The notes beneath the pieces are model-generated. The model was not told where the DNA came from and did not search any database. It saw only the letters and a list, made by a program, of their open reading frames with translations. Shown here piece after piece: positions 1-64,000 of a stretch of DNA of 64,000 nucleotides (its first letter is position 1; the number at the start of each line of letters is the position of its first letter). The DNA comes from Acidobacteriaceae bacterium (GTDB lineage: Bacteria > Acidobacteriota > Terriglobia > Terriglobales > Acidobacteriaceae), in assembly GCA_030041515.1 (NCBI GenBank), contig JASHNS010000122.1, positions 1 through 64,000 of the forward strand, read 5' to 3'. Made by a program: the position numbers and the translations under genes.

Positions 1-242
1 CCTCTGATGCCAAGTTCGACTCCGGCAGCGGCTGGCCCAGCTTTTGGATTCCCACCGACTCGGCTGCCATCGAAACCCACGAGGACTCGACCTTCGGCAT
101 GCGCCGCATCGAGGTCACGTGCGCCCGCTGCGGCGCTCATCTCGGCCACGTCTTTCCCGACGGCCCGCGTCCCACCGGCCTGCGCTACTGCATCAACTCC
201 GCCGCGCTCGCCTTCGAAAAATCCGGCGAGAAGGCACGATGA
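1..242 (+). CDS. msrB: Peptide-methionine (R)-S-oxide reductase MsrB, 3' part
   Basis: C-terminal part of MsrB, which reduces methionine-R-sulfoxide in proteins; the 5' end lies outside the window and the reading frame starts at base 3. Visible family hallmarks are SGSGWPSFW, the structural-zinc pair [12 protein letters not shown], and the catalytic block RYCINSAAL with its resolving/catalytic Cys. The stop codon TGA overlaps the ATG of the next gene (ATGA), so the two are probably co-transcribed and translationally coupled. Identification is firm; only the N-terminus is missing. Confidence 0.95.
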
Positions 243-1255
243 CGCCGCGGGGCCGGCCCCCAGCCGCGCTGCGCCTTCTGCTCGCTGCGTCTTCCGCCAT
301 GCTCCTTTGCGGAACCCTCTCCGCCCTCGCCCGGGGCTGGCATCATCATGGGCCGCCGTGGGATTCGCCGATTGCCTCGTCGCAGAGCTTCCACATCGCC
401 GGCGCCACCATTCAGGTTGACTTCGCCCCCGGCCCGCTCGATCTCCCTCACGCGCAATACATGGCCTGGGTCGAAAGAGCCGCCACCTCCGTCGCCACCT
501 ACTACGGGCGCTATCCCGTGCCGCACGACCGCGTCCTCATCCGGCCGGTCCCCGATGCGGCCGGTGTCCTCAGCGGCACCACCTGGGGCGCCGTCGGCGG
601 ATCTCCCGCCTTCCACTTCATGCGCGTCGGCCAGCACACCACCCTCGACCAGCTCACCCGCGACTGGACCATGACCCATGAGCTCGTCCACACTGCCTTC
701 CCCAATCAAACCGACGAACACCACTGGATCGAGGAGGGAATCGCCGTCTACGTCGAGCCCGTCGCCCGCGTGCAGGCCGGATTCCTGCGCCCGGAAAAGA
801 TCTGGTCGGACATGATGCGCGATATGCTCAAAGGCAATCCCCGGACCGGCGATCAGGGTCTCGACCTTACCCACACCTGGGGACGCACCTACTGGGGCGG
901 CGCGCAGTTCTGCCTCCTCGCCGACATCACCATCCGCGAGCAGACCCACAATCGCAAAGGATTAGAGGACGCCCTCCGCGCCATCCTCGCTGCCGGCGGC
1001 GCCATCAATCAGAACTGGCCTCTGGAGAAAGCGCTCAAAATCGGCGATGAGGCCACCGGCACGCGAGTCCTCGAGCAGCTCTACCGCCGCATGGCCGACA
1101 AGCCAGTCACCGTCGACCTCGATGCGATCTGGAAGAAATTAGGGATCGTGCGGAATGGAAACACCGTGCGCTTCGACAACAACGCGCCAGAAGCGAACAT
1201 CCGGCTCGCCATCACCCAAACGCCACCCTGGGGCCGCATCCACCCTCACCCTTGA
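239..1255 (+). CDS. Secreted HExxH (gluzincin-like) metallopeptidase
   Basis: 338-aa protein with an N-terminal hydrophobic stretch (about residues 10-32) that looks like a signal peptide, so it probably acts outside the cytoplasm. HELVH at residues 147-151 and a following IEEG about 18 residues later match the zinc ligands of gluzincin peptidases (HExxH plus downstream Glu). The substrate is unknown. The start is the ATG overlapping the msrB stop; the longer upstream frame runs antisense-like inside msrB and is not needed. It has no clear affinity to a named family that I can recognise. Confidence 0.8.
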
Positions 1256-1405
1256 TCCAGCAGCAATCCAGCCCAGGATCCAGCAGCAATCCAGCCCAGG
1301 CAGCCCCGCCGTCGATCCGCATTCCGCCGCTCATCGCTGACCGGTTCTTAGCTGACGGGACCATAGCTGACCGGCCTTTAGCTGGCCGTTTCTTAGCGGC
1401 CTTCA
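1254..1405. repeat. Tandem 23-bp repeat plus short imperfect repeats
   Basis: Two perfect copies of a 23-bp unit (1254-1276 and 1277-1299) follow directly on the peptidase stop codon. They are followed at about 1334-1405 by imperfect repeats built on GCTGACCGG / TTAGCTG and CCTTCAGG. Similar 'ctga/ttagc' low-complexity flanks occur beside other genes in this window (for example 16097-16140 and 25871-25963). Function is unknown. Confidence 0.7.
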
Positions 1406-1410
1406 GGCCT

Positions 1411-1599
1411 TCAGGCCTTCACGACCTTGCCCGCCTTCAGGCAGCTCGAGCAGACGCGCAGCCGCTTGTTGCCGCCGCCCACCTTCGCCCGCACCGGGTG
1501 CAGGTTCACGTTCCAGCGCCGCTTCGTCACGTTGTGCGCGTGCGAGATATTATTGCCAAACTGCGGACCCTTGCCGCAAATGTCGCAAACCTGAGCCAT
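1411..1599 (-). CDS. rpmB: 50S ribosomal protein bL28
   Basis: 62-aa bL28. The N-terminal VCDICGKGP, NNISHAHN and KRRWNVNLH blocks and the C-terminal RVCSSCLKAGKV are typical. Two CxxC pairs (residues 5-8 and 50-53) make this the zinc-binding 'C+' form, so no zinc-independent replacement signature is present. Start ATG is preceded by GGAG (ttcggagaagatc). It is a monocistronic minus-strand gene lying tail-to-tail with the upstream peptidase. Confidence 0.95.
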   Translation of the reverse strand: MAQVCDICGKGPQFGNNISHAHNVTKRRWNVNLHPVRAKVGGGNKRLRVCSSCLKAGKVVKA

Positions 1600-1774
1600 G
1601 ATCTTCTCCGAATGTGTCGCGATCCGGCCTCATGGCCAAATTCCGCGAGGTGCTGCGTTCGCGCGGCTCCCGCCGCGGCGCAGAACCTTCAGTTTACAGG
1701 GAATTCCCCCCGCCCACAATCGCAGAGCCACGCCGCGCCCGGTCCGCCGGCCTTGTTTTGTTATCCTGACCCCT

Positions 1775-1909
1775 GTGTTCATTCTGTATGCCGTCTACCT
1801 GGCCTGCACCGTTGCCCTGATCGCGGCCGCAGCGGGCATCGTCCGGCACATTCGCGAGCATCGCCGCGCAGGCCGTTCACCCGCCGACCACTCCGACGAA
1901 CCCTTCTGA
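1775..1909 (+). CDS. Possible small single-pass membrane protein (44 aa)
   Basis: GTG-started frame of 44 aa with one hydrophobic helix (about residues 2-22, ILYAVYLACTVALIAAAAGI) followed by a basic/acidic tail RHIREHRR...DEPF. The positive-inside rule would leave the tail in the cytoplasm. No strong Shine-Dalgarno sequence is visible. It lies between rpmB and bioY and matches nothing I recognise. The TM-plus-charged-tail layout is the only support. Confidence 0.4.
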   Translation: MFILYAVYLACTVALIAAAAGIVRHIREHRRAGRSPADHSDEPF

Positions 1910-2004
1910 AGCATTTTCCCCTGCACACGAATTATGATGGCTGGAGGAGAAGTGCGAGTGCCGCACTTCCCCTCACGTACCCAGGACGTTTCTCCGGAGC
2001 CGAC

Positions 2005-2604
2005 ATGAATCCTGCCGCATCAACGACCTCAAGTCTTCCGCGCTCCTTCACCGTGCCCGCGCTCGCCCGCCGCGCCGTCACCGTCCTCCTGGGAACGCTG
2101 CTCATCGCGATCTGCGCCCACATCGCCTTCCCCCTGTGGTTTACGCCGGTGCCGGTCACGCTGCAAACCTTCGCGGTCCTGCTGCTCGCCCTCGTCCTCA
2201 CCCCCGGCATGGCCGCCTCGGTCATGGTGCTCTATCTCGTCGAAGGCATGGCCGGCCTTCCCGTTCTCGCTCCCACCCCGACGGTCGCATTCCTTCACAT
2301 CTTCGGACCCACCGGCGGCTATCTGGTGGCGTATCCCTTCGCTGCCGCGCTCACCAGCTACCTGCGCCGCCGCTTCCTCCGCGCCAGCTCCGCTCGCGCC
2401 GGCTTCGCCATCTCGGCTGGAGCCGCCGCCATCGGAAGCGCCGTCATCCTGCTCTCCGGAGCTCTCTGGTTCGGCATCCTCACCCGCCAGCCCGCCGTCA
2501 CCGTGCTTGCCATGACCGTCGCTCCCTTCCTGGCCGGAGACATCCTGAAAGTGATTGCCTCCGCCGGAGCCGCTGCCGGCCTGCGCCGCTTCCGCCGCAG
2601 CTAA
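2005..2604 (+). CDS. bioY: Biotin transporter BioY (ECF S-component)
   Basis: 199-aa integral membrane protein with about six hydrophobic segments. PVPVTLQTFAVLL near residue 50 and FGPTGGYLVAYPFAA near residue 115 are the conserved BioY blocks. BioY binds biotin and either works alone or with an EcfAT module; no EcfAT genes lie nearby. Start ATG has GGAGC 5 nt upstream; the longer upstream frame lacks family similarity. Its 3' end overlaps the 3' end of cysH by 4 bp (convergent). Confidence 0.92.
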   Translation: MNPAASTTSSLPRSFTVPALARRAVTVLLGTLLIAICAHIAFPLWFTPVPVTLQTFAVLLLALVLTPGMAASVMVLYLVEGMAGLPVLAPTPTVAFLHIFGPTGGYLVAYPFAAALTSYLRRRFLRASSARAGFAISAGAAAIGSAVILLSGALWFGILTRQPAVTVLAMTVAPFLAGDILKVIASAGAAAGLRRFRRS

Positions 2605-3293
2605 ACTCTCGCTTCCTGCGCCTGCAGGTGAATCCCGCACTCCACTTTCTGGCCGCCCCAGCGCCCGGATCGCGGATCGTCCGGGTCCAGCGGCAGGCTG
2701 GTGCACGGCGCGCACCCGATGCTCGCATACCCCTGCTCGTACAGCGGCAGCAGCGGAATCCTGTGCTCCGCGGCGTATTCCCATACATCCCGCGTCGTCC
2801 ACTCCGCCAGCGGATTCAGCTTGCGCAGCGCATGCCCGCTCGGCAGCAAAAATGTCTCTTCCGTTTGCAGATTCGCCCGCGATATTGACTGCTGCCGTCG
2901 CAGGCCCGTGACCCAGGTGCCGTAATCCCGCAGCGCGCGAAAGAGCGGTTCCACCTTGCGCATTGCGCAGCAGCGGTCCGGCGCCGTCTGGTTCAGGATC
3001 CCGAACAGCGACTCCTGCTCGGCCACCGTCTTCGCCGCTGACACGTTGATCAGATTCAGCCCCCATCGCGCCGCCATGCGATCCCGATACGCCAGCGTCT
3101 CCCGAAAGTGATATCCCGTATCGACGAAGATGACCGGCACATCGGGCAGAATCTCCCGCACCAGATGCAGCACCACCATGGCTTCCGCCTGGAAACTGCT
3201 GGTGACGCACGCGCCGCCACTCCCAGGCGCGCCGGGCACACCCCCCTCCAGCTTCCCCTGCAAAAACTCCCTTGCTTCCGTCTCCAGTTTCAT
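2601..3293 (-). CDS. cysH: Assimilatory adenylyl-sulfate (APS) reductase CysH
   Basis: 230-aa PP-loop reductase that converts activated sulfate to sulfite. SSFQAEAMVVLHL near residue 33 is the PP-loop, DTGYHF follows, and the C-terminal ECGIH carries the catalytic Cys. Cysteine pairs DRCCAMRK and GCAPC are the four ligands of the [4Fe-4S] cluster that marks APS-type (rather than PAPS-only) enzymes. Start ATG has GGAGAGG 5 nt upstream. No other cys gene is adjacent. Its roughly 350-nt 5' leader holds an apparent cysteine attenuator (see 3520-3681), so expression probably responds to Cys-tRNA charging. Confidence 0.94.
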   Translation of the reverse strand: MKLETEAREFLQGKLEGGVPGAPGSGGACVTSSFQAEAMVVLHLVREILPDVPVIFVDTGYHFRETLAYRDRMAARWGLNLINVSAAKTVAEQESLFGILNQTAPDRCCAMRKVEPLFRALRDYGTWVTGLRRQQSISRANLQTEETFLLPSGHALRKLNPLAEWTTRDVWEYAAEHRIPLLPLYEQGYASIGCAPCTSLPLDPDDPRSGRWGGQKVECGIHLQAQEARV

Positions 3294-3410
3294 CGATGCC
3301 TCTCCGGTTGCGAACCGCCGCGGTGCGACGCTGCTCGAAACTTCACTTCATCTGCATCGCGGTCAGAAGCGAGCCGGTTGTCGCACTTCCTGCGAGAGGC
3401 CGCTACAGCC

Positions 3411-3446
3411 TGCGATGCGTGGATGCTCGCAACGAGCTACATCGCA
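3411..3446 (-). other. Stable hairpin in cysH 5'UTR
   Basis: Inverted repeat with outer arms TGCGATG/CATCGCA (3411-3417, 3440-3446) and an inner 5-bp GCTCG/CGAGC stem with a TTG loop, lying between the attenuator terminator and the cysH start. The stretch 3294-3519 has no convincing gene. The hairpin may stabilise read-through cysH mRNA, but no T-run makes it a terminator. Confidence 0.45.
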
Positions 3447-3519
3447 TCTGCGGGGTCGCATGCTTCGCCGGTGAGCCGTGATTCGTCACGCACAACCTCT
3501 GGATGGAGATGGATCAATG

Positions 3520-3552
3520 AAAAACCCGCGTCAGCAGAGGGCTGAGCGCGGG
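3520..3552 (-). terminator. Rho-independent terminator within cysH leader (attenuator)
   Basis: On the minus strand CCCGCG (3552-3547) pairs with CGCGGG (3530-3525) and TCAGC pairs with GCTGA, giving 11 bp with one bulged C and loop CCTCT, followed by TTTTT (3524-3520). It lies 25 nt past the stop codon of the Cys-rich leader peptide and 226 nt before cysH, so it would stop transcription before cysH unless an alternative fold forms. Confidence 0.85.
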
Positions 3553-3587
3553 CTGAAGGGTATCTTCTCTCGGAAAGCTACCCGCAG
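3547..3587 (-). promoter_or_regulatory. Candidate anti-terminator and protector hairpins of the cysH attenuator
   Basis: Two mutually exclusive pairings are visible. (a) GGGTA-G-CTT (3583-3576) with AAG-A-TACCC (3565-3558), a local hairpin that starts at the leader stop codon. (b) TGCGGGT at the leader 3' end (3586-3580) with GCCCGCG (3553-3547), which occupies the 5' arm of the terminator and would act as an anti-terminator. This is inference from hand folding; no energies were computed. Confidence 0.6.
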
Positions 3588-3646
3588 GTCCGGCGCAGCG
3601 TGCAACAACACACGCAACAAGCAACCAGACTCGGGCAAAGACTCAT
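3578..3646 (-). CDS. Cys-rich leader peptide of cysH (22 aa)
   Basis: ATG at 3646-3644, TAG at 3580-3578. The 22 residues include seven cysteines (positions 4, 10, 11, 13, 14, 15, 21), with a core ACCVCCC encoded by TGT/TGC codons. Such density next to a sulfate-assimilation gene is the hallmark of a translated leader that measures Cys-tRNA supply. No Shine-Dalgarno is present; the -10 element ends 6 nt before the ATG, so the transcript should start at the A of ATG (leaderless). A ribosome stalled on codons 10-15 leaves the leader 3' end free to form the anti-terminator; one that reaches the stop codon covers it and lets the terminator form. Too short for ordinary gene finders. Confidence 0.82.
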   Translation of the reverse strand: MSLCPSLVACCVCCCTLRRTCG

Positions 3647-3652
3647 GTTGCA

Positions 3653-3681
3653 ACTATAGAGTCGGCCGGCAGAACCGTCAA
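3653..3681 (-). promoter_or_regulatory. cysH: Sigma-70 type promoter of the cysH leader
   Basis: Minus strand TTGACG (3681-3676), 17-bp spacer, TATAGT (3658-3653), then 6 nt to the leader ATG. Both boxes are one mismatch from consensus at ideal spacing. The predicted +1 coincides with the A of the ATG. Confidence 0.8.
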
Positions 3682-3822
3682 CTCTATTGATGCCACGTTA
3701 ACCCCGCGCCCGCCCCATATCCACAGTTTTCCAGCGTCGATATTCTCGAACAGGCGCACAATGACACTTTCAACCGTGTCGAGTTAGGAAGAAGATACCG
3801 GCAGTCTGGATGGGAACTGAAA

Positions 3823-4083
3823 ATGCCGCCGCCCGCCGCATTCACGCGCACGCTGGAGCGCTTTGAAGCTCGCCTGATGATTCGCTCCATGTGCGCGCAA
3901 TGCGGCGACTCGATGCTCGTCTCCAGACACGACGGCTCGCTCCAGGAGTGGGAGGACGGCCACCGCTGTCACTTCAGCGGCCAGAAGAAAAAGGGTCCAG
4001 CCTCCGCTCCCGGTCCCCGCGAGCTTCACCTGCGCAAAGTCGGAGAACGAAAGCGCGGCGTGGATTCTCGCGATACGCCCTGA
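3823..4083 (+). CDS. Small putative zinc-binding protein (86 aa)
   Basis: 86-aa frame with MCAQCGDSM near residue 23 and HRCHFSG near residue 46, a plausible CxxC...HxCH zinc site, and a basic C-terminal tail. Small zinc-ribbon proteins of this kind recur in this window (4195-4458, 14648-14941). The start is uncertain: ATG 3823 lacks a strong ribosome site and ATG 3877 would retain the whole putative zinc site. No function is assigned. An antisense frame (3784-4143, minus) has no recognisable motif. Confidence 0.5.
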   Translation: MPPPAAFTRTLERFEARLMIRSMCAQCGDSMLVSRHDGSLQEWEDGHRCHFSGQKKKGPASAPGPRELHLRKVGERKRGVDSRDTP

Positions 4084-4142
4084 ATACACTCCTCCACGAG
4101 ATCTCGTGGATCCTCTCCAATCGCAAAATCGCTTTAGCCGCA

Positions 4143-4173
4143 AAAGAAAAACGCCCGCGATCGGGCGCTTTTC
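4143..4173. terminator. Bidirectional intrinsic terminator
   Basis: CGCCCG (4152-4157), loop CGAT, CGGGCG (4162-4167), flanked by an A-rich run on the left and TTTT on the right. It can therefore terminate both the plus-strand gene ending at 4083 and the minus-strand gene ending at 4195. Confidence 0.85.
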
Positions 4174-4194
4174 CGGGCGAAAGCCGCGCTGAAT

Positions 4195-4458
4195 TCAGGA
4201 GGCCAGATATTGCGTCGCCACAGGCATGGGCCGGTGGATCCGCGCCTGCGGCCGCATCACCGCCTGGATGCCCTCAGCGGATTGCCGCATGACCATCGTC
4301 TGCGCGCATGCGCCGCAAAGCCAGAAGTGCTCCAGCCGCCGCGTTCGCTTTCCGTTGCTTCCATCGATGCCGCCCGCGACATCGAAGACAAAGATCCGCC
4401 CCTCCCGCAGATAGTGCAGGGGCTTCCCGCAATTCGGATTGGCGCAATTGCTCACCAT
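4195..4458 (-). CDS. Zinc-ribbon protein (87 aa)
   Basis: 87-aa protein with CANPNCGKPLHYLREGRIFVFD at the N-terminus and HFWLCGACAQTMVM in the middle: two CxxC-type knuckles (C5/C10 and C48/C51) forming a likely zinc ribbon. The pattern is common in small acidobacterial hypotheticals. No enzymatic residues are evident, so a role in nucleic-acid or protein binding is only a guess. It ends at a bidirectional terminator. Confidence 0.75.
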   Translation of the reverse strand: MVSNCANPNCGKPLHYLREGRIFVFDVAGGIDGSNGKRTRRLEHFWLCGACAQTMVMRQSAEGIQAVMRPQARIHRPMPVATQYLAS

Positions 4459-4796
4459 AGAAATATCTCCAACTCTGTGCGCTTCCGAGGTGGTTTCCGC
4501 GGAATGGCTCCCGCGGAGCGTTTCTGAGCGCTGCTGATGCTGATTTCAGCGGAACATTCCGAACGTGTTCCGCGCTTCGACGTGACGGGTAATTCAATCT
4601 GTTCGATGCGGCCTTCAGTCCGGCACGTTCGCCGAACACATTGTGCATCTTTCTCTCGTCCCAGGCAGGCCAGCCATCAGGATTACCAACTCCATTGTCG
4701 CCTGATACGGTACTTTGTGCGAAGAATTGCCTGTGAATTTCTCCGCGCCATCAAAGTCGTATGCAAAAATGAACGTTTGTTCCAAATCGGAGTTTT
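4459..4796. other. Divergent intergenic region with GCGGAAC dyad
   Basis: 338 bp between the divergent zinc-ribbon and proline dehydrogenase genes. It contains several CCGCGGA-type repeats (4495-4520) and a dyad GCGGAAC-N11-GTTCCGC at 4549-4573. No gene was found. It probably carries both promoters and perhaps an operator. Confidence 0.5.
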
Positions 4797-5723
4797 ATGT
4801 CCGTCCTGCGGTCTGCCTTCATTTCGCTCTCCGGAAATTCCCTTCTGCGCCGCTTCGTCGAGCGTTCCACTCCCGGCCGCCGCATGTCCTCCCGGTTTGT
4901 CGCCGGATTTCGCATTGAAGATGCCATGACTGCGGCTACCGCCCTGCATCAGCAGGGCTTTTCCGTCACCCTCGACAGCCTCGGCGAAAACGTCTCCAGC
5001 GCCGGCCAGGCGCGCCAGGCGGCCCAGATTTACCACTGGCTCCTCGACGCCATCGCTCCCTCCGGCCTCAATGCCAACGTCAGCCTCAAGCTCACGCAGA
5101 TGGGCATGGACCTGGACCCGGCCCTCGCTCTTGAAAACGTCGCCGGCCTCGTTCGCCATGCCGCTCAGACGAACAACTTCGTCCGCGTGGATATGGAGGG
5201 CGCCTCCTATACCCAGGCGACCATTGATCTGGTGCGGCGCCTCCACTCCGCCCCGGAAAACCGCGGCCACGTGGGCATCGTTATCCAGTCCTATCTCCGC
5301 CGCAGCGCCGATGATATCGCTGGACTCCTGCGCGACGGCATCCGGATCCGGCTCTGCAAGGGCGCCTACAAAGAACCGCCCAGTGTCGCCTTCCCCGACA
5401 AGAAAGACGTCGACGCCAACTACGTTGCCCTGATGAAGATGCTGCTGAAAAGCGGCATTTTTCATGGGATTGCCACCCACGATCCCGCCATGATCGCCGC
5501 CACGAAAGAGTTCGCCCGCGCCGAGGGGATTGCCCCGTCTGCCTACGAGTTCCAGATGCTCTATGGAATCCGCCGCGATCTGCAGCGCTCGCTCGTTCAG
5601 GAGGGCTACGGAGTCCGCGTCTACGTTCCCTTCGGCGACGACTGGTACCCCTATTTCATGCGCCGGCTCGCGGAACGCCCCGCCAACGTGCTCTTCCTGG
5701 CCCGGAATCTCCTGCGCCGGTGA
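4797..5723 (+). CDS. Proline dehydrogenase (PRODH)
   Basis: 308-aa stand-alone FAD-dependent PRODH that oxidises proline to pyrroline-5-carboxylate. TIM-barrel hallmarks in order: LDSLGENV near residue 60, NVSLKLTQMG near 95, VRVDMEGASY, VIQSYLRRS, RLCKGAYKE and IATHDP. The C-terminal YEFQMLYGIRRDLQ...VRVYVPFGDDWYPYFMRRLAERP is the flavin/substrate-binding end. Start ATG has CGGAGT 4-5 nt upstream. The partner P5C dehydrogenase is not in the window, so this is the monofunctional two-enzyme arrangement. Confidence 0.93.
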   Translation: MSVLRSAFISLSGNSLLRRFVERSTPGRRMSSRFVAGFRIEDAMTAATALHQQGFSVTLDSLGENVSSAGQARQAAQIYHWLLDAIAPSGLNANVSLKLTQMGMDLDPALALENVAGLVRHAAQTNNFVRVDMEGASYTQATIDLVRRLHSAPENRGHVGIVIQSYLRRSADDIAGLLRDGIRIRLCKGAYKEPPSVAFPDKKDVDANYVALMKMLLKSGIFHGIATHDPAMIAATKEFARAEGIAPSAYEFQMLYGIRRDLQRSLVQEGYGVRVYVPFGDDWYPYFMRRLAERPANVLFLARNLLRR

Positions 5724-5760
5724 AGCGTGCCCCGGGCCACCAGGCCCGGATTCGGAAACG

Positions 5761-6489
5761 CTACCGCCCGCCGCCGTCGTACGGCTCAATCGACAGCATA
5801 CTTCCCAGCACGTGCCGCTCCTGGGCCGAAAATGTATGCGTGAACCGCGCCGAGTTCAGGATCTCCTGCCGCTGCTCCGGGGGCAGTTGGCGCAGGCTAT
5901 TGAACGCCTGCCGCATCGCCATCTGGCGCCCCGGCGGCATCAGCCGGAATGCCTCGGCGGCTGCCCGTACGTCCTGCTTGCCCTCGGGAGACAGCCGCTC
6001 AAATGCCTCATTGCGTTCTGCCAGACGCTGACGGTAAGCCGGAGACCTGGAATCCAGATAACGCAGCTGGTTCATCACGCGCTGCTGCTGATTCGGCGTC
6101 AGGCGATTGAATCCCGGTTCCCGCCGCAGCTGGTTCTCCTGCTGCTGGGGCGTCAGATTCTGGTGCTGTTGCAGCCACTGCGGCAGATGCTGTTGCCCTG
6201 GCCGCATCGCGGGACCCATGCCTCTGCCCATCCCGTTCCGGCCCCCAGGCGCCGGTCTCATCGCGCCCCGTGCAGCGGGACGATTCTGCCGGTACGCGGG
6301 TCTGGCCGCCGGACGCCCCGCTCGCGCAGCCTGACCCCTCTGTCCTCCGCCCCATCCCACGCCTCGGGCCCATGCCGGCGTACCGGGCATCAGCATTCCC
6401 AGGGCCAGCAAGGACGCAAAGACGGACGCGAACCCGCCCCGGAGCCACCAACCACGGCTCCTCGTCCTCTTCCTGATCCGGGATTTCAT
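5761..6489 (-). CDS. DUF3106-type exported protein
   Basis: 242-aa protein with an N-terminal signal/anchor segment (about residues 12-40), a Gly/Arg/Ala-rich low-complexity zone (45-110) and a C-terminal helical part rich in Gln, Arg and Leu with repeated 'RxLxPxQQQxxxxxL' units (LTPQQQENQLRREPGFNRLTP is one). This matches the DUF3106 pattern seen behind ECF sigma/anti-sigma pairs in Acidobacteriota. It is third in the sigma/anti-sigma operon and may be a periplasmic sensor or effector; that role is inference. Confidence 0.75.
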   Translation of the reverse strand: MKSRIRKRTRSRGWWLRGGFASVFASLLALGMLMPGTPAWARGVGWGGGQRGQAARAGRPAARPAYRQNRPAARGAMRPAPGGRNGMGRGMGPAMRPGQQHLPQWLQQHQNLTPQQQENQLRREPGFNRLTPNQQQRVMNQLRYLDSRSPAYRQRLAERNEAFERLSPEGKQDVRAAAEAFRLMPPGRQMAMRQAFNSLRQLPPEQRQEILNSARFTHTFSAQERHVLGSMLSIEPYDGGGR

Positions 6490-6571
6490 CGTCCTCTCCC
6501 CGAAAGCAAAATTGCTGCCGGGCCGGCCATGTCGCTCATCCCAGCCTTCGCCCGCCCTGAGCGGCGGCTCC

Positions 6572-7081
6572 TTACAGGCTGTTGTTCGCTGCCGCCCCGC
6601 TGTTGCTGCCCGTATCCTGGTCCAGCGAGTTCAGCTCCTGAAAGACCTGCGAATTCTCATCCAGCGACTGCAGGTCCCGAATCACCGGCGACGCCGACTG
6701 CGTCGGTGTTGCCACCGGCTGCGGTGCCGTAAACCCCTCGTAGATTCCGCCGCCGACTGCAATGGTCAGCGCCAGTGCCGCAGCTGCCAGAGGCCGCAGG
6801 CTCACCCGTTCGCCGAACTTCATCCGCGCCCGCACCCGCTCCAGCCATCCTGCCGGCGCCGCCGCCCGTTCCTCCCGCAAACGCGCCTGCAGACGCCCGT
6901 CGAACCACGGAGAAACCTCCGGCGCCGGCCACGCGTCCAGCGCGGCCATCGTCGCCTCGAGCTCCCTGAGCTCGCGCGCGCACTCCGCGCACCCCTTCAG
7001 ATGCTCCCGCGCCTCGGCTCCCACGCCCTCCGGCGCCAGCAGCATCTCCGGCATTTTCGCTCTCACCTTCTGGCAGATCAT
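6572..7081 (-). CDS. Zinc-type anti-sigma factor (ZAS domain)
   Basis: 169-aa membrane protein. The N-terminal region has C3 and HLKGCAEC (H27-x3-C31-x2-C34), the zinc-associated anti-sigma motif that grips an ECF sigma factor. A single hydrophobic segment (about residues 98-117, LAAAALALTIAVGGGIYEGF) is followed by a short polar exterior tail. It starts 38 nt downstream of the sigma gene. It probably holds the sigma factor at the membrane until an unknown signal. Confidence 0.85.
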   Translation of the reverse strand: MICQKVRAKMPEMLLAPEGVGAEAREHLKGCAECARELRELEATMAALDAWPAPEVSPWFDGRLQARLREERAAAPAGWLERVRARMKFGERVSLRPLAAAALALTIAVGGGIYEGFTAPQPVATPTQSASPVIRDLQSLDENSQVFQELNSLDQDTGSNSGAAANNSL

Positions 7082-7119
7082 ACCCAGTACCTCAATGTTC
7101 CCAGCCGCGCCCCGCGGCT

Positions 7120-7956
7120 CTAATTCGCTTCGACAAAATCCTTCAACCGCTCCCGCAGCGTCTGATACGCCCGAAACAGCAGCGACTTCGTCGCCGACTC
7201 GCTCAGGTGCAGCACCGCGCCAATCTCCCTGTAATCCAGCCCCTGATACTTGTGCATCAGCACGGCGGTCCTCTGCCGCTCGGGCAGCGCCATCACATGC
7301 TTCCGGATCGCCCGCATCCGCTCGTCCTTCACCAGCTCTTCTTCGGCGTCCGGGCGGCTGTCCGCCACGTCGGGAGTCGTGCCCGTCTCCGGATCAGGCT
7401 GGTCCAGATACACATTCTGCGCCGCCCGCTCGTGCCGCGTGTCCCGCGCGTGATTCACGCCCAGGTTCGTCGCGATCCGGTACAGCCACGTCGAAAACTT
7501 CGCCTCCGCCCGGTACGTCTGCCGCGACCGGTACACCCGCAGGAACACCTCCTGCGCCAGCTCCTCGGCCACCGCCTGGTTGTGCACCATGCGGTACATA
7601 AAGCTCACCATCGGTCTCCGGTACTTTTCGATCAGGAAGTCAAACCCGGAGTCATCCCCCTGCCGCACGCGAAGCATGATCTCCGCGTCCGTCATCGCCC
7701 GCCAGTCGGCCCGCCCGAGCGCCCGTTCCTTCTCGCCGCTCGCGGCTTCCAACAACCCCCGGTCCAGAGCCACGGTCGCCATATCCCTGTTAACCCCATC
7801 CGGGTCGTCAGGTTGCGCCGATCTTTCCGGGTCTTCGCCGGCCGGGAGGGGGTCGGAGCCATACTCGTCCGCCGGACCTGGATCGTCCTCTGGCTCACGG
7901 AAATGCAGCGGATCGCGCAGGGCCATACGTGCCTGCCCAATTCTACGCTGCGCCAC
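7120..7956 (-). CDS. ECF RNA polymerase sigma factor
   Basis: Group IV sigma factor. Region 2 runs from about residue 88 (MTDAEIMLRVRQGDDSGFDFLIEKY) through ELAQEVFLRVYR and FSTWLYRIATNLGVNH; region 4 is LPERQRTAVLMHKYQGLDYREIGAVLHLSESATKSLLFRAYQTLRERL. As drawn it is 278 aa because about 85 residues of acidic, low-complexity sequence precede region 2. The first codon is GTG; an in-frame ATG at 7926 and another at 7782 are alternatives. Leader of the operon sigma-anti-sigma-DUF3106. Confidence 0.9.
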   Translation of the reverse strand: MAQRRIGQARMALRDPLHFREPEDDPGPADEYGSDPLPAGEDPERSAQPDDPDGVNRDMATVALDRGLLEAASGEKERALGRADWRAMTDAEIMLRVRQGDDSGFDFLIEKYRRPMVSFMYRMVHNQAVAEELAQEVFLRVYRSRQTYRAEAKFSTWLYRIATNLGVNHARDTRHERAAQNVYLDQPDPETGTTPDVADSRPDAEEELVKDERMRAIRKHVMALPERQRTAVLMHKYQGLDYREIGAVLHLSESATKSLLFRAYQTLRERLKDFVEAN

Positions 7957-8060
7957 CCCCGGCGCAGGGGCCTCGGAGTGCCCCCTTCTGCCCGGTGTTG
8001 GCGGAGGCGGGAAAACGCAACCCCGCGCGGATGCTATCCTTACTCTTGTCCCCTCCTCAA

Positions 8061-8135
8061 GGGCGCATAACTCAGCGGTAGAGTGCCACCTTCACACGGT
8101 GGAAGTCGTAGGTTCGAATCCTGCTGCGCCCACCA
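8061..8135 (+). tRNA. tRNA-Val (anticodon CAC)
   Basis: Complete cloverleaf: acceptor GGGCGCA/TGCGCCC, D arm ACTC...GAGT, anticodon stem CCACC/GGTGG with loop TTCACAC (anticodon CAC), T arm GTAGG-TTCGAAT-CCTGC, discriminator A and encoded CCA. Its 3' end (8112-8137) is duplicated 110 bp downstream. Confidence 0.97.
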
Positions 8136-8221
8136 TGCCTCATCCTGCCTGGTTGCATTGAGGTCCTTCGCTAAAGCTCAGGATTTCGCCTGCGGGCTCC
8201 GACGCCCGCAAGACGGCTCAA

Positions 8222-8247
8222 GTTCGAATCCTGCTGCGCCCACCATG
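8222..8247 (+). repeat. Perfect 26-bp duplicate of the tRNA-Val 3' end
   Basis: Identical over 26 bp to 8112-8137 (T arm through CCA plus TG). The 84 bp between copies contains a segment starting AGGTCCTTCG that also starts the repeat inside mtaB (13612). This looks like an attachment-site scar or a tRNA-targeted repeat insertion. Confidence 0.85.
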
Positions 8248-8391
8248 GAATTCCTGCCAATTTTCGACTCGGCCATCCGCACGTCCCCCGGCCTCCTCAT
8301 AATTTGTTAGCCTGTCTTCCGCACTTTCCGACGTGTCTCCGCCCACCGCTGCGGCCCACTTCGCATCCACCTTTCCGGAGGGATTCACATC

Positions 8392-9033
8392 ATGCGCCGT
8401 CTCACTCTTTTCACGGCCCTGGGCCTTTTCCTGCTCGCCGCCGGGTGCAACAACAAGACGGCTTCCAACAGCGTAAACACCGCCCCCTTCACCGCCGCGC
8501 TCAACGCGTACTACCAGAGCCATCCTTCCTGCGCCTTCTCGCAGCCCATCACCTTCCCGATCGACGCTGGCCCCGACGCCGATCTCGACCCCTCCGAAGT
8601 CACGCAGCTCAACGCCCTCGCTGCCGCCGGCCTGGTCGCCAAAAAGAGCCGCCAGCAGTGGAGCGCGCCCCAGGGTCCAACCCACATTCGCGTCCATGAA
8701 ACCGTCACCGACTACGAGCTGACCGATGCGGGCAAGGCGGCCTGGACCGCCAATCCCGGCGGCGGCGGCAACTTCTGCTATGGCTCGCCCCACGTCACCT
8801 CCATCGACCACGCCTCGGCCGAGCAGGGCACCCAGCGCTACGGCGTCAGCTACTACTACTCCACCGGCAACCTGCCCCCCTGGACCGGCAACGCCAAAGT
8901 GAAGGCGGCCTTCCCCAACGTTGCCGCCGATGCCTCCGGTCAGCCCCAGGCCGGTCTCGCTACCCTCACCCAAACCGCCAATGGATGGCAGGCCAGCGGC
9001 GTGCAATCCATCAATTCCGCGCCGATGAGCTGA
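8392..9033 (+). CDS. Putative lipoprotein, unknown function
   Basis: 213-aa protein with a signal peptide ending in the lipobox LAAGC (Cys at residue 19), so it is probably acylated and tethered to a membrane. The mature part has one further Cys pair (C47 and C124) that could form a disulfide, and no domain I recognise. GGAGGG lies 9 nt before the ATG. Plus-strand single gene between tRNA-Val and the SPFH gene. Confidence 0.75.
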   Translation: MRRLTLFTALGLFLLAAGCNNKTASNSVNTAPFTAALNAYYQSHPSCAFSQPITFPIDAGPDADLDPSEVTQLNALAAAGLVAKKSRQQWSAPQGPTHIRVHETVTDYELTDAGKAAWTANPGGGGNFCYGSPHVTSIDHASAEQGTQRYGVSYYYSTGNLPPWTGNAKVKAAFPNVAADASGQPQAGLATLTQTANGWQASGVQSINSAPMS

Positions 9034-9321
9034 TGGAGTAATCCATGAGTCAACCAGGCTGATTCGACAAGGGTTGCCGCGACGTTTGACGGAGTGCATT
9101 GCAAGCTAACAAATCGCGAAAAGATAACGAATCGATTACCCCATCGCAGCCCGGGCCGGAGCGTGTGCCCCCGCCCGGATCCAGCGCCTCATCCCGGATA
9201 GAGTGGGCTCCCCGACAGCTGGCCGCTGGCAGCCGCTGATCCCTGGCCACTGATCACTCCTCTCTCCCCTGGAGTATCCTGAACCCCTTCAGCAAAACAC
9301 CTCCAGGGGGAGACACCAGCC
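9034..9321. other. Intergenic region, no gene seen
   Basis: 288 bp containing AT-richer sequence near 9105-9140 and a 'ctggccgctggcagccgctgatccctggccactgatcac'-type low-complexity tract near 9220-9260 similar to other gene flanks here. The downstream gene has a good ribosome site (AGGGGGAG) at 9305-9312. Confidence 0.4.
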
Positions 9322-10161
9322 ATGCCCGTTCTGACCAGTGGCAGCAACGTCGATGTTCCCACCAACGTCATCAAGCGCGTCATCGCTTACTCGGTCGGCG
9401 CGCTGCTCGCGCTCATCCTGTTGTTTGGTACTTTCGTCACCGTCCCCGCCGGCCACTGCGGCGTGCTCATCACCTTTGGCGCGGCCAGCCCCAACGTCCT
9501 CTACCCTGGACTGCACGTCAAGCTGCCCCTCATTCAGGACGTGGTGCTGATGAACGTGCAGGTCCAGAAGAACCAGCTCACCGAGCACGCCGCCAGCCTG
9601 GATTTGCAGGACGTCGACTCCACCGTCGCCACCAACTGGAACATCGATCCCACCGACGCCTCCTGGATCTACCAGCGCATCGGCATGGAAGACGCCCTGA
9701 ACGAGCGCATCATCCAGCCGGTCGTCTCCAACGCGGTCAAGGCCATCATCGCCCACTACAACGCCGAGGAGCTGGTGGAGAAGCGCGACCAGGTCCGCCA
9801 GCAGATCGAGGAGATGATCCGCACCAACCTGAAGCCCTATCACGTCAACGTCGCCGTCGACGGCGTCAGCATCACGAACTTCGACTTCTCGCCCGAGTAC
9901 GAGACCGCCATCGAGAACAAGCAGGTGGCGCAGCAGCGCGCCCAGCAGGCCGAGTACGAGCTGCAACAGGCGAAGGTCGAGGCGGAGCGGCAGATCGCGC
10001 AGGCCCAGGGCCAGGCAGAGGCGCAGAAGCTCCTGCAGCAGACCCTGACCCCGGAGCTGATCCAGCAGCAGGCCATCCAGAAGTGGGACGGCCACCTGCC
10101 CACGGTCGTCGGCGGCAACGGAGTGCTGCCCATGATCGGCAACGTCACCGCGGGGCATTGA
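9322..10161 (+). CDS. SPFH/prohibitin-family membrane protein
   Basis: 279-aa protein with one N-terminal transmembrane segment (about residues 19-45), then an SPFH domain (VPAGHCGVLITFGAASPNVLYPGLHVKLPLI..., about 45-190) and a C-terminal coiled coil rich in Gln/Glu/Ala (about 190-245). This is prohibitin/HflK-like architecture: such proteins form large membrane-attached rings that organise microdomains or modulate FtsH-type proteases. No partner protease gene is adjacent. Start ATG has AGGGGGAG upstream. Confidence 0.9.
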   Translation: MPVLTSGSNVDVPTNVIKRVIAYSVGALLALILLFGTFVTVPAGHCGVLITFGAASPNVLYPGLHVKLPLIQDVVLMNVQVQKNQLTEHAASLDLQDVDSTVATNWNIDPTDASWIYQRIGMEDALNERIIQPVVSNAVKAIIAHYNAEELVEKRDQVRQQIEEMIRTNLKPYHVNVAVDGVSITNFDFSPEYETAIENKQVAQQRAQQAEYELQQAKVEAERQIAQAQGQAEAQKLLQQTLTPELIQQQAIQKWDGHLPTVVGGNGVLPMIGNVTAGH

Positions 10162-10200
10162 GGCGATGGGTGCCCAACCCTGAACAACTGGGTGCCCGAT

Positions 10201-10227
10201 CCTTATCGCCGTCTTTTGGCGATAGGG
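10201..10227. terminator. Hairpin after SPFH gene, part of a dispersed repeat
   Basis: CCTTATCGCC (10201-10210), loop GTCTTTT, GGCGATAGGG (10218-10227): 10 bp with one G-U pair. No T-run follows. It is preceded by two GGGTGCCC units (10173-10197), a layout I associate with repeats common in acidobacterial genomes. Confidence 0.5.
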
Positions 10228-10315
10228 TGGGGTCATGGTATCGAGGAGGACCGAATCCCCATTCGCTCCCGACGCGGCGTTATTCTTGAGATTCAAATGC
10301 GGAAAGGATAACCCG

Positions 10316-10756
10316 ATGCCCGAACAGGGGAACATCTATCGACCATTCCTTCATGTCGCCACCTTTTGCGAGAAAGTTTTGCATGAAGGAGACGGAGTAA
10401 ACAGCCTTATCAGAATGGTGGATCGGTTCAACGTACAGGGGATTAGTGACGAAATGCAGCCAGTGGCGCTGCAATTCATGCTGTACGTCAGCTTCAAATC
10501 GGGGTTCATGAGGGGAAAGCAGAAAATTTCGATTCGGCCAAAGTCTCCAAAAGGCGAGGACCTCCCTTCGATGGACATTCCCGTTTTATTCGAGGGGGAC
10601 GATGACAGAGGTCCAGCGCTGCAAATCCCAATTGGATGGGTTGTGCAGGAGGAGGGGCTGTACTGGTGGGATTTGTACCTTAACGACGAACTGGTAACCC
10701 GTATGCCGCTACGTGTGGACTACCAACGTGTGAGTATGCCCACACCTGGAATTTGA
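10316..10756 (+). CDS. Hypothetical protein (146 aa), atypical composition
   Basis: ATG with GGAAAGGA 6 nt upstream opens a 146-aa acidic protein of mixed alpha/beta character (LHVATFCEKVL..., LQFMLYVSFKSGF, VLFEGDDDRG, GLYWWDLYLNDELVTRMPLRVDY). It resembles the small uncharacterised DUF6941-like proteins in layout, but that is a weak impression. Codon third positions are visibly less GC-rich than in the neighbours, suggesting recent transfer together with the next two genes. Confidence 0.7.
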   Translation: MPEQGNIYRPFLHVATFCEKVLHEGDGVNSLIRMVDRFNVQGISDEMQPVALQFMLYVSFKSGFMRGKQKISIRPKSPKGEDLPSMDIPVLFEGDDDRGPALQIPIGWVVQEEGLYWWDLYLNDELVTRMPLRVDYQRVSMPTPGI

Positions 10757-11039
10757 GAGCAGTGGAAGATCCGGTAGACACAATCCACCGGCTGTCCATG
10801 CTCTCTATTGGAAGGGAGGAAAGGAGAAACTTGAGTTCCTTCGTCAGCGCATTGTGGGACTCAATCTCCGCCAATCTCAGTTGGATTTCGCCAACGGACC
10901 TTTGTGCTTCGAGGTCTGAATCGAGATGCATATTCCAACTTGCAGAAGCAAGCCACTCCTCAAAATCAGCCACTGAATCGTCGCTGTAATGAGCCAGCAA
11001 GTCAGCCAAGTGCTCACGAATTTCACCTAGGGTAATCAT
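10680..11039 (-). CDS. Small hypothetical protein (119 aa)
   Basis: Minus-strand frame starting at ATG 11039. The core FEEWLASASWNMHLDSDLEAQRSVGEIQLRLAEIESHNALTKEL resembles a family of small bacterial proteins with a conserved W..A..WN.H...D..A...V..I..RLAE pattern whose function is unknown to me. The C-terminal 35 residues overlap the end of the convergent plus-strand gene by 77 bp and may be spurious extension. Its ATG overlaps the ATG of the divergent gene at 11038 (shared CATG). Confidence 0.6.
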   Translation of the reverse strand: MITLGEIREHLADLLAHYSDDSVADFEEWLASASWNMHLDSDLEAQRSVGEIQLRLAEIESHNALTKELKFLLSSLPIESMDSRWIVSTGSSTALKFQVWAYSHVGSPHVAAYGLPVRR

Positions 11040-11373
11040 GCAAGCCCATTCTAGACCAACGGTCAAGCGCGTTCCACACCACGAGAGACGCAAGGTCTTC
11101 AATGAGGCGAAAATCTGGGAAAGGACCATCGCCGGAGAGTTTGATGCGGTGGTACTGAGTCGCGGGGCGCCATCTTCGCCAAGTGAGCCGCCAGGCACTG
11201 AAAGCCAGATGATTTCAATAAGGCGAAAGACTGACCGCGCTGAGGTGGCCCGCGTTCACGCGTACATTAGGCCAGACAACTCTATCGGCGGCCATGGGAA
11301 ACCCGATCCGAAGATCGTCCTCGATGAGTCGCGCAATCTGTTGCTGATGGAAGAGAGGAAAAAGAGGGCCTAA
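11038..11373 (+). CDS. Small hypothetical protein (111 aa)
   Basis: Basic 111-aa protein. The C-terminal half ISIRRKTDRAEVARVHAYIRP followed by DNSIGGHGKPDPKIVL looks like a conserved module ('...VH.Y..PDG.IG.SGKPDPK...') seen in accessory-region hypotheticals; its role is unknown. The start is uncertain because ATG 11038 overlaps the divergent gene's ATG and has no clear ribosome site. Composition is atypical, as for its two neighbours. Confidence 0.6.
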   Translation: MQAHSRPTVKRVPHHERRKVFNEAKIWERTIAGEFDAVVLSRGAPSSPSEPPGTESQMISIRRKTDRAEVARVHAYIRPDNSIGGHGKPDPKIVLDESRNLLLMEERKKRA

Positions 11374-11879
11374 CCCCGCGGCGCGCTCACCCTACCCTGT
11401 AGTCGGATCGTGGACAGGGTGGGTTTCTGTCCGAGAACTTCTCTGAACCATGAGCGAAGAACAACCGACACTCGCAGTACCTCCGTACCGCACCCTTCTC
11501 CGATTTCCCTTGCCCGCATTTCCTCGGGCCGCCTACTCTGAAAACAGGAAAGCTCTGCCCCGTCGGCAGAGCTTTTTCGTTGCAGCGGGCCTGAGCTCGG
11601 ATGGCTGAGCTCTGCGCTCTGTCTCTCCGGCCCAGGCCGGAGTGGGATCTTTGAGAAACCTGCCCACGCGCCCAGGCTGCCTGGTGTGCCCTCGCTCCCA
11701 GGTGACTCAAGCGTCAACCGGGGTCAAAGCGGCGGTCCAGTGATCAAAGCGGTCCAGGCGCCCCGCCAAACCTCCTGTTTTCAGAGGTTTGCCACTGTCC
11801 TGCGGGGTGCCTCGGGATTCCCTTTGGATTCAGCGCTTTGCCACCGGCCCGGTCGACCCTGGGGGTACCCCCGTTTCCG
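11374..11879. other. Long intergenic region with terminator and repeat-like hairpins
   Basis: About 500 bp with no convincing gene. It holds an intrinsic terminator (11551-11577), the dyad CTCCGGCC..GGCCGGAG near 11625-11642, a hairpin AAACCTC-N9-GAGGTTT at 11768-11790, and a GC-rich tract ending in the palindromic GGGGGTACCCCC near 11860-11872. The right 130 bp looks like a dispersed repeat unit. Confidence 0.5.
11551..11577 (+). terminator. Intrinsic terminator
   Basis: AGCTCTGCC (11551-11559), loop CCGTC, GGCAGAGCT (11565-11573), then TTTT. Perfect 9-bp stem; the nearest plus-strand gene ends 178 bp upstream. Confidence 0.8.
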
Positions 11880-12491
11880 CTACGACGCGGGCTGCGGCGG
11901 GGGCGTTTGCGGACCCGGCGCGCTGGCCGGACGCGGCGGCGCCGGCTTCTTCGGCTGTTCCTTCTTGCCGGGGGCAATAATGGCGTGCAGCGTGTTGCCT
12001 TCCATGCGCGGCATGAATTCGACCACGCCCGTCTCGCCGATGTCCTGGATGAGCCGGTTGATGATCTTGTAGCCGAGCTCGCGGTGCGCCATCTGCCGCC
12101 CCTTGAAGCGCAGCGACGCCTTCACCTTGTCGCCGTCCTGCAGGAAGCGCAGCGCCTGGTTCCTGCGCGTCACGTAATCGTGGTCGTCGATGGTGACGGA
12201 GAATTTGACTTCCTTCACCGTGATGACCTTCTGTCGCTTGCGCGCCGCCCGGTCGCTCTTTTCCTTCTCGTAGAGGAACTTCCCGTAATCCTGGATGCGG
12301 CAAACGGGAGGGACGGCGGTGGGCGAGACTTCGACGAGATCCAGGCCGCGCTCGCGCGCGATTTTCAGAGCTTCGAATGGAGGCAGGATCCCGAGCTGCT
12401 CTCCCTTCTCGTCGATGACGCGGATTTCGCGGGCGCGGATCCGGTCGTTGATGCGAACAAACTGTTTCGCCGAACGCTTGTCGATGGGCAT
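11880..12491 (-). CDS. infC: Translation initiation factor IF-3
   Basis: 203-aa IF-3, which binds the 30S subunit and proofreads start-codon choice. The N-domain (FVRINDRIRAREIRVIDEKGEQLGI) and C-domain (VKEVKFSVTIDDHDYVTRRNQALRFL, GRQMAHRELG, MPRMEGNTLHAIIAP) are complete, followed by a Pro/Ala/Lys-rich tail of about 30 residues. The start is ATG with a near-perfect GAGGAGA 2 nt away, rather than the rare AUU used for autoregulation in enterobacteria. The usual partners rpmI and rplT do not follow; the next 500 bp is non-coding. Confidence 0.95.
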   Translation of the reverse strand: MPIDKRSAKQFVRINDRIRAREIRVIDEKGEQLGILPPFEALKIARERGLDLVEVSPTAVPPVCRIQDYGKFLYEKEKSDRAARKRQKVITVKEVKFSVTIDDHDYVTRRNQALRFLQDGDKVKASLRFKGRQMAHRELGYKIINRLIQDIGETGVVEFMPRMEGNTLHAIIAPGKKEQPKKPAPPRPASAPGPQTPPPQPAS

Positions 12492-12525
12492 TTCTCCTCG
12501 GGCGTGGCGCAGGCCACGCGGCAAT

Positions 12526-14040
12526 TCAGTATAGCAATGCTGATGGAGTTGGATGCGCGGCGAGGGGTGCAGGGCGCGGGCAGGGGGGCGGCGGGGCGTC
12601 GACGGCGCCGCTCAGGCCGTCCTGGGTCAGGCCGGCGACAACGGCTGTCACCATGCGGTTGGCGGGCAGCGCCTCGGGGATTTCGAGCCTGAGGAAGTTG
12701 TCGGTCACGGCCAGCGTTCCGCCCTGGGGCAGCGGCTCGATCGTGACGGCGGAGAGCGCGCGGCCGAGGAAGGCCGCCCGGAAGGCGCGGGACTTCTCCG
12801 CGATGAGCGAGCGCAGCGCGGCCATGCGCTCCTTGACGGCGCGGGCCGGGACCGGCTTTTGCCGGTGCAGTTCCCACGCCGGCGTGGACGGCCGCGCCGA
12901 GAACGGGAAGAGGTGCAGGTAGGTGAACGGCTGCGCGGCGATGAAGTCGTAGCTCTCCTGGAAGAGCGCGTCGGTCTCGCCGGGGAAGCCGATCATGACG
13001 TCGGCGCCGATGGCTGCGTCGGGCAGCAGCGCGCGGATTTTGCTGAGGCGCTCGGCGTAGTGCCAGGGCCGGTAGCGCCGGTACATGCGGCGGAGAATCG
13101 CATCGGAGCCGGACTGCAGCGGCAGGTGCGCGTGCCGCGCGAGGCGGGGCTGCGCGCCGTGAGCGAACTCCGCGTAGAGAGCCAGCAGATCGTCGGACCA
13201 GTCCATGGGCTCGATGGAGCTGAGACGGAGGCGCGGCAGAGAGGTGCGGCGCAGGATGGCGTCGACGAGTTGCTCGAATCGGTGAGCGGGCTGGAGGTCG
13301 CGCCCCCAGCGGCCGAGGTTGATGCCGGAGAGGACGAGCTCCTGGCCGCCCTGCCCGACGAAGCGCTGAACATTGTCGAGGCAGGTTTGGAGAGGCAGCG
13401 AGCGGCTGGGCCCGCGGGTGGTGGGGATGATGCAGAAGGAGCAGCGGTTCCCGCAGCCGTCCTGCACTTTGAGGTTGGGCCGCGTCTGCTGCGCGTCGGC
13501 GGCGAAGGGCAGCGAGGCCAGCTCGGCGTGGGCGAAGCGATCGTCGACCAGAATCCTGCTGAGGGAGACGAAGCCGGATATGGCATCTTCGGACGCAGAA
13601 GGCACAAATGCAGGTCCTTCGACTGCGGCCGCTGCGCGGCCCGTTCGACTCCCCTTCGGTTCGCTCAGGGCAGGCCCTTCGCTCAGGATGACAGCAGCGT
13701 TGGCAAAATCAGCCGCCAGGTCGGCCACCAGGGACTTGTGGCTGTTGCCGACCACGGCGTCAACTTCCGCCATCGCGGCCAGCTCCTGGGGAGCGCGCTG
13801 GGCGTAACAGCCTGTCACCACAACGCGGGCGCCGGGATTTTCGCGGCGGACGCGGCGCAGCCAGGCCCGCGCCTGGCGGTCGGCCTCCGCAGTCACGCTG
13901 CATGTGTTTACAATCACCACATGCGCGGCGGCAGGGTGGGGAGCAGGTTCCAAACCACGGCGGCGCAGGTCGGACGCGATGGCTTCACCGTCAGAGCGGC
14001 TGGCGCGGCATCCGAAGTTTTCGACGTGATATCCTGCCAC
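12526..14040 (-). CDS. mtaB: tRNA N6-threonylcarbamoyladenosine methylthiotransferase MtaB
   Basis: Radical-SAM methylthiotransferase that converts t6A37 to ms2t6A. The N-terminal UPF0004 domain has NFGCRASRSDG, NTCSVTAEAD and TGCYAQR (three cluster Cys). The radical-SAM domain has CGNRCSFCIIPTTRGPSRS, and IGADVMIGFPGETDALF plus FPFSARPSTPA favours MtaB over MiaB. A TRAM-like end follows. Start GTG 14040; an upstream in-frame extension to 14475 is antisense to the response regulator. At 504 aa it is longer than usual because about 27 codons (13612-13692) are a dispersed repeat inserted in frame between the first and second domains. It lies 35 nt upstream of infC. Confidence 0.9.
   Translation of the reverse strand: MAGYHVENFGCRASRSDGEAIASDLRRRGLEPAPHPAAAHVVIVNTCSVTAEADRQARAWLRRVRRENPGARVVVTGCYAQRAPQELAAMAEVDAVVGNSHKSLVADLAADFANAAVILSEGPALSEPKGSRTGRAAAAVEGPAFVPSASEDAISGFVSLSRILVDDRFAHAELASLPFAADAQQTRPNLKVQDGCGNRCSFCIIPTTRGPSRSLPLQTCLDNVQRFVGQGGQELVLSGINLGRWGRDLQPAHRFEQLVDAILRRTSLPRLRLSSIEPMDWSDDLLALYAEFAHGAQPRLARHAHLPLQSGSDAILRRMYRRYRPWHYAERLSKIRALLPDAAIGADVMIGFPGETDALFQESYDFIAAQPFTYLHLFPFSARPSTPAWELHRQKPVPARAVKERMAALRSLIAEKSRAFRAAFLGRALSAVTIEPLPQGGTLAVTDNFLRLEIPEALPANRMVTAVVAGLTQDGLSGAVDAPPPPCPRPAPLAAHPTPSALLY
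13612..13692. repeat. Dispersed repeat inserted in frame in mtaB
   Basis: Starts AGGTCCTTCGACTGCGG and ends TTCGCTCAGGATGACA, with the internal inverted repeat GCGGCCGCTGCGCGGCC. In mtaB's frame it reads SEGPALSEPKG..., in the opposite frame TPLRFAQGRPFAQD; both are typical of an intragenic repeat seen in many environmental genomes. Its length keeps mtaB open. The same AGGTCCTTCG start occurs next to tRNA-Val (8161). Confidence 0.75.
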
Positions 14041-14115
14041 GTTGCTTAGTGTATCAACGGGGGCGCGAGTCTTTCCCCCAATAGCCGTTCTACCGCATGC
14101 TTCGAGGAGTTGCTT

Positions 14116-14574
14116 ATGAAACGCCGCATTCTGCTGGTTGACGACGATCTCGCGATTCTTCTCACGCTGAAGGCAGTTCTGGAGATCAGCGATTTCGAGG
14201 TGGAGACGGCGGCCTCGGCGCGGGAGGCCAAAGCGCGCCTGCGCAACAACGAATACCACATGGTAATTACGGATCTGCGCATGGAAAGCGAGCTGGCCGG
14301 CCAGGAAGTGGCGGCGGCGGCGCGGAAGGCGCCGAATCGTCCGGCGGTGGCGATTCTGACGGCGTATCCGCCGCAGAACGAGGAGTGGGTGACCGACGGC
14401 GCGGACAAGCTGCTGGTGAAGCCGATGAACACCCAGGATCTGCTGCGGCAGATCGAGGCCATGCTGGTATCGCATGAGGACCAGAAGCGGCGCGCCAACG
14501 AGAAGAAGCTGGAGGCGCTCTCGATGCCGGCGTCGCGCAAGCCGCGCAAACTGGCTGTGAGCCGGGTCCGCTAG
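14116..14574 (+). CDS. Stand-alone response-regulator receiver protein
   Basis: 152-aa CheY-like receiver: acidic pair DDD (about residues 9-11), phospho-acceptor Asp in VITDLRM (about residue 54), ILTAY with the conserved Thr, and LLVKPM with the conserved Lys. The C-terminal 30 residues are basic (QKRRANEKK..RKPRK) with no DNA-binding domain. No histidine kinase lies nearby, so it may act through protein contacts. Start ATG 14116 has GAGG upstream at 14104-14107; an in-frame TTG at 14110 is less likely. Confidence 0.88.
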   Translation: MKRRILLVDDDLAILLTLKAVLEISDFEVETAASAREAKARLRNNEYHMVITDLRMESELAGQEVAAAARKAPNRPAVAILTAYPPQNEEWVTDGADKLLVKPMNTQDLLRQIEAMLVSHEDQKRRANEKKLEALSMPASRKPRKLAVSRVR

Positions 14575-14598
14575 CAGCGGATCAACAAATCAGAAACT

Positions 14599-14631
14599 CA
14601 GGGGGCAGTCCGCGCGGGCGGCCTGCCCCTG
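14599..14631. terminator. Inverted repeat between convergent genes
   Basis: CAGGGGGCAG (14599-14608) pairs with CTGCCCCTG (14623-14631) with one bulged G. No T-run follows; it lies between the receiver gene and the convergent zinc-ribbon gene. Confidence 0.45.
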
Positions 14632-14647
14632 GGTTCACGGCAAATTC

Positions 14648-14941
14648 CTAGCTCGCCTGGCTGAGCACGGTTCGCCTCTGCTGGAAGCAACTGCGGCACA
14701 GCACGGGACGTCCCTGAGTTGGTTTGAAGGGCACAGTCGTTTCCGTGCCGCACTCTGAGCAGATCGTCCGGGTTTCAGGACGAACTGAGGCCGAGCCGGA
14801 GGCCCGCTTGGCTTTGCACTGCTTGCACCGTTTGGGGTCGTTCTTGAACTGCTTGTCGAAGAAGAATAGCTGCTCTCCGGCAGTGAACACGAAATCATTC
14901 CCGCAATCGACGCACTTCAGAATCTTATCGACGAACTCCAT
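14648..14941 (-). CDS. Zinc-ribbon domain protein (97 aa)
   Basis: Starts at the ATG of MEFVDKILKCVDCGNDF; four CxxC knuckles follow (CVDC, CKQC, CSEC, CRSC), giving two probable zinc ribbons. The first (KCVDCGNDFVFTAGEQ.FF..K.F.N.PKRCKQCK) is the 'probable zinc-ribbon' module widespread in small Acidobacteria, Chloroflexi and Firmicutes proteins. A nucleic-acid or protein-binding role is inferred only from the fold. A 10-residue upstream extension lacks conservation. Confidence 0.8.
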   Translation of the reverse strand: MEFVDKILKCVDCGNDFVFTAGEQLFFFDKQFKNDPKRCKQCKAKRASGSASVRPETRTICSECGTETTVPFKPTQGRPVLCRSCFQQRRTVLSQAS

Positions 14942-15377
14942 TCTTCTTTGCCTCGCCTTCCCCTGAAGCATCCGCTCGCCGACCCGTGGGGTCCACCGTG
15001 GCGCATATCCAGCGGCGGTTGATCCTGGAAAGCCGGTCAGGAAGAGGCCGCCTGCTGTAACGCGCCGGAGGAATGACCGGTCGCGGTACTTCCGATTTCG
15101 ATTGGGGCCCTGCGCGTTCCGTTGGCCTGCCCGATTCGGGGGTGTACCGTTGACGCGCTGCCGCAGCCAGAAATGCGGCCAAGCACAACAAGGACCGGCA
15201 AAACTGCCGGAAGCGCCGCTGAAGAAAAACGGCTGAAAAACCGGTTACCGGTCTGCCTTAGCGGGCGCGCGCAGTGGCGCACCATCCAGGAGTCACCTTC
15301 CGGCACGGCGAATTTCCAACTTGCCGATGTGGGATCTGCCCTGAATCTGGGGATTCAGGGCAGACCGGTCACGAGAG
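14942..15377. other. Intergenic region upstream of zinc-ribbon gene and downstream of rpsU
   Basis: About 430 bp without a supported gene. It contains a GCCGGT/ACCGGC-rich stretch (15040-15090, 15190-15260) and the rpsU 3' hairpin. Frames here are short and have no recognisable motif. Confidence 0.4.
15336..15363. terminator. Perfect 12-bp hairpin downstream of rpsU
   Basis: CTGCCCTGAATC (15336-15347), loop TGGG, GATTCAGGGCAG (15352-15363), 15 bp past the rpsU stop codon. It lacks a T-run, so it may be an RNA-stability or processing hairpin rather than a true intrinsic terminator. Confidence 0.6.
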
Positions 15378-15575
15378 TTAGTCCTGCTCTTTACGAGCCT
15401 TCTTGCGATTCCGCTTGCGCGCCAGCGCTTCCTTCACGCGGCGCTTTTCGCCCGGTTTCAGGTAGAAGGAGTGACGTTTCACTTCCTTGATGATGTCTTC
15501 CTGCTGCACCTTGCGCTTAAAACGACGCAGGGCGTTTTCAAGCGGCTCGCCTTCCTGTACGCGAACCTCTGCCAA
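15378..15575 (-). CDS. rpsU: 30S ribosomal protein bS21
   Basis: 65-aa bS21: VRVQEGEPLENALRRFKRKVQQEDIIKEVKRHSFYLKPGEKRRVKEALARKR covers the family. Highly basic C-terminus. Translation starts at TTG with GGAGG about 12 nt upstream (ggaggtgcagttcttt), an unusual start for a ribosomal protein. Divergent from the PadR regulator. Confidence 0.95.
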   Translation of the reverse strand: MAEVRVQEGEPLENALRRFKRKVQQEDIIKEVKRHSFYLKPGEKRRVKEALARKRNRKKARKEQD

Positions 15576-15721
15576 AGAACTGCACCTCCAAACCTACCCT
15601 TGCTGGGCACTTTCCAGATTACCGTACCGGAACGCCAAATTATTACCGAAACCGGCAATGGCAGAAATTGACATATCGCGAAGAACGTGCAAATGTAGAC
15701 ATCCAACAGGAGGATCGAGCC

Positions 15722-16096
15722 GTGGATGAGGCAGAATTGCCGGGCGCACCGGCCGCGGAGGCGACGGCGGCAGGACCGCTGCTGCAGGGGACGCTGGACC
15801 TGATGGTGCTGAAGACCCTGGAGGCGATGGGGCCGCAGCACGGCTACGGGATCGCGCGGCGGATCGAGCAGACCAGCGGGGACGCGCTCCGGCTGAACCA
15901 GGGGACGATCTACCCGGCGCTGCTGCGGCTGCGGCAGCGGGGATGGATTCGCGCGGAATGGGGCACCAGCGACAACGGCCGGCGGGCGCGGTTCTACTCG
16001 CTGACGCGGGCGGGCGAGGCGCAGATCGCCGAGGAAACCGGGAACTGGGAGCGGGTAGCGGCGACGATGGCGCGGTTTCTGGTGAAGAGCGAGTGA
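15722..16096 (+). CDS. PadR-family transcriptional regulator
   Basis: 124-aa winged-helix protein. The core LLQGTLDLMVLKTLEAMGPQHGYGIARRIEQTSG...LNQGTIYPALLRLRQRGWIRAEWG is the PadR N-terminal domain, with a short C-terminal dimerisation helix. The start chosen is GTG 15722 because AGGAGG sits 7 nt upstream; the frame extends further upstream without a site. It is paired with the large permease that follows, an arrangement repeated many times in acidobacterial genomes, and probably represses it. Confidence 0.9.
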   Translation: MDEAELPGAPAAEATAAGPLLQGTLDLMVLKTLEAMGPQHGYGIARRIEQTSGDALRLNQGTIYPALLRLRQRGWIRAEWGTSDNGRRARFYSLTRAGEAQIAEETGNWERVAATMARFLVKSE

Positions 16097-16155
16097 TCAG
16101 CAGTCAGGGATAACGCGGTTAGGCAAAGAACGGTTAGCCGTCGGAGGTGGATGCG

Positions 16156-18876
16156 ATGCGCAGCTTGTGGGGCACCGTGCGGGAATGGGCGAGCCGGGTT
16201 GCGGCGGCGTTCGGGTGGCGCGATCGCGAGATGGATGAAGAGCTCGCGGCGCATCTGGCGATAGCCGAGGAGGAGCATCTTCGGCGCGGAATGTCGCCGG
16301 AAGAGGCGCGGCAGGCGGCGCTGCGGGAGTTCGGCGGGGTGACGCAGGTGCGCGAGACGATGCGGCTTGGGGAGGGACTTCCCTTCCTCGAAAATCTGCG
16401 GCGGGATTTCGGCTACGCGCTTCGGCAGATGCGGAAGTCGCCGGGATTTACGGCGACGGTGATTGGGACGCTGGCGCTGGGGATCGGCGCGGCGGCGGCA
16501 ATGTTCACCGTGGTGGACCATGTGCTGCTGCAGCCAGCACCGTATCGGGATGCGGGGCGGCTGGTCGCGATCAGCGAAGTGAATCCTTCCCAACCGGGGG
16601 GGGCGCAGTGGCCGCTGCCGTGGCTGGACATTGAGCAATGGCGGGAACAGAGCCGGTCCTTCGAGCAAATTGCCTATTCCGGAGGAGGCCTGGACGGCCG
16701 GAATTTCCTGGTGCATCACGGAACGGCCATGGAGGTGAGCGCCGAAGGGGTCAGCTCGAATCTGTTTTCGATGCTGGGCGTGGATCCGACGCTGGGGCGC
16801 GGGTTTTTGACGAACACCGGCAGCGCTGGGGCGAGCCGGAACAACGGCACGATTGTGCTGAGTTACGACGTGTGGAAACAGGCGCTGGGCGGGGACAGGA
16901 ACATCCTGGGGAAACCAGTACAGATCAACAACAAGGTGTGGACCGTGATCGGCGTGATGCCGGCGGGGTTCCGCTATCCGGCGGACACATACGGCACACC
17001 TCAGGTGTGGACCGCGATCGAGCTGGGCAAGCAGGACCAGAGCCGCAGCAACGACGCGAATGGCTATACAGTGCTCGGCAGGCTGCGTCCCGGCGTGACG
17101 CTGGAGGCGGCACGGGCCGAGATGGCGGCGCTGCAGAAGCGGATGGGACAGGAGTGGCCCGCCGACCTGCGCCAGGCGCACAGCCACGTGCAGCTGGAAC
17201 GGTATACCGGCACGCTGGTGGACAAGGATGTGCGGAAGGCGCTGCTGGCGCTGCTGGCGGCGGCGGGCGTCTTGTGGCTGATCGCCAGCCTGAACGTGAC
17301 GAACCTGCTGCTGGCACGGGGAACGGCGCGGGCGCGGGAGATGGCGATGCGGCGGGCGCTGGGCGCCAGCCGGTGGCGGATCGTGCGGCAGATGATGGTG
17401 GAGGGCCTGGCGCTGAGCATGGCGGCCGGCGCGCTGGGTATCGGTCTGGCGGCGGCCTCGGTGAAGCTGCTGGCCCACGAGATCAGCCAAAGTGTGCCGC
17501 TCCCCGTACCCGCGCGGCCGGACTCCTGGATTCTGCTGGCGCTGGTGGGCCTGACGGTGACATCGGCGCTGCTGTCGACCGCATGGCCGGCGCTGGTGAC
17601 GGCCCGGGCGCCCCTGGAGCCGGCGCTGAAGCAGGGCGGATTGCAGTCGGGGCAAAGCCGGCGGCATCACCGGATGCGTGGCGTGCTGGTGGCGCTCGAG
17701 GTTGCCATGTCGCTGACGCTGCTGATGGGTTGCGGCCTGCTGCTTCGAACCATTTATGCGCTCGAGCACGTGCCGCTGGGCTTTCGGACGGATCACATCG
17801 TGGTGGCTCATCTCGACATTCCGGGTTACCGCTACGCCCACCGCGACCTGACGACAGAGCTGTACGGGCCGATTCTGGAGCGCGTCCAACACCTGCACGG
17901 CGTGCAGAGCGCGGGGCTGATGACGACCGTGCCGCTGGAGCACGGGTTCAACATGTGGCTGGAAATGGACGTGAAGGGGCGGACCGTGAAATCGATGATG
18001 AAGGCCGCGACACCCGGGGTGAAGAACGTCTTCGGCTTTCCCATGGCGGCGGGGCGCTTTTTCGATGCGGACGACACGCCAGCTTCGCAACCCGTCGTGG
18101 TCGTGAATGAAGCGTTCGCGCGGGAGTACTCGCCGGACAAGCACGATCCGGCGTCGATTCTGGGAACGAAGCTGATAGGCACTCAGCGAAACAAAAAGAA
18201 TCCTGCCTACACGCAGGTCATTGGCATTCTCCAGGATGTGCACCAAGGAAGCATTGCTTCCCCGTCTTATCCAGAGGTGGAGGTTTGCCTGACGCAGACG
18301 ACGCCGAATTCGACCTTCTATACCGTGCTGGACGAGATTGCCATGGACCTGGCGGTGCGGACGCGGGAGCCGGAGGGGGTGGTCGTTCCCGAAATTCGGG
18401 ACGTGCTGCGGCAGGCCAGTCCGGAGTTGGCCGGGACAAAGATCACGACGATGGATCAGGTGGTGGAGGATTCGTACGGGAGCCAGCGGCTGGCGGCGCA
18501 CCTGCTGGAGATTTTCGGCGGATCGGCGCTGCTGCTGTGCATCGCGGGGCTCTATGGGCTGCTGGCCTATGTGGTGAACCAGCGCACGCGTGAGCTGGGG
18601 GTGCGGATTGCGCTGGGCGCGCCGCGAGCGAACGTGCTGTGGCTGGTGATGCGCCAGGCGGGCGCAATGCTGCTGGCCGGCGTTGCCGTCGGTTGCGGGA
18701 TGGCGCTGGCGTCGGGACACCTCGCCCAGGGCTTCCTGTACGGCGTAAAGGCGCACGACGGCTGGACCCTGGCGGCTGCGGCTGTGCTGCTGTTCGTAAG
18801 CGGGATGCTGGCGGCGTATCTGCCGGCGCGGCGGGCGGCGGGAGTGGATCCGATGGAAGCGTTGCGAAGCGAGTAA
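16156..18876 (+). CDS. ABC transporter permease of the acidobacterial duplicated type (MacB/FtsX-like)
   Basis: 906-aa membrane protein. An N-terminal permease-prefix region (DEELAAHLAIAEEEHLRRGMSPEEARQAALREFGG) is followed by two MacB periplasmic core/FtsX repeats. TM segments lie near residues 100-120, 365-385, 410-435 and 455-475, then 505-525, 785-805, 835-860 and 870-890. The conserved RE(L/M)(G/A)(V/M)R.ALGA loop occurs twice (AREMAMRRALGASRWRI and RELGVRIALGAPRANV). No ATPase gene is adjacent, hence 'orphan'. ATG 16156 has CGGAGG 8 nt upstream; GTG 16147 overlaps that site. Confidence 0.9.
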   Translation: MRSLWGTVREWASRVAAAFGWRDREMDEELAAHLAIAEEEHLRRGMSPEEARQAALREFGGVTQVRETMRLGEGLPFLENLRRDFGYALRQMRKSPGFTATVIGTLALGIGAAAAMFTVVDHVLLQPAPYRDAGRLVAISEVNPSQPGGAQWPLPWLDIEQWREQSRSFEQIAYSGGGLDGRNFLVHHGTAMEVSAEGVSSNLFSMLGVDPTLGRGFLTNTGSAGASRNNGTIVLSYDVWKQALGGDRNILGKPVQINNKVWTVIGVMPAGFRYPADTYGTPQVWTAIELGKQDQSRSNDANGYTVLGRLRPGVTLEAARAEMAALQKRMGQEWPADLRQAHSHVQLERYTGTLVDKDVRKALLALLAAAGVLWLIASLNVTNLLLARGTARAREMAMRRALGASRWRIVRQMMVEGLALSMAAGALGIGLAAASVKLLAHEISQSVPLPVPARPDSWILLALVGLTVTSALLSTAWPALVTARAPLEPALKQGGLQSGQSRRHHRMRGVLVALEVAMSLTLLMGCGLLLRTIYALEHVPLGFRTDHIVVAHLDIPGYRYAHRDLTTELYGPILERVQHLHGVQSAGLMTTVPLEHGFNMWLEMDVKGRTVKSMMKAATPGVKNVFGFPMAAGRFFDADDTPASQPVVVVNEAFAREYSPDKHDPASILGTKLIGTQRNKKNPAYTQVIGILQDVHQGSIASPSYPEVEVCLTQTTPNSTFYTVLDEIAMDLAVRTREPEGVVVPEIRDVLRQASPELAGTKITTMDQVVEDSYGSQRLAAHLLEIFGGSALLLCIAGLYGLLAYVVNQRTRELGVRIALGAPRANVLWLVMRQAGAMLLAGVAVGCGMALASGHLAQGFLYGVKAHDGWTLAAAAVLLFVSGMLAAYLPARRAAGVDPMEALRSE

Positions 18877-18915
18877 TCCGTCGCCAGCAGTCAGCGGCCG
18901 GAAGCCGGCGGCCGG

Positions 18916-19428
18916 CTAGTGCTTTACCTTCGCGCGAGTGTCGGCGTCGTGCACGCGGCTGGCCTCGAAGCTGACGATTTTCCAGCTGCCGCGGCGCCGG
19001 GCGTAGACCCGGGTGTAGCGGTACTTGCCGCTGATATCGCTGTCGCCGTTGGTGCCGGCAAGATCGGCGACGGAGGTCACGACCGCGGTATCGCCGTAAA
19101 CGCGGATGTGGATGTCGCTGAGATCGAGCTTTGTGATGGTGACGGTGCTGGCGCGCCGCTGAGCCAGAGCCTGCGCTTTGTTCTCGACGGCGCCGTTGGA
19201 CGTGATGCCGATGTAATCGTCGGAGAGCAAATTATTCATCTCCGCGACATTGTTGGTAAGGATGGCCTGGCGCCACTGCTGCTCGAGGGCTTCGATTTCT
19301 TTGTGGAGCACCTTGTTCTCGTGGCGAGGCAGGGCCCAGCCGCCCGGGCAGGCCGCCAGGAGCAGCAGCACGGCAAGAGCCGGCGCGATCTGCCGCGAGC
19401 GGGAAGGGGCGAGGGATGGGCGAGGCAT
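18916..19428 (-). CDS. Secreted SnoaL/DUF4440-type protein
   Basis: 170 aa from the ATG of MPRPSLAPS. An N-terminal hydrophobic stretch ending LLLLAAC (Cys about residue 27) could be a lipobox. The rest is an NTF2-like cone: EALEQQWRQAILTNNVAEMNNLLSDDYIGITSNG, KLDLSDIHIRVYGDTAVVTSVADLAG, YRYTRVYARRRGSWKIVSFEAS. These DUF4440 proteins are generally small-ligand or assembly proteins with unknown substrates. It is transcribed toward the permease gene. Confidence 0.8.
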   Translation of the reverse strand: MPRPSLAPSRSRQIAPALAVLLLLAACPGGWALPRHENKVLHKEIEALEQQWRQAILTNNVAEMNNLLSDDYIGITSNGAVENKAQALAQRRASTVTITKLDLSDIHIRVYGDTAVVTSVADLAGTNGDSDISGKYRYTRVYARRRGSWKIVSFEASRVHDADTRAKVKH

Positions 19429-19590
19429 GACCGTACCGGATGGTAGCCCCGAGGTGCGCGGCGCGTCAAAGAAATGCAACCAGTGTCGCCGGATTCGCCG
19501 CGAGTGGAGAATCATAGAAGGTGAGCTGTTCTTAGCTCAATACCCTATCAGACGCTTCTGAACGGAGGATGATTACCGATCCTGTCCGAA

Positions 19591-19878
19591 TCAAAGGACA
19601 GGGCACAGGTTCTCGACCTGGCGATCGAGCATGAGCTGATAAAGGCCGGCGACCACTCCCGCCTGAAAGTGCTTCGAGCCGCGATGCATTTCCAGCGCCT
19701 GCTCGTCGCGATACTGCTCATAGATGAGCACGGTGTCGGGCTCGCCCTCAACCGTGTGGGCCACATAGGTAATACAGCCGGGCTCCTGGCGCGAGGCGGC
19801 GACCAGCGCGGTGAGCACTTCGGCGACGCGCTGCCGGTCCTCGGGGCGGAACTTCATGCGGACAGTGAAGCTGATCAT
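19591..19878 (-). CDS. Antibiotic biosynthesis monooxygenase (ABM)-fold protein
   Basis: 95-aa ferredoxin-like ABM domain: FTVRMKFRPEDRQRVAEVLTALVAASRQEPGCITYVAHTVEGEPDTVLIYEQYRDEQALEMHRGSKHF. QEPGC and YEQYRD...H are the family signatures; the class includes cofactor-free quinol monooxygenases (YgiN-like) and many uncharacterised members. It follows purA on the minus strand with a 30-nt gap, so co-transcription is plausible. A CCTGTCC/GGACAGG hairpin overlaps its stop codon (19581-19602). Confidence 0.85.
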   Translation of the reverse strand: MISFTVRMKFRPEDRQRVAEVLTALVAASRQEPGCITYVAHTVEGEPDTVLIYEQYRDEQALEMHRGSKHFQAGVVAGLYQLMLDRQVENLCPVL

Positions 19879-19908
19879 AGAATCCTGTGCTGCGCCCTCA
19901 TCTGGTGC

Positions 19909-21243
19909 TCAGTGACTTGCGATACATCGCATCGAGTCCTGAAAATCCGGTAGTTCCAGGGTCTGATCGCGATCCGGTCCCGTGGACACGATGCCAATCC
20001 GTGCGCCCGATTCCCGCTCCATGAAGCGCAAATACTCCTGCGCCCGTTGCGGCAGCTCCTCGAAGGCAACCGCGCCTTCGGTGGAGCTTTTCCATCCCTT
20101 CAGCTTAGTGTAGACGGGACGGATGGATTCGATGCCGCGAATATCGGCGGGCAAACTTTCACATTTCCTGCCTTCGATTTCATAGCCGGTACACACGGGA
20201 ATCTCGTCGAGGTCGTCCAGAACGTCCATTTTGGTGACCACCAGCCACTCCGTGCCGTTGATCTGATTGGAATAGCGGAGCAGGGGCAGATCGAGCCAGC
20301 CGCAGCGGCGCGGCCGTCCTGTGACGGCGCCGTATTCCTGGCCGCGCGCGCGCAGGGCATCGGCAGAGGAGTCGTGAATCTCCGTCGGAAAGGGACCTTC
20401 CCCGACGCGAGTCACATAAGCCTTGGTCACGCCGATCACCGTGCCGATGCGGGTGGGGCCCACGCCGGTGCCGATGCAGGCGCCGCCCGCCGCAGCCGAC
20501 GAGGAGGTCACGAAGGGATAGGTGCCGTGATCGATATCGAGCAGCGTACCCTGGGCGCCCTCAAACATGACGCTGTGGCCCTCGGCGAGCGCGCGGTTCA
20601 GCAGCAGAGCGGTGTCGGTGACACAGGGGCGAATCTTCTCGGCCGCCGCAGCGTACTCGTCGTACATCTGCGCGGGGTCGAGGGGGCCTGGACCCGTCTG
20701 CGGGCCGAAAAGGGCGTGGACGATCTGGTTCTTTTCCGCGCAGGCGGCTTCGATGTGAGTTTTGAGCAGCTCCGGATTCAGCAGATCGATGACGCGGAGG
20801 CCGTTGCGGGCCATCTTGTCTTCGTAAGCCGGACCGATTCCGCGGCTGGTGGTGCCAATTTTCTGCCGTCCAGGCGCGCTTTCGGCGGCCAGCTCGATCA
20901 TGCGGTGGTAAGGCAGGATCACCTGGGCGCGATTCGAAATGAAGAGGCGGCTGTCCACGTCGACGCCGAGCTCGCGCAGGCGGCCGGTCTCTTTGAGGAA
21001 AGCCATGGGATCGAGCACGACGCCGTTGCCGATGACACCGCGACAGCCGGGCCGCAGCACGCCGCACGGGACAAGCTGGAGAATGAACTTGTGACCGTCG
21101 ATGATGACGGTGTGGCCGGCGTTGTGGCCGCCCGCGTAACGCGCCACCACCGAGAAACGCTCGGAGAGCACGTCGACGATCTTGCCTTTTCCCTCATCGC
21201 CCCACTGGGCGCCAACCACCACTGCCGATTTGGCCTGGGTCAC
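19909..21243 (-). CDS. purA: Adenylosuccinate synthetase
   Basis: 444-aa enzyme joining IMP and aspartate with GTP in AMP synthesis. VVVGAQWGDEGKGK at the N-terminus is the GTP-binding/catalytic signature with Asp and His (GHNAGHT) following. TTSRGIGPAYEDK, GAQGTLLDIDHGTYPFVTSS and GVTKAYVTRVGEGPFPTE are further conserved blocks. The start chosen is GTG 21243, directly before the conserved N-terminus; the long upstream extension is not homologous. It is divergent from the S15 hydrolase gene. Confidence 0.95.
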   Translation of the reverse strand: MTQAKSAVVVGAQWGDEGKGKIVDVLSERFSVVARYAGGHNAGHTVIIDGHKFILQLVPCGVLRPGCRGVIGNGVVLDPMAFLKETGRLRELGVDVDSRLFISNRAQVILPYHRMIELAAESAPGRQKIGTTSRGIGPAYEDKMARNGLRVIDLLNPELLKTHIEAACAEKNQIVHALFGPQTGPGPLDPAQMYDEYAAAAEKIRPCVTDTALLLNRALAEGHSVMFEGAQGTLLDIDHGTYPFVTSSSAAAGGACIGTGVGPTRIGTVIGVTKAYVTRVGEGPFPTEIHDSSADALRARGQEYGAVTGRPRRCGWLDLPLLRYSNQINGTEWLVVTKMDVLDDLDEIPVCTGYEIEGRKCESLPADIRGIESIRPVYTKLKGWKSSTEGAVAFEELPQRAQEYLRFMERESGARIGIVSTGPDRDQTLELPDFQDSMRCIASH

Positions 21244-21409
21244 CGGATTTGCCTGCTTTCCTTTCTGCTTCGCCCTGGCACACGTTTCCTCACGCTGCTT
21301 ACGCCGTTCAACGTGGTGCTGAGAGGAGCCGTGGGTGGGCCGGATGCCGGAATTCAGTCCATCCGATTCCTCATGATATATGGCCGGGGCGAGAGGGGAA
21401 AGATCACAA

Positions 21410-21437
21410 TTGTCTGTGAAGGCTCCAGGGGTACTAT
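21410..21437 (+). promoter_or_regulatory. Candidate promoter giving a leaderless hydrolase mRNA
   Basis: TTGTCT (21410-21415), 16-bp spacer, TACTAT (21432-21437), then exactly 6 nt to the ATG at 21444, the same spacing as at the cysH leader. An AGGGG about 12 nt before the ATG is a poor alternative ribosome site. Confidence 0.5.
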
Positions 21438-21443
21438 GGCTGC

Positions 21444-23630
21444 ATGTCTGCGCGGAGATTGCTTTTGGGTGCGGTCGCGCTGGCGCTCGTCTGCGCCGCT
21501 CCGATGCCGGGATGCGGCCAGCAGGCAGCTGCGCCAGCGGTGCACGTCTCGCGAAAAACCCTGGAGCGCTATGTGGGCGAATATCACGACCCGGAAGAGC
21601 CGGCGGAGGCGATTTCCGTTTTCCGGGATGGCGATCGGCTCTACGTTGAGGGGCCACGCACGGCGCGCGCCGATTTGACCGCAAAATCCGATGCCGCCTT
21701 CACCATGTGGAACGGCGAAGTGACCTATACGTTCATCAGCGACGCCACCGGGCGGGTGACGGCGTTGCGCTCCGCCTCGGGCAGCCAGCAGTATTTGCTG
21801 CCGAGGATCTCGTCGCACCCTGTTCCGAACCGCTTTCGGCCCTACTCGCGGGAAGAGGTCATGATCCCGATGCGGGATGGGGTGAAGCTGCATGCGGTGA
21901 TCCTGCGACCGAAGGACATGCACCAGCCGCTCCCTTTCCTGCTGCAGCGAACCCCGTACGGAGTCGCGTACAACACCACGGACACCATCAATGAGGCAAA
22001 TCCGGACCTGGCGCGCAGCGGATACATCTTTGTGATGGAGGACATCCGGGGGCGCTACGGATCGCAGGGGCAATTCGTGATGATGCGGCCGCTGGCGGAC
22101 CACAGCGACCCGCATGCCGTGGACGAGAGCACCGACACGTACGACACCGTGGACTGGCTGGTGAAGAATGTGCCGGACAATAACGGGAATGTGGGCGTGG
22201 TGGGCGTTTCCTATGACGGGTTCCTGGCGGCCGAGGCGGGGATCGATCCGAATCCGCATGTGAAGGCGATTTCACCGCAGGCGCCGATGACCGATGTGTG
22301 GCTGGGCGACGATTTCTTCCACAACGGGGCCTTCCGGCAGACGTATGGATACGACTACGTGGGAGCGATGGAGTCGGGCAAGGAAGACGACCTAACCAAA
22401 ATGAAGGGGAACGAATACACATTTTTTCTGAAGGCCGGCTCGTTTGCCGCGGCGGCAAAGCTTTCCGGAGCCAGCGATTTGCCGACGTGGAAGGCGTTTC
22501 TGGAGCATCCCGCGTACGACGATTACTGGCGATCACGCGCGGTGGAGGGCCATCTGAACACCGTCGCTGTGCCCACGCTGGAGGTGGGCGGCTGGTGGGA
22601 CCAGGAAGATCTTTACGGGCCGCAGGAGGAATATGCGGTGCTGGAACCGCACAGCCAGGCGAACGATCCCCTGCACCGCGTGTATCTGGTGCTGGGGCCA
22701 TGGAGGCATGGCGGCTGGGGGCAGTCCGTCCAGCACCTGGGGCCGGTCGACTTCGGCCAGCCGACGGGCGACGAATTCCGGCAGCAGATCGAAGCGCCAT
22801 TCTTTGCGTATTACCTGAAGGGACAGCCGGGATTCCAGGTCGAGAACACGGCGACGTTCCAGACCGGCACGGATCGCTGGATGTTCTACAGCCAGTGGCC
22901 GCCGAAGAACACGGTGGACCGCAATCTGTACCTGGACGCGGATGGGACGCTGAGCTTCATGGAGCCGGGCAATCCTCGCGCATATAAGGCTTACGTTTCG
23001 GATCCCGCCAATCCGGTGCCCTACCGCAAGCGTCCCATTGAAGCGACGTATGGGCCGGGCTCGCACTGGTACACGTGGCTGGTGCAGGATCAGCGGCCGT
23101 ACGCCGGGCGCCCGGATGTGGCGACGTTCGAGACCGCTCCGCTGGAGCATGACGTGACCGTGACGGGGAACGTGGTCGCGGACCTGATCGCGTCGACGTC
23201 GGGGACGGACAGCGACTGGGTGGTGAAGCTCATCGACGTTTTTCCGGCGAAGGCTGATGACTGCGCGGGGTGCACGCGCATCGATGCGGCGGCAGCTCCG
23301 TATTTCAAGGCCGATCCGGATGGCTACGAGCTGATGATTGCAGACGAGATTTTCCGGGGACGGTACTGGAAGAGCTTCGAGGATCCGCAGGCGATTCCGG
23401 CCAACACGCCGGAGGAGTACAAATTCAGCCTGCATGCGGCGGATCATGTTTTTCTGAAGGGGCACCGCATCATGGTGCAGGTGCAGAGCTCGTGGTTTCC
23501 GCTGTACGACCGCAATCCGCAGACGTTTGTGCCGAACATCATGACGGCGCAGCCGGGGGACTATAAGGTGGCGGAGCAGCGGATTTATGCGGGGTCGCAC
23601 TTGGTGCTGCCGATGGCGGGGACGCGCTAA
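21444..23630 (+). CDS. CocE/NonD-type (S15) alpha/beta hydrolase, exported
   Basis: 728-aa protein. A signal sequence (about residues 5-25, possible lipobox MPGCG) precedes a roughly 110-residue N-terminal domain, then the X-Pro dipeptidyl-peptidase-like hydrolase: MIPMRDGVKLHAVILRP near residue 140, DIRGRYGSQG, nucleophile motif GVSYDG (Ser about 257), and a C-terminal jelly roll (FETAPLEHDVTVTGNV...). Homologues include cocaine esterase, glutaryl-7-ACA acylases and X-Pro peptidases; the substrate here is unknown. Confidence 0.9.
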   Translation: MSARRLLLGAVALALVCAAPMPGCGQQAAAPAVHVSRKTLERYVGEYHDPEEPAEAISVFRDGDRLYVEGPRTARADLTAKSDAAFTMWNGEVTYTFISDATGRVTALRSASGSQQYLLPRISSHPVPNRFRPYSREEVMIPMRDGVKLHAVILRPKDMHQPLPFLLQRTPYGVAYNTTDTINEANPDLARSGYIFVMEDIRGRYGSQGQFVMMRPLADHSDPHAVDESTDTYDTVDWLVKNVPDNNGNVGVVGVSYDGFLAAEAGIDPNPHVKAISPQAPMTDVWLGDDFFHNGAFRQTYGYDYVGAMESGKEDDLTKMKGNEYTFFLKAGSFAAAAKLSGASDLPTWKAFLEHPAYDDYWRSRAVEGHLNTVAVPTLEVGGWWDQEDLYGPQEEYAVLEPHSQANDPLHRVYLVLGPWRHGGWGQSVQHLGPVDFGQPTGDEFRQQIEAPFFAYYLKGQPGFQVENTATFQTGTDRWMFYSQWPPKNTVDRNLYLDADGTLSFMEPGNPRAYKAYVSDPANPVPYRKRPIEATYGPGSHWYTWLVQDQRPYAGRPDVATFETAPLEHDVTVTGNVVADLIASTSGTDSDWVVKLIDVFPAKADDCAGCTRIDAAAAPYFKADPDGYELMIADEIFRGRYWKSFEDPQAIPANTPEEYKFSLHAADHVFLKGHRIMVQVQSSWFPLYDRNPQTFVPNIMTAQPGDYKVAEQRIYAGSHLVLPMAGTR

Positions 23631-23654
23631 GATAGCTCCCTGACGTGTACTCGA

Positions 23655-23728
23655 AGAGAAACGCAGGGGCTAAAGCCCGGTCCATTTCGAAACTCTACGG
23701 CACGACTGAAGTCATGCCCTGATACAAA
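23655..23728. repeat. Dispersed repeat element
   Basis: Contains GGGGCTAAAGCCC and GGCACGACTGAAGTCATGCCCTGATACAAAGC-like halves, each nearly palindromic (GGGCTAAAGCCC; GGCA(C/T)GACT..AGTC(A/G)TGCC). I recognise this layout as an intergenic repeat common in Acidobacteria; it sits between convergent genes. Confidence 0.55.
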
Positions 23729-23734
23729 GCATTT

Positions 23735-24460
23735 CTACAAGGTTTTGAGGTAGGCCTTGGCCTTCTCCAGCTCCGGAAACAGTTTTTCCTCTTCCTGAAA
23801 CGCGCGCGAGTGGACGCAGCGGCGGCCGTTGCGATGCTTCACCGGGTGCTTCAGGTGGAGCATCTCGTGGTACATCAGGTATTCGACGGCGAAACGCGGC
23901 GTGTCGCGGCGGTCGAAGACGCGGCTGACCATGATGGTGTTGTGCGCCGAGTCGTAGTGGCCGAGGAGGCGGCGGGCCGTGACTTCGCTCCAGGTGAGTT
24001 GTGGGCGGCCGAGCAGTCCGAAGAAGAACTGGCGATTGAGCGACTCGAAAACTTCGTCGAGATCGTAGTGCTGTCCTCGGGCGGTTACGATGCGCTTGCG
24101 GCCGCGGGTCTGGCGGATGCGCTCGCTCTGGCGGACGACGGCTTCGCTGGTGGTGAAGCGGCGGTAGCGCTGGTTCTGCTTCGGATCGATGGGCTTGCGG
24201 TAGAGCTTGGCGAGCAGGATGTGGGCGATGGCGCGAAGGATGAGCTCGGGCGCGCCCTCCAGCAAGTCGGAGAGGCTGACGCGGACTTTACCTTCGCGCA
24301 GGCGGATCGTTGTGTTCAGCGACGTAAAGCGGCGGAAGCGGACTTCGAGCGGTGGGATGGGTGCGCGCGGGCGCAGCGCGCGATACTCCTCGGCAAACAA
24401 TGCGGCGATTTCTGGATTCACTTCTGTCCGAGCCTCGCACAGCGGTTGCGTGGAAATCAA
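23735..24460 (-). CDS. SprT-like zinc-dependent protease/YgjP-type protein
   Basis: 241-aa protein with YHEMLHLKHPV (HExxH-type, about residue 198) and a downstream RRCVHSRAFQEEEKLF block, the SprT-like arrangement. The N-terminal half (EEYRALRPRAPIPPLEVRFRRFTSLNTTIRL) and the middle (GQHYDLDEVFESLNRQFF...LTWS) are also typical. These proteins are soluble metallopeptidases; roles range from DNA-protein crosslink repair to unknown. The first codon is TTG; an in-frame GTG at 24421 is an alternative start. Confidence 0.8.
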   Translation of the reverse strand: MISTQPLCEARTEVNPEIAALFAEEYRALRPRAPIPPLEVRFRRFTSLNTTIRLREGKVRVSLSDLLEGAPELILRAIAHILLAKLYRKPIDPKQNQRYRRFTTSEAVVRQSERIRQTRGRKRIVTARGQHYDLDEVFESLNRQFFFGLLGRPQLTWSEVTARRLLGHYDSAHNTIMVSRVFDRRDTPRFAVEYLMYHEMLHLKHPVKHRNGRRCVHSRAFQEEEKLFPELEKAKAYLKTL

Positions 24461-24568
24461 GGGGACTAGCCGGGACTGGCCGTCCAGGCGGGGGCGCGCT
24501 TTGCGCGCGGGCTCACAGCCAGATCAGTCCAGTACGATAGAAGTATCCCCAGTTTTTTGGAGCGTAGT

Positions 24569-25870
24569 TTGCCGGAACTTGCTACGGAACGCGTCATCGT
24601 CCCCGCCCGCAACATCGAGGGCAGCCTGCGGCTGCCCGGCGACAAGAGCATCTCGCATCGTTACGCTCTGCTGGGCGGACTGGCGGAAGGCGTGACGCGG
24701 CTGACGAATTTTTCCACCGGCGCGGATTGCGCTTCCAGCCTGGGCTGCGTTGCGGCGCTGGGTGCGCGTGTGGAGCGCAAGCAGGACGGAACGGTGGAGA
24801 TTGCCGGCGTTGGTGGGCGGTTCCGCGAGACGGGCGGCGAGCTGGACTGCGGCAACTCGGGTTCCACGATGCGGATGCTGTCGGGGCTGCTGGCGGCGCA
24901 GGCGGGTAGTTTCAAGCTGGTCGGCGACGCTTCGCTGAGCCGGCGGCCGATGGAGCGCATCCGCAAGCCGCTGGAACAGATGGGCGCGCGGCTGAGGCTG
25001 ACTGAGGGGCACGCGCCGATCCGCATCGAAGGCGCGGCGCTCACAGGCATCGACTACGCCACGCCCATCCCGAGTGCTCAGGTGAAGACAGCGGTGCTGT
25101 TTGCGGGCATGCAGGCGCAGGGGATGACGAGGGTGCACGAAACGGTGCGCACGCGCGATCACGGCGAGCTGGCGCTGCGGGCCTTCGGAGCTGGGTTAGA
25201 GCGGACGAAGGAGACCGTCTCGATTGCCGGCGGACAATCGTTGCGCGGGATCGATGCCGCCGTGCCGGGAGACATTTCGTCGGCAGCGTTTTTTCTGTGC
25301 GCGGCGGCACTGTTTCCTGGCTCGAACCTGATTTTCGATGCGCTGGGCCTGAATCCCACGCGCGCGACTCTGCTGGATGTGTTGACGGCGCTGGGCGCGC
25401 ACATCGGCGTGCTGAATCTCGAGGAGAAGCATGGCGAACTGGTGGGTACGGTGCAGGTGAACGCGCCCCCGCAGGGGCTGGGCGGTACCACGATCTCAGG
25501 GGCGCTGTCGGCACAACTGATCGATGAGCTGCCGGTGTTGGCAGCCATCGCGCCTTATACGCAGAACGGCATCCGCATCCGCGACGCGAAGGAATTGCGC
25601 GTGAAGGAGTCGGACCGGATCGCGCTGGTGGCCGGGAATCTGCGCGCGATGGGCGCCGAGGTCGAGGAATTCGAGGATGGGCTGGACGTCGCCGGCGGAC
25701 AAGCGCTGCACGGCGCGGCCATCGACTCCGGCGGCGATCACCGGATTGCGATGGCGTTCTCGGTGGCCGCGCTGCGGGCGCAGGGCGAGACGCTGATCCG
25801 CGGGGCTGAGTCGGCAGCGATTTCGTTTCCGGAGTTTTTTGAACTGCTGGAGAGCGTGGCGGAAAGATAG
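24569..25870 (+). CDS. aroA: 3-phosphoshikimate 1-carboxyvinyltransferase (EPSP synthase), class II-like
   Basis: 433-aa shikimate-pathway enzyme. Conserved blocks: LPGDKSISHRYALLGGLA, GNSGSTMRMLSGLLA, SLSRRPMERI, PSAQVKTAVLFAGM, TRDHGELALRAFGA, LNPTRATLLDVL, DELPVLA and KESDRI. The four motifs used to define class II, often glyphosate-insensitive, enzymes (RxHxE, GDK.S, SAQ.K, N.TR) are all present, while the Gly of GNSG is retained. TTG 24569 is chosen because GGAG lies 6 nt upstream; TTG 24557 overlaps that site. Confidence 0.95.
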   Translation: MPELATERVIVPARNIEGSLRLPGDKSISHRYALLGGLAEGVTRLTNFSTGADCASSLGCVAALGARVERKQDGTVEIAGVGGRFRETGGELDCGNSGSTMRMLSGLLAAQAGSFKLVGDASLSRRPMERIRKPLEQMGARLRLTEGHAPIRIEGAALTGIDYATPIPSAQVKTAVLFAGMQAQGMTRVHETVRTRDHGELALRAFGAGLERTKETVSIAGGQSLRGIDAAVPGDISSAAFFLCAAALFPGSNLIFDALGLNPTRATLLDVLTALGAHIGVLNLEEKHGELVGTVQVNAPPQGLGGTTISGALSAQLIDELPVLAAIAPYTQNGIRIRDAKELRVKESDRIALVAGNLRAMGAEVEEFEDGLDVAGGQALHGAAIDSGGDHRIAMAFSVAALRAQGETLIRGAESAAISFPEFFELLESVAER

Positions 25871-25885
25871 CTTGCCAGCGAGTCA

Positions 25886-25940
25886 GCAGGTTAGCTAGTT
25901 AGCGAAGGGCGAGGATGGAAACGCCAATTCGCTAACCTGC
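25886..25940. terminator. Imperfect inverted repeat between convergent aroA and M61 peptidase
   Basis: GCAGGTTAG (25886-25894) pairs with CTAACCTGC (25932-25940), and alternatively GTTAGCGAA (25898-25906) with TTCGCTAAC (25928-25936). It sits centrally in the 93-bp convergent gap; no T-run follows. Confidence 0.5.
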
Positions 25941-25963
25941 TAAGTTGCTTTACTCCGCTGCCG

Positions 25964-27916
25964 CTACTGCACCGTCGCCAGGATGTCATCCAGGCGATCC
26001 GGTGTGTTGGGGATGCGCTCGAGGTGCGGGATGCGCAGGCCGCCGTGGTAGTCGATGCCGACATCGACGACTTTATCGCCCTCTCTCACCAGGAAGTGGA
26101 TCGGCACGGTGTTCTTTTCAGCCTGCAGAATCGCATCCTGAATGGGATCGCCTGGTCCCGGCGCGCCGATAGCGTTGCCGTTGACTGCCAGGAGGGTCAT
26201 GCCAGGGACCAGGCTGGCCTTGAACGCGGGGCTGCCCCACTGTACCCGGGCGATAGTGCCATCGCGCGTGACCATGAAACCGAGCGAGGTGGCATAGCTC
26301 GTTCCGTAACGGCGGAATCCGCTCATCTTCATCCAGCCGGGTTCGGTATCGTTGTAGGCGAGCTTGTATCCGCCCTGCGTGAATCCATCGACCGGCACCT
26401 GCGGATGCAGCTTGTAGACAAGATCCCGGAGCAGCGTCGCCCAGTCATACGGCTGGACCTTGTTGAGCGCCTGCACGATGTTGTTGAAGTCGTAAGTCAC
26501 GGTAACAAAGCTGCCGTTGTCGATCCCGTAGAACTCTTTCGCGAAATCGTCGAGAGACTTTTTGCCGCCGCTGAGCTCGCGAATTTTCGTGTCGACGTCG
26601 AGCCAGACGAGGACGCCTTCCATGTAGTAGTCTTCGCTGCGCGAGTAACTCACCCAGCTGACGGGGCGGCGCTCGGAGAGGATCTCCTCGTTGGTGGTGT
26701 CGACCAGGGGACGCCAGTCGCGGCCGGGGCTGTCTTCGAAGCTGGCGGCGATCTCGGCCAGGATGTCGCGGGTCTCGTCCGGCGTTCTCATGCCGGCGCG
26801 CGCAGTCAGCACCTCGCCGTAGTACTGCGTCAGCCCTTCATAGACCCAGAGCAGATCGTCCTGCATGGGCACGTTGAAGTTGGGCGTCCAGAGATCGTTG
26901 GGGCGGCGGAACTTGCCGTTCCAGGAATGCGTGTACTCGTGCGCCAGCAGATCGCGCTCGCCGACGCCCGCCTTCCAGTCCGTGAAATAGTTGTCGCGCG
27001 TGCCGTCCTGGCTGGACTGGTGATGCTCGAGACCCTCGCCGCTGAGCGTGTTGCTGAGGAAGAAGAGAAAGTCATAGTGGTTGTAGTGGGGGGAGGCCCA
27101 GAGCTTCTGCGCCTGCGCGACGAGATTCTTGTGGTCCTGCAGTTCTTCGGGCGTGATGTCGAGCGCCTTTGGGTTATCGCCGAAGACATCCAGGTGGACA
27201 TCGTTGTCCGGGCCGGTGGAGAGATCTTCGCGGAGGAAGTATTTACCGGTGCCCAGGGGCGAATCCACGAGCGTGTTCAGGGGGGTCTCTTTGAAGTGAA
27301 CGGTATTGCCATCCTGTGAGGTAGTTTCGAGCGCAGTGGCGTATTTCCAGCCGTCGGGCAAAATGGCGGTGGGCAGGATGTGAATGTCACGCGAGAAATG
27401 ACCCGCGGGATACAGGACGACCGTGTTCCAGGAGAGATCGGTCATGGTATCCGACATCTGGACGGAGCCATCCTGCGGACGCATGGCGGACAGATAATCG
27501 AACTTCACATCGAGCGAGGTCACGCCGTCGGGGACGTCCACATGGAATGCGCACATGTTGACGCGGTCGCGGACCCAGGGGATGCGCTGGCCGTTGCCGG
27601 TGATGAAGAGTCCGGCGAGATCTTCAATGGGGCCTTCGGGCGCGTGCTCGCCGGGGATCCACTGCGGGTAGAGCAGGACCAGCTTGCCTGCGCGCACCGG
27701 AATGGTTTCGTCCACCGTGGCCACGCGATCGGTGGTGTTGGTCAGGTTCACTGTGAGATCGATGGTGCCCGGATAGGGCGTATCGGCAGGCGCGACAATG
27801 GGCGGCGGCAGAGGCGCGGGTTCGGGACCGGCGGAGGCTTGCGCCGCGGCGGAATGGGCAAAGGAGAAGGCGAACACCGCGGCCAGAGCGGCGGAAGGCA
27901 GGCAGAAACGGCGCAT
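25964..27916 (-). CDS. M61-family glycyl aminopeptidase-like protein, exported
   Basis: 650-aa protein with a signal peptide (about residues 1-25). The N-terminal beta domain (about 45-220) precedes the M61 catalytic domain: LLAHEYTHSWNGKFRRPNDL carries HExxH, and WVYEGLTQYYG holds the third zinc ligand Glu. A PDZ-like domain closes the protein (LGFMVTRDGTIARVQWGSPAFKASLVPGMTLLAVNG). M61 enzymes release N-terminal Gly/Ala. Periplasmic or extracellular peptide turnover is the likely role. Convergent with aroA. Confidence 0.9.
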   Translation of the reverse strand: MRRFCLPSAALAAVFAFSFAHSAAAQASAGPEPAPLPPPIVAPADTPYPGTIDLTVNLTNTTDRVATVDETIPVRAGKLVLLYPQWIPGEHAPEGPIEDLAGLFITGNGQRIPWVRDRVNMCAFHVDVPDGVTSLDVKFDYLSAMRPQDGSVQMSDTMTDLSWNTVVLYPAGHFSRDIHILPTAILPDGWKYATALETTSQDGNTVHFKETPLNTLVDSPLGTGKYFLREDLSTGPDNDVHLDVFGDNPKALDITPEELQDHKNLVAQAQKLWASPHYNHYDFLFFLSNTLSGEGLEHHQSSQDGTRDNYFTDWKAGVGERDLLAHEYTHSWNGKFRRPNDLWTPNFNVPMQDDLLWVYEGLTQYYGEVLTARAGMRTPDETRDILAEIAASFEDSPGRDWRPLVDTTNEEILSERRPVSWVSYSRSEDYYMEGVLVWLDVDTKIRELSGGKKSLDDFAKEFYGIDNGSFVTVTYDFNNIVQALNKVQPYDWATLLRDLVYKLHPQVPVDGFTQGGYKLAYNDTEPGWMKMSGFRRYGTSYATSLGFMVTRDGTIARVQWGSPAFKASLVPGMTLLAVNGNAIGAPGPGDPIQDAILQAEKNTVPIHFLVREGDKVVDVGIDYHGGLRIPHLERIPNTPDRLDDILATVQ

Positions 27917-28062
27917 CTTGTCTGGACTCCGATGAAGGGATTGCGGGCCTGAAGGAGGAATTCTACAGGAGCGGATCGGTGGCGTGGCGTTTGTGGCGAG
28001 GATCGCAGCGATTTTCGCCCGCCGCGAACCGTGCCGGCGGGAACGCCGGACCGGGCCGATCT

Positions 28063-29427
28063 TTACGGAGCTTCCTTCCGCGCTTTTTCCCGCTCAAAAA
28101 AGCGCTCCATGAACTTCGTGTCGAACTGGCCGCGGCGAAATTCCTCATCACGGAAGATGCGCTGATGCAGCGGGATCGTGGTGTAGATGCCCTCGACGAT
28201 GAACATCTCCAGGGCGCGCTGCATGCGCGACATGGCCTCCTCCCGGGAAGCGCCATGGGTAATGAGCTTGGCAATCAGCGAGTCGTAATAGGGGGGGACA
28301 ACGCCTTCGGCATACTGCGCCGTATCCACGCGGACCCCATAGCCACCGGGGACGTTGAAGGCCGAGATTCTTCCGGCAGAGGGCGTGAACTTCTCAGGAT
28401 GCTCGGCGTTGATGCGGCACTCGATGGCATGGCCGCGGATGTTGATGACCTCCGGAACCAGGCTGGAGAGCTTTTCTCCCATCGCGACTTTGAGCTGCGC
28501 CTTCACCAGGTCAATGCCGGTGACCATCTCGGTCACTGGATGCTCCACCTGGATGCGCGTGTTCATCTCGATGAAGTAGAGCTTGCCGTCCTCGTCCATC
28601 AGGAACTCGACGGTGCCGGCGTTCTGGTAACCCACGGCTTCGAGCGAGCGCTTCAGCGTCTTCGCCATCTCCTCGCGCAGCTTTGGAGTGACCTGGAGCG
28701 AAGGCGCTTCTTCAATCAGCTTCTGGTGGCGGCGCTGGATGGAGCACTCGCGCTCGCCCACCGAGAGGGCAGTTCCATGCTCGTCGGCAAGGATCTGGAA
28801 CTCGATGTGGCGGGGGCGCTCGATGAACTTCTCCATGTAGAGGTCACCATTGCCGAATGCATTCGCCGCTTCGGTCTGCGCGGCGTGGAAGAGCCCGGGG
28901 AGTTCCTCGGGCGAACGCACGACACGCATCCCGCGCCCGCCGCCCCCGGCAGAAGCTTTGAGGATCACCGGATATCCGACCGTCTGCGCCCACTCAAGCG
29001 CTTCGCCTTCGGTCTGGACGACGCCATCGGAGCCGGGCAGGATGGGAACTTTCGCCCGCTTCATCGCCTGGCGAGCCTTTTCCTTCTCGCCCATCAGCCG
29101 GGTAACCTCGGGCGGCGGACCGATGAATTTGATGTTGGAGGCGCGGCAGACTTCGGCGAAGTTGGCGTTCTCGCTGAGCAGGCCGTAGCCCGGATGGATT
29201 GCGTCGACGTCGGCGATTTCCGCGGCGCTGATGACGGCCGGCACGTTCAGATAGCTCTCCGCCGAGCGTGGCGGACCGATGCAGATGGCCTCGTCGGCAA
29301 AACGCACGTGCAGCGAATGGCGGTCGGCCTCGCTGTAAACGGCCACCGTGCGCAGGCCCATTTCCTTGCAGGCGCAAATGACGCGCAGGGCGATCTCGCC
29401 CCGATTGGCGATCAAAACCTTTCGCAT
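28063..29427 (-). CDS. accC: Biotin carboxylase subunit of acetyl-CoA carboxylase
   Basis: 454-aa ATP-grasp enzyme that carboxylates biotin on Acc[103 protein letters not shown] are all diagnostic. The start is the ATG 2 nt after accB's stop codon; the ORF upstream of it overlaps accB. Last gene of the operon M24 peptidase-accB-accC, transcribed on the minus strand. Confidence 0.97.
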
Positions 29428-29429
29428 AA

Positions 29430-29939
29430 TCAGGAAATTCGCAGGGCAAAGAGCGGCTGGCCGTACTCGACGGGCTGGCCGTTCTGGACGAGCCGCTTCA
29501 CGATTTCGCCGGCGGCATCGCTCTCGATCTCGTTCATCAGCTTCATGGCTTCGACGATGCAAAGCACCTGGCCGGTCTCAACGCGATCTCCAATCTTAGC
29601 GAAGGCGGGCGAACCCGGCGAAGGCGACTCATAAAAGGTGCCGACAATGGGAGACTTGACGATGTGCAGCGAAGCGTCCTCGCTCGCATCCGCCGGAGGC
29701 TGTGCGGAGGGAGCGGCCGCGCTGGCGTGCACGGCGGGAATCGCAGCGGGAATGACCGGCGAAGCCGCGGGAGCCTGCGAGGCCAGCAGATGGGCGAGAT
29801 GGGACAGATCCGGGGCGCCCTCGCCGACGAACCTGATGCGGACCTTCAGGTCGCCACGCTCGAGCTCGAACTCGCCGATTTTGTTTTCCTTCAGGAACTC
29901 GATGAGTTCCTTCAGTTCCTGGGTTTCTTCTGCTTTCAT
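29430..29939 (-). CDS. accB: Biotin carboxyl carrier protein
   Basis: 169-aa BCCP. An N-terminal helical dimerisation part ([28 protein letters not shown]) leads to a Pro/Ala-rich linker (about 60-90) and the biotinyl domain, with [11 protein letters not shown] holding the biotinylated Lys. It overlaps the upstream peptidase stop by 4 bp (ATGA) and is followed 2 nt later by accC. The nearby BioY (27 kb upstream in the window) would supply the cofactor. Confidence 0.96.
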
Positions 29940-31069
29940 CGTTTCGCTCGTGGGCGCCTCTCGCTGGAGTGAATCTCGATCCAGTCTTTCGTCACCGGAG
30001 TCAGAACCCGGTGTCCGGTCGCGGTAACCGTAACCATATCCTCAATCCGGACGCCGAACCTGCCCGGCAAATAAACGCCGGGCTCGATGGTAATCGCCAT
30101 GCCCGGCTGCAATTTCATCTCCTGCCTGGCCGCAATGCGCGGGGACTCGTGAATCTCGAGGCCCACCCCGTGACCGGTGGAATGGGTGAAGTAGCGGGCG
30201 AACCCGGCACGGCGCAGGGCGGAGCGTGCCGCTTCGTCCACTTCGCCGCAGGTTGCACCCGGCTTCACCGCGTCCACCGCGGCCAGCTGGGCTTCCAGCA
30301 CCGCATCATACGCGGCTCGCTCCTCCCGGCTCGCCCGTCCGAAGTGGACGGTACGCGTCATGTCAGAGCAATAACCATTGAGGATAACACCGAAGTCCAT
30401 TGTCACGAAGCCATTGCGGGGCAGCCGCGCGGTCGTGGCACGGCCGTGCGGCAGCGCCGAACGCGGCCCCGATGCGACGATGGTCTCAAACGACATGCCC
30501 TCAGCGCCGAGAGAGCGCGCACGGTACTCCAGTTCCGCAGCCACGGCAATCTCGGTCAGGCCGCTTTGCAGGAAGGGGATGATTTCGTCGAAGAGCCGGC
30601 AGCCCAGGTGCGCGGCCTGGTCCAAGGCAGCCAGCTCGGCGGCGTCCTTCACCATGCGGAGATCGGAGACGATGGGCGACTTCAGCGGGACGAAGAATCC
30701 GCGACGCAACCGGGGCGGGAGGGTCGAACGCAGGAGCTCCAGAGCGGTTACGGTGGTTTGCTCCGGGTCGAAGGCCGCATGTCTGACCCGCTCGCTCAGC
30801 AGCGCGCACGCCTCCTTCAGCGCGGAATGCTTCGCGATGACCACCCGCGCGCCCCGCGCCTCCTCCCTGGCCTGCGTGGTGTAGCGGCTGTCGGTAAAGA
30901 GCACAGCCTGCCGGGATGTGATGGCGAGGGCCGCATTGGATCCGGTGAATCCGCACAGCCAGCGCACATCGGGCAGGTGGGTCACGAGGAGAGCGTCGAG
31001 TTTGCGGTCTGCCATCGCGTGCCGCAGCCGAACCCAGCGGCGCGCGGAACCCTCTTCCATCTGTCGCAT
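29936..31069 (-). CDS. Xaa-Pro aminopeptidase-type M24 metallopeptidase
   Basis: 377-aa pita-bread-fold peptidase. N-terminal creatinase-like domain (about 1-150), then the catalytic domain with metal ligands in [17 protein letters not shown] (two Asp), [15 protein letters not shown] (His), [10 protein letters not shown] (Glu) and [10 protein letters not shown] (Glu). The start is the ATG of [12 protein letters not shown]. It leads the accB-accC operon, a gene order often seen in Acidobacteriota and Firmicutes, and probably cleaves Xaa-Pro peptides in the cytoplasm. Confidence 0.92.
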
Positions 31070-31170
31070 CACGATTGATACTACCGTCTGCCGCCGCGAG
31101 TTCGTCAACCGCACTGTGCAGACAGCTGAATGCGGCGGTATACTGCGGCTCGCAGTTCCACGAGGCCCGC

Positions 31171-31695
31171 ATGATGCGCGCAATTTGCAGTGCCCGTCCC
31201 ATCCACTTCCTGGCTGCTCTGTTCCTTTTGCCTGTGGCGTTGACTGCCCAGGCCGCCGCTCCGGGTATTTTGAATTCCGCCCAGGCCGGCAAGCTGCTTC
31301 CGGCGTCGGTCTACTTTGACGGCCAGAGCGCCACGACGCAGTTGCGCAACTCCGCAGGAGTTCGCTTCGCCGACGGACAGCTCGCGCTCGCTGTTCTGGT
31401 GGACAGCTCCGGATACTCGGGCGCCGTCGCGCAAAAATACCAGGGATATCTGCTGACCGGAGTGCCGCTTGACTTCGCCGGTCATCGGTTGGGAGCTGGG
31501 GCCTACGGCATGGGAGTCGTGCAGGGACAGCTCCATATCATGGACCTGGGAGATCACGAGCTGTTCGCGGCGCCGGCGACCCGTGACGCCAGCATGCACC
31601 GGCCCGTCCCGCTCCAGATTCTGGCCGGCGCGACGCCAGGCACGTATCGGCTGTATTTTGGCCGCGAATGTGTCCAGTTTCGCCGGGCCGAATAG
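31171..31695 (+). CDS. Exported hypothetical protein (174 aa)
   Basis: Signal peptide-like N-terminus (about residues 10-28, FLAALFLLPVALTAQAAAPG) and a beta-rich mature part (GKLLPASVYFDGQSATTQLRNSAGVRFADGQLALAVLVD..., YQGYLLTGVPLDFAGHRLGAGAYGMG). No family is recognised. A TATACT lies about 30 nt upstream of the ATG. It is divergent from the pepP-accB-accC operon. Confidence 0.7.
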   Translation: MMRAICSARPIHFLAALFLLPVALTAQAAAPGILNSAQAGKLLPASVYFDGQSATTQLRNSAGVRFADGQLALAVLVDSSGYSGAVAQKYQGYLLTGVPLDFAGHRLGAGAYGMGVVQGQLHIMDLGDHELFAAPATRDASMHRPVPLQILAGATPGTYRLYFGRECVQFRRAE

Positions 31696-31917
31696 AGGCG
31701 AGGCGAAGGCCGCGGACGCGGATCGAACCTGGCGATCGACAGGCCCGCGATGCGCCTGACCGGAGGCCATTTTCTGCCGGATTGCGCCGGATTGAGACAA
31801 TTCGCCGCAAAAACCATCTAAGTGTCAGAGGCGCGTGCGCCTTGCCGCCTTTAGTTTTGGGTCCGGAGGCTATTTCCGGCGGCCCTGAATCTTTGTTTTG
31901 CGCAAAGGATCCTGCTT

Positions 31918-32868
31918 ATGACGATTCGATCGAAATCCCTGGGCGTGGCGGTCGCCTTGCTGCTGGCTGCCGCACCGTTTGCTGTGGCCCAGAACGAGGG
32001 CCAGGGGCAAGGCGAGGCTACGGTGACGGTGCTGCCCAACAATGGCAACGTAGTTGTGGCCGGCGTGGCCCAGGACACCGTTCACGTGCAGGTGGACGGC
32101 CACCAGGCCTCGATCACGCGGTGGCAACGGCCCCAGGGATCGAGCGCCCCGGTGGAACTGGTGCTGATGATCGACGACGGCGCCCGCCAGAGCCTGGGGC
32201 GCGAGCTGAGCGACATCAGGCACTTCCTCGAGACGCTGCCGCCCAACGTCAAAGTGACGGTCGCGTACATGGAGTACGGGCGAGCCGCCCTGGCCGGGCC
32301 GCTGACGGCCGATCACCAGAAAGCCGTTTCTGAGCTGCATCTGCCGGTAGGCGCGCCGGGCATGAATGCCAGCCCCTATTTCTGCCTCTCCGATCTGGCG
32401 AAGCACTGGCCCTCGCAGGACGCGTCAGCGCGGCGCGAAGTCATCATGATCACCGATGGCGTGGACTACTACAACCTGCGCTACGATCCGGAAGATCCGT
32501 ACCTGTTGGGTGCGATTCGGGATGCGGTTCGGGCCGACCTTGTCGTGTACTCCATCTACTGGAAGAACACGGGCGGCCTTGCCCGCACCTGGTATGAAAC
32601 CAATGCCGGCCAGAATCTGCTGGCCGAGGTGACCGCTGCGACGGGCGGCTATTCCTACTGGATCGGCTACGGCAATCCGGTTTCGCTGACGCCTTATTTT
32701 GACGATTTCAGCGAGCGCTTGAAAAATCAGTACGAGCTCGGCTTCCTGGCGCCCCTGCACGGCAAGGCGCAGGTGGAATCGCTGAAGGTGAAGATCAGCT
32801 CACGCGATGTAAAGACGACGGCGCCGCAGAAGACCTACGTCAGTCCAGCGGGGGCGAATCCGGAATAG
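31918..32868 (+). CDS. VWFA-related secreted protein
   Basis: 316-aa protein with a signal peptide (about 1-25) and a von Willebrand A-like domain: PVELVLMIDDGARQSLGRELSDIRHFLETLPPNVKVTVAYMEYGRAA, then REVIMITDGVDYY. This corresponds to the 'VWFA-related' family enriched in Acidobacteriota. The canonical MIDAS DxSxS is altered here (DDGARQS), so metal binding is uncertain. The C-terminal region LKNQYELGFLAPLHG... is typical of the family. Function unknown. Confidence 0.85.
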   Translation: MTIRSKSLGVAVALLLAAAPFAVAQNEGQGQGEATVTVLPNNGNVVVAGVAQDTVHVQVDGHQASITRWQRPQGSSAPVELVLMIDDGARQSLGRELSDIRHFLETLPPNVKVTVAYMEYGRAALAGPLTADHQKAVSELHLPVGAPGMNASPYFCLSDLAKHWPSQDASARREVIMITDGVDYYNLRYDPEDPYLLGAIRDAVRADLVVYSIYWKNTGGLARTWYETNAGQNLLAEVTAATGGYSYWIGYGNPVSLTPYFDDFSERLKNQYELGFLAPLHGKAQVESLKVKISSRDVKTTAPQKTYVSPAGANPE

Positions 32869-32894
32869 AAGGGGAAGGGGCCGGAAGCGGGCGC

Positions 32895-33731
32895 TCAGCG
32901 GCCGGCAAACATCTGGCTGGCCGGCAGGCTCTCGACGTCGTCGGATTCCGTGCCGTCGTTGAGGCCGCCATAGCGCCGCTCGCGCCGCTGGTAGTCTTCG
33001 ATCGCCTCGAGCATGTGGATGCCGCGGAAATCCGGCCAGAGCCGGTCGGTAACGAAGATCTCCGTGTAGGCGATCTGCCACAGGAGAAAATTCGAGACGC
33101 GCATTTCGCCTGAGGTGCGGATCAGCAAATCCGGGTCGGGCATGTGCGCGGTGTAGAGATGCCGGTGAATCTCGGCCTCATCGATCTGGTCGAGGCGCAG
33201 GCCTTTGCTCTGAACCTCAAGCGTGAGGGCACGGAAGGCATCCACGAGCTCGGAGCGGGCGCCATAATTCAGCGCCAGCGTGAGGGTGGTTCCGGTGTTG
33301 TGCCGCGTGGCATCGGCGGCCCAGCGCATGCGCTCGCAGACTTCTTCGGGCAGATCGTTGGTGCGGCCGATGTAGCGAATCCGCACATTGTTGTCGTTCA
33401 TGCGCTGCACGTTGTTCGAGAGGTAGGTCCTGAGCAGGCGCATGAGGAAGTTCACTTCGGTGCGCGGGCGGCGGAGGTTGTTCTCAAGGGAAAAGGCATA
33501 CAGCGTGAGCCACGGCAACCCGATGCGCGAGGCAGTTTCCACCACATACTGCACCGCTTCCGCGCCCTGCTGGTGGCCGAGGAAGCGCTTCAGGCTGCGC
33601 CGGCCGGCCCAGCGTCCGTTGCCGTCCATGATGATGGCCACGTGCTGCGGGAGCCGCTCCGGATCGAGGCGGCGGTAGACCGCGGCCTCATCGGCGGGCA
33701 GCTCATGCACTCGGCTGGAATTCAGTGACAA
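32895..33731 (-). CDS. uppS: Isoprenyl transferase (undecaprenyl diphosphate synthase family)
   Basis: 278-aa cis-prenyltransferase. HVAIIMDGNGRWA with the catalytic Asp, GHQQGAEAV, LTLYAFSLENNLRRP, TLTLALNYGARSEL and DLLIRTSGEMRVSNFLLWQIAYTEI are all diagnostic. It elongates farnesyl diphosphate to the C55 carrier used in peptidoglycan synthesis. It is also relevant to the hopanoid operon downstream, which draws on the same C15 precursor. Convergent with the VWA gene. Confidence 0.95.
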   Translation of the reverse strand: MSLNSSRVHELPADEAAVYRRLDPERLPQHVAIIMDGNGRWAGRRSLKRFLGHQQGAEAVQYVVETASRIGLPWLTLYAFSLENNLRRPRTEVNFLMRLLRTYLSNNVQRMNDNNVRIRYIGRTNDLPEEVCERMRWAADATRHNTGTTLTLALNYGARSELVDAFRALTLEVQSKGLRLDQIDEAEIHRHLYTAHMPDPDLLIRTSGEMRVSNFLLWQIAYTEIFVTDRLWPDFRGIHMLEAIEDYQRRERRYGGLNDGTESDDVESLPASQMFAGR

Positions 33732-33930
33732 TGCTTCCTTTCGGAACGCCCCGGACCGAACAATGACGAAGGCTCCGCGATCTCGATGCGACCAACCGCA
33801 TGGATTCCACGAGCGCTCTCGCCGAAAGAACGGAAATTCGCTTTCCCTGCCCGATTATACAAGCCAGCCGAGCAGAGCCTGGCGCTGCGGGCGCCATCCT
33901 GTACGGAAAGAAATCCTGGCTTCGCTTTGA

Positions 33931-34467
33931 TTACGCCGGGCGCCGTCTCACACAGGCCAGCTCCCGCACCTGATTCAGAAACATCGAGCGCTGGAAAGCG
34001 TCCAGACGGCCGGCCAGCGAAGCGATCTCCGCCAAAAACGGATCCGCCATCACCGCGGCGGTTTCGCGCGCGCGGCGGCTCTGCCCATCGCGCAGCAGAT
34101 CGCAGACTCCGACTTCGAGCGCGGTGGCGAGCCTCTCCAGCGAGGAGAGCGTGGGCACGGCCTTGCCATTCTCGATTTTGGAAATGTAGGTGCGGGGAAC
34201 CTGCATCCGTCCGGCGAGCTGGCGCTGGCTCAGATTTCGTTCACGCCGTGTTTCGCGGACGGCGCGCGCGACATCGATGCCGTCCTGCTGCTCGGCGCTC
34301 TGGGAGTCCGCGGTCACCAGCTGGGGCGACAGGGGCTCAGGCTCTTCCATTTCGAGGGGCTTGTGGCAACGCCTGCACAGTGAATTCGACGTGCGGAATT
34401 GCACCAGACTACAGTGGTCGCAACGCAGTACCTCGCGGGCCTCATAGGTTGCTAAGGTAGTTGCCAT
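33931..34467 (-). CDS. XRE-family regulator with N-terminal zinc ribbon
   Basis: 178 aa from the ATG of MATTLATYEAR. An N-terminal CDHCSLVQFRTSNSLCRRCHKPL knuckle pair (CxxC...CxxC) is fused to a Cro/C1-type HTH (ARAVRETRRERNLSQRQLAGRMQVPRTYISKIENGKAVPTLSSLERLATAL) and a short C-terminal helical tail. The fusion suggests a metal- or partner-sensing transcription factor. It is divergent from the HD-domain gene at 34649 with 181 bp between. Confidence 0.85.
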   Translation of the reverse strand: MATTLATYEAREVLRCDHCSLVQFRTSNSLCRRCHKPLEMEEPEPLSPQLVTADSQSAEQQDGIDVARAVRETRRERNLSQRQLAGRMQVPRTYISKIENGKAVPTLSSLERLATALEVGVCDLLRDGQSRRARETAAVMADPFLAEIASLAGRLDAFQRSMFLNQVRELACVRRRPA

Positions 34468-34648
34468 AAGTTGTGCGGAACGCCAGAGCACGGGTTCCGG
34501 GGATTGCAACCAGCGCCGCCATGATAGCCGCACCGTTCTCAACCCTGCGAATACATTTGCAGGGAGGTATTCTTTTTGTCAAGTAAAAATCGCGACCCTG
34601 CCGGAAAATTGCCAAAGATAACCCAGGAAAAACCGAAAAGGAGCCCCG

Positions 34649-35260
34649 ATGACCGCCTTCACTCGCGAACGCGCCTGGACGCTGCTGCAGTCGCACACGC
34701 AATCGCCGAATCTCATCAAGCACGCGCTGGCGGTGGAGACGTGCGTCAACGCGTATGGCGAGCGCGAAGCCGACGCGCGCGGATTGGCTGGCCAGGAACG
34801 CGATGCGCTGCTGGAGCTCTATTCCATGACGGCGCTGCTGCACGATTTCGATTACGAGAAGCATCCGTCGATGGAGGAGCATCCGTTTGTCGGCGTGAAG
34901 ATCCTGGAGGAGCAGGGTTGGCCGGAAGAGATGCGCACCGCAATCCTCGGCCACGCGGAGTACTCGGGCGTTCCTCGCCAGACGCATCTGGCGAAGACGC
35001 TCTTTGCCTGCGACGAGCTGGCCGGCTTTCTGACGGCATGCTCGCTGGTGAAGCCGACGAAGTCGATCCACGACGTGGAAGTGGCGGGCGTAAAGAAGAA
35101 GATGAAGGACAAGGCCTTTGCGCGCGGGGTGAATCGCGATGACATCACCACCGGCGCGGCGGAACTGGGCGTGCCGCTCGAGGAGCACATCGGGTTCTGC
35201 ATCGCCGCGATGCAGAAGAATGCGGAGGCGCTGGGGTTGCAGGGGACGGCACAGAGCTAA
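34649..35260 (+). CDS. HD-domain (HDIG-type) phosphohydrolase-like protein
   Basis: 203-aa HD protein: [13 protein letters not shown] gives the first His, [18 protein letters not shown] the HD and next ligands, and GHAEYSG a further His; EEH...DEL follow. Such small HD proteins hydrolyse phosphoester/nucleotide substrates, but many are uncharacterised. AGGAG lies 5 nt upstream of the ATG. The DUF1905 gene follows within 15 bp, so co-transcription is likely. Confidence 0.88.
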
Positions 35261-35274
35261 GGAGGTTGGCCTCT

Positions 35275-35592
35275 ATGGCGGGACGCAACGGTGGCAGTCT
35301 GAATAAAGCATTCGAGGCAGTCATCCTTAAGAGCCCCCAACCCGGCGGCTGGAGCTACATCATCTGGCCCGAATCTGCGGCCTGCTTCGGCACACGCGGC
35401 CTGGTCAGGGTAAGGGGCACCTTCGACGGGCTCCCTTTCCAAAGTTCGTTCATGGCGCTGGGAGATGGCAACCACAAGTTGCCTATCAGGGCAGATATTT
35501 TGCAGGCGATCGGGAAAGCTGCTGGGCAAACGGTACGGGTTGTTTTGTCAGAGCGCCTGCCGCCTGCTCGCGCCAGTCGTCGTCCCAGGTAG
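35275..35592 (+). CDS. DUF1905-domain protein
   Basis: 105-aa protein covering a DUF1905 beta barrel: [84 protein letters not shown] 35275 is chosen because GGAGG lies 8-9 nt upstream. The family often has a YdeI/OmpD-like C-terminal extension, absent here: the gene ends abruptly in a basic tail just before the decayed ligase fragment, so truncation by that rearrangement is possible. Confidence 0.8.
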
Positions 35593-35616
35593 CAGGCTCG
35601 GGCGATGCTGCGTCTT

Positions 35617-35760
35617 CGCTCATCTACCCTCAGCGCGGACTGTCACCCTCTCCACGCTGAACGACCTCCTGATTGCGCTGGCTGACAGTGGCCGCGACTG
35701 CGCGATGCTGCATTCATGGGCGCCGGGGACGCAGCAGCTCGTCTTGCAGAATCACAACAG
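35617..35760 (+). pseudogene. Decayed copy of the 5' end of the acyl-CoA ligase gene
   Basis: The first 95 bp (35617-35712) aligns to the promoter-proximal region and first codons of the ligase gene at 37842-37936 at roughly 80% identity, including CTACCCTCA and CTCTCCACGCTGAACGA. The translation VTLSTLNDLLIALADSGRDCAML parallels VLTLSTLNDVFFALADGGRERAML. Similarity then fades into unrelated sequence before 35818. Same orientation as the intact gene; the OmpA-like gene lies between the two copies. Confidence 0.75.
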
Positions 35761-35817
35761 GCGCAGGAAAAACGGGGGCGCGATGTGCGCCCCCGCATTG
35801 TTCCAACGACTTTGCGA

Positions 35818-37635
35818 TTAGTGCTTCTTCGCCGCCGCTTTCCTTCTCGCAGCCGGAGCCCTTTCGCTCAGCAGTGTTTCCGCATCGGCCGCGTTGAACG
35901 GATACAGCTTCACGGATTGCTGGCCCGTGTTGTTCAGGGTGATATCCACGCGACGGTTTTGTGCCAGGTAGATCCGGGTCAGGTTCCGATCCATTTTCGC
36001 CTTTTCGGTATTGGTGAGATCGGGACTCTGATCGACGAGGCTCTTCACCTCATCGCGCGAGAGTTGTTGCTCCTTGCCCTCGGCCTGCGTGTTGATCGCC
36101 GACTCAGGAATACCCTGCTGCACCAGGAACTGCTTCACGATGTCCACACGGCGTTCGGTCAGCGCCTGGTTGTAAGCGGCGCTGGCGCGAATATCCGCGT
36201 GTCCGGTTAAGGTAATCGTGGCGTTGGGCTTCATGTCCAGGTAGCTCTTGAAGTCCGTCGCCAGGCTGGTGAGCGTCTGTTGCTGGCTTTCGAGCAGTCC
36301 GCGGTCCGGATGAGCCGGAGGCGGCGCGTTCGTCGGGAAGAAGACGCTGCGCAGTGCCAAACGCTTCTCCAGGCGAACCTGCTCAGGAGTGGGTGCCGGC
36401 GGCTGTGGCGGCGGCGGCGGTGCCTGCACCGTGACCGTCGTCGTGGACGATGCCGTCTGTCCTTTGTCGTCCTGCACGTTGCAGGTGACGGTGATATCTC
36501 CCGCCGGCGCTCCACTCGTCGACAGCGTCGCCGTATTGCTGGTGCCGCTGATCGACCCTGCCGAGGCCGAATAGCTGTAGGTCAGCTGCCGGTTCTGCGG
36601 GCTCACGCCCGTCGCCGTGATGGTTGCAGTTCCGTTGGGCTGCACAACGATCGGATTCGCCGTGCAACTGACGGTCGGCGGTTCGAACTGTTTCACCGTG
36701 AAGTGCGCGGAAGCATCGGCCGATTGACCGGCTTTCGGACCCTGGGTTACGTGGCCGGTGACGGTGTAATCGCCGGGCTGCAGGCTGGCGGTATCGATGG
36801 TGGTTGTCGCACTGGTCCCGCTCACGGTCAGGCCCTGGCTGCCGCTCCAGCTATAGGTCGTGTTCTTCTTTGGATTCAGGTTGGCCGGCGTGCAGGTGAC
36901 CGTGACCGGCTCGCCCGGGAATACGGAATCAGGATTCGCGGTGCAGCTGTACGCCACCGGCGGCGGCGGCACGAGGCTGCCGAAGTGCATCACCAGGCCT
37001 GTGCTGAGGCGTGCGGCATTCACGTTCGCGCGGCCCCCGACACCCGGCTCCGGCCCGAAATCCGCATGGTAATACTGGAAATCCGCCTGGATCAGCCGCA
37101 GCGAAAACCGGTTATTCATGAATGGCAGGTCATAATCCATGCCGCCGCCTACCGTCAGTGCCGGTCCCCACGTGTAGGGGTGCCCGATAAAATTGGGCAC
37201 ATTGGGTCCACCCAGCCGAACCGCGCCCGCCAGCGCATGCGCAAAGGGCGTCATCCCCTCCATCGGGTAGCGAAAGATGAGGCCCAATCCAAAGTCCTGG
37301 GCGCCGTCATTCTGCCCGTCCGGGTGATTCGCGTACTCGACCTGGCCGCCCACATAGCGGTTGAAGTAATAAGCGAAGCTTCCGATGGCGCCATAGTTGA
37401 TCGAGGAATAGCTGTCGGAGAATGTCGTGCCTCCGCCCATCGGTGTGGTCACCGTGCCATGGGGAGCGAGATACGAATACCCCAGGAACACGTCCATGCG
37501 CGACGGGGACGTACCCGTTTTCGCTGTGGAAGCGGCTGACGGCGCGCTTTGCGCCAGAACCATGGATGCGCCGAGCCCCAACACGCATCCGGCCATGATG
37601 AGCCTGACCAATCTGCCTTTCGGATGAGAGTCCAT
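35818..37635 (-). CDS. OmpA-family outer-membrane protein with Ig-like domains
   Basis: 605 aa from the ATG of MDSHPKGRLV, which has GGAGG upstream. A signal peptide (about 10-30) precedes an OMP beta-barrel-like domain (about 45-230, MDVFLGYSYLAPHGTVTTPMGG...), two Ig-like/PKD-like repeats (about 245-420), a Pro-rich linker (PPPPPQPPAPTP) and a C-terminal OmpA domain (ITLTGHADIRASAAYNQALTERRVDIVKQFLVQQGI) that binds peptidoglycan. The tail AARRKAAAKKH is basic. It probably links the outer membrane to the cell wall. Confidence 0.88.
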   Translation of the reverse strand: MDSHPKGRLVRLIMAGCVLGLGASMVLAQSAPSAASTAKTGTSPSRMDVFLGYSYLAPHGTVTTPMGGGTTFSDSYSSINYGAIGSFAYYFNRYVGGQVEYANHPDGQNDGAQDFGLGLIFRYPMEGMTPFAHALAGAVRLGGPNVPNFIGHPYTWGPALTVGGGMDYDLPFMNNRFSLRLIQADFQYYHADFGPEPGVGGRANVNAARLSTGLVMHFGSLVPPPPVAYSCTANPDSVFPGEPVTVTCTPANLNPKKNTTYSWSGSQGLTVSGTSATTTIDTASLQPGDYTVTGHVTQGPKAGQSADASAHFTVKQFEPPTVSCTANPIVVQPNGTATITATGVSPQNRQLTYSYSASAGSISGTSNTATLSTSGAPAGDITVTCNVQDDKGQTASSTTTVTVQAPPPPPQPPAPTPEQVRLEKRLALRSVFFPTNAPPPAHPDRGLLESQQQTLTSLATDFKSYLDMKPNATITLTGHADIRASAAYNQALTERRVDIVKQFLVQQGIPESAINTQAEGKEQQLSRDEVKSLVDQSPDLTNTEKAKMDRNLTRIYLAQNRRVDITLNNTGQQSVKLYPFNAADAETLLSERAPAARRKAAAKKH

Positions 37636-37862
37636 ACGTCTATCCTCCGCAAGTATCAAAATGTCAAAACAACGATCGATGAACATCAGGATACTCTGAG
37701 CGGCGCACAAGAATCTGCGGTCCGCTCTACGGCAAGAGGCACGAAGGCCTGCGAGGCACCCAACCTGCAACCCCTCCTCCGCGTCTCCATGCGACGGAGG
37801 AAGCCGGCCCTGGCCCGCGCGCGATCTTGCGCCGCCGCCCCCGCTCAGCTACCCTCAACCCG

Positions 37863-39668
37863 GTGCTCACGCTCTCCACGCTGAACGATGTCTTCTTCGC
37901 GCTGGCCGATGGCGGCCGCGAGCGCGCGATGCTCTACGAGGATGCGTCGAGAGGGTGGCAGCCCATTTCGTCGGCGCAGGTATACCAGCGGGTGCGGGGT
38001 GTGGCGACAGCGCTGCGGGCGTGGGGCATTGGCAAGGGCGATCGCATCGCCATCCTGGCCGAGAATCGCTGGGAGTGGGCGGTCGCCGACTTCGCCTGCC
38101 TTGCGCTGGGCGCGGTCGACGTGCCCATTTATCCGACGCTGCTGGCGGAACAAATCGCTCCGCTGCTCGCCGACTCCGGCGCGCGCGTGATCTTCGTCTC
38201 GACACAGGTCCAGTACGACAAAGTCGCGGCGGTGCGCGCGAGCACGTCTCTGGAGCGGGTCGTCGTCATGGACGAGATCAGCGTCGCCGACGCCGTACCC
38301 TTCTCCTCGCTCATCGCCGGCGCCGATGCACGAGGCGCCGAGCGCGATGCAGCCTTCGATGCGGCAGCACGGGCGGTTCGACCTGACGACCTCGCGACGC
38401 TGATCTACACGTCGGGGACGACCGGCGAACCGAAAGGCGTGCGCCTGACGCACGGCAACATCGCCAGCAACGCGAATTACTCGACGGCGGAGTTTGGATT
38501 CGCTCCCACCGACTCCTGTATTTCCTTCCTGCCTCTCTCGCACATCACCGCGCGGCATCTCGACTACGCTCTCTACGCGCAAAGCGTGACCGTCGCCTAC
38601 TGTCCGGCCTTCGACAAGCTGCCGCAGACGATGCAGGCCATCCGGCCGACGGTTTTCGTGGCCGTGCCGCGCGTGTTTGAGAAGGTGCGGCAGGTGGCAG
38701 AGCAGAAGGCGGCTGAGTCGGGCGTGAAGCGGCGGCTCTTCGGCTGGGCCGTCGCAACGGGCAAGCCGCACGCGGAGGAAATTGCGGCGGGACGTACGCC
38801 ATCCTCGCTGGCCTGGAAGCTGGCCGACCGCATCGTTTACCGGAAGATTCGCGCCGGATTCGGCGGGAATGTGCGCTATTTCATCGCCGGCGGCGCGCCG
38901 CTCGGCCTCGATACGGCGCGCTGGTTCGCCGGGGTCAGCATTCGCATTCTCGAAGGCTATGGACTCACGGAAACATCGCCGGTACTGGCGATCAACACGC
39001 CCAAGGCAAACCGCATGGGCACGGTGGGGCGTCCGCTGCCCAATGTGCAATGCCGCTTCGCCGAAGATGGCGAGTTGCTGGTGCGCGGGCCCAATGTTTT
39101 TTCCGGCTACTGGAAACACGAGCCTCCGGCCGATCCGGCAGATCCCTCGTCTCCGTTCGACGCCGAAGGGTGGTTCCGGACCGGCGACATCGGCCACGTC
39201 GATACGGACGGCTTTCTTTTCATCACCGATCGCAAGAAGGAGCTGCTGAAGACCTCCGGCGGGAAGATGATCGCGCCGCAGCCCATCGAGAACAAGCTGA
39301 AGGCCAGCTACCTGGTGGCGAATGCCGCGCTGGTGGGCGATCGGCACAAGTTCGCGTCGGCGCTGATTGCTCCCAACTTTGCCGCGCTGGAGCCCTGGGC
39401 GCGGGAGCACGGAATCCAGGCAGCGTCGCGGCAGGAACTCGCGCAGGACCCGAGGGTGCGCGCCGAGTATCAGGCGCTCGTCGACAGGGTGAACGCCACG
39501 CTGGCAAATTTCGAGACCATCAAGCGCTTCCGCCTGGTGGCTGAGGAGTGGGCGATCGATTCCGGCGAGCTGACACCGAGCATGAAACTGCGCCGGCGCG
39601 TGGTCAACCAGAAATACGCGGCGGAGATCGCAGAGTTCTACGCGGACGAGGCGACGTCCAGCCGCTAA
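37863..39668 (+). CDS. Long-chain fatty-acid-CoA ligase (AMP-forming)
   Basis: 601-aa ANL-superfamily enzyme. LIYTSGTTGEPKGVRLTHGN is the P-loop, ILEGYGLTETSP the adenylate motif, GWFRTGDIGHVDTDGFLFITDRKKELLKTSGGK the hinge and C-domain Lys. It most resembles FadD15-type long-chain ligases. GTG 37863 is preferred: TTGCGC (37827-37832), a 17-bp gap and TACCCT (37850-37855) end 7 nt before it, suggesting a leaderless mRNA. The longer TTG frame would start inside that -35 box. It lies 42 bp upstream of hemQ and the hopanoid genes. Confidence 0.88.
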   Translation: MLTLSTLNDVFFALADGGRERAMLYEDASRGWQPISSAQVYQRVRGVATALRAWGIGKGDRIAILAENRWEWAVADFACLALGAVDVPIYPTLLAEQIAPLLADSGARVIFVSTQVQYDKVAAVRASTSLERVVVMDEISVADAVPFSSLIAGADARGAERDAAFDAAARAVRPDDLATLIYTSGTTGEPKGVRLTHGNIASNANYSTAEFGFAPTDSCISFLPLSHITARHLDYALYAQSVTVAYCPAFDKLPQTMQAIRPTVFVAVPRVFEKVRQVAEQKAAESGVKRRLFGWAVATGKPHAEEIAAGRTPSSLAWKLADRIVYRKIRAGFGGNVRYFIAGGAPLGLDTARWFAGVSIRILEGYGLTETSPVLAINTPKANRMGTVGRPLPNVQCRFAEDGELLVRGPNVFSGYWKHEPPADPADPSSPFDAEGWFRTGDIGHVDTDGFLFITDRKKELLKTSGGKMIAPQPIENKLKASYLVANAALVGDRHKFASALIAPNFAALEPWAREHGIQAASRQELAQDPRVRAEYQALVDRVNATLANFETIKRFRLVAEEWAIDSGELTPSMKLRRRVVNQKYAAEIAEFYADEATSSR

Positions 39669-39710
39669 TCGCGCCCTCGTAGAATAGAGCTACCGTTTCA
39701 GGAGGCTCCT

Positions 39711-40571
39711 TTGCCCGAAATCCCTCCGTTTCCGCTCACGCTCGACGGCTCCTGCCTGCTGCACCAGATGTTCCGGTTCGACTGGCCTGCGTGGCGGCGG
39801 CTGGACAGCGCCGCGCGCAGCCGCGCCATTCTGGAATTCGCCGCTCTGCTGGCTCCGATGGAACAAGGATCGGCTTCGGAACCGACTCAGGATCAGGACA
39901 CGCCCCACCCCAACCAGAGCGCCTTGTTTGCGCAGCTCGGGCACAAGGGAGACCTGATGCTGATCCATTTCCGCGACACGATGGAGCAGCTCGCACAGGT
40001 GGAGCGCGATCTGGCACGCACAGAATTCGGCAGCTTTCTGCAGCCGACGCATTCCTATTTGTCGATTGTCGAGCTGGGCCTCTACGAGTCTTCGTCGAAA
40101 ACCTACCCTGTGCTGGTGGACCAGGGCGTGGAGCCGTTCAGTGAGGAATGGGACCGCCGCATCCGGGAAGTTGTCGATCGTTCGGCGAAGGCCATGGCAG
40201 TGCGGCTCTTTCCGGCCATTCCGGAGACGAAATATCTGTGTTTCTATCCCATGGACAAGCGACGCGGCGAGCACGTGAACTGGTACACCGCGCCGATGGC
40301 GGACCGCGCGCGCATGATGCAGGATCACGGGTTGATCGGGCGGCGTTTTGCCGGGACGGTGAAGCAGATCATCTCCGGCTCGATCGGCCTCGATGACTGG
40401 GAGTGGGGCGTGGATCTTTTCTCTGACACCCCGAATGTCTTCAAGCAGCTCATTTATGAGATGCGCTTTGACGAAGCCAGCGCGCTATACGGCCTCTTCG
40501 GCGGCTTCTACGTGGGTGTGCGCCTGCCTGCGTCGGAACTGGGCTCGTGGCTCAGCGTGGGATCCCGGTGA
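39711..40571 (+). CDS. hemQ: Coproheme decarboxylase (HemQ/ChdC), chlorite-dismutase family
   Basis: 286-aa protein of the Cld superfamily. YPMDKRRGEHVNWY holds the catalytic Tyr/Lys region that propionate decarboxylation needs in HemQ, MMQDHGLIGRRF the proximal heme His, and WEWGVDLFSDTPNVFKQLIYEMRFDEAS the conserved C-terminal barrel. It would convert coproheme to heme b in the coproporphyrin-dependent pathway. TTG start with AGGAGG 5 nt upstream. Its stop overlaps the hpnA start (GTGA). Confidence 0.9.
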   Translation: MPEIPPFPLTLDGSCLLHQMFRFDWPAWRRLDSAARSRAILEFAALLAPMEQGSASEPTQDQDTPHPNQSALFAQLGHKGDLMLIHFRDTMEQLAQVERDLARTEFGSFLQPTHSYLSIVELGLYESSSKTYPVLVDQGVEPFSEEWDRRIREVVDRSAKAMAVRLFPAIPETKYLCFYPMDKRRGEHVNWYTAPMADRARMMQDHGLIGRRFAGTVKQIISGSIGLDDWEWGVDLFSDTPNVFKQLIYEMRFDEASALYGLFGGFYVGVRLPASELGSWLSVGSR

Positions 40572-41587
40572 AAGTCTTTGTCACGGGGGCCACGGGATTC
40601 GTCGGCAGCCATGTGGCGCGCGAAGCGGCTGGACGGGGCGCGGAGCTGCGCCTGCTCGTACGCCGTACCAGCAATTTAGCGAATCTTCAGGGCCTGAAGT
40701 CCGAAACCGTTACCGGCGATCTGCTCGCGCCCGAGTCGCTGCGGTCGGCGCTGCGCGGCTGCGACGCGGTGATGCATGTGGCGGCGGATTACCGGCTGTG
40801 GGTGCGCGATCCTGACGCGATGTACCGCTCCAACGTGGAAGGCACGCGGGCGCTGCTGCGGCTGGCGCGCGAAGAAGGTGTGCCGCGCTTCGTGTACACC
40901 TCCAGCGTGGCGACCATGCACTTCAAAACCGACGGCACCATCGTCGATGAGGCGACGCCCGTGTCGCTCGCTGACATGGTGGGCCACTACAAGCGCTCGA
41001 AATTCATGGCTGAGCAGGTGGCCATGGAGGCGGCGCAGGCGGGCCAGTCGGTGCTGATCCTGAACCCGACCACGCCGATTGGCTCGGGCGATGTGAAGCC
41101 GACGCCGACGGGCCGCATCGTCGTCGATTTTCTCAAGGGCAAGTTCCCTGCTTACGTCGATACCGGCCTGAATCTGGTCGATGTGCGCGAAGTCGCCCGC
41201 ACGCACGTCGACGGCCTCACGCCAACGCTGGGAAGGCCTGGCGAGCGCTACATTCTCGGCGGCGAAAACCTCACTCTGAAGCAGATACTCGACAAGATGT
41301 CGGCGATTACCGGACTGCCCTCGCCCACCGCGAAGATTCCCTTCGCTGTCGCCGCTGGCTACGCATTTTTCGCAGAGTTGATCACGGGCTGGATCCTCGG
41401 AAAAGAGCCGCGCGCGACCTTGGAAGAAGTGCGCATGGGACGCAAGAAGATGTTTGCGTCCTCGGCAAAGGCGGAGCGCGAGCTGGGCTTCCGGCAGGTT
41501 CCGGTTTACGAAGCCCTGCGCTCGGCGATCGACTGGTTTTGCGCGCGCGGCTATGCTCCGGCCCCCCCACAGGGAACGGTGGCCTGA
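40568..41587 (+). CDS. hpnA: Hopanoid-associated sugar epimerase HpnA
   Basis: 339-aa NAD-dependent SDR/epimerase. VFVTGATGFVGSHVARE is the Rossmann motif; VYTSSVATMHFK and GHYKRSKFMAE give Ser and YxxxK of the catalytic triad. The C-terminal region with HpnA-like VRMGRKKMFASSAKAERELGF fits the hopanoid-cluster family. GTG start overlapping the hemQ stop, TGATG junction with hpnG. Its biochemical substrate is not established. Confidence 0.9.
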   Translation: MKVFVTGATGFVGSHVAREAAGRGAELRLLVRRTSNLANLQGLKSETVTGDLLAPESLRSALRGCDAVMHVAADYRLWVRDPDAMYRSNVEGTRALLRLAREEGVPRFVYTSSVATMHFKTDGTIVDEATPVSLADMVGHYKRSKFMAEQVAMEAAQAGQSVLILNPTTPIGSGDVKPTPTGRIVVDFLKGKFPAYVDTGLNLVDVREVARTHVDGLTPTLGRPGERYILGGENLTLKQILDKMSAITGLPSPTAKIPFAVAAGYAFFAELITGWILGKEPRATLEEVRMGRKKMFASSAKAERELGFRQVPVYEALRSAIDWFCARGYAPAPPQGTVA

Positions 41588-42264
41588 TGAAGAGCCCAGT
41601 CAGCCGTGTCGGCATCGTTGCCGCGCTGCCCGGCGAGCTGGCCCCTCTGGTGCGGGGGTGGGAGAAGCGCGGGAGCTTGTGGTTGGGCCGCATCGGCTCG
41701 CGGCAAGCCGTCGCCACCTGTGCGGGCATGGGCGCGGCCGCGGCCGCGCGCGCCTGTCAGGCCCTCCTCGCCGCCGGGGTCCTCGACGCGATTGTTTCGG
41801 CTGGGTACGCGGGCTCGCTCTCCTGTGGGCTGCGTCCCCCGCAGGCCTGCTCGATTCGCGAAGTCGTCGATGCGGCGACCGGGGATATCTTCCCCGCAAA
41901 TCCGGAAGGGCTGCGGTTGATCACCCTGGGCCGCGTAGCGGGAGGCGAGGATAAACGCCGGCTGGCCGAGCAATATCAGGCCGTTCTGGTGGATATGGAA
42001 GCCGCCGCGGTAGCGGGTTTTGCACGCAGCCATGGGCTGCGCTTTCTCTGTTTCAAGGCGGTCTCCGACGGGCCGAACGACAAGCTGCCGGACTTCAACC
42101 GCTTCATCGGATCCAACGGCCAGCTGCGGCTTCCCGCGCTCATCCTCTGGGCGGCGGCGCATCCCCAATATTGGAGAGCGTTGCGGCGGCTTGGCCGGAA
42201 CAGCCGTCGCGCTGCCGCGGAACTGGCAATTTTAATCTCGCGTTCGCTGCCGGGTTCGCAGTAG
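41587..42264 (+). CDS. hpnG: Hopanoid-associated nucleoside phosphorylase HpnG
   Basis: 225-aa PNP/MTAN-fold protein: GIVAALPGELAPLVRGW at the N-terminus, TCAGMGAAAAARACQALL, VSAGYAGSLS and the signature LVDMEAAAVAGFARSHGL with catalytic Glu/Asp. In characterised bacteria HpnG removes adenine from adenosylhopane to give (phospho)ribosylhopane. The ATG shares one base with the hpnA stop. hpnH, which makes adenosylhopane, is not in the window. Confidence 0.87.
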   Translation: MKSPVSRVGIVAALPGELAPLVRGWEKRGSLWLGRIGSRQAVATCAGMGAAAAARACQALLAAGVLDAIVSAGYAGSLSCGLRPPQACSIREVVDAATGDIFPANPEGLRLITLGRVAGGEDKRRLAEQYQAVLVDMEAAAVAGFARSHGLRFLCFKAVSDGPNDKLPDFNRFIGSNGQLRLPALILWAAAHPQYWRALRRLGRNSRRAAAELAILISRSLPGSQ

Positions 42265-42284
42265 ATTAGACCTTCGGAGCATTC

Positions 42285-43394
42285 ATGGCCACGGCAATCA
42301 GCAACGACCTCCAGGAGCAGACCCTCGGACCCGTCCCCACCACCATGCGCGCCGCGGTGTATCGCGGCGTCAACGACGTGCGCGTCGAAACGGTCCCGGT
42401 GCCCAAAATCGGCGCAGGCGAAGTGCTGATCCGCGTGGCCTGCTGCGGCGTCTGCGGAACGGATCTCAAAAAGATCCACACCGGCTCGCACTCCGCCCCC
42501 CGGATCTTTGGCCATGAGTTCGCCGGAACTGTCGCCGCGGTCGGCCAGGGGGTGCGTGGATTCAGGATCGGCGACCGGGTGCTCTCATACCACCACGCTC
42601 CGTGCGGCCAGTGCTATTACTGCCGCAAGAAGACGTTCGCCCAGTGCGAAACCTACAAACGCGTGGGGTGCACAGCGGGATTTGAGCCCTCGGGCGGGGG
42701 ATTCGCCGAGTATGTGCGAGTGATGGACTGGATCGTGCGCCAGGCACTGATCAGGATTCCCGAGGGGATTCCCTTCGAGCAGGCCGCGTTCGTCGAGCCG
42801 GTGAACACGGTGCTCAAAGGCGTGCGCCGCCTGGATCTGGCCGACGATGAAACGGTCCTGGTCATCGGACAGGGGCCGATCGGCATTCTGCTGGCGACGC
42901 TCTCCGCGCGGAGCGGAGCGAAAGTGCTCACCTCCGACCTTTATCCAGAGCGCCATGCCATCGCCGCGGCCTACGGTTTGCGGCATCCCATCGATGCCGG
43001 CAGAGAAGACGTGGTCGCCGCCGCGAGAGCCGCCAGCGAGGGCCGCGGAGCGGACGCGGTCATCCTCGCCGTTGGCGGCAACGCGCTCATCCGCACGGCG
43101 ATCGACGCCGCCCGGCCGGGCGGACGCATCCTGTTTTTCGCCCAAACCCAGCACTCCGACGCCACGTTCGACCCCGCCGTGGTCTGCATGGACGAGAAGA
43201 CTCTGCTCGGTTCCTACAGTTCGTCCTTTGAGATCGAATCGGACGTCGAAGACCTCGTTTTCGGCGGGTATCGCGGCGGATTCGACCTCACGCGCCTCAT
43301 TTCCCACCGCTTCCCCCTGGAAGAGGCGGTCGAGGCAATCCGCGTGGCCTCCACGCCAACTGCTGCCAGTATGAAGATCTTCATCCATCCGTAA
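42285..43394 (+). CDS. Zinc-dependent MDR alcohol dehydrogenase, hopanoid cluster copy 1
   Basis: 369-aa medium-chain dehydrogenase. GVCGTDLKKIHTG and FGHEFAG hold catalytic zinc ligands; CGQCYYCRKKTFAQC the structural-zinc Cys; VLVIGQGPIGILLATLSARSGAKVLTSD the NAD(P) fold. Closest in style to sorbitol/threonine dehydrogenases, which act on polyols. GGAG lies 6 nt before the ATG. It sits between hpnG and a second MDR gene, so a hopanoid side-chain oxidoreduction is a reasonable inference. Confidence 0.88.
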   Translation: MATAISNDLQEQTLGPVPTTMRAAVYRGVNDVRVETVPVPKIGAGEVLIRVACCGVCGTDLKKIHTGSHSAPRIFGHEFAGTVAAVGQGVRGFRIGDRVLSYHHAPCGQCYYCRKKTFAQCETYKRVGCTAGFEPSGGGFAEYVRVMDWIVRQALIRIPEGIPFEQAAFVEPVNTVLKGVRRLDLADDETVLVIGQGPIGILLATLSARSGAKVLTSDLYPERHAIAAAYGLRHPIDAGREDVVAAARAASEGRGADAVILAVGGNALIRTAIDAARPGGRILFFAQTQHSDATFDPAVVCMDEKTLLGSYSSSFEIESDVEDLVFGGYRGGFDLTRLISHRFPLEEAVEAIRVASTPTAASMKIFIHP

Positions 43395-43413
43395 CCGTCC
43401 TGTTTCTGAGAAA

Positions 43414-44466
43414 ATGAGAGAGATGGCAGCGCAGATGACAGCCGCCGTGCTGCACGGCCGGGAAGACTTGCGGATCGAGCAGGTGCCCATGCCTCGCGCG
43501 GGCAAGGGAGAAATCGTCGTGCGCGTGCATGCGGCGCTCACCTGCGGCACCGATCTGAAGGTATACCGGCGCGGTTATCACGCGCGCATGCTCAAGCCGC
43601 CCATTCCCTTCGGGCATGAACTGGCAGGAACCGTGCATGAGGCCGGCCGAGGCCTGACGGCGTTCCAGCCAGGCGACCGCGTGGTGGCTCTCAACTCCGC
43701 GCCGTGCGGGAAATGCTATTACTGCCTGCATGACCAGGAGAACCTCTGCGATGATCTCCTGTTCAACAACGGCGCCTATGCGCAATACCTGCTGATTCCG
43801 GCGCGGATTGTCGAGAGGAATACGCTGCTGATCCCCAAGGGCGTGCCCTTCGAATACGCCGCGCTCACCGAGGCGCTGGCCTGCGTGGTCCGCGGACTCG
43901 ACGAGTGCCAGCCGCGCCCCGGGGATTCCATCGCGGTGATCGGCGCCGGCCCCATTGGCCTGATGTTTATGCGAGTGGCACAGCTCGCAGGCTTGAAAGT
44001 CATCGCCGTGGTCAAGCGCGACGAGCAGGTGGCCGCTGCGCGCCAGTTCGGCGCGGCCAAAGTGGTGCAGATCTCAGACGTTGTCGATCCCATCGCCGCG
44101 GTGCGCGCCCTCACGCCGGGCCGCCGTGGCGTCGATCTTGCTGTGGAAGCCGTCGCCACTCCGCTGGCCTGGCAATGGGCGGTGGACATGGTTCGCAAGG
44201 GCGGCACCGTGAACTTTTTCGGCGGATGTGCGGAAGGGACCAAAGTAGAACTGGACACCAACCGTCTCCACTACAACAACATCACGCTGCGTTCCAGTTT
44301 TCATCACACCCCCGCGGCCGCGCGCAAGGCGTTCGACCTGATTGTGAGCGGGCGTTTCCCCTGCAAGGACACCATCACCAGCCGCGCGCCGCTGGGCGAA
44401 CTCGAGCGCGTCTTCCGCCGGCTGATGAACCGCGCTGGGGACATCAAGACGGCTATCATTCCCTAG
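43414..44466 (+). CDS. Zinc-dependent MDR alcohol dehydrogenase, hopanoid cluster copy 2
   Basis: 350-aa MDR protein: ALTCGTDLKVYRRGYH, FGHELAGTV, CGKCYYCLHDQENLC, IAVIGAGPIGLMFMRVAQLAGLKVIAVVK. Related to, but clearly different from, the preceding dehydrogenase, so they may be sequential enzymes or a heteromer rather than a recent duplication. ATG 43423, with a purine-rich AGAGAG before it, is an alternative start. It lies 19 bp after copy 1 and 24 bp before hpnC. Confidence 0.87.
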   Translation: MREMAAQMTAAVLHGREDLRIEQVPMPRAGKGEIVVRVHAALTCGTDLKVYRRGYHARMLKPPIPFGHELAGTVHEAGRGLTAFQPGDRVVALNSAPCGKCYYCLHDQENLCDDLLFNNGAYAQYLLIPARIVERNTLLIPKGVPFEYAALTEALACVVRGLDECQPRPGDSIAVIGAGPIGLMFMRVAQLAGLKVIAVVKRDEQVAAARQFGAAKVVQISDVVDPIAAVRALTPGRRGVDLAVEAVATPLAWQWAVDMVRKGGTVNFFGGCAEGTKVELDTNRLHYNNITLRSSFHHTPAAARKAFDLIVSGRFPCKDTITSRAPLGELERVFRRLMNRAGDIKTAIIP

Positions 44467-44490
44467 AGTCCGCTATTCACTTTCCCGGCA

Positions 44491-45438
44491 ATGATGGTCG
44501 AACCCGCACAGCACGAGCTGATCGAACGCGGCTGGCGAGCGCTGCCCGCCGAGTACCGCATTCCCGCGCAGGCGCCCACGCTGGAAGAAGCGCGCGCGTG
44601 GTGCCGGCGGCTGGCCGAATCGCATTACGAGAATTTCCATGTCGCCTCCTGGTTTCTGCCGAAGCGCCTCCGCCCGCATTTCCACGCCATCTACGCTTAC
44701 TGCCGCGTGTCGGACGATCTGGGCGACGAGGTCGGCGATCCCGCGGCCGCGCTGGCGCTGCTGGACCTGTGGGGGGCGGAGCTGGACGCCTGTTCTCATG
44801 GCGAAGCACGCCATCCGGTGTTTGTCGCGCTGGCTGAGACCATGCGGGCCTGCGACATTCCCAAAGAGCCTTTCGCGGATCTGCTGGTCGCTTTCCGTCA
44901 GGACCAAATCGTCACGCGCTTCTCGACGATGTCCGACGTGCTCGGCTATTGCCGCTACTCGGCGAATCCCGTGGGGCGCATCGTCCTGTACGCGTGCGGC
45001 TACCGCGACGCCGAGCGCTTTGCTCTTTCTGACGAAACCTGCTCCGCGCTGCAGCTCGCTAATTTCTGGCAGGATGTGGGCGTGGATTATGCCAAGGGGC
45101 GGATTTATTTTCCCCTCGAGGACATGGCCCGTTTCGGGGTGAGCGAAGACGAAATCGCGCAGCACCGCTGCACGCCGCAGTTCCGCGATCTGATGCGCTG
45201 CGAAGTGGATTACGCCCGCCGCATGTTCCGCCGCGGATTGCCGCTCATCGGCAAAGTGGATCGCGAGCTGGCCCTCGATCTCGACCTGTTCTCGCGCGGC
45301 GGCCTCGAAATTCTCCGCGCGGTGGAGCGGCGCAATTACGACGTCCTCAGCGCCCGTCCGGCTATCTCGAAACCCCGCAAGGCCGCCCTGCTGCTGCGCG
45401 CGCTCGCCGGGAGGCTGTTTGCGGAGCGCGCCGCTTGA
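44491..45438 (+). CDS. hpnC: Hydroxysqualene synthase HpnC
   Basis: 315-aa trans-isoprenyl diphosphate synthase (squalene/phytoene family). YAYCRVSDDLGDEV and LANFWQDVGVDYAKGRIYFP are the two Asp-rich Mg-diphosphate sites. HpnC converts presqualene diphosphate to hydroxysqualene. Its stop overlaps the TTG start of hpnD (TTGA). Together hpnCDE make squalene in bacteria lacking a single squalene synthase. Confidence 0.92.
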   Translation: MMVEPAQHELIERGWRALPAEYRIPAQAPTLEEARAWCRRLAESHYENFHVASWFLPKRLRPHFHAIYAYCRVSDDLGDEVGDPAAALALLDLWGAELDACSHGEARHPVFVALAETMRACDIPKEPFADLLVAFRQDQIVTRFSTMSDVLGYCRYSANPVGRIVLYACGYRDAERFALSDETCSALQLANFWQDVGVDYAKGRIYFPLEDMARFGVSEDEIAQHRCTPQFRDLMRCEVDYARRMFRRGLPLIGKVDRELALDLDLFSRGGLEILRAVERRNYDVLSARPAISKPRKAALLLRALAGRLFAERAA

Positions 45439-46355
45439 GCCCATCGTCCCCTGATCTGGCCGCCGCTTACCGCGCCTGTACCCAGATCGCCCGCCGCGAG
45501 GCGAAAAACTTCTACTACGCGTTTCTCGCGCTGCCCAAACCCAAGCGCGACGCCATCTGCGCCGTCTACGCCTTCATGCGCCATGCCGACGATTTGTCCG
45601 ACGACGAAAGCCGCAGCCGCGAGCAGCGTCGCGCCGATCTGGACACGTGGCTGGCATCCTGGCACAGCGCTGCGGCCGGCCAGCGGACGTCCGATCCGGT
45701 GTTTGTGGCGTTGTCCGACGCGCGCCGCCGCTTCGATATTCCTCCTGAGCTGCTGGATCATTTGGTGCGCGGCACGGCCATGGATCTGGAATCGCCCGCC
45801 AACGGCGCGTACGACACGTACGAGACGTTCAACGATCTGCGCCGCTACTGCTATTACGTCGCCTCCGTGGTCGGCCTCGTTTGCATCCGCATCTTCGGCT
45901 ACTCCGATCCCCGCGCCGAAGCGCTGGCGGAGGAAACCGGGCTGGCCTTTCAGCTTACGAATATTCTTCGCGATGTGGGTGAGGATGCTGCGCGGGGCCG
46001 CATTTATCTTCCGCTGGACGAGCTCCGGCAGCACGGCATCCGCACCGAGGAACTGGCGGCGCTGAACAACTCCAAACCGATCACCCCGGGCCAGCGTGCC
46101 GTGCTGGAATCCCTCGCGATGCGTGCCGAGCATTTCTACCGGTCGGGCCGTCAGCTTCTGCCGCTGATTGCCGCCGACTCGCGCCCCGCACTGTGGGTGC
46201 TGATTACGATCTATCACGATCTCCTGCACCGCATCCAGGACCGCGATTATGACGTGTTCTCGAAACGCGTCACCGTGCCGGTCAGCATGCGCGTCGCGAT
46301 CCTGCTGCGCGGACTCGTTCAGGTGCTGCGCAACCGTCTGTTGGGGCGCGCCTGA
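45435..46355 (+). CDS. hpnD: Presqualene diphosphate synthase HpnD
   Basis: 306-aa isoprenoid synthase. KNFYYAFLALPKPKRDAICAVYAFMRHADDLSDDE is the first Asp-rich motif; LTNILRDVGEDAARGRIYLP the second. HpnD joins two farnesyl diphosphates to presqualene diphosphate, the first committed step toward squalene. TTG start overlapping hpnC; hpnE follows 2 nt after the stop codon, so expression is tightly coupled. Confidence 0.93.
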   Translation: MSPSSPDLAAAYRACTQIARREAKNFYYAFLALPKPKRDAICAVYAFMRHADDLSDDESRSREQRRADLDTWLASWHSAAAGQRTSDPVFVALSDARRRFDIPPELLDHLVRGTAMDLESPANGAYDTYETFNDLRRYCYYVASVVGLVCIRIFGYSDPRAEALAEETGLAFQLTNILRDVGEDAARGRIYLPLDELRQHGIRTEELAALNNSKPITPGQRAVLESLAMRAEHFYRSGRQLLPLIAADSRPALWVLITIYHDLLHRIQDRDYDVFSKRVTVPVSMRVAILLRGLVQVLRNRLLGRA

Positions 46356-46357
46356 CC

Positions 46358-47761
46358 ATGGCCCCTCCGACCCACACCATCACGGTCGCCGGCGGAGGGC
46401 TCGCCGGGATCGCGGCGGCATGCGCGCTGGCGGACTCCGGGTATCGCGTGCAGCTCCTCGAGCGGCGCCCCTACCTCGGTGGCCGCGCCTCGTCGTATGA
46501 GCATCCCGGCACCGGAGAGGTAATCGATAACTGCCAGCATGTGCTCATCGGACGATGCACCAGCCTGATCGATCTCTATCGCCGGCTCGACTCCCTGGAC
46601 GCGATCCGCTGGTACGACCGATTCACGTTTCTCACTCCGGGCGGACGCGCCACGGTCCTCGAGCCGGGCTCGCTGCCCGCGCCGCTCCACTCCTCCATGG
46701 CGTTTCTTCGCGCTCCGGCATACTCGCTCGCCGACAAAATCGCCATCGCGCGCGGCCTCTCGCATTTTCTTTCCGACCTCCCGCGCGACACCAGCGAGGA
46801 CTTCGCCCACTGGCTCCATCGCCATCACCAGACCCAGCGCGCCATCGATCGCTTCTGGCGGCCGGTGCTGGTGAGCGCGCTCAACGAAGACCTGGAGCGC
46901 ATTTCCGTCCACTATGCGGCCAAGGTCTTTCGCGAATCGTTCCTGCTCTCGCCGGAATCCGGCCGCATGGGCATCCCGTCCATTCCGCTCAGCGAGCTCT
47001 ACAATCGCGCCATCGGCTACATCGAGGCGCGCGGCGGCCAGGTTTACCTCCGCACCAGCGTGGAGAGCCTGTCCCCTGCGGAAAACGGCTGGCAGGCCCA
47101 TGCCGCGGGGCAAGCCTTTGCTTCAGACGCCGTGGTGCTGGCACTGCCCTTTGAAGGCATGGCTGGGCTGCTGCCGACGCTGCCGCATAACGCGCATTCC
47201 GAGGAGTTGGGCACGCATCTCGCCCAATTCGAGCACTCGCCCATCACCGGCATCCATCTTTGGCTCGACCGCGAAGTCACCGATCTCGATCACGCCGTGC
47301 TGCTCGACACAACCATCCAGTGGATGTTCAACAAGTCGCGGCTGCAGCCGGCGCATCGCGGCACGGAGGCCAGCTATCTGGAACTGGTGGTCAGCGCCTC
47401 GCGCTCGATTGTGCCTCTGAGCCGGCAACAAATCATCGATCTTGCCCTGCGCGAGCTGGCGCTTTTTTTTCCTGCCGTGGCCTCCGCAAAACTGCTGAAG
47501 GCCGCCGTGGTGAAAGAAGTGCGCGCCACATACTCCATCCGGCCCGGGCTCGATCGCCTGCGTCCCCACGCCGCCAGCCCCTGGCCGGGCATTTTTCTGG
47601 CCGGCGACTGGACCGCCAGCGGTTGGCCGGCCACCATGGAGGGGGCGACCCGCAGTGGATATCTGGCCGCCGAAGCGGCCGCCCGAGCCCTCGGCCACGC
47701 CCGCACTTTTTTGGTGCCGGAGCTGCCGCCGACCGGCCTGATGCGTGTATTCAGCCGCTAA
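46358..47761 (+). CDS. hpnE: Hydroxysqualene dehydroxylase HpnE
   Basis: 467-aa FAD amine-oxidase/phytoene-desaturase-like enzyme: ITVAGGGLAGIAAACALADSGYRVQLLERRPYLGGRASSYEHPGTGEVIDNCQHVLIG at the N-terminus, GIFLAGDWTASGWPATMEGATRSGYLAAEA at the C-terminus (flavin-binding end). It reduces hydroxysqualene to squalene. Last gene of the operon; a CTTCCAC-tttc-GTGGAAG hairpin lies 67 bp downstream. No squalene-hopene cyclase is present in the window. Confidence 0.93.
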   Translation: MAPPTHTITVAGGGLAGIAAACALADSGYRVQLLERRPYLGGRASSYEHPGTGEVIDNCQHVLIGRCTSLIDLYRRLDSLDAIRWYDRFTFLTPGGRATVLEPGSLPAPLHSSMAFLRAPAYSLADKIAIARGLSHFLSDLPRDTSEDFAHWLHRHHQTQRAIDRFWRPVLVSALNEDLERISVHYAAKVFRESFLLSPESGRMGIPSIPLSELYNRAIGYIEARGGQVYLRTSVESLSPAENGWQAHAAGQAFASDAVVLALPFEGMAGLLPTLPHNAHSEELGTHLAQFEHSPITGIHLWLDREVTDLDHAVLLDTTIQWMFNKSRLQPAHRGTEASYLELVVSASRSIVPLSRQQIIDLALRELALFFPAVASAKLLKAAVVKEVRATYSIRPGLDRLRPHAASPWPGIFLAGDWTASGWPATMEGATRSGYLAAEAAARALGHARTFLVPELPPTGLMRVFSR

Positions 47762-47827
47762 CCCTTTTATTTTTCAATACGCGCTCGCTCCACACGGGCC
47801 GCCTCTGCCCGGACGTTCCTCGGGTTG

Positions 47828-47845
47828 CTTCCACTTTCGTGGAAG
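47828..47845. terminator. Small hairpin after hpnE
   Basis: CTTCCAC (47828-47834), loop TTTC, GTGGAAG (47839-47845). Perfect 7-bp stem but no T-run; it may end or stabilise the hpn transcript. Confidence 0.4.
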
Positions 47846-47916
47846 GAGCTGAAGTTTTATGTTCACCCCCTGCCTAAAATTTGCGATCATGTTGTCGCCG
47901 CTCCAGATGAAGCAAA

Positions 47917-47934
47917 CCTGAACGAGCGTTCAGG
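47917..47934. promoter_or_regulatory. LexA-like palindrome upstream of small membrane protein
   Basis: CCTGAACG-AG-CGTTCAGG, a perfect 8-2-8 palindrome with core GAAC-N4-GTTC, the half-site spacing of the Bacillus/Actinobacteria SOS box. It ends 26 nt before the ATG of the next gene, a normal operator position. LexA binding is inference. Confidence 0.6.
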
Positions 47935-47960
47935 GTTCTTACCAACCAGGAGTCTGGGCT

Positions 47961-48128
47961 ATGGGGATTCTGAACATGCACGAGCTGCTGGCGCACCTGT
48001 CAGGATGGAGTAGCTACGCTCTGGCGACGATTATCATGCTGGGCGTGGCGATCCTGGTTTGCGCTGCCGTCGGCTGTTGCACATCGTGCGAAGAGAAAGA
48101 CGAACTCTTCCACCGCGAAGTATACTGA
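47961..48128 (+). CDS. Small membrane protein with Cys cluster (55 aa)
   Basis: ATG at 47961 with AGGAG 8 nt upstream, stop at 48126-48128. An amphipathic N-terminus (NMHELLAHLSGWSS) leads into one TM helix (about residues 19-40, YALATIIMLGVAILVCAAVG) and a short tail with CC and C (residues 39, 40, 43) followed by EEKDELFHREVY. It is not a known family to me. With the upstream LexA-like box it resembles, in size and layout only, SOS-induced membrane peptides such as SidA that inhibit division. Confidence 0.65.
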   Translation: MGILNMHELLAHLSGWSSYALATIIMLGVAILVCAAVGCCTSCEEKDELFHREVY

Positions 48129-48226
48129 CCCTTCGCCTCCTCCCACGTTTCTTTCGCAGCAGTGGTCCAGCGCGCGGGTTTTGCTGCGTCATTTCCCATG
48201 TGGCGCTGTGGTACCCTGGATTTTGT

Positions 48227-48302
48227 GAGCTCGTAGCTCAGTTGGTAGAGCAACGCCCTTTTAAGGCGTGGGTCCTGGGTTCGAATCCCAGCGGGCTCAC
48301 CA
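48227..48302 (+). tRNA. tRNA-Lys (anticodon TTT)
   Basis: Acceptor GAGCTCG/CGGGCTC (one G-T pair), D arm GCTC...GAGC, anticodon stem ACGCC/GGCGT with loop CTTTTAA (anticodon TTT), T arm CTGGG-TTCGAAT-CCCAG, discriminator A and encoded CCA. A dispersed repeat begins 24 bp downstream. Confidence 0.97.
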
Positions 48303-48326
48303 CTCAAACAAAAGGACTTACTCAGA

Positions 48327-48413
48327 GCGTTTGAGGGTGACAAATCAACAAGTGTGACAGACGTCTGTCTGCGCCCAGGCCTCCCCGCCTGCATCCTCCA
48401 GGCCATTGGCGCT
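48327..48413. repeat. 87-bp direct repeat, left copy (beside tRNA-Lys)
   Basis: Matches 56480-56566 at 74 of 87 positions by hand alignment. It contains the perfect 14-bp palindrome GACAGACGTCTGTC (48356-48369) and the conserved TCTGCGCCCAGGCCTCCC block. It marks the left edge of an 8.2-kb accessory block. Confidence 0.85.
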
Positions 48414-48579
48414 GATCTGCCGGGCATTAGGGCATGGCTCTCGATCCGCTCCAGCCTTCGAGCGGGTTTTCGTCGATACCGCGGCGCCAACACGCAAACT
48501 CAGCGTTCGTCGCAGTTGGGGCCTCCAATCTCGAGCAGGAGACGGAATCCTGGAATCCCCGACAGGGCGTGGGTCTGCC

Positions 48580-51117
48580 TCAGGCATTTGCCTCGATGGC
48601 AAGGTGCTGGGTGCCGCGCAGCTGATCGGCCGTGAGGTGTATCGCATGGCCGGAAAGTGTACCGGCGGAGGTGCGCAACAGAGGCTGTCCGCCCGGCGGA
48701 TGAACGTGGACCATAAGGTCGGCGGAGAAGGACCGGTCAAAATCGATTTCAATCTGCCAGGAGCGGTCGCTCCGGGCGACGGTGGACCAGCTGAGGCGGC
48801 CAAAGCGGGTGGGACAGTTGCGCACACGGATGCGTTCCCCGGCCGCGAACCACCCCCTGGGGGCGCCTTTTTGCAGATGGCAGACATCGCGGTTGCCTTC
48901 CTCGTAGCAGAGCAGCCAGCGCAGTCCCATCGCCGGCTGCAGGACGCTGTTCACCACGGCGGACCAGCCATAGCGGCTGCCTTGCAAGGGCGCACCGCCT
49001 GGAATCCAGGCATCCTCAGGGGAATAGCGGCTCCCAGAGTCGGCCGCATAGCAGACAAGCGCGTAGAGATTGAGCAGGAATGGGCGATAATCGTCCTGCC
49101 GAATGCGCACGGAGAGTGTGCCGTGCGCCATGAAGTTCGAGGTTCGCTGCTCCGCTCCGTCTGTGCTCAGGCCGACGATTTGCATGCCTGCGAGTTCGCG
49201 GTGGCGGAGATGACCCAGGTCCAGCTCTTCGTTGCCCCAATCGGCGGTAAACCAGTCCATCATGAAGCGGTGATTTTCGTAGCTGCCGAGCTCACGAGGA
49301 TCGTGATGCGTATCGTCGGGAGTGAACGGAGTAATGCCGGCTTGCTTCATTTCCGGCGAGCAGCGCGAGAGAGTTGTCTGCAGCGACCGCTGAATCAGGC
49401 CGCGCATCTCCCCGGCAATCGCGAAGTAGCGATCGCCAAGGGCCTGGCAGTCGGTGCGATTATGCTCCCGCGCCACACGATGCAGGCAGCGGGCGTGCTC
49501 GACCAGGCCTCTCCATGTCCAGGTGGCATTCTGGAAATAATAAGGATGCGACTGCGGATAATCGTTCCGAGGGTCGCCGAGATCCGCTTCCGGCGAGCCC
49601 CAAATCAGGCCATGACGCGGATCATCCGGCGGAAACTGCCGTTTGCTGTACTCGTAGCGGCCCAGCACGTAAGCCAGCATCCGCTCCAACGCGGGCAATC
49701 GCGCGGAAAATGCCGCGACATCGCCGTCGTACTCGTAGGCGCGGGCAGAATTCGCCAGAAACACTCCGGCATTTAGCGGCGCTTCCACCTGATCCTGTGT
49801 GTTGTAGAGGAAGTTGCCGTCAGGCAGTATGTAGTGATCCAGATAGTACTGGAAGTAAGGTTCAACCTCGGCGGTCAGATTCCAGAGCTGCTGCGCCCAG
49901 ACAAATTCGTAGTGCGCTACAGGGAAGAGCGCGTGGCTGCGCTCCGGGATTTTGGTATACGCCCCTTCGCCGATCTGGTACGTGGGTCTGAGTCCGCAGT
50001 AGCTGCAACGGGACAGCGTGATGCCGGCGCGCGCGGCATCGAGCAGCCACTCGTCCGGGATTTCGACGGGCATCGAGTTCTGGTAGAAATCGCGCCAGTG
50101 ATTCCAAATGCTGGCGAGTGCGGCGTGGAATTCGCCAGGGGAGGCATTGAAATAGCGATCCAGTCCTGGTGCGGCCGGTTCCGGGGACTCGCCTTCCTCA
50201 GGGGAAACGGTATAACGAACCCGTCCCATCACGCGTCCATCCACGCCCGGCTCAACCAGGACGATGCATTCGTATCCGGCCTTGTAGTGTGGATTCCAGA
50301 CGCCGATGTCTGCGACAGGAAGATATCCGCCGAGCATGGTGCGCTTGCTGTATCCAGGCAGATATTCGTATATCTGCGGATTTCCCGATGGAAGCATTTC
50401 GGTCGGGTCGAAGGCGCGCCCTTCCCTGTCCGGAGCCCACGCGGACTGGCCGTCGGTGTTCCACTCGCGGCTTCTTCCGTCCGCCTGCAGAAACAGGGAT
50501 TTCAACGGGCCCGCCTGCTCATTGCCAACGAAGGTCCAACCGATATATTCCGGTCCAAGTGCCGCGACATTCTCATAGCCGGGATCCTCGTTGGACCGAA
50601 GTATGTAGTCGCCGGTCACATCAGGGCCGGGGATATAGCGGGCCGTCCTCTCCAGGCGAATGCCGCCGGGCGTACTGATCGGTCGAGGACGGATGCTGGC
50701 TAGCTGACCGACCAGTTTGGGAATGGAGGCGATGACGCCCCGCTCCTTTGTCACAAAGGCGATCGCTCCCCGGTGGGTGACATGCTTCTCCAGGACCGCG
50801 GTGGGAGCACCATTGAAATCGGCGACGGTCAACAGCCGCCAGCCATCGACAGAATTGCCCAACTGAAGCCATGTGGTTTTACCCTCCGGGAGAACTTCCT
50901 GTCCGCGAATGCCTGCTATCCCAGGCGGAGAAGCCAATGCTTCGCGTTCTCCCGGCAGAAACAGATCGTAATCGTTTGGTATGCGGCCCGGGCTGTAGCC
51001 GATTCCTTTTTGGGGCACACCGGCCATGGCGCGTGCCAGCTGAGAAAGTCGGGTAAATTCCAACGCTCCGGCGGCGTAGAGGCCCTGCAGGAATCGACGG
51101 CGGCTGAACTCCAGCAT
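48580..51117 (-). CDS. Tat-exported six-hairpin glycosidase-like protein
   Basis: 845-aa protein with a twin-arginine signal (SRRRFLQGLYAAGAL). The N-terminal half is beta-rich; the C-terminal half (about residues 350-760) is helical with aromatic-rich segments such as FVWAQQLWNLTAEVEPYFQYYLDHYILPDGNFLYNTQDQ, PYYFQNATWTWRGLVEHARCLHR and SRYGWSAVVNSVLQPAMGLRWLLCYEEGN, resembling (alpha/alpha)6-toroid glycosidases. Catalytic residues cannot be assigned by eye. It could be a plant-polysaccharide or glycoside hydrolase of an undescribed family. Last in the accessory block next to the left repeat. Confidence 0.6.
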   Translation of the reverse strand: MLEFSRRRFLQGLYAAGALEFTRLSQLARAMAGVPQKGIGYSPGRIPNDYDLFLPGEREALASPPGIAGIRGQEVLPEGKTTWLQLGNSVDGWRLLTVADFNGAPTAVLEKHVTHRGAIAFVTKERGVIASIPKLVGQLASIRPRPISTPGGIRLERTARYIPGPDVTGDYILRSNEDPGYENVAALGPEYIGWTFVGNEQAGPLKSLFLQADGRSREWNTDGQSAWAPDREGRAFDPTEMLPSGNPQIYEYLPGYSKRTMLGGYLPVADIGVWNPHYKAGYECIVLVEPGVDGRVMGRVRYTVSPEEGESPEPAAPGLDRYFNASPGEFHAALASIWNHWRDFYQNSMPVEIPDEWLLDAARAGITLSRCSYCGLRPTYQIGEGAYTKIPERSHALFPVAHYEFVWAQQLWNLTAEVEPYFQYYLDHYILPDGNFLYNTQDQVEAPLNAGVFLANSARAYEYDGDVAAFSARLPALERMLAYVLGRYEYSKRQFPPDDPRHGLIWGSPEADLGDPRNDYPQSHPYYFQNATWTWRGLVEHARCLHRVAREHNRTDCQALGDRYFAIAGEMRGLIQRSLQTTLSRCSPEMKQAGITPFTPDDTHHDPRELGSYENHRFMMDWFTADWGNEELDLGHLRHRELAGMQIVGLSTDGAEQRTSNFMAHGTLSVRIRQDDYRPFLLNLYALVCYAADSGSRYSPEDAWIPGGAPLQGSRYGWSAVVNSVLQPAMGLRWLLCYEEGNRDVCHLQKGAPRGWFAAGERIRVRNCPTRFGRLSWSTVARSDRSWQIEIDFDRSFSADLMVHVHPPGGQPLLRTSAGTLSGHAIHLTADQLRGTQHLAIEANA

Positions 51118-51175
51118 GTGCTTGCTCCGACTTCTGGTTACCTTGTCGAATGATTATTTGATCATGGCCGAATTG

Positions 51176-51574
51176 CTAGCCCTGCTTGTATTGCTGGTCG
51201 CTGACGTGCTCCATCCAGTCGACAACTTTGCCGTCGAGTTTTTCCTGGATTGCAAGGTGCGTCATAGCCGTTGTCGGAGCAGCCCCGTGCCAGTGCTTCT
51301 CGCCCGGTGCAAACCACACCACATCCCCCGGCCGGATTTCCTCAATCGGGCCGCCCTCGCGCTGAGCCCAGCCGCAGCCGGATGTGACGAGAAGTGTCTG
51401 ACCCAGCGGGTGCGTGTGCCAGGCGGTGCGCGCACCCGGTTCGAAGGTGACACTTGCCCCTGAAACCAGCGCCGGATCCGGCGCCTGGAATAGCGGATCG
51501 ATTCTTACCGTTCCCGTGAACCAATCCGAAGGCCCTTTGGCTGAAGGCTGCGCACCCACTCTCCTGATTTCCAT
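51176..51574 (-). CDS. Small cupin protein
   Basis: 132-aa single cupin: [66 protein letters not shown] carries both cupin motifs with metal-binding His (WHTH, H at HWHG). The sequence resembles (R)-mandelonitrile-lyase-like cupins, whose biological role is often unknown. AGGAGAGG lies upstream of the ATG. Member of the minus-strand redox cassette. Confidence 0.88.
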
Positions 51575-51636
51575 TTGTACCTCTCCTTTTCCAGATGTTC
51601 TCCTGATCCCCTGCTTCCATCGCGTTGGGATCGACG

Positions 51637-52023
51637 CTATGCATTTGTCCCGCGCGGCTGGATCCTGACGGTCGCGGCGCGGGCGCGATCGCTGATCATC
51701 GGCTTGAGGTAAGGACTCTTCGCGTACCTGGCTCGATAAGCTTCATCGATGCGATCGTTCATCGCTTCATCATGCACCGGCTCGAACACGACTTCCTTTG
51801 TTATGCCGCCGGCTTGGATTCTTCCCGCCTTCTGCCGCACGGCGGCCTGATACCAGCGAGACCTGATCCCGTTGTAGCCGCGCACGTAGAGAGCATCCCC
51901 TACTGCTACTGACCAGATCCAGGTTGGGGTACCGTACGAGATACCGTCCTCGCGAAATGGCGAAATGTGCAGATCATCGGCTTCGGCAATCTTATGCAGT
52001 TCTTCTTTTGACCAAACGGCCAT
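51637..52023 (-). CDS. DUF2255-family protein
   Basis: 128 aa from the ATG of [27 protein letters not shown], the conserved DUF2255 start. [42 protein letters not shown] is the family core with Trp/Tyr/Arg residues. It is a small split-barrel, flavin/nitroreductase-like protein with no proven activity, typically found beside SDR and aldo-keto reductase genes. The ORF's upstream 43 residues are unconserved. Confidence 0.85.
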
Positions 52024-52081
52024 TGCGATTTCCCTTCCAATGGTGAGAGCCAGACCATCACGACAGAGGATGCCAATTGCG

Positions 52082-53098
52082 TCACGGGCGCAACAATGTC
52101 TTGATGGCGCGGCGTTCGTCCATCGCGCGATAGCCCTCTGCAACCTGATCAAGCGGGAGAACCAGGTCGAACACCTTGCCGGGATTGATCTTTCTTTCCC
52201 ATACGAGGTTGATCAGTTCCGGCAGGTAGCGGCGAACGGGAGCAGGGCCCCCGTGGAGATGGACGTGGGAAAAGAACAGTTGCTCCCCATCCAACTCGAC
52301 CCCGTGCGGTACGCCGACGTAGCCGATTCCACCGCCCGGACGCGTGGACCGAATGGCTTGCATCATCGACTCCTGTGTCCCTACGCATTCGAGGACTGAA
52401 TCGGCCCCGATTCCTTTGGTCAGTTCTTTGATTCGGGCAACTCCGTCGTCGCCACGTTCGGTCACGATGTCCGTGGCTCCGAACTCTTTGGCCAGCTTCT
52501 GCCTCGATTCATGCCGGCTCATTGCGATAATCCGCCCGGCTCCTATCTGTTTCGCGGAAAGTACACCAAGCAGGCCGACTGCACCGTCGCCCACGACCGC
52601 AACCGTCGAACCGGGCTTCACGCCTGCTGCATCCGCCGCAAACCAACCTGTGCCCATGACGTCAGAGAGCGTCAACAAACTGGGGACGAGATCATCGGGC
52701 GGCACCTCGGGAGCCGCAACGAGCGTCCCATCGGCAAGGGGAACACGGAGTATCGGCGCCTGCGCTGTAGTGACGAACTCGCGTTGCTGGCACGAGGTCT
52801 GGTATCCGGCATGACAATGAGGACAGGTGTTATCCGAGGCAAAGAACGAGCCAATCACAAACTGGCCGGGCTTGACCGTTCTGACCGCACTTCCGACTTT
52901 CTCGACGATGCCGCAATACTCGTGACCCATGGGTGTGGGTTGCGCAATCTTCTGGATGCCGCGATAGGGCCACAGGTCAGAGCCACACACGCAAGTAGCC
53001 GAAATCCTGAGAATGGCATCGGTTGGCTTGATGACGGAAGGCATTTCGCGCTCTTCGAAACGCAGGTCTTTCGGTCCGTGCAGGACTGCTCCGCGCAT
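52082..53098 (-). CDS. Zinc-dependent MDR alcohol dehydrogenase of the redox cassette
   Basis: 338-aa MDR enzyme: CVCGSDLWPYRGI and MGHEYCGIV give catalytic-zinc ligands; CPHCHAGYQTSC structural Cys; VAVVGDGAVGLLGVLSAKQIGAGRIIAMSR the nucleotide fold. It groups by look with 'glutathione-independent formaldehyde dehydrogenase/threonine dehydrogenase-like' proteins. Located 16 bp after the SDR gene, so probably co-transcribed. It is distinct from the two hopanoid-cluster MDR proteins. Confidence 0.88.
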   Translation of the reverse strand: MRGAVLHGPKDLRFEEREMPSVIKPTDAILRISATCVCGSDLWPYRGIQKIAQPTPMGHEYCGIVEKVGSAVRTVKPGQFVIGSFFASDNTCPHCHAGYQTSCQQREFVTTAQAPILRVPLADGTLVAAPEVPPDDLVPSLLTLSDVMGTGWFAADAAGVKPGSTVAVVGDGAVGLLGVLSAKQIGAGRIIAMSRHESRQKLAKEFGATDIVTERGDDGVARIKELTKGIGADSVLECVGTQESMMQAIRSTRPGGGIGYVGVPHGVELDGEQLFFSHVHLHGGPAPVRRYLPELINLVWERKINPGKVFDLVLPLDQVAEGYRAMDERRAIKTLLRP

Positions 53099-53114
53099 AA
53101 TCTCCTCGTTTTCT

Positions 53115-53879
53115 TCAGGGCATGATCAGGCCGCCATCCACCGAGATGGCTTGGCCGGTGACATAGCTGGCCGCGTCGCTCGAGAGCCACAGGACAGCAT
53201 CCGCAATCTCTTCGGGGCGGCCAACTCGTCCCATGGGGACGCTCCTCTCCATCGACTTCAGCGCCTCACCCTGACCGGCTGCCACCATTTGATCAGCCAT
53301 CGGCGTCCAGATCAGCCCCGGGCATACCGCGTTGATGCGGATGCCACGGGCAGCGTATTCGAGCGCCGCGCTTCTGGTGAAGCCGATGACCCCGTGCTTG
53401 GCTGCGTGGTAGATGCCGCGCTCGGCTCCGCCCACACGCCCTCCGATAGACGAGCAATTGATGATGACGCCGCTGCCTTGTTTGCTCATTTGCTGCAACT
53501 CAAATTTCATGCAGCTCCACACACCGCGCAGATTGATGCCCATCACCTTGTCGTAGTCTTCGCGAGTGGTATCGGCGGTCATGGCAAGCACGTTTTGAAC
53601 GCCAGCATTGTTATAGGCTGCATCGAGTTTGCCGAAGGTGGCGACCGTCTGTTTCACCATGGCCTCTACCTGCGCGTCGTCAGATACATCGCAGCGGATG
53701 GCGAGCGTCTTGTGGCCTTGCGCGGCAAGTTCCCTGGCGGCGGATTGTGCCGCTTTTTCATTCCAGTCCGCCAGAACGACGGAGGCGCCTGATTCAGCAA
53801 ATGCCTTCGCCGTGGCAAGGCCCAGCCCTGACGCAGCTCCCGTCACAAGCGCCACTTTGTTCTCAAAAGACAGGATCAC
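53115..53879 (-). CDS. Short-chain dehydrogenase/reductase
   Basis: 254-aa classical SDR: ALVTGAASGLGLATAKAF (TGxxxGxG), NNAGVQN, NCSSIGG with catalytic Ser, YHAAKHG with Tyr and Lys, and the C-terminal SSDAASYVTGQAISVDGGL. GTG start with GAGGAG 6 nt upstream (53886-53891); the 42-residue longer frame overlaps the tautomerase gene and is not conserved. Probably NAD(H)-dependent because an Asp follows the second strand (VVLADWNE). Confidence 0.9.
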   Translation of the reverse strand: MILSFENKVALVTGAASGLGLATAKAFAESGASVVLADWNEKAAQSAARELAAQGHKTLAIRCDVSDDAQVEAMVKQTVATFGKLDAAYNNAGVQNVLAMTADTTREDYDKVMGINLRGVWSCMKFELQQMSKQGSGVIINCSSIGGRVGGAERGIYHAAKHGVIGFTRSAALEYAARGIRINAVCPGLIWTPMADQMVAAGQGEALKSMERSVPMGRVGRPEEIADAVLWLSSDAASYVTGQAISVDGGLIMP

Positions 53880-53889
53880 GATGAACTCC

Positions 53890-54126
53890 TCACTTTTCGA
53901 ATGGGTTGTATCCGGGTTTCTTGTAGAGCGTGTTCCACTTGCCCTGGATATCCGGTACATAAACTTTGTCGGTCCAATCCCTGGGATCGACTTCTTCGAA
54001 CGCAACTGAAATGACTTCTTCTTTTCTGCCCAGAGAGTGCATAACGTCTCTCACGATCGCTTCGGCAAGCTGATGCTTCTGCTCTTCCGAGCTGCCGGGG
54101 GCAAGCTTCACAACAACGTGGGGCAT
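53890..54126 (-). CDS. 4-oxalocrotonate tautomerase-family protein
   Basis: 78-aa protein beginning Met-Pro, so the catalytic amino-terminal Pro1 would be exposed after Met removal (PHVVVKLAPGSSEEQKHQLAEAIVRDVMHSLG). The rest, ISVAFEEVDPRDWTDKVY, matches the tautomerase fold. It probably isomerises a small enol or keto acid within the cassette. It is 10 bp upstream of the SDR gene. Confidence 0.88.
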   Translation of the reverse strand: MPHVVVKLAPGSSEEQKHQLAEAIVRDVMHSLGRKEEVISVAFEEVDPRDWTDKVYVPDIQGKWNTLYKKPGYNPFEK

Positions 54127-54212
54127 GGTTGACTCCCTGGATATCTATTTGTCGCGTTTCTCAAATTCTTCTTTATCGTCGGCTTCATCTGTTTTTGTGC
54201 TCCACGCTATCC

Positions 54213-55229
<1,017 letters not shown>

Positions 55230-55364
55230 TCAAACCATACTGAGGGGTATGCGGTTCCGCTTTCCCGATCCTGCCAATTGTTTGCCTGATTCTGTTTGGA
55301 AGTCAGATTTTGGGCACGGCGGGGTTGCTTCGCGATACGCTGTTTGAGGAGGAATCGATGTAAC

Positions 55365-56318
55365 GTGGCAACAAAAATCACAGAGAAACCCAGGGATCGA
55401 GACAAAACGGTGGTCGCAATGCGCCAGGGACTCGCGCGCAAGATCGCAGCCTATGCGCCGACACCGGGTGAAACTCCTACGGCGATTCCAGGTATGATGC
55501 TTTACCGTCGCACAAAGCCGACAGCATGCTATCGCGCTTCCTATGAGCCGAGCCTTTCCGTTTTTGTGCAGGGGCGCAAACGGGTCAACCTCGGAGGGCA
55601 CATTTACCTGTGCGACGGATCGTCCTTTCTCCTGTCTTCGATCGATGTGCCCGCTGAAAGTCAAATCGTGGAGGCATCGGAACAGGTTCCTCTGCTCACC
55701 CTGTTTCTTCAGCTTGATATGCCGACGGTAAGAGAGGTTATTAGCCGCGAAGAGTTGCCGGAACTCGAAACCTCAGTTCAGTCACGCGGGATTGCCGTGG
55801 GCGAGACTACGGTCGGCCTCCTCGACGCCTGTATTCGGCTGATTGACCTGCTTGAAACTCCCGAGGATATTCCTTTCCTGAGCCACCTAATCCAGCGGGA
55901 AATTGTTTACCGTATCCTTCGCACTCCACAGGGAGAACGCCTCCGCGCCATCGCAACCACAGGCGATCTGAGCCATCGGACAGCAAGAGCGATTGCGTGG
56001 CTCCGGGCCAACTTTGCGAAGCCCCTGCACATGGAGGAACTCGCGACGGTTGCGCGGATGGGAGTGTCGACGCTGCATCATCAGTTTCGCTCCCTAACTG
56101 CGATGAGCCCACTTCAATACCAAAAGCAACTTCGATTGCAGGCAGCAAGACAGCGCATGCTCCTGGACGGGCTCGACGCAACGAGCGCAGCTTACGAGGT
56201 CGGGTACGAAAGCATCAGCCAGTTCAGCCGTGAGTACAGCCGTGTCTTCGGTCAGCCTCCAATCCGCGATATCAAGGCCCTTCGAGAGAGCAAAGTTGTG
56301 CCGATCAACGCCGCTTAA
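55365..56318 (+). CDS. AraC-family transcriptional regulator
   Basis: 317-aa regulator with an N-terminal AraC_N (cupin-like) domain (MMLYRRTKPTACYRASYEPSLSVFVQGRKRVNLGGHIYLCDGSSFLLSSIDVPAESQI) and two C-terminal HTHs (LHMEELATVARMGVSTLHHQFRSLTAMSPLQYQKQLRLQAARQRML...AAYEVGYESISQFSREYSRVFG). GTG start; the AGGAGG before it also fronts an ATG-TAA start-stop pair at 55358-55363. Divergent arrangement suggests it controls the AKR-to-cupin cassette. Confidence 0.88.
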   Translation: MATKITEKPRDRDKTVVAMRQGLARKIAAYAPTPGETPTAIPGMMLYRRTKPTACYRASYEPSLSVFVQGRKRVNLGGHIYLCDGSSFLLSSIDVPAESQIVEASEQVPLLTLFLQLDMPTVREVISREELPELETSVQSRGIAVGETTVGLLDACIRLIDLLETPEDIPFLSHLIQREIVYRILRTPQGERLRAIATTGDLSHRTARAIAWLRANFAKPLHMEELATVARMGVSTLHHQFRSLTAMSPLQYQKQLRLQAARQRMLLDGLDATSAAYEVGYESISQFSREYSRVFGQPPIRDIKALRESKVVPINAA

Positions 56319-56479
56319 CCGTGAATCGCACGGTGACCAAACTCTCAGGACCTCGTCCTCTTCCACCTGAATATGCCCGGCATCCAGCCTTTGGAGGCGA
56401 CCCGCGGATTTTTCCACCCAGGCGATCGTATCGGCCCGGGCTTTGAGTCCCTCACAAAGCTCTTGCGGACCTGCTAACG
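56319..56479. other. Intergenic, possible gene remnant
   Basis: Downstream of the AraC gene. The minus-strand frame reads LAGPQELCEGLKARADTIAW...AGHIQVEEDEVLRVW, which looks protein-like but has no start and no recognised family; it may be a leftover 3' end. Low confidence. Confidence 0.25.
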
Positions 56480-56566
56480 GCGTTTGACGGTGACAAAAAA
56501 GCAACTGTGACAGAGGCCCGTCTGCGCCCAGGCCTCCCAGCCTGAACCGTCCAGGCCATTGGCGTT
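56480..56566. repeat. 87-bp direct repeat, right copy
   Basis: Same orientation as 48327-48413, about 85% identical by hand count. Ends 6 bp before the stop codon of the giant surface-protein gene. Together the copies bracket the block 48.3-56.6 kb. Confidence 0.85.
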
Positions 56567-56571
56567 CAAGC

Positions 56572-59500
56572 TCACTGGACAACCAGGGTCAGCGACTGCT
56601 GAACGCTCGTGTTCCCGCTGTTCGCTGCCACTGTCAGGGTATAGGTGCCGGAGGGCGTTCCCGATGATCCGCCTCCGCCTGTTCCGCCGCTTCCGCCACC
56701 CCCGCAACCGACCATGCCGAATGAGACGGCAGCCATGAGGGCCAGCACGAGCCAGAGTCCGCTCAAGCGCCGGCGAACTCCCGAGCAGAGCGGGAGAAGC
56801 AACAGCGAGAGCAGGCCGATTCCGGCGAAACGCATGCGGGAATTTCGGGCCAGCGCGGCCGACGAAGCCGCGGTGGTGGTGACACTGACGCTGAAATTGG
56901 CAGAGCCTGCTGAGGTGAGGTTGACTGAGCCCGGAGTGACCGAACAGGTCGCTTCGGCTGGAGCGCCGCTGCAGCTCAGGGAGACTGATCCGCTGAAGCC
57001 GGCCTGGCCAGTCAGGCTGAGCTGGTAGGTGGCCGTTTGTCCCGGAGATACAGACGCTGAGGTCGATCCTCCGCTGGCGGCACCGATGGAGAGAGGCGTG
57101 ACACCGTTTCCGGAAAGATTGACGGTTTGAGGACTACCCGGCGCGTTGTCGGTAATGGTAAGCGTTCCGTCGCTCGAACCCGTGGTGGTGGGCGTAAAGG
57201 TAACGGCGATGTCGCAGGAGGCGCTCGGAGCCAGGGAGGATCCGCAGGTGTTGGTTTCCGCAAAACTGCCGCTGGCGGCGATTCCATTGATGGTGAGAGT
57301 TCCCGTGCCCGTATTGCTGAGCGTGACGGTCTGTGCGGAACTGGTGGTGTTCTGCGCCTGGGCCGCGAAAGTGAGGCTGGCAGGGCTCACGCCGGCGGCA
57401 TACGTGAGAGATGTTGCACCCGTTCCGTTCAGATTGACGGATTGGGGGCCTGCAGTCGCATTGTCGGTGACGGTGAGCGTTCCCTGGAGAGGGCCGGATG
57501 CCATCGGCGCAAAGGTCACGCTGATCGCGCAGGAGCCGGAGGGCGCCAGAGAGGCGCCGCAGTTATTCGTTTCCGTGAAGTTCCCCGTGACGCCAATGCT
57601 GGAAATCGTGAGAGCTTCGCTGCCGGTGTTGCTGAGAGTGACAGCCTGAGCGGCAGCAGTGGTTCCGATGACCGTGGCAGGGAAGGTGAGTGTAGACGGC
57701 GTCGCGCTTGCAGAGAGGGTCGCTTGCCCACTTCCGTCCAGGGGGACGATCAGGGTTGCTGGATTCCCGGTGTCCGTGATGGTGATCTGTCCGGTTTGAT
57801 CCCCGCTCGCCGTGGGCGTAAAGGTCACGCTGATGCTGCACGACGCGCCCGCGGCCAGAGTCGAGCCGCAGGTGTTGGTTTCTGCGTAACCACCCGCCGC
57901 GCTGATGCCGGTGACACTGACTGTCGTTGAGCCGCCGTTGGTCAGCGTCAGCATTTGGCCCGTGCTGGTTGAATTCACCGCCTGCAAGGGGAAGGCGAGG
58001 CTTGCAGGGGACGCTGAGACGAGCTGGGAAGGAACCGGCGCAGTGGCGAGACTACTCTGCAGGAAGATCAGGCCGCCAGACTGGTTGTTGATCACGATGC
58101 CCTTCGTTCCGAAGCGCTTCACATCCGACGGTTCCCCATAGACCGGGAACTGGATCGCGCCGATCATGGCCTGTGTGCTCTGATCGACGGCTGTGAGATC
58201 AAGTCCGTAGTAGTAATACGGGGCGCCGTAGCCGCTGAAGAACAGGCGCCGGTTCGCTGCGTCGACGGCGAATGCCGTACCACCCTCCGGATAGGTGAAC
58301 ATCAGATTCAGCGTGGAAGGATTGATCACCTGGCCATTGGCGACGTAGAGCAGCTTGCCGTCACTCGCAAGCGGGGCGCCGCCTTCAGCCGGCAGGAACG
58401 GGGTTGTCGCTGTCTGGGTGATCCCTGAAGAATTGATGCTGTAGGACGAAATGTTGGCCGGCGACTGGTTGAATTCCGTCGAATAGACCACGGTTGGATC
58501 GTTCACGAAGGCGAAGCTGTTGACCGTGAGCTGATCTCCGGCTCCCTCATTGGTACGTTGCACCGAGTCGTCAAAGATTGCGACTCCGGCGCCGCAGGGT
58601 CCGACGTTGATGTAGCAAAGGCCCACCAGCCAGGTGTGCGGCTGGCCTGGAACGACAGCCAGGGCGGAAGCCATCATCCCGTACTGGTCGAGGAAACTGT
58701 CGCTGCCGCCCGGCACCTTAACCGTGAAATTCGTTGCGCCGGAGGGCAAGGACAACTGCGCCACGGACTGCGATCCGTCCAGGCCGACGTACAACAGCGA
58801 ATTGTCGCTGGAGATCGCCAGAGCGTCGGGCTGATTGCCCGTCAGCAGGGTGGCCACGACGGCCATGGCGACGGGATCGATGGCGACGAGGCTGTCCGCG
58901 TCGTTGCCGGAGGTGCTGGAGACCGTCGCATAAAGCAATTGCGTCGCCGGATCGTACACGTCGTTGAGAACGGTGATATTCGGCAGAGCCCCATAAATGG
59001 TGGCCACGGCTGCACCCGAGGTTCCACCGCCGGGCGCCGGCGTGCTGACGGTGATCGAAGCTTCGCCTACCTGCTGCAGATCCGCTACGGGCACGGAGGC
59101 CACCAGCGTGTCCGGGCCCTCATAAGTAGTTGCCAGGGACGATCCGTTCCAGTTGATCGTGGAGTTCGGAAAGAAATTGGTCCCATACACAGTAATCTGT
59201 CCGGTGCCCGAGGTCTGTTGCGGAACCGCGGGAATACTCGAGATGCCCGGAACCGGCGCAGAGGTCAAGCCATCTCCGGTCAAAGGAATCGACTGGGTCG
59301 GCGTCGTCAGGTTGTCGTTCAGCGTCAAAGTTCCGTTACGCGTCCCGGAGCCGGCAGGGCTGAAATTCATGATGATTTCGCAGCTGCCGTCCGGGCCAAC
59401 AGGCGACGTACAACTATTCGAGACGATGGAAAAATCCCCGGTCACGCCGGCGCTGGTGAGGATGAACGGGCCGTTGCCCTGGTTATAGATACCGAGGCCC

Positions 59501-62070
59501 GCTTCCGCTCCGGTTTGGCCAACCAGCAGGTTCGGGAAAGAAATGGAGGCGGGAAGACTGACCAGCGGAGCGCCGGCAGTTCCGGAAAACCAGACTTCCT
59601 GCGGGCTAATGCCCATGTTGCCGGCGATCGACAGAGAGCCGGATGTCGATCCCAGCGCGGTGGGCGCATACGTGAGCTGAATCTGGCACACGGAGTTGGG
59701 GGTGACCCCGGTACAGTTGCTGGTGGCCGTCACAAATGAAATCGAAGAGGTGAGAGCCGTCAACGTGAGGGCTGCATTGCCGCAATTTGTGATGTTGACG
59801 GTCGCGTTCGTCTCGGTGTTGACCAGAATCGTTCCGAACGAGACCGCTGTGGTGTCGAAGCACAGAGACGGAGCCGCCGTGGCCGTGTCGATACTCGCCA
59901 AAAACTGATAGTTCAGAACGGAATAGCTGTTCGGGGGGGCGGGCGCAGTTGGTTGAAATGCGCCGGCGGTCGTCGGGAACTGCTTCGACTCCGTGTTCCC
60001 TGCCACAAGAATGTGGCCCTGGGGGTCCGTGGTCATCGCGGACCCGGATGCGGCATAATCCGGGGGATTCAGAAAGCTGCTGAACTGGAGGGTGGAGAGA
60101 TCGGAGCTGAATCTGGCGACGAGCAACGTATCGTCTTCCACCGGAAGTCCAGAGAGACTGAAAGTCGAGATCAGCGGATCCACCAGCGGAAGATTCGTTG
60201 CGCCGGTCAATCCGTCAACCGCGACGTTTCCGGCAGGGTCGAGGGCAATGTCCCGCAGGATCGTTGCCGGGCCGGAGGCTGTCCCGGATGCCTGAGCGCC
60301 GTTGAAGTAAGTGGCCGCCAAAGCTTTCGTGCCGTCGCTGCTGAGCTTCAGAACGAATCCATTTGTACAGTCGCACGTGCTCGATTGACCGATCGACGGC
60401 TGGTAGGCATTCGCAGCGGTTGGTAAGTTTGCCTCCAGCGTTTCGCCGGAAGCATACACGTTGCCCGAGCTGTCGAGAGTGAGCCCCTGCACGGAATCCG
60501 TGCCGGGCAAATAAGTCGAGAACATCAGAGCGCTTCCCTGTGGGTTGAGCTTGAGGACATAGCCGGCGCTCGCGTATAGGGCGGCAGCGTTGTTCGGGAA
60601 CGCCGGCCCAACCACGCCGCTGGTCACTGGCAGAGTGGCATCCGCCGTGCCGCCCACGACCACAGCTCCCGTGCTGTCCACCGCCATCCCGCCCATGACG
60701 ATGCCAAGGCTTCCCGGCTCCGAAGATGAGGTCGCCGGAACGTCTGCCGCCCAGGCGATGGTGCCGTCGTCCTCCACCTTGGTGATAAACATGGTTGGGT
60801 TTGCCGGATACGCCGCTGGAGGTGCGCCGAAAGAGCCGCTCGTCCAGGGATAATCCTGCTGCGTCAAACCGGAAAGATAGGCGTTGCCCTGGGAATCGAA
60901 AGCAACGAGATTCTGGCGGGGATCGTAGTCGTCGAACGATCCGGGCGAACTGCCGATAAACCCGGAGTAGCGCAGTTGACTGCCGTCGGGTGTGAGCGAA
61001 GCAATGAAGTTATACGTCACCGTATAGGTGGTGATCGAACTCGAAAGCTTGCCGGCCTGGGGAAAATCCTGAGACATCGAGGTCCCGCTGACTGCAACGT
61101 TGCCGTTGCTGTCCACGGCAATGGAGAATCCCTGATTTCCATTCGATCCACCCAGATAAGTCGAGTACAAAAGAGTGTGGCCGGTGGGATCCAGCTTGGC
61201 GATGAAGGCATCCTGCGATCCCGCTATCGTGGCCTGCTCAGCGGCGGCAGTAGGAAAATCGGCTGAGGACGTAGTCCCGGTGACATAGACGTTGCCGCTG
61301 CTGTCGGTGGCGATGGCCGCGATGGAATCGGATCCCGTTCCGTCCAGGTAGGTGGCCCAAACCAGCACGGGATCGATGGTGAGGGGGCGAGAGTGATCCC
61401 ACTGCGGCACGGAAAAGCCAATTGCGCCGTCCGGTTCGATCCGGAAAGCGGCTTTCACGACATTCTGAGGCGCGGGAGTGCCCTGCCAGGCGACGGGCGC
61501 ATCGAAGAGCAACTGACGGCCGGCGACGGTGACCTCGAGGTTGCCGTCCGGCGCAAGACGCACTGCGTCGGCGCCGAGGAGCCGAAAGCGAATGGTCCCA
61601 GGATCGGCCCCGGGTGCAACGATGAAGTCGTGTTCCAGCGCCGAGCCGCCGCGTCCGCCATAAAACAACAGATCAATCCCAGGATAGAGACTGGGATAGG
61701 TGATCTCACCATAGGTAGGAATTCCGGTTCTCCATCGGCGCGGATTATTTCCGATGAAGTAGTTATCATGGCCGGGCAAAGGATTGCGCGCCTGCGGTTG
61801 AACGCCGTCGCCGGCATGCAGGAACCGCATGTGCAGCGTCCGGTTCCCGCCCCTGACGGACACGAGGAAATCCGCACCATCTCGCCCAAACAATGCCTGT
61901 ACGCCCTGATGACGGGAGAGATAGGCGTACGGTGAGGGCGCCTGTCCCTCATTCCGCTCGAACGTCAGCGGGATTGTCAGAGAAGAAGACCGAGTGGCTG
62001 CGAGAGCGGAAAGAAGCGGGAGAAAGCAGGCAGCAAAGAGCAATGGAACAAACACCCAGCGAAGGCGCAT
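56572..62070 (-). CDS. Giant secreted SBBP/choice-of-anchor-D protein (1832 aa)
   Basis: Signal peptide (1-25), then a DUF7948-like N-terminal domain (about 30-235: IPLTFERNEGQAPSPYAYLSRHQG, YFIGNNPRRWRTGIPTYGEI). SBBP-type beta-propeller repeats follow (about 240-720, recurring DSSGNVYVTGTT, YLGGS, DPQGHILVAG), then Ig-like choice-of-anchor units (about 735-945), an IPT/TIG-like unit (about 950-1045), a YVTN-like propeller (about 1050-1400) and four more choice-of-anchor-D repeats (about 1410-1720). A hydrophobic segment and Gly-rich GCGGGGSGG linker sit near the C-terminus. Probably surface-exposed or secreted; role unknown. Confidence 0.85.
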   Translation of the reverse strand: MRLRWVFVPLLFAACFLPLLSALAATRSSSLTIPLTFERNEGQAPSPYAYLSRHQGVQALFGRDGADFLVSVRGGNRTLHMRFLHAGDGVQPQARNPLPGHDNYFIGNNPRRWRTGIPTYGEITYPSLYPGIDLLFYGGRGGSALEHDFIVAPGADPGTIRFRLLGADAVRLAPDGNLEVTVAGRQLLFDAPVAWQGTPAPQNVVKAAFRIEPDGAIGFSVPQWDHSRPLTIDPVLVWATYLDGTGSDSIAAIATDSSGNVYVTGTTSSADFPTAAAEQATIAGSQDAFIAKLDPTGHTLLYSTYLGGSNGNQGFSIAVDSNGNVAVSGTSMSQDFPQAGKLSSSITTYTVTYNFIASLTPDGSQLRYSGFIGSSPGSFDDYDPRQNLVAFDSQGNAYLSGLTQQDYPWTSGSFGAPPAAYPANPTMFITKVEDDGTIAWAADVPATSSSEPGSLGIVMGGMAVDSTGAVVVGGTADATLPVTSGVVGPAFPNNAAALYASAGYVLKLNPQGSALMFSTYLPGTDSVQGLTLDSSGNVYASGETLEANLPTAANAYQPSIGQSSTCDCTNGFVLKLSSDGTKALAATYFNGAQASGTASGPATILRDIALDPAGNVAVDGLTGATNLPLVDPLISTFSLSGLPVEDDTLLVARFSSDLSTLQFSSFLNPPDYAASGSAMTTDPQGHILVAGNTESKQFPTTAGAFQPTAPAPPNSYSVLNYQFLASIDTATAAPSLCFDTTAVSFGTILVNTETNATVNITNCGNAALTLTALTSSISFVTATSNCTGVTPNSVCQIQLTYAPTALGSTSGSLSIAGNMGISPQEVWFSGTAGAPLVSLPASISFPNLLVGQTGAEAGLGIYNQGNGPFILTSAGVTGDFSIVSNSCTSPVGPDGSCEIIMNFSPAGSGTRNGTLTLNDNLTTPTQSIPLTGDGLTSAPVPGISSIPAVPQQTSGTGQITVYGTNFFPNSTINWNGSSLATTYEGPDTLVASVPVADLQQVGEASITVSTPAPGGGTSGAAVATIYGALPNITVLNDVYDPATQLLYATVSSTSGNDADSLVAIDPVAMAVVATLLTGNQPDALAISSDNSLLYVGLDGSQSVAQLSLPSGATNFTVKVPGGSDSFLDQYGMMASALAVVPGQPHTWLVGLCYINVGPCGAGVAIFDDSVQRTNEGAGDQLTVNSFAFVNDPTVVYSTEFNQSPANISSYSINSSGITQTATTPFLPAEGGAPLASDGKLLYVANGQVINPSTLNLMFTYPEGGTAFAVDAANRRLFFSGYGAPYYYYGLDLTAVDQSTQAMIGAIQFPVYGEPSDVKRFGTKGIVINNQSGGLIFLQSSLATAPVPSQLVSASPASLAFPLQAVNSTSTGQMLTLTNGGSTTVSVTGISAAGGYAETNTCGSTLAAGASCSISVTFTPTASGDQTGQITITDTGNPATLIVPLDGSGQATLSASATPSTLTFPATVIGTTAAAQAVTLSNTGSEALTISSIGVTGNFTETNNCGASLAPSGSCAISVTFAPMASGPLQGTLTVTDNATAGPQSVNLNGTGATSLTYAAGVSPASLTFAAQAQNTTSSAQTVTLSNTGTGTLTINGIAASGSFAETNTCGSSLAPSASCDIAVTFTPTTTGSSDGTLTITDNAPGSPQTVNLSGNGVTPLSIGAASGGSTSASVSPGQTATYQLSLTGQAGFSGSVSLSCSGAPAEATCSVTPGSVNLTSAGSANFSVSVTTTAASSAALARNSRMRFAGIGLLSLLLLPLCSGVRRRLSGLWLVLALMAAVSFGMVGCGGGGSGGTGGGGSSGTPSGTYTLTVAANSGNTSVQQSLTLVVQ

Positions 62071-62155
62071 GGATCAGCTCGTCGAAGATTTTGGAAAGCG
62101 TCAGCTATGATATCGCAAATCTATATGTGTCACTGATCGTTCTGTAGCAACCGAA

Positions 62156-62345
62156 TTAGCGTCGCTGCGCAGTCGCCCGTCGATGGACAAGGCCGCGCTG
62201 GATCGCCGTTACCACCGCCTGGGTGCGGCCGGATGCCCGCAGCCGCACGAGAATCACGCTGACGTAACATTTGACGGTGGCACGGGAATGCCCAGTTCGG
62301 CCGCAATCTCCTTGTTGGTTCTGCCGCTCGGTTCATTTCAGGAGC
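62156..62345 (-). pseudogene. Frameshifted LuxR-type HTH fragment
   Basis: One minus frame reads SGRTNKEIAAELGIP and, after a single frame change, another reads ATVKCYVSVILVRLRASGRTQAVVTAIQRGLVH before TAA at 62158-62156. Joined, this is a typical LuxR/GerE DNA-binding domain. Upstream sequence does not restore a receiver or sensor domain, so only a decayed C-terminus remains. Confidence 0.75.
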
Positions 62346-62617
62346 AAAGGCTACTCTACGCAAGGCATATCCGCGGCCATCCGACCAAGGTCCGAGTCGC
62401 CGCGCCGGATCGAGTTCCCAGGAGGCCACGTGCCATGGTGTGTTCCTGTGCGCGCCGCCTGGGTGGTGCTGGCGATGGGCGCAACTCGAAGCCCCTGCAC
62501 GCCTCATGGAGCAGATGGCTCAACTGCGCGAAGAACGCGCACAGGAGGCAAAGATGCAGCAGAGTATCCGGAGGGTTCGCAATCGGATCGGCTGACCCCT
62601 CTCGGGTGGACGCGGAC

Positions 62618-62646
62618 TTTCCGGGTTCGAATCCCGGCGGCCCCAC
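62618..62646 (+). other. tRNA 3'-end fragment
   Basis: CCGGG-TTCGAAT-CCCGG is a perfect T arm and is followed by CGGCCCCA, an acceptor 3' strand with a discriminator. The required 5' acceptor GGGGCC(G) and D/anticodon arms are not found upstream. Likely a leftover attachment site or a broken tRNA gene. Confidence 0.65.
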
Positions 62647-62656
62647 GACTCCACGC

Positions 62657-63721
62657 CTATCGGTCCATAAAGTGCTTTGGCGGCATTCCCTTCAGCCGCT
62701 CCGCCGCGCTTTCCGCCGTGATGTCGCGCTGCGGCATGCCCAGCATTTCAAAGCCGACCATGTACTTCCGCACCGTGGCCGAGCGCAGCAGAGGCGGATA
62801 GAAATGCGCGTGGAAATGCCATTCCTCATGCGGGTCGCCGTCGCTCGGCGCCTGATGAAAGCCCATCGTGTAGGGAAAGCTGGTCTGAAAGAGGTTGTCG
62901 TACCGGGTGGTAACCTGCTTCAGAATGTCGGCGAGCCCGTCGCGCTCTGCTTCGCCCAGGTCGAGCAGCGAGCGCAGGTGCCGCTTCGCCAGCACCAGCG
63001 TTTCAAAGGGCCAAACCGCCCACCAGGGGACAACCGCCAGAAAGCCCTCGTTCTCGCAGACGAGGCGCACGCCCTCTCGTTGCTCGCATTGCGCGTAGTC
63101 GCACAGCAAACAGCTCCCGCGTGCGCGCCGATAGCCCTGGAGCGCCGCCGTCTCCGCCGCCGGCTCATCAGGCACATGCTCCGTGGCCCAGATTTGCCCA
63201 TGCGGATGCGGATTGCTGGCGCCCATCATCGCGCCGCGATTCTCGAAGATCTGCACGTAGCGAAACTCCTCGCCCAGCAGCTGATACTCCTCAGTCCACG
63301 CACCCACGACACGCCGGATGGACGCGAGATCCATCCGCGCCAGCGTCAGGCTGTGGTCCGGATGAAAGCACAGCACACGGCAACGTCCCCGCTCCGGCTC
63401 AGCAACCAGCAGAGGCTCAGACGTGCCGCCGCTCCTGCTTTGCATTTGGGCAGAGTCCGCTTGCGGCAGCAGCGCCGGGTAGTCGTTGTCGAAGATGTAG
63501 ACGCTCTCATAGGCTGGCGTGACCAGTCCGCCCGCGCGCCGATTGCCCGGACACAAATAGCATTCCGGATCGTAGTGGACCGTCGAAAATCCGCTCGCCC
63601 CGCTGACCTCGCCCTGCCACGGCCGCGCGGTGCGCTGCGGCGAAACCAGCACCCACTCCCGCCGTAACGGGTTGTATCTTCTGTGCGGAAACTCCATCGA
63701 TCCTGCCAACCCGTCCTCCAT
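62657..63721 (-). CDS. galT: Galactose-1-phosphate uridylyltransferase
   Basis: 354-aa HIT-superfamily enzyme of the Leloir pathway. RREWVLVSPQRTARPWQG, CYLCPGNRRAGG (zinc Cys), MGASNPHPHGQIWATEHVP with the catalytic HPH, WWAVWPFETLVLAKRHLRSL and EEWHFHAHFYPPLLRSATVRKYMVGFEMLG are all typical. ATG 63721 is chosen because AGAGG lies 4 nt upstream; ATGs at 63745 and 63697 are alternatives. galK/galE are not adjacent. Confidence 0.93.
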   Translation of the reverse strand: MEDGLAGSMEFPHRRYNPLRREWVLVSPQRTARPWQGEVSGASGFSTVHYDPECYLCPGNRRAGGLVTPAYESVYIFDNDYPALLPQADSAQMQSRSGGTSEPLLVAEPERGRCRVLCFHPDHSLTLARMDLASIRRVVGAWTEEYQLLGEEFRYVQIFENRGAMMGASNPHPHGQIWATEHVPDEPAAETAALQGYRRARGSCLLCDYAQCEQREGVRLVCENEGFLAVVPWWAVWPFETLVLAKRHLRSLLDLGEAERDGLADILKQVTTRYDNLFQTSFPYTMGFHQAPSDGDPHEEWHFHAHFYPPLLRSATVRKYMVGFEMLGMPQRDITAESAAERLKGMPPKHFMDR

Positions 63722-63788
63722 TGACCTCTTTTTCAGAATACTCATGCTGTGATAAAGAGGAAGCTTCCCAACGCAGGGAGGAGCTGCC

Positions 63789-64000
63789 GTGCTGCCTGAA
63801 ATCGTCTTTGCGGGTGTGGGTGTTCTGATCATTCTGCTTGCAATTCCGCTGCTCCTGAGGAGAGTTCCGCGCAACGACTGGTATGGCCTGCGCACCGAGA
63901 AGACCATGCACGGCCCGGAGCAGGTCTGGTACGACGCGAATCACGATGCGGGCCTCGGCCTCTGCGCGGTCGGGATCCTCACTCTGGCCGCCGCGCTGTG
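63789..64000 (+). CDS. SdpI-like membrane protein, 5' part
   Basis: Incomplete at the window edge. GTG 63789 with GGGAGGAG 6 nt upstream opens a TM helix (IVFAGVGVLIILLAIPLLL), then RRVPRNDWYGLRTEKTMHGPEQVWYDANHDAGLGLCAVGI, the VPxNxWYGxRTxKT...WxxAN pattern of SdpI/YfhL-type proteins. SdpI is an immunity protein to the SDP toxin; many homologues have unknown roles. Divergent from galT. Confidence 0.75.
   Translation, partial: MLPEIVFAGVGVLIILLAIPLLLRRVPRNDWYGLRTEKTMHGPEQVWYDANHDAGLGLCAVGILTLAAAL

Follow-up and report, generated by a model that had tools for sequence, protein, structure and literature searches.

A putatively leaderless ORF rich in cysteine codons, followed by an intrinsic terminator, forms a probable transcription attenuator before sulfate-assimilation genes of Acidobacteriaceae

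The window analysed here is a stretch of 64,000 nucleotides from an Acidobacteriaceae bacterium (GenBank assembly GCA_030041515.1, contig JASHNS010000122.1, positions 1 to 64,000). On its minus strand a promoter, a short cysteine-rich open reading frame (ORF), several RNA segments predicted to pair with one another and a second short ORF precede a gene of sulfate assimilation:

3653..3681, minus strand: sigma-70-type promoter with the -35 element TTGACG (3681-3676), a 17-nt spacer and the -10 element TATAGT (3658-3653), read from the sequence
3578..3646, minus strand: putatively leaderless leader ORF of 22 codons, MSLCPSLVACCVCCCTLRRTCG*, with 7 Cys codons and its ATG at the predicted +1
3624..3644, minus strand: strand 1, the 5' half of the ORF, which by folding can pair with strand 2 (predicted 1:2 protector hairpin)
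3602..3619, minus strand: Cys run, codons 10-15 (TGT TGC GTG TGT TGT TGC), the presumed stall site
3579..3599, minus strand: strand 2, the predicted 5' arm of the antiterminator, from the end of codon 16 through Leu-17 to Gly-22 and the first two bases of the stop codon (folding and related leaders)
3541..3562, minus strand: strand 3, the predicted 3' arm of the antiterminator, overlapping the 5' arm of the terminator (folding)
3520..3552, minus strand: intrinsic terminator, CCCGCGCTCAGCCCTCTGCTGACGCGGG followed by TTTTT (folding against shuffles)
3403..3489, minus strand: second short ORF of 28 codons with a GTG start and an AGAGG-like site, between the terminator and cysH
2601..3293, minus strand: cysH, encoding a PAPS-reductase-domain protein (PF01507, 4e-50), the presumed controlled gene

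The promoter, which a first-pass annotation of the sequence had called near-consensus, matches 10 of 12 consensus bases and is the best of three promoter-like sites on both strands of window positions 1-8000 (shuffle mean 1.1). Six nucleotides after the -10 element follows the ATG at 3646, and the ORF reads as it had been annotated, with five of its seven Cys codons in codons 10-15. The terminator hairpin (3552-3525) is likewise borne out: it has 11 bp with one bulge and a folding energy of -18.3 kcal/mol (z -4.4), which none of 200 shuffles matched, and TTTTT follows directly at 3524-3520. The stop codon had been placed inside a hairpin; in the fold, a GGGUA:UACCC helix of the antiterminator takes in the TA of the TAG. 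Folded alone, the antiterminator segment of the window reaches -24.1 kcal/mol (z -1.97), an energy that 9 of 200 shuffles match, and is weaker as a claim from a single sequence; the whole leader (3646-3520) folds with z -3.85. Like the first-pass annotation, we read the ORF at 3293-2601, whose start lies 226 nt past the U run, as cysH rather than as a sister of the PF01507 domain family. At least five Cys in 12 codons occur in 1 of 1220 dinucleotide shuffles of 61 upstream regions of sir, the gene of a ferredoxin-type sulfite reductase, and the window ORF has six. By this Cys density and by its conservation in relatives, the arrangement exceeds chance. The second short ORF (3403-3489) has counterparts at loci L004 and L005, with an AGAGG/GGAGG-like site, and ...RCS..RA... 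is common to the three genomes.

A search of the window's own genome with the region returned a second leader on contig C94, which is 76% identical, encodes MALCPMPVMCCACCCALRRTCG, has a similar terminator and precedes sir (NIR_SIR domains). This copy goes beyond the first-pass annotation, as do the possible 1:2 hairpin and the conservation of the 3' half of the ORF as RNA, both treated below. As a DNA query, the region matched 16 of 100 genomes at E<=0.01, its own genome counted, including all 12 of the genus; two of these matches, in G038 and G094, span just 34 and 28 nt, and inspection of L015 and L018 showed no Cys leader. Of 18 leaders read completely, 13 stand before sir, three before cysH and two before cysD, a label that is our own reading of the sequence, Pfam giving such a protein (L035) a PAPS_reduct domain. 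The covariance search for the leader in relatives, run with a model built from these 18, matched 63 of 250 family genomes and 23 of 79 genera; the matches at L093, L094, L096, L098, L102 and L104 look false. Other genes behind the matches encode peroxiredoxins, rhodanese, a Cons_hypoth698 transporter, which we take to be YeiH-type, outer-membrane barrels and an Rrf2 regulator, and the commonest targets are sulfate-assimilation genes. The attenuation reading first proposed for the window gains support from this comparison, in that sir, cysD and cysH are all found behind the arrangement.

Among the sampled genomes, the leader belongs chiefly to sir. Relatives that keep cysH had been expected to keep the Cys run and the terminator, and this holds in part: both stand before cysH in G000 (the window's genome), G001, G006 and G008, and most of the cysH upstream regions read are without the leader. 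Among the best 30 of 62 cysH matches in the family it lies directly upstream in two, G000 and G008; three others of these 30 (G139, G057 and G117) have a 3-Cys ORF by a loose count, with the terminator absent or weak. In some genomes cysH lies about 2-4 kb from a leader-bearing gene, which is cysD in G003 and sir in G109, G106 and G039. Before the cysD homolog of the window genome (G000:C71, L288) stands a different short ORF ending in CCCGCR-stop, after which the scan found no terminator hairpin; its relatives at L287 and L289 end in ...CCRGCR and ...CRRCCR, and the cysD homolog of G008 (L286) has no such short ORF. The window genome may have, in the L288 type, a further kind of Cys leader that lacks a terminator.

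Within a sample of the phylum the RNA model matched 8 of 396 genomes, all of them in the family. Because the model was thus too narrow, spread was measured through sir, for which 60 of 100 family genomes have matches (E<=1e-60). The 129 sir upstream regions comprise 61 family places and 78 named loci, copies of the same place being removed; G103 (truncated), weaker sir-like matches (about 36-40% identity) and two of the 80 named loci (short upstream sequence) were left out before counting. By title, these 80 loci come from Acidobacteria at several taxonomic ranks, the exception being a MAG titled Opitutia (L189). Of the 129 regions, 121 contain a short ORF with three or more Cys in 12 codons, against 208 of 1290 shuffles (16%), and one with at least five in 52 of 129, against 0 of 1290. 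The Cys cluster is absent in eight regions, including that of Acidipila sp. EB88. A hairpin of -12 kcal/mol or lower before a T run was found in 113 of the 118 family leaders that have at least three Cys in 7 codons (shuffles 58 of 590, 10%). The terminator counts vary with the T-run rule: under a stricter rule, a terminator of -10 kcal/mol or better is present in 50 of the 61 sir upstream regions and, together with at least three Cys, in 48 of the 78 named loci. At eight further sir loci, from the family genus g34, an ORF with at least four Cys is present in all eight and a hairpin by the stricter rule in four. Among named strains, Acidipila rosea DSM 103428, Paracidobacterium acidisoli 4G-K13 and Terracidiphilus gabretensis S55 carry the leader.

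Outside the family, sir-like proteins were found in 14 genomes of the phylum sample, and 11 upstream regions were read. Of eight such sir genes at 38-45% identity, only that of G313 has both a Cys-cluster ORF and a strong terminator (-26.5 kcal/mol); in the family f56, the Cys-cluster ORF and terminator are absent from three of six sir upstream regions read. The leader ORF of G313, a member of another family, reads MYDFRTLRCCCSCPC... (L296), and this leader may be of older origin or may have evolved independently. The sir leaders at L185, L189, L198 and L203 have a TTGC-type -35 element and, in common, a sequence resembling GGTGACCTGGGTCTGAA that surrounds the stop codon and continues past it.

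To characterize the start of the leader ORFs, the best promoter 5' of each Cys run was taken, and the distance was measured from the end of its -10 element to the next start codon that shares the reading frame of the Cys codons. This distance is 6 or 7 nt for 73 of 117 sir leaders, and start codons in the other two frames stand at this distance in 3 of 117; the leaderless geometry is therefore conserved. A terminator is also present in 70 of the 73. Judged by promoter geometry, from which the transcription start is predicted, the leader ORFs are probably leaderless.

With the 3' arm of the terminator left out, the end of the ORF folds onto the pre-terminator segment and the 5' arm of the terminator in 18 of 18 leaders. 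When this arm is present, the RNA downstream of the Cys run goes into the terminator in 11 leaders, that of the window among them, and into the antiterminator in seven. Since the terminator is favoured by energy in these 11, a switch must rely on the order of folding; in other attenuators, the antiterminator wins by forming first. Four antiterminator pairs are changed on both sides in the 18-leader alignment (0 of 500 shuffles), and the terminator pairs hardly vary and show no covariation. From the same alignment, RNAalifold recovers just part of the antiterminator and of the 1:2 hairpin. An alignment of 89 matches, produced by fitting to the model and with several secondary or opposite-strand matches among its members, contains 200 double-changed cells, against 57 in shuffles and at most 40 in slid versions.

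The match between the ORF tail and the terminator was assessed as an average over leaders. Compared with shuffled tails, the duplex of the ORF tail with its own terminator 5' arm has a mean z of -1.38 (se 0.12; 33 of 112 leaders at p<=0.05), and the window genome's own sir leader has a z of -0.34. In 42 mutually dissimilar leaders, picked for dissimilarity from an older set, own arms are better on average than swapped ones (z -4.9, p 5e-5), the own tail being the best partner for just four of the 42 arms and in the top tenth for 13, with a median rank of 10. The tail also differs with the terminator of the clade: CCCGCG goes with LRRTCG, and ACCCACCGCCAG with SGAGRLLT. For the clade with a CGCCAG terminator, a base-by-base three-way test found 12 of 20 paired, against a mean of 8.1 in shuffles; 82 of 2000 shuffles reached this count, and the result is suggestive only. 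The antiterminator pairing that had been thought possible in the window is thereby strengthened, the arms matching each other across diverged leaders, and an antiterminator that shares the 5' arm of the terminator, as in leader-peptide attenuators, is present by the folds, the arm swaps and the mean z of the duplexes alike.

Frame-shifted relatives keep the sequence CGCCGGACTTGTG, which is translated as RRTC in one lineage and as AGLV in another; a conserved peptide motif, LRRTCG or LCPxPV, was rejected because these relatives keep the nucleotides. By this comparison the 3' half of the ORF is conserved as RNA, and just the Cys codons are conserved as codons. The 5' half, strand 1, folds with strand 2 in all 18 leaders, with a mean z of -2.8 relative to strand-1 shuffles; the comparison of own with swapped strands in these leaders gave p 4e-4, and in a wider set the mean z is -0.98 (se 0.13, n=117). 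Because the alignment columns of this pairing do not covary above shuffles, we are less sure of the predicted 1:2 protector hairpin.

A riboswitch or other known RNA was rejected, since no Rfam match was obtained: at the gathering score, Rfam 15 (including SAM riboswitches and T-boxes) gave only tRNAs in the window and L002 and nothing in 15 other loci, and at E<=1 the only match in window 3280-3800 was RAGATH-4, which scored 17 bits where the gathering score is 104.4. The leader-peptide models of NCBIfam did not match MSLCPSLVACCVCCCTLRRTCG or MALCPMPVMCCACCCALRRTCG, 22-residue queries that are weak tests.

The Cys run, the leaderless geometry, the terminator, the antiterminator and the link with sulfate assimilation, all supported by sequence comparison, lead us to propose with good confidence that the window leader is a ribosome-mediated transcription attenuator sensing charged tRNA-Cys; the transcription start, the translation of the ORF, the stalling and the response to cysteine are inferred parts of this proposal. 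RNA polymerase would start at the A of the leader ATG, and a 70S ribosome would load on the 5' AUG. With ample Cys-tRNA, the ribosome would reach the stop codon and cover strand 2 (codons 17-22), so that the terminator (3:4) would form and transcription would end before cysH. With scarce Cys-tRNA, it would stall at codons 10-15, within the Cys run and before reaching strand 2, which would then be free to pair with strand 3, including the terminator 5' arm; no terminator would form and cysH would be transcribed. If no ribosome loaded, strand 1 might pair with strand 2 and the terminator would form, a predicted branch with weaker evidence.

Classical amino-acid attenuators such as those of trp and his consist of a leader peptide with regulatory codons, a mutually exclusive antiterminator and terminator and possibly a 1:2 protector hairpin. 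The Acidobacteriaceae leader is built from the parts of a trp-type attenuator, the sensing role falling to Cys codons; it differs from the trp and his attenuators in that its ORF would start at or next to +1, that strand 1 consists of the first codons of the mRNA and that the signal would be cysteine.

A closer likeness is found in mycobacteria, where leaderless polycysteine ORFs are reported to act as cysteine-responsive attenuators (Canestrari 2020, as cited by later papers). As described in those citations and in the text available from PMC1262725 and PMC4633059, these ORFs carry a run of Cys codons before cysteine or sulfur operons, and in M. smegmatis they have a leaderless start; expression of what lies downstream is set by elongation that depends on cysteine, much as we propose for the acidobacterial device. 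The leader described here shares the ORF that is leaderless by promoter geometry, the contiguous Cys codons and the position before sulfur genes. Mycobacterial control is described as translational, and the available part of PMC1262725 reports from comparative work no conserved terminators; here, in another phylum, an intrinsic terminator is present, together with an antiterminator and perhaps a 1:2 hairpin. Translational attenuation of the mycobacterial kind, in which the Cys ORF would control downstream translation and the hairpin would be incidental, is suggested by the role reported for the ORFs of M. smegmatis (Canestrari 2020, as cited by later papers) and by the second short ORF between the leader and cysH. 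We consider it improbable nonetheless, as it is opposed by the strong hairpin before the T run in nearly all leaders, by the upstream arm that matches this hairpin and by the 226 nt that separate the terminator of the window from cysH.

A similarly small chance is given to sensing by the nascent peptide, which would bind a metal or arrest the ribosome, the signal not being Cys-tRNA. A precedent is CruR, in which the Cys motif of an upstream ORF (uORF) can sense copper and a Cys-containing uORF controls transcription termination (PMC9426467, as far as its accessible text goes); some RNA-model matches, moreover, stand before peroxiredoxins and outer-membrane barrels. Against this, the number and spacing of the Cys vary among leaders (CCACCC, CCRRC, a run of 8), the frame shift loses the end of the peptide and keeps the RNA, and the commonest targets are the sulfate-assimilation genes. 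CruR is, by the same text, a DUF2946 protein with CXXC and RAPP that acts through Rho, features not seen in the Acidobacteriaceae leaders; inspection by eye of the listed leader peptides found neither CruR-type CXXC with a C-terminal RAPP nor any RAPP-type end. Least credible of all is a terminator that acts constitutively behind a small ORF of no regulatory role, or behind the gene of a small functional protein, a reading which is very hard to reconcile with the match of the ORF tail to its own terminator, the tolerance of frame shifts 3' of the Cys run and the placement directly before sir that is kept across the family.

Attenuation by Cys codons thus remains our preferred reading, and Cys leaders with terminators are not wholly new. 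In Rhodobacterales, the accessible text of PMC8632094 describes the uORFC-8-2 motif before cysS, for which a Cys uORF and an intrinsic terminator are predicted and stalling by shortage of Cys-tRNA is proposed. Both leaders have Cys codons in a uORF and then an intrinsic terminator; uORFC-8-2 differs in having two tandem Cys codons, usually codons 14 and 15, inside the first stem. That text places it only before cysS in Rhodobacterales and makes no mention of a leaderless start, whereas the leader described here stands before sir, cysH, cysD and other genes in Acidobacteria. In 2010, almost no predicted attenuator of Acidobacteria had an associated function (PMC2965389, accessible part). Literature searches on attenuation in Acidobacteria, Cys-rich sir leaders and cysteine attenuation of cysH or sulfate assimilation showed no such system among the matches listed, which were titles and abstract openings with few subscription papers. 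The first-pass claim of a distinct design, a leaderless Cys leader with an intrinsic terminator, therefore stands in part: the phylum, the regulon and the combination of features appear new, and the joining of a Cys uORF to a terminator had already been predicted (PMC8632094, accessible text).

We lean, by a little more than an even guess, towards a wider reading in which a leaderless three-hairpin attenuator would serve as the family-wide cysteine sensor of Acidobacteriaceae. The mRNA would begin with AUG, its first codons would form strand 1, the Cys codons the loop and the last codons the antiterminator, and this single device of about 130 nt, both RNA and coding sequence, would have been copied before sir, cysH, cysD, peroxiredoxins, rhodanese, an exporter-like gene and an Rrf2 regulator. 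It would do the work that is done elsewhere by regulators of the CysB or CymR type. Shortage of cysteine alone should switch on the genes for making more of it in these soil bacteria, and the leader provides a sulfur control that can be tested in a phylum common in soil. The leader is also a clear example of dual coding, in that half of its gene is conserved as RNA and not as peptide, and it raises the question whether translation from a leaderless 70S start can stay near enough to the polymerase to steer a terminator whose first base lies 94 nt past the ATG. At L059, a Cys leader precedes a gene for a regulator of the Rrf2 family, to which the cysteine regulator CymR belongs. At L037, L045 and L058, matches to the RNA model lie 208-236 nt before genes for outer-membrane barrel proteins with a carboxypeptidase-regulatory domain, which are perhaps importers of sulfur compounds.
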